IMG/VR virus record: IMGVR_UViG_3300049491_001218
Span: 1 to 32,122 of that record
Length of the DNA: 32,122 nt
Direction: 5' to 3' (one strand)
Source: a virus
Of the stretch, positions 1-32,122 are shown piece by piece; the stretch's first letter is position 1; every line of letters starts with the position of its first letter. Under the pieces are notes generated by a model. That model was given only the letters and a program-made list of their open reading frames with translations, was not told the DNA's origin and did not search any database. The position numbers were made by a program, and so were the translations under genes.

Positions 1-867
1 TTACTTAATTTGTTTTAGGAGTAATTGACGATATAATTCATCTACATCATCGCGCAATTGCTTTATTTCACGGTGAATGGCGTTGCTAGGCGATGGTAAT
101 ATAGCACTCATTTTCATTTTAACTTCCCATATACTTATAACTTCAGATGCATTTACCTCATAGGTGGCATAGGCTTCATTGTCACTCTTTAAACTAAGCA
201 TACCGCGCTTTTCAATGCGGTTTAAAACGCGTTTAACTACTGCACCCTCATTTAAAAGTACCACGTGTATGTAGCCTTCCCTTATTTCGTCAAAGCTCAT
301 GAGCCTACGTATTAGCAGCCAGTCACCGTGGTAGATGGTAGTTTGCATACTATCTCCCGACACTTGTAGAAACACAAACTCACCACTTTGAAAAATGGGC
401 AACTGAAACTGAGGCAAAGACTGATGCCACTCTTGGCTTGAGACCTGCGTAGGCCAGCCAGCAGCAGCCTTATGGTCTATCATTAACACCACTGCGCCTG
501 TATTTGCAGTACTTTCAATGGTAATAATGGGAGAGGATGGAGGCACCAACGATGGGAGCTTGCCCTCTTGCTTTTTATTTTGGGCGGACAAATTAACCTC
601 ATTTTTATTTTGGGCACCCAGTTGGGCACCCAGTTGGGCACCCAAAAAAGGTTCACCTTTTCCTGTTAGTAGCCAATTCATATTAACATTATCAAACCTG
701 TTTGAAATATCTGATAGTATTTCAGCTGATGGCGCCGCCTCTGGCCTTCTTAAAATTCGGTATATTTTCTCTGGAGAGTTATATTTAAGTGCTTTTGCAA
801 ACTCGTTTGCATTAGCGAAGTTTAATCTTTCTATCAGATAATCAATTCTTTGTGAAATAGTTTTCAT
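1..867 (-). CDS. LexA/CI-type phage repressor (HTH + S24 peptidase)
   Basis: This 288-residue protein has an N-terminal helix-turn-helix region (about residues 1-66) and a C-terminal LexA-like S24 autopeptidase. Visible landmarks are an Ala136-Gly137 pair (KAAAG) suited to self-cleavage, the nucleophile in GDSM (Ser173) and the general-base Lys212 in GAVVKRV; the 39-residue Ser-Lys spacing fits the family. A linker (about 75-100) holds three LGAQ repeats and two AQNK repeats. The family binds operators to keep a prophage silent and is cleaved when RecA is activated, so SOS induction is likely (inference). It is transcribed away from the transposase, and its start codon (complement of 865-867) lies inside the first operator-like repeat, suggesting autoregulation. 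The window starts at its stop codon. Confidence 0.9.
   Translation of the reverse strand: MKTISQRIDYLIERLNFANANEFAKALKYNSPEKIYRILRRPEAAPSAEILSDISNRFDNVNMNWLLTGKGEPFLGAQLGAQLGAQNKNEVNLSAQNKKQEGKLPSLVPPSSPIITIESTANTGAVVLMIDHKAAAGWPTQVSSQEWHQSLPQFQLPIFQSGEFVFLQVSGDSMQTTIYHGDWLLIRRLMSFDEIREGYIHVVLLNEGAVVKRVLNRIEKRGMLSLKSDNEAYATYEVNASEVISIWEVKMKMSAILPSPSNAIHREIKQLRDDVDELYRQLLLKQIK
611..645. repeat. 12-bp tandem repeat inside the repressor linker
   Basis: The unit TGGGCACCCAGT is present twice in full (611-622 and 623-634), with a third nearly complete copy following. It encodes the repeated LGAQ residues between the DNA-binding and peptidase halves of the repressor. Being in-frame multiples of 12 bp, copy changes would alter only the linker length. 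Confidence 0.85.
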
Positions 868-917
868 ACTTGTTTGTATTATTCATACTTGTTTGTAAGT
901 TTGTGCCGTAAACAAGT
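865..917. promoter_or_regulatory. Repressor/Ner operator cluster
   Basis: The 14-mer CATACTTGTTTGTA occurs twice as exact direct repeats, at 865-878 and 884-897 (19 bp start to start). A near copy in the opposite orientation, GTAAACAAGT, lies at 908-917. Each 14-mer contains an imperfect ATAC...GTA dyad. The first copy covers the repressor start codon and the -33 element of the rightward promoter; the second runs into its -7 element. Binding here would block early transcription and could limit repressor synthesis. Whether repressor, Ner-like protein or both bind is not shown by sequence. Confidence 0.8.
873..903 (+). promoter_or_regulatory. Early rightward promoter, Bacteroidota type
   Basis: TTTG at 873-876 and TAAGTTTG at 896-903 are separated by exactly 19 nt, an exact match to the Bacteroidota primary sigma consensus TTTG-N19-TAnnTTTG. 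Transcription should start near 908-912, just upstream of the ATG at 925. It would drive the Ner-like gene, transposase and following early genes. Both elements overlap the operator-like repeats. Confidence 0.8.
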
Positions 918-924
918 CACAAAT

Positions 925-1125
925 ATGAGCGAAAAAAAGGAATTGGAACTACGGCATGGTGATATACCTGCAATAGCTGAGATAACAGGCTATAGCGACA
1001 GTATGGTGAAGCAAGTATTGAGTGGCGATAGAAATAACCCCACCATTTTAGAAGCCGCTGAGATGTTAGTAAGCATGAGAAATGCTTTAAAAGCACAATT
1101 TTCACCCCTGCGCCACACCGCTTAA
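925..1125 (+). CDS. Small HTH regulator, Ner/Cro-like by position
   Basis: This 66-residue basic protein contains a helix-turn-helix-like stretch (about residues 13-45) with GDIPAIAEITGYSDSMVKQVL, resembling the start of Cro/Ner-type domains. It is the first gene of the rightward early transcript, directly opposite the repressor, which is where Mu carries ner. Ner-type proteins dampen early transcription and the repressor promoter. I chose the ATG at 925 because the TTG codon upstream at 874 lies inside the promoter, before the expected transcription start. The family assignment is by position and HTH pattern only. Confidence 0.7.
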   Translation: MSEKKELELRHGDIPAIAEITGYSDSMVKQVLSGDRNNPTILEAAEMLVSMRNALKAQFSPLRHTA

Positions 1126-1136
1126 ATAGCTACGCC

Positions 1137-3095
1137 ATGAGAATAAACGAGCAAAATACCCTAGTACTAACAGTAGATGACTGGCAAGCTGCTGGGTTGT
1201 CATATAAAATATATGAACATGGACGCGCTCGTAACCAGATTGAATGCACCACCGTGGGTGGCAATGGCCGCAAAGCTGAAATAGTGTATGAGAGCTTGCC
1301 TGAACGATATAAGGCACCATTGCAGAAGCTTACCAATAATGACCCCTATGGATACTGCCGCACCCAAGCCATCAAACAACTACTAGAGCCAGATACAGCG
1401 GCACACCTTTACTATACCACTGTGCGCTTGGCTGATGGCAACACAATACACCCTGATGCGGCTAATAAGGCATACCAGCAAGCCAGATGGATGAACCTAG
1501 CCACCCGCCTAGCTGACAAAGATGAAACGATAGACCGCGCGGTGCGCAAAAGCCTTACCTCGGATAGATGGAAAGGATTTATACAGGGCTTTAGCAGTAA
1601 TGGTGTGAAGCTGCCTACAAATTATGAGCGGCTGATGGCTAAGCTGCGTGAATACAATACCCGCAACTACGCCTGCCTAATAGATGGCCGCGCCAGCAAC
1701 CAGAACGCCAGCAAGCTGAGCGATGAGCAAATGAAACTGCTGATGCGCCTAGTGAGCGACCATAGGAACCTAGATGATGTGATGGTGAGCAAGCTATTTA
1801 ACGCTGCTATGCGTGAAATAGGTGCAGATGTAACCATAAGTGATAGGACAGTAGGAAGGTACAGACGCAAGCACACCAGCCTTATAGCTGGCGCACGTAG
1901 GGGTGAAAAGGAATTTACCCATCATACCATTGCACAAGTGATGCGAAGCAAGCCTACGCAGGCAGGCATGATGGCCAGTATTGACGGGTGGACTGTGGAA
2001 TTACTATTTCAAGACACTCACTACAACAAAGACAATAAAAAGAAGACTGACTACCACCGCCGCCTAGACTTGGTGGCTCTGGTTGATCCATTCAACGACT
2101 TCATTATGGGCTACGCAGTGGGCGTGGAGAATATAGCGACCATACAGAGGGCGGTAAAGAATGCTGTGGACACTATATATAAACTTACAGGCAAGTATTA
2201 CCTTTTAAACCAAGTACAAAGTGACCATTTTGGCCATGCTACATTGAAGCCTTGGTTTGAGAATGTGGTAAAATACTACACACCTGCACAAGTTGGTAAC
2301 AGTAAGGCTAAACCTGTGGAAAGCTTTTGGCGAAGGCTTAATGATCAATACTTCCGCTTACAACCTAACTGGAGTGGACATAACATAGACAGCCGCAAAG
2401 AAAACCAGCCTAATATGGACTGGATAATGAAGCACAAGCACTTACTGCCAACTGTGGAGCAAGGCTACGAGCAAATAGTGCAAATAGTGGAGCATCATAG
2501 GGCTGAAAGGGAGCAAGAGTGGCTTGAGAGCTTTGGCGCACTGGTGGACAGTGGCCGCATGATAGAGATAACCAGAGAACAGTACCTGTTAAACTTTGGG
2601 ACTACTAAGCCTGACACCAATAAATTGACTCCGAGCGGCCTTCATTTTGAAAAGGACACGGTGCGGTACAGCTATGACTTGCTTGATGTGGCCTTTAAAT
2701 CACTTACATGGGTGGACTGGAAGGTGATATACGATACAGATAACATGAGTAGTGTGCTGGCTGTATGTGAAGATAGAGGGCTGCGCTACCTGCTACCAGA
2801 GGTGTATAAGCCAAGCATGGCCATTATGGACAGAAAGGATGGCGATGGCGCGCACTTGCAAGCCATAAAAGTATTGAAAGCACAACAAACCGAAACCGCT
2901 ACCGAATTTTTGGAAGAGGTGTACGCCGCCACGGAACGCTTGCTACCCGCAGCGAAAGACCCTCGCTTAAAAATGATCATAGCCCCCGATGGGCAGCATA
3001 AGAAAGCCATACAGAAGATAAAGAATGTAGTACCGATAGAGACAAGAGACAATGAGCCTATAGACTGGGCAAAAAAAGCACTGGAAGATTTTTAA
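1137..3095 (+). CDS. MuA-type DDE transposase
   Basis: This 652-residue protein has the size and layout of phage Mu transposase A: N-terminal DNA-binding segments (about 1-250), an RNase H-fold catalytic core, and a C-terminal region for MuB contact. Candidate catalytic residues are Asp283 (in SIDGW), Asp363 (in QSDHFG) and Glu395 (in KPVESFW); the 31-residue gap from the second Asp to Glu is plausible for rve-type cores. It would nick and join the phage ends for integration and replicative transposition. It sits between the Ner-like gene and the MuB ATPase, the standard Mu order. The ATG at 1137 follows the previous stop by 11 nt. Confidence 0.95.
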   Translation: MRINEQNTLVLTVDDWQAAGLSYKIYEHGRARNQIECTTVGGNGRKAEIVYESLPERYKAPLQKLTNNDPYGYCRTQAIKQLLEPDTAAHLYYTTVRLADGNTIHPDAANKAYQQARWMNLATRLADKDETIDRAVRKSLTSDRWKGFIQGFSSNGVKLPTNYERLMAKLREYNTRNYACLIDGRASNQNASKLSDEQMKLLMRLVSDHRNLDDVMVSKLFNAAMREIGADVTISDRTVGRYRRKHTSLIAGARRGEKEFTHHTIAQVMRSKPTQAGMMASIDGWTVELLFQDTHYNKDNKKKTDYHRRLDLVALVDPFNDFIMGYAVGVENIATIQRAVKNAVDTIYKLTGKYYLLNQVQSDHFGHATLKPWFENVVKYYTPAQVGNSKAKPVESFWRRLNDQYFRLQPNWSGHNIDSRKENQPNMDWIMKHKHLLPTVEQGYEQIVQIVEHHRAEREQEWLESFGALVDSGRMIEITREQYLLNFGTTKPDTNKLTPSGLHFEKDTVRYSYDLLDVAFKSLTWVDWKVIYDTDNMSSVLAVCEDRGLRYLLPEVYKPSMAIMDRKDGDGAHLQAIKVLKAQQTETATEFLEEVYAATERLLPAAKDPRLKMIIAPDGQHKKAIQKIKNVVPIETRDNEPIDWAKKALEDF

Positions 3096-3109
3096 ACATA
3101 ACATAAACA

Positions 3110-3994
3110 ATGAATCACGAATTAAAACAACAAATTTGGAAGGCAGTGGAAGCCGACCGTGGTCGCTTTGACAGCGCCAGCAAACATGCCACCTACTTAG
3201 GCATAAGCCCAGCAGCGTACAGCCAACTGGCCAAAGGTAAGTATGACAAAACTGCTAACACTAAATGGCAAGAGATAGCTCGCTTGGTGCGCTTTCAAAT
3301 GCCTGAAAATAGCGACTGGATTACGGCCAAAACGCCAACCTACCAGTATATAACTAACCAACTGGAGCTTGCTAAAAACAAGAGCCTTGCCAGCATATTT
3401 TGCGATAAAGCAGGGATAGGCAAAACATATACAGCCAGAGAGTTTAGCCGCACTCATGCCAACGTAGCCTACATTGATTGTAGCGTAACCAAGCACAAAA
3501 TTGACTTTGTACGTGCATTGGCCAAGGAGTTTGGAGTAGCTCAGGCGCAAACATGGAAGCAAACCCTTGCTGACCTTGTGAGCTACCTTAAAAGTAGCAA
3601 ACGCCCACTCATCATCCTAGACGAGGCTGGCGACCTTGAATATACTGCCTTCTTGGAGTTAAAGGCATTGTATAATCAGCTTGAATTTGAAGGTCGCTTG
3701 GCTTGCGGGTTTTATATGATGGGTGCCGATGGCCTTAGAGCGAAGATAGAGCGCAACATTAAGGGCAAAAAGGTGGGCTATACTGAAATATTTGACCGCT
3801 TTGGAGACCGTTTTCAAAGCATTACCCCAGCAGGCGATGTACACGCCCTGGTAAACTTTAACAAATCGCAAGCTTCAGCAATAATTGCAGCTAATAGTAT
3901 CGGCATTGATAATGCTGAAGCTGAAAAACTGCTTGCTGCCAACGAAGGCTTGCGCCGCTTACGCATCAACTTAGAAAAAAGGAGGGCCGCATAA
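3110..3994 (+). CDS. MuB-type AAA+ transposition target ATPase
   Basis: This 294-residue protein has an N-terminal HTH-like region (about 1-60) and an AAA+ domain. Walker A is CDKAGIGKT (98-106, Lys105) and Walker B is PLIILDEAGD (166-175, Asp171-Glu172). MuB proteins polymerise on DNA with ATP, choose target DNA, activate the transposase and give target immunity. It lies 14 bp after the transposase, as in Mu. Its stop overlaps the next start (TAATG), and a GGAGG motif inside its end precedes that start, so the following gene is probably translationally coupled. Confidence 0.92.
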   Translation: MNHELKQQIWKAVEADRGRFDSASKHATYLGISPAAYSQLAKGKYDKTANTKWQEIARLVRFQMPENSDWITAKTPTYQYITNQLELAKNKSLASIFCDKAGIGKTYTAREFSRTHANVAYIDCSVTKHKIDFVRALAKEFGVAQAQTWKQTLADLVSYLKSSKRPLIILDEAGDLEYTAFLELKALYNQLEFEGRLACGFYMMGADGLRAKIERNIKGKKVGYTEIFDRFGDRFQSITPAGDVHALVNFNKSQASAIIAANSIGIDNAEAEKLLAANEGLRRLRINLEKRRAA

Positions 3995-4572
3995 TGAAAA
4001 CACAACCAGCTTTTATACCTCCTGACCACTTTACCCTTGGTAAATTTAACACAGTGTCTGGTGTAGAAATAGATATAAATAACGTAAAGCCAACTGATAT
4101 AAGTATAATGGACATAACTATTGGGCTAAGCAATGTGTGCAGATGGGGTGGCCAAATAGAAAAGTTTTACAGCGTAGCTCAGCATAGTGTGATGGTGAGC
4201 CGACTGGCTCCACAAGAGCTGAAGATGGCGGCATTGATGCACGATGCTTCTGAGGCGTACCTGGGGGATGTAATTAGCCCGTTAAAATACATACTAGGTC
4301 GCAGCTATAAAGATATTGAAATGCGATTTACGCAGTCCATTTACACGCACTTTAATATAGGCATAGACGAGATCAAAGAAGTAAAGGAGTTTGACCTAAA
4401 GATGCTCCATGCTGAACACGATGCTTTTAGATGCGGAAACATGGGCATGTGGGATGATTTAATGTTTGACCTATTTGATGGCCGTATGACCAATATATGG
4501 TCACCATCATATGCGGCCACCAAATTTTACGAAGAGTACACCAATCTAAGAAAGGAGGCAGCAAGTGAATAA
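3994..4572 (+). CDS. HD-domain phosphohydrolase
   Basis: This 192-residue protein has the HD metal-binding pattern: His64 (in AQHS), His83-Asp84 (in LMHDASEAYLGD) and Asp134 (in KEFDLK), with Glu87 and Asp92 in the usual helix. The type resembles YfbR-like deoxynucleotide phosphohydrolases common in phage genomes. Likely substrates are (d)NMPs or dNTPs, so it may adjust the nucleotide pool during replication or remove a nucleotide defence signal; the sequence does not decide. GGAGGG at 3981-3986 is a good ribosome-binding site for the ATG, which overlaps the MuB stop by one base. Confidence 0.85.
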   Translation: MKTQPAFIPPDHFTLGKFNTVSGVEIDINNVKPTDISIMDITIGLSNVCRWGGQIEKFYSVAQHSVMVSRLAPQELKMAALMHDASEAYLGDVISPLKYILGRSYKDIEMRFTQSIYTHFNIGIDEIKEVKEFDLKMLHAEHDAFRCGNMGMWDDLMFDLFDGRMTNIWSPSYAATKFYEEYTNLRKEAASE

Positions 4573-4672
4573 TTCCCAAATAGAGGCCATCGTGTATGTT
4601 TCAATTTATCTGGTATTGCTGTTCGTAATATCAGTGGCTACCACTAAAGGAAGAAAAGGGCTAAAGAAATGA
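4565..4672 (+). CDS. 35-residue single-pass membrane protein
   Basis: A GTG-started frame encodes 35 residues: a short polar start (MNNSQIEA), a hydrophobic segment of about 17 residues (IVYVSIYLVLLFVISVA) and a basic tail (TTKGRKGLKK). The positive tail suggests N-out/C-in topology. AAAGGAGG at 4552-4559 sits 5 nt before the GTG, the frame overlaps the HD gene by 8 nt, and its TGA overlaps the next ATG (ATGA). Those couplings argue strongly that it is translated. Function is unknown; inhibitors of host membrane processes and superinfection exclusion peptides have this shape. Confidence 0.72.
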   Translation: MNNSQIEAIVYVSIYLVLLFVISVATTKGRKGLKK

Positions 4673-4992
4673 TGATCACTAAACTTTTGGGCATAAGCCC
4701 CGATAAATACTCAGAGCTTGTATTTGCACTAGGCTGCGAATGGTTGGAAGCTTATGTAGGCTCGCATAATAGCCTACTGATACAAAGCATACTTGAAACC
4801 ACAGAGTTTTGGGCGTGGTGGAATAGCCAAATGCATAATACTAATGATTACTACATGACCTGTGCTGCCGCTCCTGACATAGATGAGTGGATGAGCTTGC
4901 ACAAATATCCTTCAGTGAAGGGCATACTTCCCAAAATAGTACTTACCAGAGGCTATAATAATATGATAGGAAAGGAGGCTATTCATGCTTAG
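4669..4992 (+). CDS. Unknown early protein, 107 aa
   Basis: I do not recognise this family. The protein is soluble-looking, with an aromatic-rich centre (TEFWAWWNSQMHN, about residues 44-56) and no clear catalytic motif, signal or membrane segment. It is tightly packed between the 35-residue membrane protein (ATGA overlap) and the DnaA-domain gene (8-nt overlap). It therefore belongs to the same early transcript and probably serves replication or host takeover. Start is either of two adjacent ATGs. Confidence 0.75.
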   Translation: MMITKLLGISPDKYSELVFALGCEWLEAYVGSHNSLLIQSILETTEFWAWWNSQMHNTNDYYMTCAAAPDIDEWMSLHKYPSVKGILPKIVLTRGYNNMIGKEAIHA

Positions 4993-5536
4993 TGGTTACA
5001 CGATGACCGATGTCAGCAACTTTATTGCTGATGCTGAAAATGAGGTGGGTAGGATGATGGGAGCCCTTGTAAAATTAGAAATACGTTTCAGGCCAAAGAT
5101 TTCCGAATTAATGGATGAGATGTTAGCTAGTAACACAAGCAAGCTTGATGACAAGGTGAATGAAATAATAAATCTAGTAGGCATTGTCCTTGATGAGCAT
5201 CCAGATGATATAAAAAGCAAGAGCCGCAAGCATGAACATGTGGAGTGTAGATATATAGCCATGCGAATTATATATGATAACTACTACCCACATTTATCTT
5301 ACAGAGCTATTGGATCATATTTCAGTAACAGAGACCATAGCACTGTTTACAGTGCGGCTATTTACACCTTTCAAGACCTATATGAAACGGATAAAACATT
5401 TAAGGGAAAATATGAAAACTGTACTGACGAATATAAAAAACTCATAAACAAACAACAACAAAATGATGAATCTATTCAGAACTCAGAAAACGCCACCACG
5501 CCCGAATCCGATAGAGTTGAAGCAACGGTTAACTAG
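4985..5536 (+). CDS. Stand-alone DnaA domain IV-like DNA-binding protein
   Basis: Residues about 59-130 match the C-terminal DNA-binding domain of the replication initiator DnaA: RKHEHVECRYIAM (81-93) corresponds to its basic loop and helix, and IGSYFSNRDHSTVYSA (109-124) to the signature FGGRDHTTV that reads DnaA boxes. No AAA+ ATPase domain is present; the N-terminal 58 residues look helical and the C-terminal tail is Asn/Gln-rich. It may bind host DnaA boxes or phage origin-like sites, or compete with host DnaA. AAAGGAGG at 4971-4978 gives a strong ribosome-binding site 6 nt before the ATG. Confidence 0.85.
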   Translation: MLSGYTMTDVSNFIADAENEVGRMMGALVKLEIRFRPKISELMDEMLASNTSKLDDKVNEIINLVGIVLDEHPDDIKSKSRKHEHVECRYIAMRIIYDNYYPHLSYRAIGSYFSNRDHSTVYSAAIYTFQDLYETDKTFKGKYENCTDEYKKLINKQQQNDESIQNSENATTPESDRVEATVN

Positions 5537-5672
5537 CCTTTATAAACGCTACGTGAAATTCCATAGTAGGTTTGAAAGTATGCCACCTGATCACCCATCG
5601 CACGAAGGATTAAGAAAATTGGACGAAGCTTATCAAAATCAAATAATTGAACTCAATTTAAAACTAAAATAA
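5463..5672 (+). CDS. Small basic protein overlapping the DnaA-like gene, 69 aa
   Basis: This frame overlaps the last 74 nt of the previous gene and ends 15 nt before the next. It encodes a basic, proline-rich start (TQKTPPRPNPIELKQRL) and a helical remainder with many Lys/Arg. The upstream stretch is A-rich (AACAACAACAAA), a common start context in this phage. Its non-overlapping part would otherwise be an empty 135 nt in a dense operon. I do not recognise it; ATGs at 5463 and 5466 are both possible. Confidence 0.6.
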   Translation: MMNLFRTQKTPPRPNPIELKQRLTSLYKRYVKFHSRFESMPPDHPSHEGLRKLDEAYQNQIIELNLKLK

Positions 5673-5687
5673 AACGCAAAAAAAGCA

Positions 5688-6311
5688 ATGAAATCAACAG
5701 AAAAAAACCAGAAAAAAGTAAAGGTATTTACAGACCACAACGGCAACGAAATACCAGCAAACTACATCCACAAAATTGACAAGGAAAAGCATGCTGCGGC
5801 TCAGAAGCTTTGCACAAAAGCTGAAGACTTGAGTACCCGTTTAAAGTCATTAAAGGATGAAATGTTTAGCATTTGCGACGCTTTTCATGAGCGTATGCTT
5901 GCTGACAATAATGTAACCGTTCGCGTTAATAGTAAAGGCGGCTATAGCATTCAGACAATTGACAAGGCTATAAAGGTGGTAATTACCGTGGCCGAGACAA
6001 TACATTTCAACGATAAGATTGAAGTAGCTCAGGCTAAGATTCAGGAGTACCTTGAGAAGATAATGCAAGGCGCTAATACTGACCTTCAGTTACTGGTGAA
6101 CAGAGCTTTTAAAACCAGCAAAGGCCGACTGGACACCAAGCAAATCATTGGCTTATTTCAACTCAATATTACCCACGAAACGTGGAAGGAAGCTATGGAG
6201 CTCATAAAGCAGTCAATGACCACCAATAGCACTAAAAGATATGTGCAGGTATGGAAGCGCAAGGAAAACGGTGAGTATGAAGCCGTAAAACTTGATTTCG
6301 CAAGTCTCTAA
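5688..6311 (+). CDS. DUF3164 family phage protein
   Basis: This 207-residue protein matches my recollection of the DUF3164 family, found in the early region of many Mu-like phages. Features are an opening with FTDHNGNEIPANYI, a long helical middle (about 30-75), a YSIQTIDKAIKVVI strand region (about 86-99) and a terminal segment where VQVWKRKENGEYEAVKLDF resembles a compact beta unit. The molecular role of the family is not established, though its setting suggests DNA transactions. The start is preceded by A-rich sequence rather than a Shine-Dalgarno motif. Confidence 0.85.
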   Translation: MKSTEKNQKKVKVFTDHNGNEIPANYIHKIDKEKHAAAQKLCTKAEDLSTRLKSLKDEMFSICDAFHERMLADNNVTVRVNSKGGYSIQTIDKAIKVVITVAETIHFNDKIEVAQAKIQEYLEKIMQGANTDLQLLVNRAFKTSKGRLDTKQIIGLFQLNITHETWKEAMELIKQSMTTNSTKRYVQVWKRKENGEYEAVKLDFASL

Positions 6312-6334
6312 CTTTTAAATAACATAACATAAAC

Positions 6335-6724
6335 ATGGAAATTTACAACAAAAAAAACCAAGGAGCACACATCCAAAAGAACCTAAAAGAACCCATTGTG
6401 TCTGTCAGCAGAAACGGCACATGGCGATTTAACCGTGCTGCGATGAATCAGTTATCTATCACCAATGGCGACAAGGTTTCAGTCATTAACAATGGTGAAT
6501 GGTATGTGAGCTTTATTGACGAAGCCGAAGCCTTAGAATTGAGAGAATATGGCAAACAGAAAACCATTCAATTCACTCACAAAATGGCAGCAGTTGGCTT
6601 AATAAAAGCCATAGCCTCCGATGCGGCCAAAACCGTTTTTATGACTTTTGACCTAGAGCCTTGCACTCTGAATGGCCTGTTGGCTTACATGCTTTTAAAA
6701 TCAAAAATACCCCCAAAAATGTAA
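6335..6724 (+). CDS. Unknown protein with AbrB-like N-terminal pattern, 129 aa
   Basis: Residues about 21-60 (VSVSRNGTWRFNRAAMNQL...GDKVSVINNGEWYVSF) resemble the swapped-hairpin pattern of AbrB-type or related small beta folds, in which a conserved GDKV follows a short helix. The second half is helical with no motif I recognise. It follows DUF3164 with a 23-nt gap containing TAAATAACATAACATAAAC, the type of A-rich leader used by several genes here. It is the last coding gene before the structured untranslated stretch. A DNA-binding role is only a guess. Confidence 0.7.
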   Translation: MEIYNKKNQGAHIQKNLKEPIVSVSRNGTWRFNRAAMNQLSITNGDKVSVINNGEWYVSFIDEAEALELREYGKQKTIQFTHKMAAVGLIKAIASDAAKTVFMTFDLEPCTLNGLLAYMLLKSKIPPKM

Positions 6725-6849
6725 GACCACATTTCCCTAATGGTTCAAGGTGGCCGTTCGATTCGGCCACAGGGAGCAACATCAATGCAAGCACAGCTAA
6801 ACGATGAATGACTGATCGCGATACGCTGCCCGCGAAACGAGGGCAATAT

Positions 6850-7003
6850 GGGTAGGTGGCGAAAAATTGGTAAACGCAGGCCCCTGGCAGAGGGGTTACA
6901 GGAAAGATGTTAGCCGCTTGTACAGGCGGAGTTCCAGTAAAGAGAAATCATCAGCTATATGCCAGTGCTGATCCAGTTGCGGGTTCGAGTCCCGCCCTAC
7001 CCA
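6850..7003 (+). tRNA. tRNA-like domain with about 70 extra nt (not a standard tRNA)
   Basis: A perfect 7-bp acceptor stem pairs GGGTAGG (6850-6856) with CCTACCC (6996-7002), followed by discriminator A7003. Next come T8, G9 and a D-arm with 3-bp GCG/CGC stem and G18-G19 at 6869-6870, like class II tRNAs. The T-arm is canonical: GCGGG-TTCGAGT-CCCGC (6979-6995). The anticodon-arm candidate is a CCCC/GGGG hairpin (6881-6884/6892-6895) with loop TGGCAGA, lacking U33 in the best pairing. Between it and the T-arm lie two further hairpins (6914-6929; 6950-6972), making 154 nt in place of about 75-90. No CCA is encoded. It could be a pseudo-tRNA, a tRNA with an insert, or a tRNA mimic. Confidence 0.5.
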
Positions 7004-7112
7004 CGAGACACAACGAAAGTTGCCATGCGCGTGATGCGCAAGGAGCGGCTCTCTATTAGTAACCAATGCCCAGCGAGGTTCGCACCAAAGCATTAGTAGC
7101 GGGCAATAAATT

Positions 7113-7142
7113 GGAGCGGTTTAACCGCCGCTCCTTTATTTT
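7113..7142 (+). terminator. Intrinsic terminator closing the structured RNA
   Basis: GGAGCGG (7113-7119) pairs perfectly with CCGCTCC (7128-7134) around an 8-nt loop, and TTTATTTT follows. It sits between same-direction genes, so it marks the 3' end of the untranslated RNA rather than of an operon of proteins. The next gene begins 14 nt later. Confidence 0.75.
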
Positions 7143-7156
7143 AAGAAACATATACA

Positions 7157-7450
7157 ATGAATAAAAGAACAATTCTAGTAGATATAGAAAACAAAAATCA
7201 TACTGGCTATGATGCTAAGGCAGCTCTATGGGCAGGCCAGATACGTAACTACCATTGTGAAGATTTAGAGGAAGCAGAGCGGGCATTGCTCTTTTATTTA
7301 AAAAGCATTAAAAAGAATGGCCAACTGCAACCACATGAGCATTTCAAAACAATATGGGCTAATGACAGACAAAGCTTTGAGCTGCACAGAATAGATATTG
7401 TAGGTAAAGGGGGTTCTATCAGGCTGATAGCAACTATAAAATACAAATAA
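7157..7450 (+). CDS. Unknown protein, 97 aa
   Basis: I do not recognise the family. It is mixed in composition, with a central helical, acidic stretch (CEDLEEAERALLFYLKSI, about 33-50) and short beta-like segments at both ends (RTILVDIENK; SIRLIATIKYK). No signal peptide or membrane segment is visible. It begins 14 nt after the terminator of the structured RNA, so its transcription must come from read-through or a promoter I cannot identify. The start is preceded by AAGAAACATATACA. Confidence 0.7.
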   Translation: MNKRTILVDIENKNHTGYDAKAALWAGQIRNYHCEDLEEAERALLFYLKSIKKNGQLQPHEHFKTIWANDRQSFELHRIDIVGKGGSIRLIATIKYK

Positions 7451-7455
7451 CATAC

Positions 7456-7665
7456 ATGGAAATAACCAGAGAAATAGAGTTTAATCTACTCACCATCGTG
7501 TATCTGAAAACCGACCGTGACCAGCTACCTCGCATGTTGACGGGCGTATTGGTGAAGCCGCACACAGTGCTATATGAACTGGTATTAGGCAGCGAAACCA
7601 GCTTTCACGAAGGATATGAAATATCAGCTACGGTTGATATGGTAATGAAACTAAATAGTATATAA
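7456..7665 (+). CDS. Unknown small protein, 69 aa
   Basis: A short protein with beta-rich character (EIEFNLLTIVYLKT; GVLVKPHTVLYELVLG) and no recognised motif. It starts 5 nt after the previous stop and ends 3 nt before the next start, so it is almost certainly part of one tightly packed early/middle transcript. Function is unknown. Confidence 0.68.
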   Translation: MEITREIEFNLLTIVYLKTDRDQLPRMLTGVLVKPHTVLYELVLGSETSFHEGYEISATVDMVMKLNSI

Positions 7666-7668
7666 AAA

Positions 7669-8076
7669 ATGCCGACCGTAAAAAGCAAAAAATACCCTCC
7701 GCCTACTACCGTTGGTGAGCTTGAAAACATCTTACTAAAGCTCGCTATAGACATTCCATTTGGCTTTCGCAATCAGCCAGCGCAGGAGCTGTGGTTGACA
7801 AAGCACGAAGATGGTCAGGTGTTTTTGTCATTTTGCGAAGCAGAAGATAGCCAGCGAGAGCTTGCGGCCATTAACCAAGCCAAGCAAGAGCTTGACAACC
7901 TGATGAAGTATGCGAAGGCAATGCGCCAAGCGCAAATAACCTATTTTAGGAATAGAAACAACGACAACTTTGACAGGCTGAAGCTTTTGGAAGATTCTAA
8001 GAAAGCTGAAAAGCAATTTGATGCATATATTGAGGCTCTAGCCAAGCCATTAATAAACCAATCACAACTTTTTTAA
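7669..8076 (+). CDS. Unknown helical protein, 135 aa
   Basis: The N-terminus is basic and proline-rich (MPTVKSKKYPPPTTVGELE). Residues about 58-125 form a long charged helical stretch likely to be a coiled coil (DSQRELAAINQAKQELDNLM and onward). No catalytic motif is visible. It precedes the RecA-like ATPase by 18 nt and so may be an accessory factor in the same replication-related group. I do not recognise the family. Confidence 0.7.
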   Translation: MPTVKSKKYPPPTTVGELENILLKLAIDIPFGFRNQPAQELWLTKHEDGQVFLSFCEAEDSQRELAAINQAKQELDNLMKYAKAMRQAQITYFRNRNNDNFDRLKLLEDSKKAEKQFDAYIEALAKPLINQSQLF

Positions 8077-8094
8077 TATATATATAAACATAAC

Positions 8095-8733
8095 ATGAGC
8101 AGATCAATTGGAATCACCGACTTCTTAAACAAGCGGTTTGACTATTACCCACTGGAGGGAAATTGGAAGCAAACCCTTGGAGTGCCTGAAAAGAATTTTA
8201 GGATGATCGTTTACGGACATCCTGGTAATGGAAAAACAGAGTTTTGCATACAGATGGCTAAGATGATGGCTAAACACTGCAAAGTGTACTTCAATAGCTT
8301 TGAGCAAGGCATAAGTAAAAGCCTACAAGATGCGCTTATCAGGAACGAAATGCATGAGGTAAGTGGCCGCGTAATGTTTGGCGACAAAGAAAGCTTTGAT
8401 GAAATGATAGCTAGGCTGAAGGGTAAAAATAGCCCTAAAGTTGTGTTCATTGACAGCCGAGACTATTTAAACCTTACTGACCAGCAATTCAAAAAACTGA
8501 TAGAGCTTTTCCCTCGCAAAAGCTTTGTAATTATTTGCTGGGAGCTGGCTCAAAAGCCACGCGGACAATATGCCAAGGCTATCGAATATATGTGCGATAT
8601 TAAAGTACATGTAAAGGGTTTTCGCGCCTACCCAAGAAGCAGGTTTGGCGGCAATTTGCCCTTTGTTATTTGGGATAAGCCCACCAATGTAAGTGTAGCA
8701 AATGACCTGTTTAATCAACCTCAGCGAGCATGA
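8095..8733 (+). CDS. RecA/KaiC-like P-loop ATPase
   Basis: This 212-residue protein has Walker A GHPGNGKTE (41-49, Lys47-Thr48) and a hydrophobic strand ending in acid, KVVFIDS, as Walker B. The segment KVYFNSFEQG after the P-loop helix resembles the RecA/RadA/DnaB core, where a Glu after the second strand acts in catalysis. It is compact, with no zinc finger or helicase lid I can identify. Likely roles are single-strand DNA handling or helicase loading in phage replication. Its stop overlaps the next start (ATGA), so the two products are probably coupled. Confidence 0.82.
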   Translation: MSRSIGITDFLNKRFDYYPLEGNWKQTLGVPEKNFRMIVYGHPGNGKTEFCIQMAKMMAKHCKVYFNSFEQGISKSLQDALIRNEMHEVSGRVMFGDKESFDEMIARLKGKNSPKVVFIDSRDYLNLTDQQFKKLIELFPRKSFVIICWELAQKPRGQYAKAIEYMCDIKVHVKGFRAYPRSRFGGNLPFVIWDKPTNVSVANDLFNQPQRA

Positions 8734-9146
8734 AAACTACTTATGTAATAGAGCTAAAACATACACAAGGGCGTTTCATTGTGACCTATGAAAAGGGCGT
8801 GATGTATCAGCAAACTAATGAGACCAACCTAGATGTGCATGGTTTAGCACATGCGTTAAGCTTAATTCCGCTAAACGAAGAAGCTTTAAAACTGCTGGCT
8901 AAAGGCAAAAACAACATATACCCAGTTGCGCAAGATTTGAGCTTTGAAGCATTCTGGAAAAAATACAACTATAAAGTGGGCAAGAAGACTCGCGCTGAAG
9001 TATTGTGGAAGTGTATGCCTGATGAGTTAAAGCAACTAGCAATGGCTGGCGTAGATGCTTACAATAAATGGCTCATGGGGCGAAGCGTAGAGAAAGCCTA
9101 CCCTGAAACCTACCTCGCACAACGCAGATGGGAAAATGAATTTTAA
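8730..9146 (+). CDS. Replication accessory protein with replisome-organiser-like C-terminus
   Basis: The first 65 residues are unfamiliar. The second half (FWKKYNYKVGKKTRAEVLW... through AYPETYLAQRRWENEF, about 74-138) matches a C-terminal module common at the ends of phage replication initiators and replisome organisers. Here it appears without the usual winged-helix part. The gene overlaps the RecA-like ATPase by 4 nt, which fits a role in recruiting or loading that ATPase. Cofunction is inferred from context. Confidence 0.65.
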   Translation: MKTTYVIELKHTQGRFIVTYEKGVMYQQTNETNLDVHGLAHALSLIPLNEEALKLLAKGKNNIYPVAQDLSFEAFWKKYNYKVGKKTRAEVLWKCMPDELKQLAMAGVDAYNKWLMGRSVEKAYPETYLAQRRWENEF

Positions 9147-9173
9147 CAACTATTTAAACCCAATTTAAACAAC

Positions 9174-9527
9174 ATGCAAATATTATTTACTGGGGAAGAT
9201 AAAACCCTGAAACTAGACCTAGCTGATGCCGATGGCAATGTGCTGAATTATGCCGACTTGGATGATATGAAAGTGATTGCTACCATAAACAGAATAGTGG
9301 TAGCAAAGTACAGCAAAGAACCATTGGCGGGTTTTGATGATATAACCATAGGTGATAATGCACATCAGGCGCAAATATTGCTCACCCGCCAGCAAACTTC
9401 CACCTTCAGCACAGGTATGCTGCGCCTGCAAATTGATATGATAATAACAGATGCTGACTTTAACGCAGGCAGGCTTGATAGCCAAGAGGCTGAGGTATTT
9501 GAAGTAAAGAAAGGAACACACTCATGA
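9174..9527 (+). CDS. Probable fibre/baseplate adaptor, 117 aa
   Basis: The protein is beta-rich, with alternating segments such as [20 protein letters not shown] and [15 protein letters not shown], reminiscent of the N-terminal attachment domain of baseplate upper proteins (BppU-like). I cannot confirm the family. It overlaps the collagen-like gene by 4 nt (ATGA), so the two are probably made together. It would anchor the fibre, but its place in the early/middle block, far from the tail genes, is unusual. Confidence 0.6.
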
Positions 9528-10420
9528 TAGTAGTACACACGTCTCCGAAAAATAAAGTGGTAGCTAGAACGGCTGAACAGGTGGAGGTGGTAACTGCGCT
9601 GGCGGTTGGAGCGCAAGGTAACACAGGAGCTACTGGAGCGCAAGGCATTCAAGGACTCAAAGGTGATACTGGTAACACAGGAGCTACTGGAGCGCAAGGC
9701 ATTCAAGGACTCAAAGGTGATACTGGTAACACAGGAGCTACTGGAGCGCAAGGCATTCAAGGACTGAAGGGAGACAAAGGTGATACTGGCAACACTGGAG
9801 CAACTGGAGCGCAAGGCATTCAGGGTAATGCGGGCGCAGATGGCAAAACCATTCTAAACGGCTCAGGCGCACCTAGCAGTGGCCTTGGCTCTAATGGAGA
9901 TTTTTATATTGACACCGACGCTAAGATATTTTATGGTCCCAAAGCTGTGGGCGCATGGCCTGCTGGCACACCTATAGGAAACCCTGTGCTAGCTCAAAAC
10001 GCTTCCGCCATTTCGGTTGGAGCTGTCACAACTAACCAAACTCTTGCAACTATAACAATACCTGCAGGAAGGCTAAGTGTTGGCGACAGCATAGAGGTAA
10101 CCTATATATGGAGTGCTAATAATAATGCCAATTCAAAATCACCAAACTTGTACATAAATGGAACAGTAGGCCCTGTGCAAAATGATAGCCTAGCTAACAA
10201 CCAGTACCTGCAAAAGATTGTGATATTCAAAGTTGTTTCATCAGTATTGCTAAGGTGTGTATCGCTGGCTAACTCTAGCTATACATCCACATCAGGCAAC
10301 CCTAGCAACTGCACTGTGAATATTGCTAACGCCATTACTATTGACTTTAAAGGCCAAAAAGCCGTGGCTGGAGACACCCTGACTCTGGAGCATTACGCAG
10401 TAAAAATTATTAAAGCTTAA
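9524..10420 (+). CDS. Collagen-like fibre protein
   Basis: A short N-terminal segment (about 30 residues) precedes a Gly-X-Y stretch (about 32-108) built of units such as [18 protein letters not shown], then a linker typical of phage fibres ([22 protein letters not shown]) and a beta-rich C-terminal head of about 150 residues ending at 298. Collagen-like repeats form trimeric rods in phage tail fibres, and the head probably binds a surface or is a trimerisation tip. It is coupled to the preceding 117-residue gene. Placement between replication and GemA-like genes, away from the tail module, is odd and suggests a cargo cassette. Confidence 0.82.
9617..9826. repeat. 54-bp tandem repeats in the collagen-like gene
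   Basis: The first two units (9617-9670 and 9671-9724) are identical over 54 bp. The third (9725-9787) carries 9 extra bp, coding for one further GDK triplet, and a fourth diverged partial unit starts at 9788. Each unit encodes six Gly-X-Y triplets. Exact identity of neighbouring units points to recent duplication, and copy number may vary without changing frame. Confidence 0.92.
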
Positions 10421-10434
10421 ACCAAACTATAAAG

Positions 10435-10584
10435 ATGAAATACTTATTAATAAACCAAGACACCAATGAAGGCACTTATTTACAAGAATTACCTGCTGAA
10501 ATACTTACAAATACACGTGTATTTGTAAGTGAGGACGAAGGTGAAACATATACTGAAATTCAATTGACTAATGACGGTAACTAA
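10435..10584 (+). CDS. Small acidic protein, 49 aa
   Basis: The frame runs from ATG at 10435 to TAA at 10582-10584 and encodes an acidic protein (MKYLLINQDTNEGTYLQELP... ending QLTNDGN). It overlaps the GemA-like gene by 14 nt and follows the fibre gene by 14 nt, fitting the packing of the operon. A perfect 28-bp palindrome lies within it. I do not recognise the family; the fluent amino-acid pattern supports translation. Confidence 0.6.
   Translation: MKYLLINQDTNEGTYLQELPAEILTNTRVFVSEDEGETYTEIQLTNDGN
10503..10530. promoter_or_regulatory. 28-bp perfect palindrome
   Basis: Positions 10503-10516 (ACTTACAAATACAC) and 10517-10530 (GTGTATTTGTAAGT) are exact reverse complements with no spacer. The right arm ends in TTTGTAAGT, the same nine bases that occur at 892-900 in the early operator/promoter region. 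It could be a dimer binding site, a cruciform, or an RNA hairpin that affects the downstream genes. No function is shown by sequence. Confidence 0.55.
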
Positions 10585-10969
10585 GCCCCAGATAAAGATC
10601 ATCCAAACAATTATCAGTTCCTTAAAAATACAGGATCAGAAGGAAGAGCTGTGCGCCCAGGTGAGCGGTGGTAGAACTACACATGTAAGCGAGCTTTTGT
10701 CTTTGGAAGCCTTGCAACTCATCAATCACTTAAATACCCTTTCAAAAGAGGCTTATAGCCCATCAGACAGGATGCGCAAAAAGATATTTTCATTTTGCTA
10801 CGATATGAAAATGACTAAGGGCGGCAAAGCGGATAAGGCAGCTATATATAAATTAGTGGCTAAAAAGGGCTATTTGAATAAGCCTTTAAATGCCTACACA
10901 GAAAAGGAGCTGCCTACATTGGTTACTCAGATTGAACGCATCAGAGACCATTATTTAAGCAAAAAATGA
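10571..10969 (+). CDS. GemA-like (Mu gp16-type) regulatory protein
   Basis: This 132-residue protein has an N-terminal segment beginning KPQIKIIQTIISSLKIQDQKE, a central GGRTTHVSELLSLEALQLI unit, MRKKIFSFCYDMKM, and a C-terminal helix with NAYTEKELPTLVTQIERI. That order resembles the DUF1018/GemA proteins of Mu-like phages, which are linked to modulation of host genes and DNA relaxation. The match is from pattern memory and could be a sister family. Its stop overlaps the following start (ATGA). Confidence 0.6.
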   Translation: MTVTKPQIKIIQTIISSLKIQDQKEELCAQVSGGRTTHVSELLSLEALQLINHLNTLSKEAYSPSDRMRKKIFSFCYDMKMTKGGKADKAAIYKLVAKKGYLNKPLNAYTEKELPTLVTQIERIRDHYLSKK

Positions 10970-11286
10970 AGATAGCCATTAAGCTCTCACTAAGCCAAGC
11001 GCAGCAGCTTGAAATATTGATTAGCAACGGCCTCGCTGAAATGCCTGAGCGTGGAAGCGACCGCATAAAATCAATGGTAATGAGCTTGATGGGTGAGCTT
11101 CAAATTAAGATAGCTCGCAGCTTGGTAGTGCCGCAAAAGCAATATAGAATGACGCTCAGCTTTGCTTGCGCGCAGGCTTTGGTGGTCGCCATAGAGTACG
11201 GCTATATCTTTGCGTTGCCTGAAGATATATATGCGCAAAATGTACTCACCTCTACCCATAACTACCTACACCAAAAAACCGCATGA
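10966..11286 (+). CDS. Unknown protein, 106 aa
   Basis: A largely helical protein (KIAIKLSLSQAQQLEILISN; DRIKSMVMSLMGELQIKIAR) with a C-terminal half containing alternating helical segments and no recognised motif. It overlaps the GemA-like gene by 4 nt, and the small HTH gene starts 3 nt after it. Its position in this regulatory cluster is the only clue to function. Confidence 0.7.
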   Translation: MKIAIKLSLSQAQQLEILISNGLAEMPERGSDRIKSMVMSLMGELQIKIARSLVVPQKQYRMTLSFACAQALVVAIEYGYIFALPEDIYAQNVLTSTHNYLHQKTA

Positions 11287-11289
11287 CCA

Positions 11290-11466
11290 ATGACCAGAAC
11301 AGAAAAGCTTCAGCTCAGAAATGATAAAATAAAACAAGCCTATAGAGGCATGTCATCAGTGCGCGAGTACAACGTGCAAAAATACACGCATGAATACATC
11401 TGTGAAAAATTGGCTGCAAAATATTACCTTGCCGCCTCAACGATTGAAAGAATTGTAACCTTATAA
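11290..11466 (+). CDS. Small HTH protein, candidate late activator
   Basis: The 58-residue frame begins at the second of two close ATGs; the first (11283) is in another frame and stops after 13 codons. The C-terminal half (EYICEKLAAKYYLAASTIERIV, residues 35-56) has the shape of a helix-turn-helix: helix, AKYYLAAS turn, recognition helix STIERIV. In Mu the middle/late activators Mor and C act from the corresponding place, just before late genes. I propose, without proof, that this protein activates the divergent late promoters near 18.3-18.4 kb. It follows the previous stop by 3 nt. Confidence 0.65.
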   Translation: MTRTEKLQLRNDKIKQAYRGMSSVREYNVQKYTHEYICEKLAAKYYLAASTIERIVTL

Positions 11467-11470
11467 TTAA

Positions 11471-11875
11471 ATGAAAAAAATATATATAATCATAGTCTTA
11501 TTCTTAGTAGGATGCACCAAAAAAGGCGCAGTGACCAACACAGTGACTAATACGGTAACGAATGTGTGCAAGCAGACAGAGATACTAACCTACGATGGCA
11601 CGGGTACCTATACTGGAAAATACCAGCGATTTTACACCAATAAAGTATTGGATAGTGTAATCAACTATCAAGGTAACGGTTTAACTTTAATAACTATATA
11701 TGAAAGTACCCCTTCTGGAGAAAGAAAAGGAGTATTCTATGACCAAAACAGGGTGAAAACAGGGGGATATACGCTTGAAAAAGTGGATGTAAATGGAAAT
11801 ACGGTTGAATTATCATCATACAATCAAGATGGTAAACTTAACTTTCGCCAGATTATCACTTACAAATGCGACTGA
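11471..11875 (+). CDS. Predicted lipoprotein
   Basis: A lipoprotein signal is clear: Met-Lys-Lys, a hydrophobic core, and lipobox LVGC with Cys15. Mature residues about 20-31 form a Thr/Asn/Val repeat (AVTNTVTNTVTNVC), then a beta-rich domain with YDGTGTYTGKYQRF and similar turns. The start is 4 nt after the HTH gene. Phage-encoded lipoproteins often block superinfection or alter the envelope of the lysogen; an outer-membrane spanin is another possibility but the length and content do not suggest one. It is the last gene of the rightward early/middle block and is followed by a terminator. Confidence 0.75.
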   Translation: MKKIYIIIVLFLVGCTKKGAVTNTVTNTVTNVCKQTEILTYDGTGTYTGKYQRFYTNKVLDSVINYQGNGLTLITIYESTPSGERKGVFYDQNRVKTGGYTLEKVDVNGNTVELSSYNQDGKLNFRQIITYKCD

Positions 11876-11900
11876 TAATTTTTGAATGATGCTTTAAAAG

Positions 11901-11922
11901 CCTCCACACGGAGGTTTTTTTT
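11901..11922. terminator. Terminator between convergent blocks
   Basis: CCTCC (11901-11905) and GGAGG (11910-11914) form a short stem with an ACAC loop, followed by eight T (11915-11922). It ends the rightward early/middle transcript 25 nt after the lipoprotein gene. In the other direction the stem is followed by CTTTT, so it may also stop the leftward packaging transcript whose last gene ends here. Confidence 0.8.
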
Positions 11923-12439
11923 ATGGTATTACATCTGGTATAATTTTCTGCCCTACATTCTGAAGATTGATCCGCACAGGCTTCGCAGAATTATCGGTAA
12001 GCGTGGCTTTAAACCCGATTGAATTACTATATAAATTCGTGTATTCATGATCGAACTCGTTATCAGCGCGCTTGATAGAGCTAAAGTAATTGTCCTTGGT
12101 GTAGCCATGTAGCGCTTGAAACACTAAGTCAAGCATGTTTAAATGCTCCAGTCCACGATTGCGAGCCTCCACCGTCTCTTGCGATGACACCTCGGCCATG
12201 TTTTCGGTAGCTACTATTATGCTAAAGGACAGGTCACCTCGCTGCACAAACCTACCTGAAGACTTCCAGGATATAGGTGAAAAAGCCACGAAAGCGGCAG
12301 GTAATTGAAACGGCAAAGCTTCATCATCTTGCTCACCTTTCATGTCTAATTGGTAGTTCCATAGATCAATATGTTTTAGTCCTGGTACTTTGGCCTGAAG
12401 CCGCTCCAAAATGTCGGTGTAGAATGTGGTTAGTATCAT
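11921..12439 (-). CDS. Probable tail-completion protein (Mu gp37-like)
   Basis: This 172-residue protein has an N-terminal helical segment (ILTTFYTDILERLQAKVPGLKHIDLWNYQLD) and a beta-rich body (LPAAFVAFSPISWK; RGDLSFSIIVATE). The outline fits small neck/tail-terminator proteins such as the Mu gp37 group. It is the last gene of the leftward packaging block, one base after the gpG-like gene, the usual place for a neck or tail-completion protein. Family naming is tentative; a structural role is likely. Confidence 0.6.
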   Translation of the reverse strand: MILTTFYTDILERLQAKVPGLKHIDLWNYQLDMKGEQDDEALPFQLPAAFVAFSPISWKSSGRFVQRGDLSFSIIVATENMAEVSSQETVEARNRGLEHLNMLDLVFQALHGYTKDNYFSSIKRADNEFDHEYTNLYSNSIGFKATLTDNSAKPVRINLQNVGQKIIPDVIP

Positions 12440-12440
12440 G

Positions 12441-13148
12441 TTATTCGTTTATTGACTGGTTAAAAATACGATCTAAGGTATCACCCACATAGGTGTCAAT
12501 GCGGTTTAATAGTGGGGCTGTGGTAATCATAAATGGCCGCGCCTTTAACCGCACCTTACGGCTATGCGGTTTGACACGAATGGACCCAGATTTTTGCTTG
12601 ACGGTTTTTTGTCCGTAGCCCTTAGCTCTGTGCATGGTGTCCTTGATGCGTTTATGAAGTCGCTGGGCTGTTTTAGATTTTCCGCGACCTGCTTTGTGCA
12701 GGCTGTTTAAGTGATCGCGCATTTTTATCACCTTTGTTTGATAAGCAATCTTTCGGCCAGCGGATACTTTGCGCCTTACAGACACAGTGTGCGAAGAATA
12801 GCGGTGACGTGTGTGTGCCTTCACTTGCACTGTGCCTTCAAAGCCCTCATTGTGCGCTTGCGCATAAGGCACATTGGTTACCACCCTTGCCTCGTTTTGG
12901 TTGGCTGCTGGGCGTAGTGACCGTTTAAGCCTGCCTGACTTTACCAGTACACCTCGCGAGCTTCCACCATCACCCTTGCGCTTAGCCCATTTAATGCGCC
13001 CGCCCGCATCGCCCTCGTAGCCACCCTCTCTAAAGTTTTCTTTGAAAGTGTTCGCGGCCATCACGCTCACAACTGTCGTTAGCTCCTGTCTAAATTTGCG
13101 ATACTTTTTGGCTATATCGCCAAATGGGTGAGGGAATTGTTTGGACAT
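12441..13148 (-). CDS. Phage virion morphogenesis protein (Mu gpG / P2 gpS type)
   Basis: This 235-residue basic protein contains the hallmarks of the tail-completion/virion morphogenesis family: a long N-terminal helix, a WAKRK region with KSGRLKRSLR (about 54-78), and VTNVPYAQAHNEGF (about 90-103). It carries a very basic C-terminal portion (GQKTVKQKSGSIRVKPHSRK), longer than in Mu gpG. The family joins heads to tails and helps complete the tail. It lies downstream of the portal-MuF gene, matching the order in Mu. The 94-bp gap upstream (13149-13242) has no gene. Confidence 0.85.
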   Translation of the reverse strand: MSKQFPHPFGDIAKKYRKFRQELTTVVSVMAANTFKENFREGGYEGDAGGRIKWAKRKGDGGSSRGVLVKSGRLKRSLRPAANQNEARVVTNVPYAQAHNEGFEGTVQVKAHTRHRYSSHTVSVRRKVSAGRKIAYQTKVIKMRDHLNSLHKAGRGKSKTAQRLHKRIKDTMHRAKGYGQKTVKQKSGSIRVKPHSRKVRLKARPFMITTAPLLNRIDTYVGDTLDRIFNQSINE

Positions 13149-13242
13149 TGTCTTATATTTGCATTGTTATACGGAGGTTAGGTAGTCTTAGCTGTGCGAT
13201 TATGAAGCAATGATAGCGCAGTAGCTCGGATGGGCAGGCTGC

Positions 13243-15792
13243 TTAACCTTTTGCTTTTATCACCATTCCTACTCTTACATCTTTCTCTAGCTTCGGAAAT
13301 TCGCACTTAAACCATGTCATGACTTGCAAGCCTTGACCTGTCTCCTGATCATCGGCAAACCTTGCTATTACGGCCATCGGCTCGTCATTGTAGTACTTGA
13401 TGTAGGTATATTGGAATCCAGCTTTATATGACTGGAACCACACCTCGTCAGGATGACTTATTACTGAATGTATGTTACCGTAGATTAAGTGACGCTCCTG
13501 GTCATTTGAAATGTACTTACCCTTCAGATGCTTCGCTATCACACTGCTTGGGTATGCTATTTGCCTCCCAGCATAATCGGTCTGTATAAATGGCTTGCCA
13601 TTACGGGTTGGGTAGTCCTTTAGGCGTGCCACCTCGTCTTTTATCCCATCCAAGGACATAGGTGCTTTGGGTAGTGCGGGGTATTTGTTCTTTTTAGCCA
13701 GCGAGTCAAAGGTTGGCAGCCCCGCATCTTCGTATGTTAAGTTGTTAGGTTTAGCTTTACCGCTTGGCAGTTGTTTGATGTAGCCCTTATTTAAATCAAA
13801 CACTTGGTTTAGCTCACCCCTATTGACGGCAAAGCCTCCTTGAAGCATCTTATCCCACTGATCGCCAAGCAAGGCAACGGTTTGCTCACCACTTGTTATT
13901 TGTCCTGGCTTCACCTCGTCAGCTCTGAGTTGAATCATTTCACAGCGACATCCAAACCCATTGGGCGGGTAAATGCGCTGTACTATTGGTTCATCTATAC
14001 TATATATTTTACCATCAATGGCGGCGTGTTCTGGGCGCACCCTATTGTCGCCTGCCGTTTGATACTTCAGATAAGGAAATAGGCTTTTCTGCGCTTTCTG
14101 GCGATTCCAATTGGCTGCGTTTTGGGCAGTGGCCACTGCAAAGTTATATTCAGTTTCTAAGTGGCTGTCAAATACCTCCAAAATACCCCTTGCTTTGGCT
14201 TTAAACTGCTCGTAAGTTTCATTTAAGTCCAATGCTTGGTTGAGCTGATAAATTTGCGCCAGAGTCTTATCAAACCCAAAGCGGTTTACGTTGGCTTCCA
14301 TCATCGTCTCAGCTAAATGATCTGGAGTATTGTAAGCGGTGTTTAACGGCAAGCCCTTAGCGATGCCTTGACGCAGTTTATCAATGGTATTTTGGTAGAG
14401 GCTTGGATCGTATTCACCAAGCTGCTGATCATAAATAGCTCGTAGGAATAATTCTTCTTCAGGTGAAAGCTCATGCGCTGAAGCTTGAATGGCCACGAAT
14501 GATTTAGTGATGTACTCGTATAAGCAGCAATGCGGAGCTTCAGGAGTTAAGGCGGCTTCTATTTTAGGGCTTTTTTTTTTCTGTCCAGGTGCTGGCTCAG
14601 CTTCAGGAATTAGCGCAGGTGCAGCACCATTTATTTTTACAGGCACTTGACCAGCTTCAGGTCTTTCAATGCCGTATTTTTCATAGAAGTATTCTTGACT
14701 TACATCTATAATGCCTGCCAGTTGAATGTCCATTTCTAAACGCTTGTCGAGTGGTATATTTTCGGTTTGCGGATAAAAGAAACGCCCGTCAGGAATCTTA
14801 TAACCAATCTGGGCTAACTGGTTCTTAAATGACCAATTAATCAGGTACTCCATTTCTATCATATCACTCATGGTTATATCTTCCTCGACCTCCTTGTGCG
14901 TCTCGCTTTGAGAGCGAGACGATCCGTTTTCGGTGGTCATGGTCTGGCCTAGAAACAACTTAGACACCTCAGCGTTGCAGACTTCTATTAGTTTTTCAAA
15001 TACCTCGCTTTTGCCCGTGCCATTGTTATTGATGAATTCTATAGCTGTACCATCAGGGATTACTATATGCGCCGCCCCTCCCATATCTTTAAGTGCAGAG
15101 TCTAGCACCTGCCTTGTGCTATCATCATAAGGGTTGTATTTGCCTACTCTAAATGGCATACCAAATAGTTCGGCAAATTGCGCCCAATCGCCAAAGCCTC
15201 CGCGTTTGTATATAACATACTGCGCTGCTGTCATTAGTAGCCCGTAGTTCTTTTTGCCGCCCGTGGCCACTAGATATTTGCTATACATCGGATCATCTTC
15301 GATATATATTCCTATGGAGTCATTCATAGCATCAAGGGCGATAAATCCAGTCTCTGGCCTCACATTGATGCGTGGTATTAGCTCAGCCGACTTGATTAAA
15401 CCATTTTCAGGCACTAGCTCCACCACTGAGTGACCCCAAGGCTTTGAGTCTTGCAGGTGGCCTATCATGGTATGAAACCAAGGCGTGTGCGTAATACTGT
15501 CGCGCACAAAATCATCAGTTTCTCCTTCAGCTCCAGCTATTGCATAGTGTAATCGCTTATTTGTGATGTTGGTGCGCCGCTTATTCATCACCGACAGCAA
15601 ATGGCCATCAAGCACAATGTTTTCAAACAATTCATAAAGCAGCCTGCGTTTGGGATTGTTTATATTCCGCGCCGAATCAATGGCTTGCCTCCACGAGGCA
15701 ATGTCCTGTGAAGACATACGCAAGTTTACTTGCTTCATTTGCCCACTATAACCTAGATATGTTCTGCCTACTTTACTATTTTGTGTCTTCAT
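13243..15792 (-). CDS. Portal (DUF935/gp29) - MuF - PBECR-like nuclease fusion
   Basis: This 849-residue protein joins three parts. Residues about 1-400 are the DUF935 portal (Mu gp29 type; for example SKPWGHSVVELV, GDWAQFAELFGMPFRVGKY). A Pro/Lys-rich linker (about 395-415) leads to a MuF minor-head domain (about 440-625) with RPEHAAIDGKIY and PPNGFGCRCEM. A third domain (about 730-849) contains a His-bearing helix (VIAKHLKGKY), SVISHPDEVWF and YTYIKYYNDEPMAVIARF, which I read as a PBECR-type nuclease/toxin domain. In Mu the portal and MuF are separate genes (29 and 30). The portal part docks DNA; the MuF part may be delivered into cells with DNA. No immunity gene is adjacent. Confidence 0.88.
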   Translation of the reverse strand: MKTQNSKVGRTYLGYSGQMKQVNLRMSSQDIASWRQAIDSARNINNPKRRLLYELFENIVLDGHLLSVMNKRRTNITNKRLHYAIAGAEGETDDFVRDSITHTPWFHTMIGHLQDSKPWGHSVVELVPENGLIKSAELIPRINVRPETGFIALDAMNDSIGIYIEDDPMYSKYLVATGGKKNYGLLMTAAQYVIYKRGGFGDWAQFAELFGMPFRVGKYNPYDDSTRQVLDSALKDMGGAAHIVIPDGTAIEFINNNGTGKSEVFEKLIEVCNAEVSKLFLGQTMTTENGSSRSQSETHKEVEEDITMSDMIEMEYLINWSFKNQLAQIGYKIPDGRFFYPQTENIPLDKRLEMDIQLAGIIDVSQEYFYEKYGIERPEAGQVPVKINGAAPALIPEAEPAPGQKKKSPKIEAALTPEAPHCCLYEYITKSFVAIQASAHELSPEEELFLRAIYDQQLGEYDPSLYQNTIDKLRQGIAKGLPLNTAYNTPDHLAETMMEANVNRFGFDKTLAQIYQLNQALDLNETYEQFKAKARGILEVFDSHLETEYNFAVATAQNAANWNRQKAQKSLFPYLKYQTAGDNRVRPEHAAIDGKIYSIDEPIVQRIYPPNGFGCRCEMIQLRADEVKPGQITSGEQTVALLGDQWDKMLQGGFAVNRGELNQVFDLNKGYIKQLPSGKAKPNNLTYEDAGLPTFDSLAKKNKYPALPKAPMSLDGIKDEVARLKDYPTRNGKPFIQTDYAGRQIAYPSSVIAKHLKGKYISNDQERHLIYGNIHSVISHPDEVWFQSYKAGFQYTYIKYYNDEPMAVIARFADDQETGQGLQVMTWFKCEFPKLEKDVRVGMVIKAKG

Positions 15793-15894
15793 TGCTATTT
15801 TGCCGTAGTTGAATTATTTTGTTGCACTGTGTGAATTTGTGCGCTTGTAACTATTAAGTGCCTTAGAATTGAATTTAAACGGTATTTAAACGGC

Positions 15895-16317
15895 CTATAT
15901 GTGGTTACTCCGTTTCGGGTTACTTCCGTAAGTGATCGAATTCTTTTTTCCATCTGTGGGCTTGTACTGGTCAAGTGCTGGTGGGTTAATTTCCAACGCT
16001 TGCACCCCTTCAAGCCATGACACCGCCTCGTCCCAAGCTTCTTTTCTGAACGCAGGCACCTTTCGCGGGTTTATTTGACGGTGCAAATAGTATAAGGATA
16101 AGTCCACCGCGTAGCCCAGTATCTCTATGTCTCGCAGGGTTCCTGTTTTGGCAAAAATGGCTACCGTGTCATACCGCGAAGTGAGATACCCTTTTATTTT
16201 GCTTACAGCCCGCTCTTCGGCGTTCACCAACTTAGTATCATCAAAGTCGGTAACAGCATCAAGGATGTTTTCCCTGATGCTGTTACCGTAATCGTCACGT
16301 GTTATAAATGTACTCAT
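15895..16317 (-). CDS. DUF1320 (Mu gp36-like) head-tail protein
   Basis: This 140-residue protein opens with STFITRDDYGNSI and continues with AEERAVSKIKGYLTSRYD (about 34-51) and a DIEILGYAVDLSLYYLHRQINP helix (about 64-85), the pattern of DUF1320 proteins, assigned to the neck or head-tail connector of Mu-like phages. It is encoded between the large terminase (4-nt overlap) and the portal fusion. The 102 nt between it and the portal start (15793-15894) contain no convincing gene. Confidence 0.85.
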   Translation of the reverse strand: MSTFITRDDYGNSIRENILDAVTDFDDTKLVNAEERAVSKIKGYLTSRYDTVAIFAKTGTLRDIEILGYAVDLSLYYLHRQINPRKVPAFRKEAWDEAVSWLEGVQALEINPPALDQYKPTDGKKNSITYGSNPKRSNHI

Positions 16318-17837
16318 ACTCTATGTTTATTGCCCTTTCGTGGGGCTATTATTGATTTGCCAGCTCCTATACCAGAGGTGGCCATTTCCTGAAGCTTATG
16401 TATTGCACCTTCTACAGCATCGGGGCCATCCTTTTCTATGTTGGTCAGCCCTTTTCTAAAGCGTAGGTACTGCGTGATGAGCCTTTTGGTATGGCGGTCG
16501 TCTTTGATGCTTTCACAAAAGAATATATTGCCACGCTCATAGTACCCAGCAGTGTTGCTTATACGTAAATCTTTGTCTGGCTTTTTACGTTTATCGCCCA
16601 GCACAGGTATGCGAAACTTATACTTTGGCACAGCCGCATAGAAGTGATCGTGAAGCATAGATAGCAAAAACACCTCTTCCATCCACCACTGTGCAGTGCC
16701 GTTGCGATCTTTTAAATAGGTGTGTAAATCGTAATGCCAGTCTATCATGGTATTGATGCTGACATTATCAACATATACTTTGCGGATATGTAGCTCACCT
16801 TTATATATACCCATTAATATAAGGGCTTTGGTGTCGCTGGTGCGTGTTTTCTTAAAGCCGCCGTCAAGGTATGTAACCAGATATTTATACTCCCTAAGCG
16901 GGGGCATCTTCTTAAATACAAACCATTCCTTTAAGAACTCTTTACCCTTGTTTACAGGGTTATTCATATACTCTGTTTCAGCTTCATCGCCAACCAAGTC
17001 GAGCATATACTTGCACTCTTCATCAGTATATGCTACCCAATTGCTTTTACCATTCTTATCAACCAAATTGACAATTACTGTATAGCTATTGGGAATTGTT
17101 TTGGCATGATCCCACGCGCGCTGAATGATGCAGTCTTCGCCGATTTTGTTATTCAGAAAAATAGCCTTACGCCGACCTGTAACGTGAAATGCTGCAAGGC
17201 AATCACCTTGCACATACTTCCAATTATTATCCAGGCGTTCAGGATTACGACATACTTCAGGGTCGTCAAAGTCGTCAAATATTTCCCAGTCGAAGCGGTC
17301 GGCATCTTCATTCTTTTCACCCCTTGGGTTTTGGCCAGCACCTACTGCCCGAAAGCTTGCGCCATCGTTGGTGATAAATCTGGAGCTAGTCCATATACTT
17401 CCTATGCGACTTCCATAGTCTCGGCGCAGCGCATCATTCTTTTCAAATGCCACTTTAACGGCGTTTAAAAGCATTTCGCTTTGCGTTTGTATATGCGAAA
17501 AATACCCAAGTGATTTAACTTCACCACGGTAGTATGAGTATATAATTAATAGGGCGGTGACTGATGACTTAGCCATATCACGCGACACCTTGCAGACGGC
17601 AAATGCCTGATTATTGGCAAGTATATAATTTACATAATCTTTATGCCACTTGGCAAATTCGCTTTTGCAAACATTTGGGAAGTAATATTTAGAAAAGGCA
17701 AAGAAGTCACCCAGCAGGCTATCAATACGCGCCTTTTTTTGCTTGGGTGTTTCGCTATAGTCAATATTACGAGACTTGCGTAACTCCCTGACAAAGCTGT
17801 CCCATTTCTTTACAGAGTCTCTATCTATGACCTTCAT
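16314..17837 (-). CDS. Terminase large subunit (Mu gp28-like)
   Basis: The 507-residue packaging motor has an N-terminal ATPase with a deviant Walker A, CKVSRDMAKSS (82-92), and Walker B region DWEIFDDFDD (183-192). The C-terminal nuclease domain has its first acidic residue at Asp325 in VTYLDGG, with SDTKALILMG following. The length fits Mu-type large terminases. It cuts and pumps phage DNA into proheads, using host DNA at the ends in headful fashion as in Mu. It overlaps the small-subunit gene by 4 nt and DUF1320 by 4 nt, so the three are one translation group. Confidence 0.93.
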   Translation of the reverse strand: MKVIDRDSVKKWDSFVRELRKSRNIDYSETPKQKKARIDSLLGDFFAFSKYYFPNVCKSEFAKWHKDYVNYILANNQAFAVCKVSRDMAKSSVTALLIIYSYYRGEVKSLGYFSHIQTQSEMLLNAVKVAFEKNDALRRDYGSRIGSIWTSSRFITNDGASFRAVGAGQNPRGEKNEDADRFDWEIFDDFDDPEVCRNPERLDNNWKYVQGDCLAAFHVTGRRKAIFLNNKIGEDCIIQRAWDHAKTIPNSYTVIVNLVDKNGKSNWVAYTDEECKYMLDLVGDEAETEYMNNPVNKGKEFLKEWFVFKKMPPLREYKYLVTYLDGGFKKTRTSDTKALILMGIYKGELHIRKVYVDNVSINTMIDWHYDLHTYLKDRNGTAQWWMEEVFLLSMLHDHFYAAVPKYKFRIPVLGDKRKKPDKDLRISNTAGYYERGNIFFCESIKDDRHTKRLITQYLRFRKGLTNIEKDGPDAVEGAIHKLQEMATSGIGAGKSIIAPRKGNKHRV

Positions 17838-18298
17838 TTTATCAATGATTGTATATATGCGTCACAAAAATTGCTTACCTCTTTGGCCTTGTTAAAATCA
17901 TGCTCACGTATATGATTGATGAGACCCATGCTTACGTCAATTACCTCAGTAATGTTTACCTCGCGCTCTAAATCTTTGATAGATGATGTTAGCTTTTTGA
18001 TCGCATCAGCCTCACTTGATGATGCAAATTTCTTCCCCTCATCTTTTGCTTTTATATATTCATTTAACTCGCGAATTTGATCATATAAATTCTTTAATTG
18101 CTCTTCACGCGAATGCATCATGGATTCTCTGAGCCTATCCCAGTTATCGGTTTGCTTCCAATCTGTAATTGTTTTTTCGGACACGCCAACGGTGTCGGCA
18201 ATTTCTTTTTGAGTGCGCTTGTCTTTCACATAAAGCAGCTTAGCCCAATCCTTTCTACGCTCTCGCTCTTGTTTTGTAAGTGTTGCCATCGAAGACAA
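17834..18298 (-). CDS. Terminase small subunit
   Basis: This 154-residue protein has an N-terminal helix-turn-helix (about 27-48: KRTQKEIADTVGVSEKTITDW), followed by long charged helices (about 60-130), typical of Mu-like small terminase subunits. It would recognise the packaging site near the phage left end and recruit the large subunit. It is the first gene of the leftward packaging operon, whose start faces the rightward head operon across 139 bp. Start may be Met1 or Met4. Confidence 0.85.
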   Translation of the reverse strand: MSSMATLTKQERERRKDWAKLLYVKDKRTQKEIADTVGVSEKTITDWKQTDNWDRLRESMMHSREEQLKNLYDQIRELNEYIKAKDEGKKFASSSEADAIKKLTSSIKDLEREVNITEVIDVSMGLINHIREHDFNKAKEVSNFCDAYIQSLIK

Positions 18299-18323
18299 AT
18301 TTGATACATATATATGAAGCCCT

Positions 18324-18331
18324 CAAATATA
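18324..18331 (-). promoter_or_regulatory. Candidate -7 element of the leftward late promoter
   Basis: Read leftward, the bases give TATATTTG, an exact TAnnTTTG element about 25 nt upstream of the small terminase start. The matching -33 position (18351-18354) reads TGAT, a poor element, and the 19-nt spacer is filled almost exactly by the left arm of the long inverted repeat. A weak -33 replaced by an activator site would suit a late promoter. This is inference. Confidence 0.4.
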
Positions 18332-18332
18332 T

Positions 18333-18391
18333 TTTCTGAGAGCAACGTAAATCAGCGCACTCGCTGCACCAAATTACGTTGCTCTCGGAAA
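18333..18391. promoter_or_regulatory. Long inverted repeat between the divergent late operons
   Basis: TTTCTGAGAGCAACGTAA (18333-18350) pairs with TTACGTTGCTCTCGGAAA (18374-18391) over all 18 positions with one G-T pair. An inner hairpin, CAGCG-CACT-CGCTG, occupies 18353-18366. Nine T follow at 18395-18403. As DNA it places matching arms facing both late operons and could hold an activator at two symmetric sites. As RNA it would be a rightward terminator shielding the head operon from antisense read-through. Both roles are possible. Confidence 0.75.
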
Positions 18392-18437
18392 TGATTTTTT
18401 TTTAACACGAAATATATATATTGTTTTGTAGCCAATA

Positions 18438-19526
18438 ATGGCAAAACCAAAAATCAATATATATGCAGAGGCAGGCAAAGCAGTTGTAAAACTGCCTACT
18501 ACGCTTACCGATTTTGATGAGGTAGTTTTTGAGTGGCAGGTAAATGAACTCATTGATAAGAACATCAATGATGTTTGTGTATATATGGATGGTATTGGAG
18601 GCGACTGCTTCGTGGCTGCTAGGATTGCCAATATTATATCTAAATTTAAAGGCACTATCACTGGCGAAATAGGCGCAGTATGTGCTAGCGCATATACCTA
18701 TATCGCTTGCAAATGCTCGTACGTAGCAATGGTGGCCAATGGTAACTATATGTTCCATAAGCCACATGGTACACTGGAAGGTAATGAAGATGAGATAGCG
18801 GCCAACCTGAAGCTGATGTCAAACATCACCTCAGAATACTTGAGTACCTACGTGGCAAAGACTGGGCAGAAGGAATCCGCCATTACCAAAATGTGGGCGA
18901 ACGACTACTGGATGAATGCTGCCGAAGCCCTAAAACTAGGCTTCATTAATGAAATCATTGATGTAGAGGCTGAAATAAACGAAGATGTCCGCAACAACAT
19001 TGTAGCCCTTGGCTGTCCTACTCCACCAGAAATAAAAACAACGCAACAACCAATAATAATGAGCAAAATCCCATACATAGCGGCGGCGTTAAACCTGCCC
19101 GAAGGTAGTGGCGAGCCTGAGATACAAGCCGCCGTTACCAAGCTGGTAGCTGACCTAGCTACCGCCAAAGCTGCCCAGAAGGCGGCTGAAGATGAACTTC
19201 TAGTGGTGAATAAAGAGCGCATTACTGCCCTTATTTCGGCATCTATCAAAGATGGCCGTATCACTGCTGCCGAAGAAGAACGCTACACTAAGTTAGCCAC
19301 CGCTGACTTTGTTGAAACATCGGCCTTGCTTGCTGATAAGAAACCTCATGTAAGTATCTCTGCTCAGCTTGAAATTCAAAAGCAGCAAAATGATGACAAG
19401 TATAAGGACTGGACTTTTGAAAAGTTTCAAAAGGAAGCTCCTAGCGTGCTTGCCAAAATTAAAGAAACGGACACGCCTCGTTTCTCAGCCCTGTTAGAAG
19501 ACTTCAAAGAAAGAAACAAGCGCTAA
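18438..19526 (+). CDS. Prohead protease (ClpP-like) with C-terminal scaffold
   Basis: Residues about 1-185 form a ClpP/S49-like fold. GGD (54-56) lies in the oxyanion strand region, the putative nucleophile is Ser84 in AVCASAYTYIA, and the His is 107 in YMFHKPHG. Phage members process the capsid and scaffold during head maturation. Residues about 208-362 are helical and charged (EIQAAVTKLVADLATAKAAQ...), typical of a scaffold. The protease-scaffold order is that of Mu gpI with its internal product. The gene heads the rightward late operon; no Shine-Dalgarno motif precedes the ATG. Confidence 0.87.
   Translation: MAKPKINIYAEAGKAVVKLPTTLTDFDEVVFEWQVNELIDKNINDVCVYMDGIGGDCFVAARIANIISKFKGTITGEIGAVCASAYTYIACKCSYVAMVANGNYMFHKPHGTLEGNEDEIAANLKLMSNITSEYLSTYVAKTGQKESAITKMWANDYWMNAAEALKLGFINEIIDVEAEINEDVRNNIVALGCPTPPEIKTTQQPIIMSKIPYIAAALNLPEGSGEPEIQAAVTKLVADLATAKAAQKAAEDELLVVNKERITALISASIKDGRITAAEEERYTKLATADFVETSALLADKKPHVSISAQLEIQKQQNDDKYKDWTFEKFQKEAPSVLAKIKETDTPRFSALLEDFKERNKR
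19059..19526 (+). CDS. Nested scaffold protein (internal start in the protease gene)
   Basis: Met208 of the protease frame (MSKIPYIAAALNL) lies at the junction with the scaffold domain and would give a 155-residue scaffold alone. The upstream 25 nt (AAAAACAACGCAACAACCAA and on) are A-rich like the genuine start contexts elsewhere in this phage. Mu makes its scaffold gpZ from an internal start within gpI, so the same arrangement is likely. The first part of the new N-terminus also begins cleanly at the domain border. Confidence 0.6.
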   Translation: MSKIPYIAAALNLPEGSGEPEIQAAVTKLVADLATAKAAQKAAEDELLVVNKERITALISASIKDGRITAAEEERYTKLATADFVETSALLADKKPHVSISAQLEIQKQQNDDKYKDWTFEKFQKEAPSVLAKIKETDTPRFSALLEDFKERNKR

Positions 19527-19534
19527 AGTAAATT

Positions 19535-19732
19535 ATGTTTCACCTACACTCAAAAGTGCCAGAAGCCATAGGCGTAGCCTCAGTAGTTGCTGGGAAAGTG
19601 CTTGGCATGATAACCATAGGGTCATTTATTGACGCTGTAGTGCTTGGTAGTGCTGGCGCGCTGGGTGGATGGCTCTCAAAAATAATCATCAATTATATAC
19701 TAACAAAAATAAAAAACAAACCAAAAGTGTAA
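19535..19732 (+). CDS. Small membrane protein, 65 aa
   Basis: A hydrophobic, Gly-rich protein with two probable membrane segments (about 12-30: IGVASVVAGKVLGMITIGS; about 32-54: DAVVLGSAGALGGWLSKIIINYI) and a basic tail (KIKNKPKV). It lies between protease/scaffold and capsid, and its stop overlaps the capsid start (TAATG). It could be a holin by topology and size, but the neighbourhood is head assembly, so the call is open. Confidence 0.6.
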   Translation: MFHLHSKVPEAIGVASVVAGKVLGMITIGSFIDAVVLGSAGALGGWLSKIIINYILTKIKNKPKV

Positions 19733-20847
19733 TGAAAAAAATCTTTGCAATACTCTTAATTCCCATGCTATTGATGGCTACCTATGCAATGGGTAGCGCA
19801 GCATCACTTTATTTTGCCGACACGGCGCTGCACATTAGCCCCTTGGCTGCTACTGCTTGCGTGTTTCTTTTAACTTCGGCGCCTACCTTATATGGCTATA
19901 TTGCCAATAAGCCACCACAATTAAGTGGTAGCCTATACGGTATTACCGTGGAGCTATGGACGAACTATATCATGGATAACTTATTCAAAAGCAACCCGCA
20001 TTTAATTAACTGTTATAATGATGACCAGTATGTAGTGGGCGGCAGTGTTGTCCATATTCCGCAAGCTGGGGCAAAGCCAACTGTGGTTAAGAATAGGAGC
20101 TCTTATCCAGGGACAGCCATTAGGCGAACAGATACCGACGCCACTTATGCGTTAGATGTATATACTACCGACCCAACCCATATCCCAAAGGCTGAGACTT
20201 TGGAAATAAGTTATGATAAAATGGATAGCGTGCTGAGTGAACACGTATCTGCACTATCGGAGGTGATGGGTGACGCCTTGCTTTACAAATGGAGAGCTTC
20301 AGGCGCAGCGAATATATTAAGAACAACAGGCGCAGGAACAGCGGCTCACCTTGCAAGTGCTACGGGTAATCGCAAAGTGTTTTTGAAAGAAGACTTAAAG
20401 CGCGCCCAGGTAAGAATGAATACACTAAACATTCCCAAGGAAGACCGTTTCGCGCTTATGGATAGCGAAATGTTTAGCCAGCTTCAGGATGATAGCGATT
20501 TGAAGAAGCGCGACGTAGGGATGGAGTTGGATATGAAAAACGGTGTCATCATGCGCCTGTATGGCTTCAACATCATGGAGCGCAGTAGCGGCCTTATCTA
20601 CGACAACACAGGTACACCTGTTGCCAAAGATTACGATGCCGTGGCTGCTGCCGCCGATAATGCTGCTGTGTTATGCTGGCAGAAAAATGCCGTAGCAAGA
20701 GCGTTAGGCACGGTGGACTTTTTTGAGAATCTCAAAGATGCTTTGTATTATGGCGATATATACTCCGCCCTGGTAAAAATGGGTGGCCGTACTCGCAGAA
20801 CAAATGCTGAGGGTGTAGTTTCCATTGTGCAAGCTGCCTCAGCGTAA
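19732..20847 (+). CDS. Major capsid protein with hydrophobic N-terminal extension
   Basis: From the ATG at 19732 the protein has 371 residues. About residues 70-371 look like a HK97-fold major capsid protein of Bacteroidota Mu-like phages (VELWTNYIMDNLFK; VVHIPQAGAKPTVVKNRS; DVYTTDPTHIPKAETLEISYDK). The first 60 or so residues contain two hydrophobic segments (about 4-22 and 34-54), unusual for a capsid subunit and resembling a signal peptide plus a membrane helix. It may be a delta-like region removed by the prohead protease. An upstream start at 19669 is rejected because it overlaps the previous gene and adds a Lys/Asn-rich tail. Confidence 0.82.
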   Translation: MKKIFAILLIPMLLMATYAMGSAASLYFADTALHISPLAATACVFLLTSAPTLYGYIANKPPQLSGSLYGITVELWTNYIMDNLFKSNPHLINCYNDDQYVVGGSVVHIPQAGAKPTVVKNRSSYPGTAIRRTDTDATYALDVYTTDPTHIPKAETLEISYDKMDSVLSEHVSALSEVMGDALLYKWRASGAANILRTTGAGTAAHLASATGNRKVFLKEDLKRAQVRMNTLNIPKEDRFALMDSEMFSQLQDDSDLKKRDVGMELDMKNGVIMRLYGFNIMERSSGLIYDNTGTPVAKDYDAVAAAADNAAVLCWQKNAVARALGTVDFFENLKDALYYGDIYSALVKMGGRTRRTNAEGVVSIVQAASA

Positions 20848-20881
20848 GAAGTTCGAGTGATTGTTTATGTTATATGCTCCA

Positions 20882-20906
20882 GTCCGCTACCCATAAAGTA
20901 GCGGAC
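20882..20906 (+). other. Hairpin after the capsid gene
   Basis: GTCCGCTAC (20882-20890) and GTAGCGGAC (20898-20906) form a perfect 9-bp stem with loop CCATAAA. TTAGGGGCG follows, so it lacks a T-run and is not a normal terminator. It may stabilise the upstream capsid message or weaken downstream transcription, which suits a very abundant protein. It lies in the 99-bp gap 20848-20946. Confidence 0.6.
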
Positions 20907-20946
20907 TTAGGGGCGTGAGAAAAGTTAACATTTAATATATAAAACA

Positions 20947-21291
20947 ATGGAAAGAAATCAACGTATCGCCGCCGCGAAAGAAGTACTGAAGGCGAACAGC
21001 TCTCTTAAAGAGGTATTTGTTACCCAGGACGGACAATGCTTCACTACTGAAGATCGTGCATACAACCATGAATTTGAGGTATCAGGCAGCAAGTCCGTGA
21101 CTGACGAAAACAAACCCATCTTAGTGACAGCCGATGAGGTGGCAACTGCTGATAAGCCTATTGAAAAAATGAACAAAACTGAGCTTCAAGCTAAAGCTAC
21201 TGAGTTAGGTTTAGAGTTTGAAGATAATGCTACTAATAAGCAGCTTATTGAGATCATCAACGCAAAACTTACTCCTGCTGTAGAGGAGTAG
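20947..21291 (+). CDS. HeH/SAP-like small virion protein, 114 aa
   Basis: The N-terminal 70 residues are unfamiliar and mixed. The C-terminal part (KMNKTELQAKATELGLEFEDNATNKQLIEIINAKL, about 73-108) has the HeH/LEM/SAP shape often found at the ends of phage head or neck proteins, which binds nucleic acid or membranes. It sits between the capsid gene and a small membrane protein, at the position of head-decoration or connector proteins in related phages. Function is unconfirmed. Confidence 0.7.
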   Translation: MERNQRIAAAKEVLKANSSLKEVFVTQDGQCFTTEDRAYNHEFEVSGSKSVTDENKPILVTADEVATADKPIEKMNKTELQAKATELGLEFEDNATNKQLIEIINAKLTPAVEE

Positions 21292-21297
21292 TAAACT

Positions 21298-21364
21298 GGG
21301 TGGCGCTGGCATACTACAGCTTCATATTTCAATAGCGTAGTGTTAACGGGAAGGCCACCCTTTT
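21298..21364 (+). terminator. Long hairpin, possible terminator
   Basis: GGGTGGC (21298-21304) pairs with GCCACCC (21354-21360), enclosing about 49 nt with an inner ACTAC/GTAGT pairing (21313-21317/21337-21341). TTTTATATATAT follows. It sits just before a small membrane-protein gene. It may be a partial terminator lowering tail expression after the capsid block, or a structured leader of the following genes. Confidence 0.45.
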
Positions 21365-21376
21365 ATATATATAAAA

Positions 21377-21580
21377 ATGAATAAATTAATTGAACGTATT
21401 AACAGCCCCACACCACCCTTTTGGAAAAAGGTGCGCAAAGCTGGTTTAATCATTGGCGCAATTGGAACTGGTTTATTAAGCATTACTGCTTTGCCGTTTG
21501 CTGCTGTAGCCAGCATACTTATTACTATTGGCAGCACTACTGTTGCAGTTGCCTCAGTTGCCTCAACAATCCACGATTAA
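21377..21580 (+). CDS. Small membrane protein, holin candidate
   Basis: The 67-residue protein has a basic N-terminus (KLIERINSPTPPFWKKVRK) and a long hydrophobic region (about 22-63) that can form two helices joined by a short turn (ITALPF). Size and topology suit a small holin, partner of the GH73-like lysin near the right end, but other structural roles are possible. It precedes the tail sheath by 15 nt and follows the long hairpin. Confidence 0.65.
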   Translation: MNKLIERINSPTPPFWKKVRKAGLIIGAIGTGLLSITALPFAAVASILITIGSTTVAVASVASTIHD

Positions 21581-21595
21581 AACAATTATATAAAA

Positions 21596-22801
21596 ATGAG
21601 ACCCAATGTTATAGTAAATCAAGCCAACGGAAAGCTAGGCCGCACATCGCCTAGCACGGATGGCATTAGCTTGTTATATGTTACGGGTGTGGCTGTGGCA
21701 GGTAAATTTGCCCTGGGCGATTTGCTGGGGCCATTCCGCTCTGTAACTGACGCTGAAGATAAAGGAATCACTGCCGCTTATGATAGCACAAATTCAGTGC
21801 TAGCGCATCAACATGTCGTTGATTTTTACGCAGGCGCAGGCAACGGCACGGAGCTCTATGTGGTAGTGTTAGCCAACACAGTTACAATGGCTCAGATAAC
21901 TGATAAGACAGGAACCTATACCCCAACTCACCTTGCTGCTTTGGCTGGTAAAGTTCGGATGGTGTGCGTAACCCGTATTCCTAACGCAGTAGGCACTCTA
22001 CTTGACCAATTCCCTGCTGATTTATTTACCGCCATCACCAACGCCCAGGCGTTGCGTGTGCAAGAGTTTGACGAGCCGCGCCACCGCCCTGTGCAATTCA
22101 TTCTTGAAGGCCACAACTTTCAAGGCACAGTGTCATCAATGGGCGACTGTAGAACTAAGGCAGCTAACCATGTAACCGTGGTTATTTCTCAGGATAGAGA
22201 CATAGCAGCATCAAATGCGGCATATAACAAGTATGCCAACGCAGCTTATGCGATGGGGGTGTTTGCTGGCTCTCCAGTACAGCGCAATGCTGGCAGGGTG
22301 AAAAGTGGCAAGCTGAAAGTTGCCAATGCTGGACTCAGCAATGGCGTTGACATAAGCACTATCAGCGACACTAATATCAATACCATCAATGATCTTGGCT
22401 ATATGTTTATGCTAAAGCATAGTGGTCTTGATGGCTACTTCTTTAACGATAGCCCAACCTGCGCAGCTTTGACCGATGACTATGCATACGTAACTGAAGG
22501 CAGGGTGATGGATAAGGCTAGTCGTATAGCCCGTCAAGTATATTTAAACGAGCTGCTTGATGATGTTGAGATAGACCCTCAAACAGGTAAGTTGGATATT
22601 TCTGTGATTAAGACCTTCCAAAGCATCATAGAGACTGCGATAGCTTCGCAAATGAAGGATGAAATTTCGGGGGTATCATGCTATGTTGACCCTACGCAAA
22701 ATGTGCAATCAACCTCGAAAATTGAAACCGAAGTAACCATCACCAAACGCGGCACAAGCCGCCGAATAGTTTCAACTCTTAGTTTTTCAACTCTTAATTA
22801 A
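21596..22801 (+). CDS. Tail sheath protein (DUF2586-like)
   Basis: This 401-residue protein has the length and features of contractile-tail sheaths of Bacteroidota Mu-like phages: an N-terminal beta arm (NVIVNQANGKLGRT), a middle with VLANTVTMAQITDK, and a conserved C-terminal half containing LNELLDDVEIDPQTGKLDISVIKTFQ and a terminal strand with TITKRGTSRRIVSTL. Sheath subunits contract around the tube on infection. The tube gene follows by 7 nt, so tail layout is standard. I infer a myovirus morphology. Confidence 0.85.
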   Translation: MRPNVIVNQANGKLGRTSPSTDGISLLYVTGVAVAGKFALGDLLGPFRSVTDAEDKGITAAYDSTNSVLAHQHVVDFYAGAGNGTELYVVVLANTVTMAQITDKTGTYTPTHLAALAGKVRMVCVTRIPNAVGTLLDQFPADLFTAITNAQALRVQEFDEPRHRPVQFILEGHNFQGTVSSMGDCRTKAANHVTVVISQDRDIAASNAAYNKYANAAYAMGVFAGSPVQRNAGRVKSGKLKVANAGLSNGVDISTISDTNINTINDLGYMFMLKHSGLDGYFFNDSPTCAALTDDYAYVTEGRVMDKASRIARQVYLNELLDDVEIDPQTGKLDISVIKTFQSIIETAIASQMKDEISGVSCYVDPTQNVQSTSKIETEVTITKRGTSRRIVSTLSFSTLN

Positions 22802-22808
22802 TATATAA

Positions 22809-23234
22809 ATGGCTATTAACGGAAACCAGTATGCTTGGGAAGATATCCAAGTGGTAATGCAGGCATTGCGAAATGCTCCTATAGAGGGAATTACAGAGAT
22901 CAAGTATTCTAGCGAAAAGAACCATACCGTAATATATGGTAGAGGTTCAGACCCTGTATCCTTGGGGCGCGGTCAAAAAAAATATGAAGCGTCAATGACC
23001 ATTCTCCAGGATGAGTTAGAAGCTCTACAAGCATCATTGCCTGCTGGCAAAGATATTACCGACATACCAGCGTTTACCATCACAGTTGCTTATGCACCTG
23101 AAGGTGGTGTGCAGGTAGTTGATCAACTCACTAATGTGCGTATTAAGAAGGTTGAGAAAGCCTTTAAAAACGAAGATGACCACATGTCTGTTCCTTTAGA
23201 ACTGGTGGTTGGAAAAATCAATTTCAATATATAA
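22809..23234 (+). CDS. Tail tube protein
   Basis: A 141-residue beta-rich protein with INGNQYAWEDIQVV, ITEIKYSSEKNHTVIYGRGSDPVSLGRG and VRIKKVEKAF segments, the pattern of myophage tail tube subunits that stack as hexamer rings. It follows the sheath and precedes the assembly chaperone, the canonical order. Confidence 0.8.
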   Translation: MAINGNQYAWEDIQVVMQALRNAPIEGITEIKYSSEKNHTVIYGRGSDPVSLGRGQKKYEASMTILQDELEALQASLPAGKDITDIPAFTITVAYAPEGGVQVVDQLTNVRIKKVEKAFKNEDDHMSVPLELVVGKINFNI

Positions 23235-23261
23235 TTAAACAGCATTTAAAAACCATTTAAC

Positions 23262-23591
23262 ATGTCACAATCACTCGCAGTAAAGGCAGGTAAAATAACC
23301 GCCGAACAAATCAACGATTGGAAAAATCAGCACAAGAAAATATTTGAGTTTTCGGTAGAAAACGATAGTAAATTTCTCATCATCCGCAAGCCCAGCATGA
23401 ACGATCTGGAGCGCGCGCAAGCTTCAGACAAAAAGAATGCTAAGGCATTTAACTTCCACCGCTCTATCATTAGTAATTGCAAGCTGTTTTGTGATGAAGG
23501 CGTTATAGACAATGATGAAAACTTATTGGCCATCTGCACAAAACTTGATGAAATTATTGAAATAGCGGAGGCTTCCGTAAAGGAGCTTTAG
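23262..23591 (+). CDS. Tail assembly chaperone, short form
   Basis: A 109-residue protein in the place of the Mu gp41-type chaperone, between tube and tape measure. It ends at TAG 23589-23591. N-terminal segments (MSQSLAVKAGKITAEQI; FSVENDSKFLIIRKPSMNDLERA) resemble chaperone N-domains that cap the tape measure during tail assembly. It is the upstream half of a predicted frameshift pair. Confidence 0.8.
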   Translation: MSQSLAVKAGKITAEQINDWKNQHKKIFEFSVENDSKFLIIRKPSMNDLERAQASDKKNAKAFNFHRSIISNCKLFCDEGVIDNDENLLAICTKLDEIIEIAEASVKEL

Positions 23592-23767
23592 CCGACTGGG
23601 AGGTATCAGCTTCAACCTCCCAGTATCGGCTTATGTATGCTCAAATAAGGTATTATTATAAGATACCTCACCCTGAAGAATTAGACGAAGATTATCTGAT
23701 GATGCTCTGGCAAGATTTACAGTGGATTCGCCAACAAGAAAAAACAAACACCGAAACACCAAAATGA
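23262..23767 (+). CDS. Tail assembly chaperone, -1 frameshift product
   Basis: A -1 shift between 23561 and 23591 extends the chaperone into a frame that is open from 23561 to TGA 23765-23767, adding 61 residues (after about 107) with DWEVSASTSQYRLMYAQIRYYYKIPHPEE. The extension is typical of tail-chaperone C-domains, with a QYRLMYAQ helix. It overlaps the tape-measure start by 4 nt (ATGA). The -1 frame is closed just upstream by TGA at 23558-23560, so the shift must happen inside this 31-nt window. The total is about 168 residues. Confidence 0.7.
23579..23630 (+). promoter_or_regulatory. -1 frameshift signal: slippery A_AAG and stem-loop
   Basis: The only simple slip in the shift window is A_AAG (23579-23582), where a Lys tRNA could move from AAG to AAA. 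Eight nt later begins a strong stem: GCCGACTGGGAGGT (23591-23604) with ACCTCCCAG (23615-23623) and TCGGC (23626-23630), 14 bp with a 2-nt bulge and a 10-nt loop. That spacing is usual for -1 stimulators. The heptamer is not a standard X_XXY_YYZ, so the exact slip is uncertain. Confidence 0.7.
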
Positions 23768-25554
23768 AATTATCTGAGTGGAAATTAAAGATGACGGACA
23801 ATGTCCAAGCTCGGCTATCTCAAATACATGGGATGGCCGACAAGGCATCTTTAAAATTCATGCATCTTCAGGATAAGGTTTCAGGGCTAAAATCAAAATT
23901 TTCAGAGGCAGCAAGTGAGATTCCTGGCTTAGGTCAGGCGATGAATTTGCTAAAAAATCCAATAGCCCTTATAGCTGCTGGGGTTGTTGCCGTTGGTATG
24001 CTTGGCTACAAGGCTACTCAAATGGCTATGAGCTATGAAGAGGGTATGGCTAAAATTAACGCTACAGCCAGAATGACTAAGCCAGAATTGGAAGGTCTTC
24101 GTAAGGAGCTAATGTTAGTTGGCCGCGATAGTGGTGGCAACTTCGCTCGTGTTCCCGAAAGTTTTGAAAAAATACTGTCTCAAACCAACGATGTAGCTTT
24201 ATCTATGGATATAGTGAAAGCATCAGTTAAAGGGGCTAAGGCGGGATTTACTGACCTTGACTTAGTAGCAGGCGCACTCAGCCAGTCAATGAGCGTAATA
24301 GGCGATAAAAACACCAAAGCACAGGATGTTCTTGACACCTTTACTGCTGCCAAACGTGTAGGAGCTGGTGAGTTTAAAGACTTCGCCACCTACCTACCTA
24401 CCCTTATTGCGGCGGGCAAAAACCTTGGCGTTACCTACCAGAACACGGCGGGCTTGTTTGCCTACATGACAGGCAAAGGGCAAGATGCCGCTAACTCGTC
24501 CATGTTAATTCAAAATGCATATACCGCACTTGGTAAAACAGACATCACCAGCGGCATCAGCAAGCTGGGTGTCAAGGTGTTTGACAAGACTGGCACCATG
24601 CGAGACATTGGCTCTATCTTTAATGAGCTAGGCGCAAAGCTCAACGGCATGAGCGATAGAAAACGCTCATCAATACTTGAAAACATGGGACTGAAGGATA
24701 TGCAGGCAAAGAATGCCTTCAGTATCCTCATGTCTGATTCCGCAAAGCTCACTGAGGCTCTGCACGCTACCAACAACGCGGCTGGTGAAACACAAACAGC
24801 ATTAGCTGCTACCAATTCTCCAGGGCGGCAGTGGGCTGAAATTATGGATAAGGTTGATTTTACCATGACGCAGATAGGCTACGCCATTATGCCTTATGTG
24901 GTGGAAGTGATGACTTGGATAAATGAGGGATTTGACACCGCGGTAGCATATATCACTGACTTTTATAGTAAATCATTATTCCTTCAGGATGCCGTTAAAT
25001 ATATAGGCTTAGGCTTTCAATTTGTTTGGTCTGGAGTGAAATTGGTCTGGACATGGATAGCTGCCGCATTTGAAGTAACATGGAGCATAGTAGAGGTGTT
25101 GTATAAATTTATGAAACCAGCAATAATGGCTATTGGAGATGCCTTTATGTGGGTATATCAAAATGCAATTAAGCCCATAATTGACGCTATTTCATGGTTG
25201 ATGAAAAAAATACAAGAGCTGGCGGGCATGGGCGATGTGGAGGTGAAGCAGAAAATTGAGGCCGTAAATAAACCAAGCGCAGCAAGTGCTTTGGACAATA
25301 TAAAATTACCAGGAGCGGCAAAAGACAATCACCTTGCAATGCCGAAGGATGACAAGATGAGTGCAGGCATGAATAACATAAGCGGTGGTGGTAGCCAGCA
25401 GCGCACTGTTATTGTAAACATTGGTAAGCTGGTAGAATCTATCAACACCAAGAGCGATGGCACACGTGAAGGCACACGTGAAGCTGGAGTAACAATTTTA
25501 GAAGAGTTGGTACGCGTGGTAAGAGGCGCAGAAATCGCAGTGTCAAATGGCTAA
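23764..25554 (+). CDS. Tail tape measure protein
   Basis: From the ATG at 23764 the protein has 596 residues, short for a tape measure. An N-terminal coiled region is followed by two hydrophobic stretches (about 56-85 and near 410-480) and a TP901-type core (SYEEGMAKINATARM, TFTAAKRVGAGEFKDFATYLPTLIAAGKN, ANSSMLIQNAYTALGKT). It sets tail length and is ejected ahead of DNA. The GTG at 23722 is rejected in favour of this ATG, which overlaps the chaperone stop. At about 600 residues the tail should be short. Confidence 0.85.
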   Translation: MKLSEWKLKMTDNVQARLSQIHGMADKASLKFMHLQDKVSGLKSKFSEAASEIPGLGQAMNLLKNPIALIAAGVVAVGMLGYKATQMAMSYEEGMAKINATARMTKPELEGLRKELMLVGRDSGGNFARVPESFEKILSQTNDVALSMDIVKASVKGAKAGFTDLDLVAGALSQSMSVIGDKNTKAQDVLDTFTAAKRVGAGEFKDFATYLPTLIAAGKNLGVTYQNTAGLFAYMTGKGQDAANSSMLIQNAYTALGKTDITSGISKLGVKVFDKTGTMRDIGSIFNELGAKLNGMSDRKRSSILENMGLKDMQAKNAFSILMSDSAKLTEALHATNNAAGETQTALAATNSPGRQWAEIMDKVDFTMTQIGYAIMPYVVEVMTWINEGFDTAVAYITDFYSKSLFLQDAVKYIGLGFQFVWSGVKLVWTWIAAAFEVTWSIVEVLYKFMKPAIMAIGDAFMWVYQNAIKPIIDAISWLMKKIQELAGMGDVEVKQKIEAVNKPSAASALDNIKLPGAAKDNHLAMPKDDKMSAGMNNISGGGSQQRTVIVNIGKLVESINTKSDGTREGTREAGVTILEELVRVVRGAEIAVSNG

Positions 25555-26119
25555 GTTCGATTTACTTGATTTATATAAACGCACCTTTGGCTATGTAGCT
25601 AAATTCTCACCGAGCATTAATTTAGATGCCGTTGTGCCAGTTGGCAGCCAATATGCTGACTCTGGTGTTACTGTACCTTCAGGATATAAGGAGAGCTTAC
25701 TTGGCACTCCAATATTTTCACCATTGACCCTTGATGACTTTGAATTTCCCGATGAGCCAATTATACAAGTGAGCGGATCAAAACGGATTGTCGAAACTGA
25801 GTTTGATGGCAATGATGGTGCATTCCTAGAGCTATTCACTCTCAACAATTACGAGGTTGAAATTTCGGGAATTCTGGTTTCAGAAAATGATGACGAATAC
25901 CCTGAAGAACTTGTACGCAAGGTTCGCTCAATTTACGAAAAACGTAAATCGGTGAAAGCAGTTAACTCACTGCTGAGTATATATAATATAAGCCAGTTAG
26001 CCATACTATCATGTGACTTTAGAATAGTGCCAGGAGAATACGGCATGCAAGCTTTTACACTAAAGTGCAAAAGCGATAAGACATTTCAACTAGAGCTAAA
26101 GAAAGGGGGCGTGGCATAA
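25547..26119 (+). CDS. Baseplate/tail protein, DUF6046-like
   Basis: This 190-residue protein lies between the tape measure (8-nt overlap) and the hub gene (stop-start TAATG). It has a proline- and acid-rich N-half (TLDDFEFPDEPIIQVSGSKRIVETEFDG), a helical RKVRSIYEKRKSVKAVN segment and a beta-rich end (FRIVPGEYGMQAFTLKCKSD). The outline matches my recollection of DUF6046 proteins of Bacteroidota tailed phages. It probably joins tape measure and baseplate. Confidence 0.65.
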   Translation: MAKFDLLDLYKRTFGYVAKFSPSINLDAVVPVGSQYADSGVTVPSGYKESLLGTPIFSPLTLDDFEFPDEPIIQVSGSKRIVETEFDGNDGAFLELFTLNNYEVEISGILVSENDDEYPEELVRKVRSIYEKRKSVKAVNSLLSIYNISQLAILSCDFRIVPGEYGMQAFTLKCKSDKTFQLELKKGGVA

Positions 26120-27072
26120 TGGTGTCTATGAATAGCTATATCGAGATAGGCGACTATGTGTTTCGCAACCAATGCCACAGCGTTAAGATTACCTCATCGC
26201 GCACCCATGTGGGTGATAAAGCCGTTATACAACTTCCTAACATCAAAGGCTTACTGGATAAGTCAATTACTACAGGTATGCCCGTGGTAATAAAGCTGGG
26301 ATATGATGATGATTTATATACTGAATTTACAGGCTATGTGTCTGCCGTAAAACCTAAAACACCCATTGAGATAGAATGCGAAGATGAAATGTGGCAGCTT
26401 AGACAATCGCCCATTAAATCAAAAGGATGGGTGGCCGTTAGCCTTAAAGAATTGATAAAATATATAGTTCCAACTGCCACTATTAATGCATTCGCTATAA
26501 CCTTATCGCCATTCAGAATAGAAAGCACTGTATTAAGCAGAGCCGAGGCACTTGATAAGCTAAAGAAGGAATATGGCTTTGATGTATATTATAGGGGCAA
26601 AGAATTATATGCAGGGCTGGCATATCAGCAGCATGTGGGTGAGGTGGTGTATCACTTTCAAAAGAATGCCATTATGGATGACCTCACATTCTTGCGTAAG
26701 GATGATGTAAAGGTGAAGATAAAGGCCATTAGCTATACTCCAGACAATAAAAAAACCGAAGTGGAAGTGGGTGACAAGAATGGCGAAACGCATACCCTTC
26801 ATTTCTTTAACAAAACAAAAGAAGAGCTGGCGCAGCTTGCCAAGAGCAAGATCAATATGATGAAGTATGAAGGCTATCGTGGCAAGTTTAAAGCTAAGGG
26901 CTTACCACGCCCACAGCACGGCATGATATGCCATTTGTACGACGATCATTACCCTGAGCGCGAAGGCCAATACTTTATTGATGGTGTGGAAACTACCTAT
27001 AGCGGTAGTCAGGGATTTTCTAGGACGATTCGCCTGGGTCGAAAATCAGGTGTTAATTTAATTGAAGTGTAA
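26119..27072 (+). CDS. Baseplate hub protein (gpD/gp44-like)
   Basis: This 317-residue protein resembles the P2 gpD / Mu gp44 hub family: a beta-domain start (NSYIEIGDYVFRNQCHSVKITSS), a VVIKLGYDDDLYTEFTGYVSAVKPKTPIEIECEDEMW core, the middle helical FRIESTVLSRAEALDKLKKEYG, and a C-terminal SRTIRLGR end. Trimeric hubs hold the spike and the tube. The start overlaps the previous stop by one base. Confidence 0.78.
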   Translation: MVSMNSYIEIGDYVFRNQCHSVKITSSRTHVGDKAVIQLPNIKGLLDKSITTGMPVVIKLGYDDDLYTEFTGYVSAVKPKTPIEIECEDEMWQLRQSPIKSKGWVAVSLKELIKYIVPTATINAFAITLSPFRIESTVLSRAEALDKLKKEYGFDVYYRGKELYAGLAYQQHVGEVVYHFQKNAIMDDLTFLRKDDVKVKIKAISYTPDNKKTEVEVGDKNGETHTLHFFNKTKEELAQLAKSKINMMKYEGYRGKFKAKGLPRPQHGMICHLYDDHYPEREGQYFIDGVETTYSGSQGFSRTIRLGRKSGVNLIEV

Positions 27073-27073
27073 C

Positions 27074-27628
27074 ATGACAAAAGCAGAAGAATTAGGCAAT
27101 GCTCTAGTGAGCTTAATTAATAAAACCTCGCTAAGGTTGGCAAACTTTACAGGTGTTATTGTTTCCGTGGACATGGAAACACTCACCTGCGATGTGCAAC
27201 CAGACTCAGGCGGGGCAATATACCACCGTGTGCGTTTAAAGCCCGTTATGGATGATAAACTAGACGGTTTAATAACCATACCCGCAATTGGAAGCCATGT
27301 GATAGTTGCGCGCTTGCGTGACCCTAACGATTGCTTTATTTTCCGCGTTGGCGAAATAGAGAAACATGTAATCAAAACCACCAATGGAACGGTTGAATTG
27401 AATGGCGATCAATACAGCTTAGTAAAAGCTGAAGTGCTGAAGGAAGAGTTGGCCAAAACAAATCAGGTACTAGCTGCACTTTTGAGTGTAATTAATTCGG
27501 TACCACCAATTATTGAAGGTGGAGTCGGAGCGCCAAGCACACTTCAGGCAGCATTTAAAGCCGCTTTAACAGGTAAACAGCTTGGCGATTATTCTAAAAT
27601 TGACAACGATATGGTAAAGCATGGCTAA
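27074..27628 (+). CDS. Baseplate spike/assembly protein (gpV/gp45-like)
   Basis: From ATG 27074 the protein has 184 residues. Residues about 15-95 (NFTGVIVSVDMETLTCDVQP... HRVRLKPVMDDKLDGLITIPAIGSHVIVARL) form an OB-fold typical of gpV-type spikes, followed by GTVELNGDQYSLVKAE beta repeats and a helical tail. It sits below the hub and punctures the outer membrane. The upstream TTG at 27062 is rejected because it overlaps the hub's end and adds four unlikely residues. Confidence 0.8.
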   Translation: MTKAEELGNALVSLINKTSLRLANFTGVIVSVDMETLTCDVQPDSGGAIYHRVRLKPVMDDKLDGLITIPAIGSHVIVARLRDPNDCFIFRVGEIEKHVIKTTNGTVELNGDQYSLVKAEVLKEELAKTNQVLAALLSVINSVPPIIEGGVGAPSTLQAAFKAALTGKQLGDYSKIDNDMVKHG

Positions 27629-27920
27629 GGTATTTGACTATATGGTGGACGAGACGGGCGACCTGCTTATTCAAGGCGGCGATTTCGCGCGTGGAGAAAG
27701 CACGAGAAAGCATCAGGAGCATCTGCTACTAGCTGCGCCTACAAATATATTTTATGAGCCTAGCACGGGCGTAGGCATAGGTAATTATATACTTGACGAT
27801 GCCACCAATGATGAGGTGCAATCGGATATACAAAAAGAGTTTGAAGCTGATGGCATGGAGGTAGAAATATTGACTGTAGCAGGATTGACAAATATAAATA
27901 TACAAGCAGCGTATAAATGA
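27621..27920 (+). CDS. Baseplate wedge protein (gp25/gpW-like)
   Basis: The 99-residue protein has VDETGDLLIQGGDFARGESTRKHQEHLLLA followed by PSTGVGIGNYILDDA, the pattern of T4 gp25/P2 gpW-like (Mu gp46) baseplate proteins. It overlaps the spike gene by 8 nt and the LysM-like gene by 4 nt. Such proteins connect hub and wedge at the start of sheath assembly. Confidence 0.78.
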   Translation: MAKVFDYMVDETGDLLIQGGDFARGESTRKHQEHLLLAAPTNIFYEPSTGVGIGNYILDDATNDEVQSDIQKEFEADGMEVEILTVAGLTNINIQAAYK

Positions 27921-28219
27921 TGAATGTAATAGTAACGGCTGGGCAAACTATACAAGATATAGCACTGCAGGAATATGGCGCCTTGGAAGCCGCAATATAT
28001 ATACTTATGGATAATAACCTTGGTATTGATGAAGCTCTGTATGGCGGGCAGGTAATAAACATACGGGACCAGGTGCCAGTTTTGACCGAAAATAACAAAG
28101 CAATACAACGAAGCTTGTCAGCTTCAGGAGTAAAACCTAATAGAGGCACTACCCCTGCACCTATACCTGAAACTAACTATTTTGAAAGTGGATATATACA
28201 AAGTGACTATATAGAATAA
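27917..28219 (+). CDS. LysM-like baseplate/tail protein
   Basis: The N-terminal 50 residues (VIVTAGQTIQDIALQEYGALEAAIYILMDNNL, ending GGQVINIRD) have the GQTIQDIA...IN pattern of a LysM domain, common in tail tip proteins that bind the tail tube or glycan. The C-terminal half (PNRGTTPAPIPETNYF) is low-complexity. It overlaps the wedge gene by 4 nt. The start may be 27917 or the ATG 3 nt later. Confidence 0.7.
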   Translation: MMNVIVTAGQTIQDIALQEYGALEAAIYILMDNNLGIDEALYGGQVINIRDQVPVLTENNKAIQRSLSASGVKPNRGTTPAPIPETNYFESGYIQSDYIE

Positions 28220-28220
28220 A

Positions 28221-28718
28221 ATGGCAACAATAACAACCCGCACCGCTAAAGGATCGCCGCTCACCACTGGTGAGATGGACACTAACCTGACCAACTTGAA
28301 TAATGACAAGTTGGAGAAAGGCGCTTATACTTCTAATTCAAATCTACTTATAAAAGATAAGGATGGCAACCTTACACCCATCGTGGTGGGTGAGTTGGAA
28401 ATAGTAGGCCGCATTGCAGGCGGGAATATTAAAGGGCTGTCGGTGGCTGAAGTGAAAACTTTGTTGGGTATAAATGACCTTGAAGATGCCGTTGGTGCTA
28501 TGATAGTGGTAGAGCATGGCACTACTACACTGGTGTCAGGTACAGTAGCTGTAGTGCTTACTAACAGTTACAATAAAGTGGTATTGACTCGCAAAACGCT
28601 AGGTGCGGCGGCTGGCCACTTGGCGGTGAACTATGACAACCCTACCCAGTTTACCATCACCTCGTCATCAGGCACAGACAATGGCCTAGTTGATTATATA
28701 GCATTTAAATCACTGTAA
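28221..28718 (+). CDS. Tail-associated protein, fibre-like, 165 aa
   Basis: The protein opens with ATITTRTAKGSPLTTGEMDTNLTNLNNDK, a beginning typical of phage fibre and tail proteins, then runs as beta-rich sequence (VVVGELEIVGRIAGGN; LVSGTVAVVLTNSYNKVVL) with a C-terminal GTDNGLVDYIAFKSL. It starts 1 nt after the LysM-like stop and ends 1 nt before the next gene. Probably a structural tail fibre or baseplate-attached trimer, but I do not name a family. Confidence 0.65.
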   Translation: MATITTRTAKGSPLTTGEMDTNLTNLNNDKLEKGAYTSNSNLLIKDKDGNLTPIVVGELEIVGRIAGGNIKGLSVAEVKTLLGINDLEDAVGAMIVVEHGTTTLVSGTVAVVLTNSYNKVVLTRKTLGAAAGHLAVNYDNPTQFTITSSSGTDNGLVDYIAFKSL

Positions 28719-28719
28719 A

Positions 28720-29526
28720 ATGACAGTTGAAGAAATAGAAAATTCCATGATAGCCATGCAGGCTGATGAGCCTACGCTTACTGGCTTAGACTCACCCAGC
28801 AAGGTAGCTGAGTATAAGCTATGGCGCAAGATTGTTGCTCACGCTATTAAGTTTTTGGCTGACTTGTTTGACGCAAAAAAAATAGAGCTTCAGATCATTG
28901 CGGCCAACTCTCGACCTGGTACTGAAAAGTGGTACGCCACTGAAATGTTGAAATTTCAAAACGGCTATGCCCTTCAGGAGCGTGATGGCGTACTGTATTA
29001 CTTGATAGATGATGAAGCAGCTCGAATCATTAAAAAGGTCGCTGTTAGCAGCAGCAGCAAAGGTGTTTTAACCATTAAGCTTGCCACCGAAACGGGCGGT
29101 GAGCTAGTAAAGCTTTCGACCGCCCAGAATGTGGCTGCACAAAGCTATTTGAATGCTATAAAATTTGCAGGCACACGCACTAGCTTGGTGTCTAATGATC
29201 CTGACTTGGTTAAAGTATCAGCATGGCGCATTTATTATGACGGTAAACTAAATTTAGATTCATTTAAAACTGCTACTACAGCGGCCATTAATTCATATTT
29301 AAAAAATATATTTTTTAACGGCAAGTTAAACATTAACCGTTTCCGTGACGCGGTGGAAGCGGTGGAAGGCTATGTGGACTCAGACCCATTAACCGTATTA
29401 TGCAAAAAGGTAGGAGGTGCATACGCACCTGTGCTGCGCGAATACGCGCCCGACTCAGGATATTTTAATATAGACCCTGCCTTTCCGCTCAGCGATGCAG
29501 CTCAGATAACCTATATAGCAGTATAA
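28720..29526 (+). CDS. Probable baseplate J-like (wedge) protein
   Basis: This 268-residue protein, between LysM/fibre genes and a gp48-like gene, sits where gpJ/gp47 is found. It has long helical N-terminal parts (KLWRKIVAHAIKFLADLFDAKKIEL), an MLKFQNGYALQERDGVLYYLIDDE turn and alternating beta segments with repeated KLN motifs (GKLNLDSF; GKLNINRFRDAVEAVEGYVD). I infer a Bacteroidota version of the wedge protein; the classical J signature is not obvious. Confidence 0.6.
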   Translation: MTVEEIENSMIAMQADEPTLTGLDSPSKVAEYKLWRKIVAHAIKFLADLFDAKKIELQIIAANSRPGTEKWYATEMLKFQNGYALQERDGVLYYLIDDEAARIIKKVAVSSSSKGVLTIKLATETGGELVKLSTAQNVAAQSYLNAIKFAGTRTSLVSNDPDLVKVSAWRIYYDGKLNLDSFKTATTAAINSYLKNIFFNGKLNINRFRDAVEAVEGYVDSDPLTVLCKKVGGAYAPVLREYAPDSGYFNIDPAFPLSDAAQITYIAV

Positions 29527-30014
29527 TGAAATATAGTTGGAACATAAGACTTTGGATTGAAAAAACTTTGCCCTGGTTTATGGCAATGCCCACTCGTATA
29601 GCTTGGCTATACGTGCTGTTAAAACCGCTTGAAAATATACATGCTAGGTTCACCTCTCTCAATACTGACCTTGACTTAAAAGTGAAGTATAGCAGCCAGC
29701 AGCTACTATTTGCCGCCGTTTTAAACAAGATATTTGATAATGGCTTAAAACGCATCAGAGTGCAGACAGATAGCGATAGCTTACCTGTGATATATGTAAA
29801 GTTTAAAGCTGAAGATGTAGTACCTCAGTTGTATAGCTATTTGAAGTCTGAGGCGAAACCAGTTAAATATATATACAACAAATCAGAATATGATAACACA
29901 GCAGGCTTTACAGTCTATGTGCCAAACAGCCTTTCAGGCATAGAGCCTAGAATAAGAGGGTGGATAGATTACTATAAATTAGCAGAAAAAACATATACAA
30001 TTATTTATGAATAA
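29526..30014 (+). CDS. Baseplate protein (gpI/gp48 position), 162 aa
   Basis: The protein begins MKYSWNIRLWIEKTLPWFM and has a PLENIHARFTSLNTDLDLKVKYSSQQLLF helix region (about 33-61) and a beta end. It occupies the place of the P2 gpI/Mu gp48 tail-tip protein, after the J-like gene (1-nt overlap) and before the terminal fibre gene (8-nt overlap). Homology is not shown by sequence alone, so the name is positional. Confidence 0.6.
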   Translation: MKYSWNIRLWIEKTLPWFMAMPTRIAWLYVLLKPLENIHARFTSLNTDLDLKVKYSSQQLLFAAVLNKIFDNGLKRIRVQTDSDSLPVIYVKFKAEDVVPQLYSYLKSEAKPVKYIYNKSEYDNTAGFTVYVPNSLSGIEPRIRGWIDYYKLAEKTYTIIYE

Positions 30015-30783
30015 ATTAACGATACATACAGGCGGTCATCCGCTCTACTACCCTGATGATATTTTATTCCTTCAGGGTGGACTTACCGAAGCTATAAGAG
30101 GTTTGGCAAAGGGCTTAGGTGGGGCGGACTTCATCCTTTCAGGGTGTAAAATTACCTATGCTGGTTCTAATGCCAGCGTGACGGCTGGTTACATAGTACT
30201 TAATGGCGAAGTATTTAGGGTTGACGCTGCAACCGTCGTGGTTGGCGGCGATCCTGCCAAGTATGTTATTCGCGAAATAGCAGATGTCGCCACCGATCCT
30301 GTGACATACGCAGATGGTGCTGATAGAGATGTACACATGATTCGCACGGCTGTGATCATGGGCGAAAGTGTTGTGCCTGGTGGTGCGTATAGTAAGTATG
30401 AAAGTGAAGTACTGGTGAACTATGGAAGCAATGTAGGCGATGTGCTAACATACTCCAATAGCTGGGGTAATGGCAGTTTGCCGCTACCTAACGCTAATTA
30501 TAAGAAGTATGGCAAAACAGTAAAATTGGCTGGCGACATTGCCTTTTCTGGCAGCGTCCCAGCGACCAATTTACCCTTTATGACATTGCCCTTTGCTTTT
30601 AGGCCATCCGCCAATACCATTCAGACCGTTATGTCTGCCGAAGGAATTAGCAATGAATATCTAATTGACCCCATTGCTACGTGGATAAGGATAAAGACTA
30701 CAGGCGAATGCTTTTGTGATCCAAACATGGCCATTGGCGCCCGTAAAATAGTTCTTGACGGCGTTTCATTTGATGTTATTTAA
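30007..30783 (+). CDS. Tail fibre / receptor-binding protein
   Basis: The 258-residue protein has an N-terminal attachment segment (NKLTIHTGGHPLYYPDDILFLQGGL...), a Gly/Ser beta-rich shaft (KITYAGSNASVTAGYIVLNGEVFRVDA) and a C-terminal domain with NYGSNVGDVLTYSNSWGNGSLPLPNANYKKYGKTVKLAG. The pattern is typical of phage tail spike/fibre tips. It is the last structural gene before lysis, as in many phages. The host target cannot be inferred. Confidence 0.68.
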   Translation: MNKLTIHTGGHPLYYPDDILFLQGGLTEAIRGLAKGLGGADFILSGCKITYAGSNASVTAGYIVLNGEVFRVDAATVVVGGDPAKYVIREIADVATDPVTYADGADRDVHMIRTAVIMGESVVPGGAYSKYESEVLVNYGSNVGDVLTYSNSWGNGSLPLPNANYKKYGKTVKLAGDIAFSGSVPATNLPFMTLPFAFRPSANTIQTVMSAEGISNEYLIDPIATWIRIKTTGECFCDPNMAIGARKIVLDGVSFDVI

Positions 30784-30794
30784 CAAATATAATT

Positions 30795-31313
30795 ATGACA
30801 AAACAATTTGAATTTTTAAAGAAATACCTAGCAGATGCTAGAAAAACGGAAGCTGAGACGGGCTTACATCACTTAGCCTCCTTGGCTTCATCAGCCGTTG
30901 AAACTGGTTACGGTGCAACCATCGTTGGTAACATGATGCACGGGGTGAAGGACAGCGATGGGGTAAATGGTAATGAGCAACTGCTTGTTACAACAGAATA
31001 CCTTGCCACACCTACGGCAAAGTTTCCTGTAATCATTCAGGTTAAACAAGTGGGCAAAAAGCTTTGGAAGTACATTGTAAAGGATTACTTCAGGAAATTT
31101 AGCACCCCATCCGAATCATTCACAAACTATGCGAGCACAATACGCAATGCCAAGCATTTTAGCGCTGCTTGGGCGGTTCGTGGCGACTATGTGAAGTTCT
31201 TTACTGCCCTGCAAGCTGGTCAATATAAGTACGCAACAGGTGCAGATTATGATAAGATATGCATATCGGTGGCGAAGACATTTGAGCAACTCATAAGGAT
31301 AAATAACCTCTAA
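30795..31313 (+). CDS. GH73-like peptidoglycan hydrolase (endolysin)
   Basis: This 172-residue protein contains HLASLASSAVETGYG (26-40), which matches the AALESGWG motif of GH73 glucosaminidases with catalytic Glu36. The body also has KFPVIIQVKQV, WKYIVKDYFRKFSTPSESFTNYASTI and FTALQAGQYKYATGADYDKICISV, in line with the family (final Tyr-Asp helix). It would cut glycan strands at lysis. There is no signal peptide, so it needs a holin. It lies between the fibre gene and the methylase. Confidence 0.75.
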   Translation: MTKQFEFLKKYLADARKTEAETGLHHLASLASSAVETGYGATIVGNMMHGVKDSDGVNGNEQLLVTTEYLATPTAKFPVIIQVKQVGKKLWKYIVKDYFRKFSTPSESFTNYASTIRNAKHFSAAWAVRGDYVKFFTALQAGQYKYATGADYDKICISVAKTFEQLIRINNL

Positions 31314-31327
31314 AAATTATATACATC

Positions 31328-32122
31328 ATGAAAACACCAATATCATGGTACGGCGGCAAACAGATGATGCTCAAGTACATTTTACCTATCATACCCCAAC
31401 ATAAGGTTTATACCGAGTCCTTTTTTGGTGGTGGAGCTGTGTTCTTTTCAAAAGAGCCAGCCAAAACAGAAGTCATAAATGACATGAATAAAGAGGCTAT
31501 GAACTTTTATTACACCACGCAGGTGAGCTTTAAGCAGCTTCAACAGGCAGTGACAACAACACTGCATAGCAGGGATGCTTACAGGGATGCTGTTGTGGTG
31601 CATACACACCCTCATTTGTTTGATGAAGTCAAAAGAGCCTGGGCATTTCACACAATGGCCAGCCAAAGTTTTAGCTCTAACTTTAGCAGTTGGGGGTATG
31701 ATCGGGTAGGCACTACCTCGCTTAAAATATCTAATAAGCGACTTAACTTCACTCAGGAGTTGAGTGAGCGGCTTAACACTACCACCATTGAGAATGATGA
31801 TGCATTAAAAGTGATACAACGCTACGATACTACAGAGGCGTTTCATTTCATTGACCCGCCATACTTCAACAGCGAGTGTGGACATTATAAAGGTTTTAGC
31901 CGCAACGACATGGAGAGGCTATTAGACGGCCTTAGTGGCCTTCAGGGCAAGTTTTTGTTAGCAAGCTACCCAAGTGATTTGCTCGATGGCTTTATTAAGA
32001 CGCATGGCTGGGATACATGGAGCATTGAAAAGAAGGTGGCTGTAAGCGGCAAGGTGAATAAAACGAAGGTAGAAGTATTAACCGCCAACTATCCTATTAA
32101 AGAGCGTTTAAATACGCTTTAA
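31328..32122 (+). CDS. D12-class DNA adenine methylase (Dam-like)
   Basis: The 264-residue protein has the SAM-binding motif FFGGGAVFF (32-40) after ISWYGGKQ, and the N6-adenine catalytic motif DPPY (176-179) with IDPPYFN. It is close to the usual 260-280 residues of the class and has its own stop at the last bases of the window. It probably methylates adenine in GATC or another short site on phage DNA, protecting against restriction or changing late control. It sits at the right end, the place of the DNA-modifying mom gene in Mu. Target specificity is unknown. Confidence 0.9.
   Translation: MKTPISWYGGKQMMLKYILPIIPQHKVYTESFFGGGAVFFSKEPAKTEVINDMNKEAMNFYYTTQVSFKQLQQAVTTTLHSRDAYRDAVVVHTHPHLFDEVKRAWAFHTMASQSFSSNFSSWGYDRVGTTSLKISNKRLNFTQELSERLNTTTIENDDALKVIQRYDTTEAFHFIDPPYFNSECGHYKGFSRNDMERLLDGLSGLQGKFLLASYPSDLLDGFIKTHGWDTWSIEKKVAVSGKVNKTKVEVLTANYPIKERLNTL

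Follow-up and report, generated by a model that had tools for sequence, protein, structure and literature searches.

In mitochondrial tRNA punctuation, and likewise with the t-elements of plant mitochondria, RNase P and RNase Z cut polycistronic transcripts at intergenic tRNAs or tRNA-like structures (PMC4919922). RNase P cleaves model substrates composed of an acceptor stem and a T-arm (reviewed in PMC11143913), and a structure in the C4 antisense RNA precursor of phages P1 and P7 is cut by bacterial RNase P (cited in PMC11143913). Thus tRNA-like processing signals in mitochondria and single RNase P substrates in phage RNAs are already known. The early region of phage T7 uses RNase III sites as recurrent intercistronic RNA signals for cutting by a host nuclease.

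The elements analysed in this work resemble mitochondrial punctuation and t-elements in being tRNA-like structures between genes of polycistronic transcripts, but they lie in phage operons, are non-decoding and multi-copy, often consist of the acceptor/T half alone, and their cleavage is presumed. They are recurrent intercistronic signals like the T7 RNase III sites, with a different fold and a different presumed enzyme. The C4 precursor yields one antisense RNA, whereas the mimics recur between many genes and have a true T-loop and acceptor stem. AT1-type minimal RNase P substrates (PMC11143913) have the same architecture (acceptor stem, T-stem and T-loop); however, AT1 is a laboratory construct, while the mimics are natural, contain a GG-bearing linker and have no encoded CCA. 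We found no description of multi-copy intercistronic minimal tRNA mimics in phages in open papers (subscription papers were outside the scope), and the family of minihelices is apparently undescribed. From sequence comparison, we consider it probable (roughly 60%) that the mimics are cut out of the polycistronic phage transcript by host RNase P and RNase Z, as in tRNA punctuation.

The DNA studied (the window) is the whole of a 32,122-nt virus record. Its transposase gene (1137-3095) matches MuA-like transposases of Bacteroidota phages, the closest being that of Elizabethkingia phage TCUEAP3, and the window also codes for a MuB-type AAA ATPase, a DUF3164 protein and a RecA/DnaB-like ATPase; these genes mark the virus as a Mu-like transposable phage of Bacteroidota. 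Two tandem repeats were observed elsewhere in the window: one of 54 bases (9617-9822), encoding collagen-like Gly-X-Y repeats in the ORF 9524-10420, and one of 12 bases (610-644, LGAQ repeats) in the repressor-like gene 1-867. The gap 6725-7156 is part of the early region, in which every gene is on the + strand, and contains a minihelix (6734-6779), an oversized cloverleaf (6850-7003) and an intrinsic terminator (7113-7134). The coordinates and motifs that a first-pass annotation had given for the gap were all present in the sequence. The features are as follows.

6734..6779, + strand: minimal tRNA mimic (minihelix), 46 nt (leave-one-out model R2, model R1, family covariation)
6785..6811, + strand: eight-codon ORF, MQAQLNDE, starting 9 nt past the end of the minihelix helix (read from sequence)
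6827..6845, + strand: hairpin TGCCC...GGGCA, just upstream of the 154-nt element (pairs 6828-6831/6841-6844, P 0.98)
6850..7003, + strand: oversized tRNA-like cloverleaf, 154 nt (Rfam tRNA score, pairing probabilities)
6880..6972, + strand: structured insert of the 154-nt element (partition function)
7025..7096, + strand: 23-codon ORF, MRVMRKERLSISNQCPARFAPKH, starting 21 nt past the 154-nt element (read directly)
7113..7142, + strand: intrinsic terminator (terminator scan, stem P 0.93)

The acceptor/T helix of the minihelix has 12 bp (5+7: 6734-6738/6771-6775 and 6750-6756/6764-6770), formed by TCCCT with AGGGA and by GTGGCCG with CGGCCAC, and is capped by the T-loop TTCGATT (6757-6763). The 11-nt linker 6739-6749 (AATGGTTCAAG) carries GG at 6742-6743, in the place of the D-loop G18-G19 facing the T-loop. 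There is no anticodon arm, and the discriminator G6776 is followed by C6777-A-A. The minihelix was not among the matches of the window to Rfam (sensitive scan, tRNA RF00005 included), and no Rfam match to the family was obtained in the window and the related loci scanned. A covariance model built from the other 31 minihelices, the window copy excluded (leave-one-out model R2), found it as the sole match in the 32 kb (49.2 bits, E 3.8e-9); model R1 scored it at 51.8 bits. A second T-loop minihelix had previously been proposed at 6734-6775, and these results bear it out with the extent 6734-6779.

The 154-nt element has a perfect 7-bp acceptor stem (6850-6856/6996-7002; 8 bp if 6849 and 7003 pair), a tRNA-Leu-like D-arm with GG and a T-arm (6979-6983, loop 6984-6990, 6991-6995). 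A 5-6 bp hairpin (6880-6885/6891-6896) with the non-canonical loop TGGCAGA, lacking U33, occupies the anticodon-arm position; an extra structured region of about 80 nt is present, and the discriminator A7003 is followed by C7004. The tRNA-like domain claimed by the first-pass annotation was thereby confirmed: the Rfam tRNA model (RF00005) scored 35.3 bits over 6850-7003 (cut-off 29, 94 nt left unaligned), a match seen in the sensitive scan only, the fast whole-window scan listing none. The element shares acceptor, D and T features with RF00005 tRNAs but differs in its length and in an unusable anticodon loop. ARAGORN found no tRNA, 6850-7003 included. A functional tRNA was rejected on the length, the TGGCAGA loop without U33 and the missing ARAGORN call; a tmRNA was also rejected, as there was neither an Rfam tmRNA match nor an ARAGORN tmRNA call.

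The partition function places insert hairpins at 6880-6896, 6901-6935 (with 6914-6929 nested) and 6950-6972, and the TGGCA and TGCCA loops of the insert could form a kissing pair. Searches for a sequence homologue of the 154-nt element gave only generic T-arm matches by blastn in phages and zero matches with a D-arm pattern in IMG/VR; consequently, its inner stems are predictions from folding and lie outside the covariation support. Of the two hairpins described as GNRA-like in the gap, CAAC-GAAA-GTTG (7011-7022) is a clear GNRA hairpin and the other is not. Copies of GGGCAATA at 6841 and 7101 and of TGCCC at 6827 and 7067 are where they had been reported. The long-range helix proposed from them was rejected, since local pairing was favoured in the folding model (P 0.98 for 6828-6831/6841-6844 and 0.85 for 7067-7071/7101-7105).

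An intrinsic terminator had been claimed directly after these structures, and the scan agreed: an 8-bp stem (GGAGCGGT/GCCGCTCC) with a 6-nt loop at 7113-7134 is followed by TTTATTTT. The next longer gene starts at 7157, beyond the terminator, and the ATGs after the two mimics open only ORFs of 8 and 23 codons. The eight-codon ORF may be due to chance; the ATG of the 23-codon ORF has the spacing usual for the oversized tRNA-like class. The 5' arm of the terminator occurs a second time as GGAGCGGC at 7042-7049; this copy could be paired with GCCGCTCC (7127-7134), giving an alternative fold that might have an antiterminator role.

A separate transcript of about 290 nt ending at 7142 is a possible candidate. 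If 6850-7142 were a stand-alone regulatory small RNA, with its 5' end made by RNase P and its 3' end by the terminator, this would fit its own terminator, dense structure and possible kissing loops. We regard this as very improbable, given that the excess stability is weak and that a homologue was not found. Folding energy was only mildly unusual (z -1.91 for 432 nt, z -2.01 for 155 nt) and is by itself weak evidence for the gap elements, the case for which therefore rests on the family. Membership of the GOLLD/ROOL-like ornate RNAs, also suggested earlier, found no support: no Rfam family of this type matched, even with E values up to 10 allowed, and the related elements are short signals between cistrons.

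Searches of IMG/VR with the flanking genes (6335-6724 and 7157-7450) found no homologues. Related loci were gathered through relatives of the ATPase 8095-8733 (7 loci, then 80 viral and 34 genomic) and oriented by their early genes. A T-arm-only scan of 122 related loci yielded 66 T-arms on the coding strand and 4 on the opposite strand (1-6 in dinucleotide shuffles). The elements ranged from minihelices through full cloverleaves to oversized forms, and 52 of the 64 distinct ones lay within 120 nt of the start of an ORF opening with ATG. We also searched IMG/VR with a pattern for one sequence class that made no pairing requirement. This pattern-only set comprised 75 elements, 74 of them followed by an ATG-initiated ORF. 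Most started 1-4 nt past the stop codon of the preceding gene, and the distance from T-stem to ATG was 8-39 nt for most. Although selected without pairing, 61 of 68 had a T-stem of at least 5 bp. Up to 5 copies occurred per locus, several phages having 3-5. In 14 element-rich early regions, the median gap was 71 nt with an element and 11 nt without.

Such placement could also suit elements that are never cleaved. A tRNA shape 5' of the AUG might aid initiation, or couple termination to re-initiation, by helping the ribosome onto leaders in hosts that seldom rely on Shine-Dalgarno pairing. The ATG is almost always a few to about 35 nt beyond the element and the prior stop codon 1-4 nt before it, and the elements often precede the transposase gene, as does a minihelix in an Elizabethkingia phage. 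We nevertheless think translation-start elements unlikely: the variable ATG spacing argues against docking with a fixed geometry, and the pre-tRNA-like C past the discriminator (see below) is left unexplained. It is improbable that a tRNA-shaped element beside the start codon is a general device by which Bacteroidota phages recruit or position ribosomes without cleavage in Shine-Dalgarno-poor hosts; if true, bacteria would have a natural equivalent of the internal ribosome entry that viruses achieve with tRNA mimics.

In an alignment of 32 minihelices, 99.4% of the cells were paired, and two-sided changes occurred in 97 cells (shuffle mean 23.5, slid controls 8-31). Compensatory double-sided changes, which the first-pass annotation had named as a check on the stems, were present in 9 of the 12 pairs. 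The rows of this alignment (A2) were partly chosen for pairing, which inflates the covariation score; the pattern-only set and the leave-one-out model are thus the cleaner checks. Beyond its training set, model R1 matched five loci, all on the coding strand (L020, L045, L058, L076 and L109), and a Phocaeicola genome with an ATG shortly downstream. In host genomes, where few candidates were scored per genome, R1 matched one of 296 Bacteroidota genomes, namely the genome that had been seeded, and zero of 100 from another phylum. The consensus minihelix gave no or chance-level blastn matches against named phages and plasmids, so the family is invisible there to plain sequence search. The tRNA-like elements of the gap are beyond chance. 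The earlier reading as a tRNA mimic was right, with two mimics in the gap, one of them from a widespread family with compensatory stem changes.

The dull alternative, decayed or captured tRNA genes without function, draws on the tRNA-Leu-like D-arm of the 154-nt element and on tRNA-like genes called by ARAGORN in some relatives. It is extremely improbable in view of the minihelix covariation, the strong strand bias, the near-universal position before an ORF and the multiple copies. Decayed tandem tRNAs are not supported for the minihelix in particular: these elements are multi-copy, strongly covarying and fixed in placement, and hence under selection. Decay is largely refuted for the minihelix and possible for the 154-nt domain.

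Full-size and oversized tRNA-like elements occupy the same kind of site as the minihelices. A Porphyromonas phage has a 71-nt tRNA-like element (45.5 bits) just before the transposase gene, and the hankyphage early region has one of 83 nt (42.2 bits) with a GCAA-capped hairpin at the anticodon region. Oversized forms were found in L018 (131 nt) and, in Bacteroides acidifaciens, in L267 (159 and 134 nt) and L268 (163 nt), all exceeding the Rfam tRNA cut-off; in three of these four, an ORF of 55-68 codons begins 14-24 nt further on. As oversized forms are recurrent, the 154-nt element of the window is one of a kind met elsewhere. L267 and L268 carry phage-type replication and recombination genes that are not Mu-type, and seem to be prophage regions of a non-Mu kind. 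Among their oversized elements (L267 2828-2986 and 3745-3878, L268 3804-3966), one appears to nest a second T-arm within the first.

Next to the helix, the mimics have a host-like 3' flank. The base after the discriminator is C in 72 of 73 tRNA genes of Pedobacter terrae and Bacteroides acidifaciens, and CCA is encoded after only about 10 of the 73. C also follows the discriminator in 61/61 pattern-only mimics whose acceptor ends in GGGA, mostly as CAA. Both window mimics share this flank (G6776-C6777 and A7003-C7004), and both have 12 bp from T-loop to discriminator (5+7 and 7+5 bp). The non-coding C flank common to mimics and host tRNAs is the best sequence evidence suggesting pre-tRNA-like handling. 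The conserved C could, on the other side, have a cause other than processing.

Stability or protein-binding structures with a borrowed tRNA fold, protecting mRNA ends or binding a tRNA-binding or phage antitermination protein, are a further explanation, to which we assign a small probability. A protein-binding site would also be compatible with intercistronic hairpins that occur in several copies and conserve their linker and tail, and variants without a T-loop occur; by itself, however, such a role does not account for full and oversized cloverleaves at equivalent sites or for the 12-bp rule.

Under the preferred reading of the mimics as cutting signals, the gap 6725-7156 would hold two cis-acting pre-tRNA mimics within the polycistronic early transcript. 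Host RNase P would cut on the 5' side of the acceptor stem, and the cut past the discriminator would be made by host RNase Z or by some other enzyme of 3' processing. The message upstream would be freed with its 3' end just past the stop codon; the one downstream would begin with a short leader rich in A. In the window, the products would be a message ending at 6724, pieces between the mimics and an RNA of about 138 nt (7004-7142) closed by the terminator. Strand bias, placement between genes, compensatory changes, the C flank and the shared site of the cloverleaf forms point towards cleavage. As full-size and oversized forms are found at equivalent sites, constraint seems to act on the top half and the position only; that the anticodon part, the size and the sequence are free to vary fits enzymes recognising the acceptor/T domain and the elbow. 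Likely variants with other 7-nt loops in place of the T-loop speak against cleavage, as RNase P and RNase Z would recognise them less well, and so does the window itself, where the mimics precede ORFs of a mere 8 and 23 codons, unlike most relatives.

If cleavage occurs, a large group of gut, oral and environmental Bacteroidota phages would cut their messengers with the tRNA-maturation enzymes of the host, at copies of a natural, minimal RNase P substrate placed between the genes. Mitochondrial tRNA punctuation would then have an equivalent in phages. Expression of phage operons would become directly testable in a phylum with unusual translation starts, and a 46-nt cutting module that can be excised would be of practical use in Bacteroides genetics. 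The family is a new target for annotation pipelines, its elements being unannotated and usually missed by tRNA finders.

Other elements were observed in the related loci. Hairpins without a T-loop lie immediately upstream of MuA-sized ORFs in L017, L031, L036, L058, L064, L093, L106, L109 and L121; they are built like the mimics, several end in GGGARC, and their loops include AGCGAWA, CATCGCT and TTCGGGT, among others. ARAGORN called tRNA-Met (CAT) genes within or beside transposable phages (L024 6655, L026 4584, L039 13772, L076 1173 and L102 1291), some with initiator-like GGG/CCC anticodon stems. Another recurrent gap sequence, approximately GCCCATAGCCATACAGRCCACGAGC...CTGT (66-73 nt), is unrelated to the T-arm elements and precedes an 80-aa ORF in L128, L129, L140, L146, L150, L154, L157 and L165; a pseudoknot is possible in it, its starting CAG pairing with the terminal CTGT.
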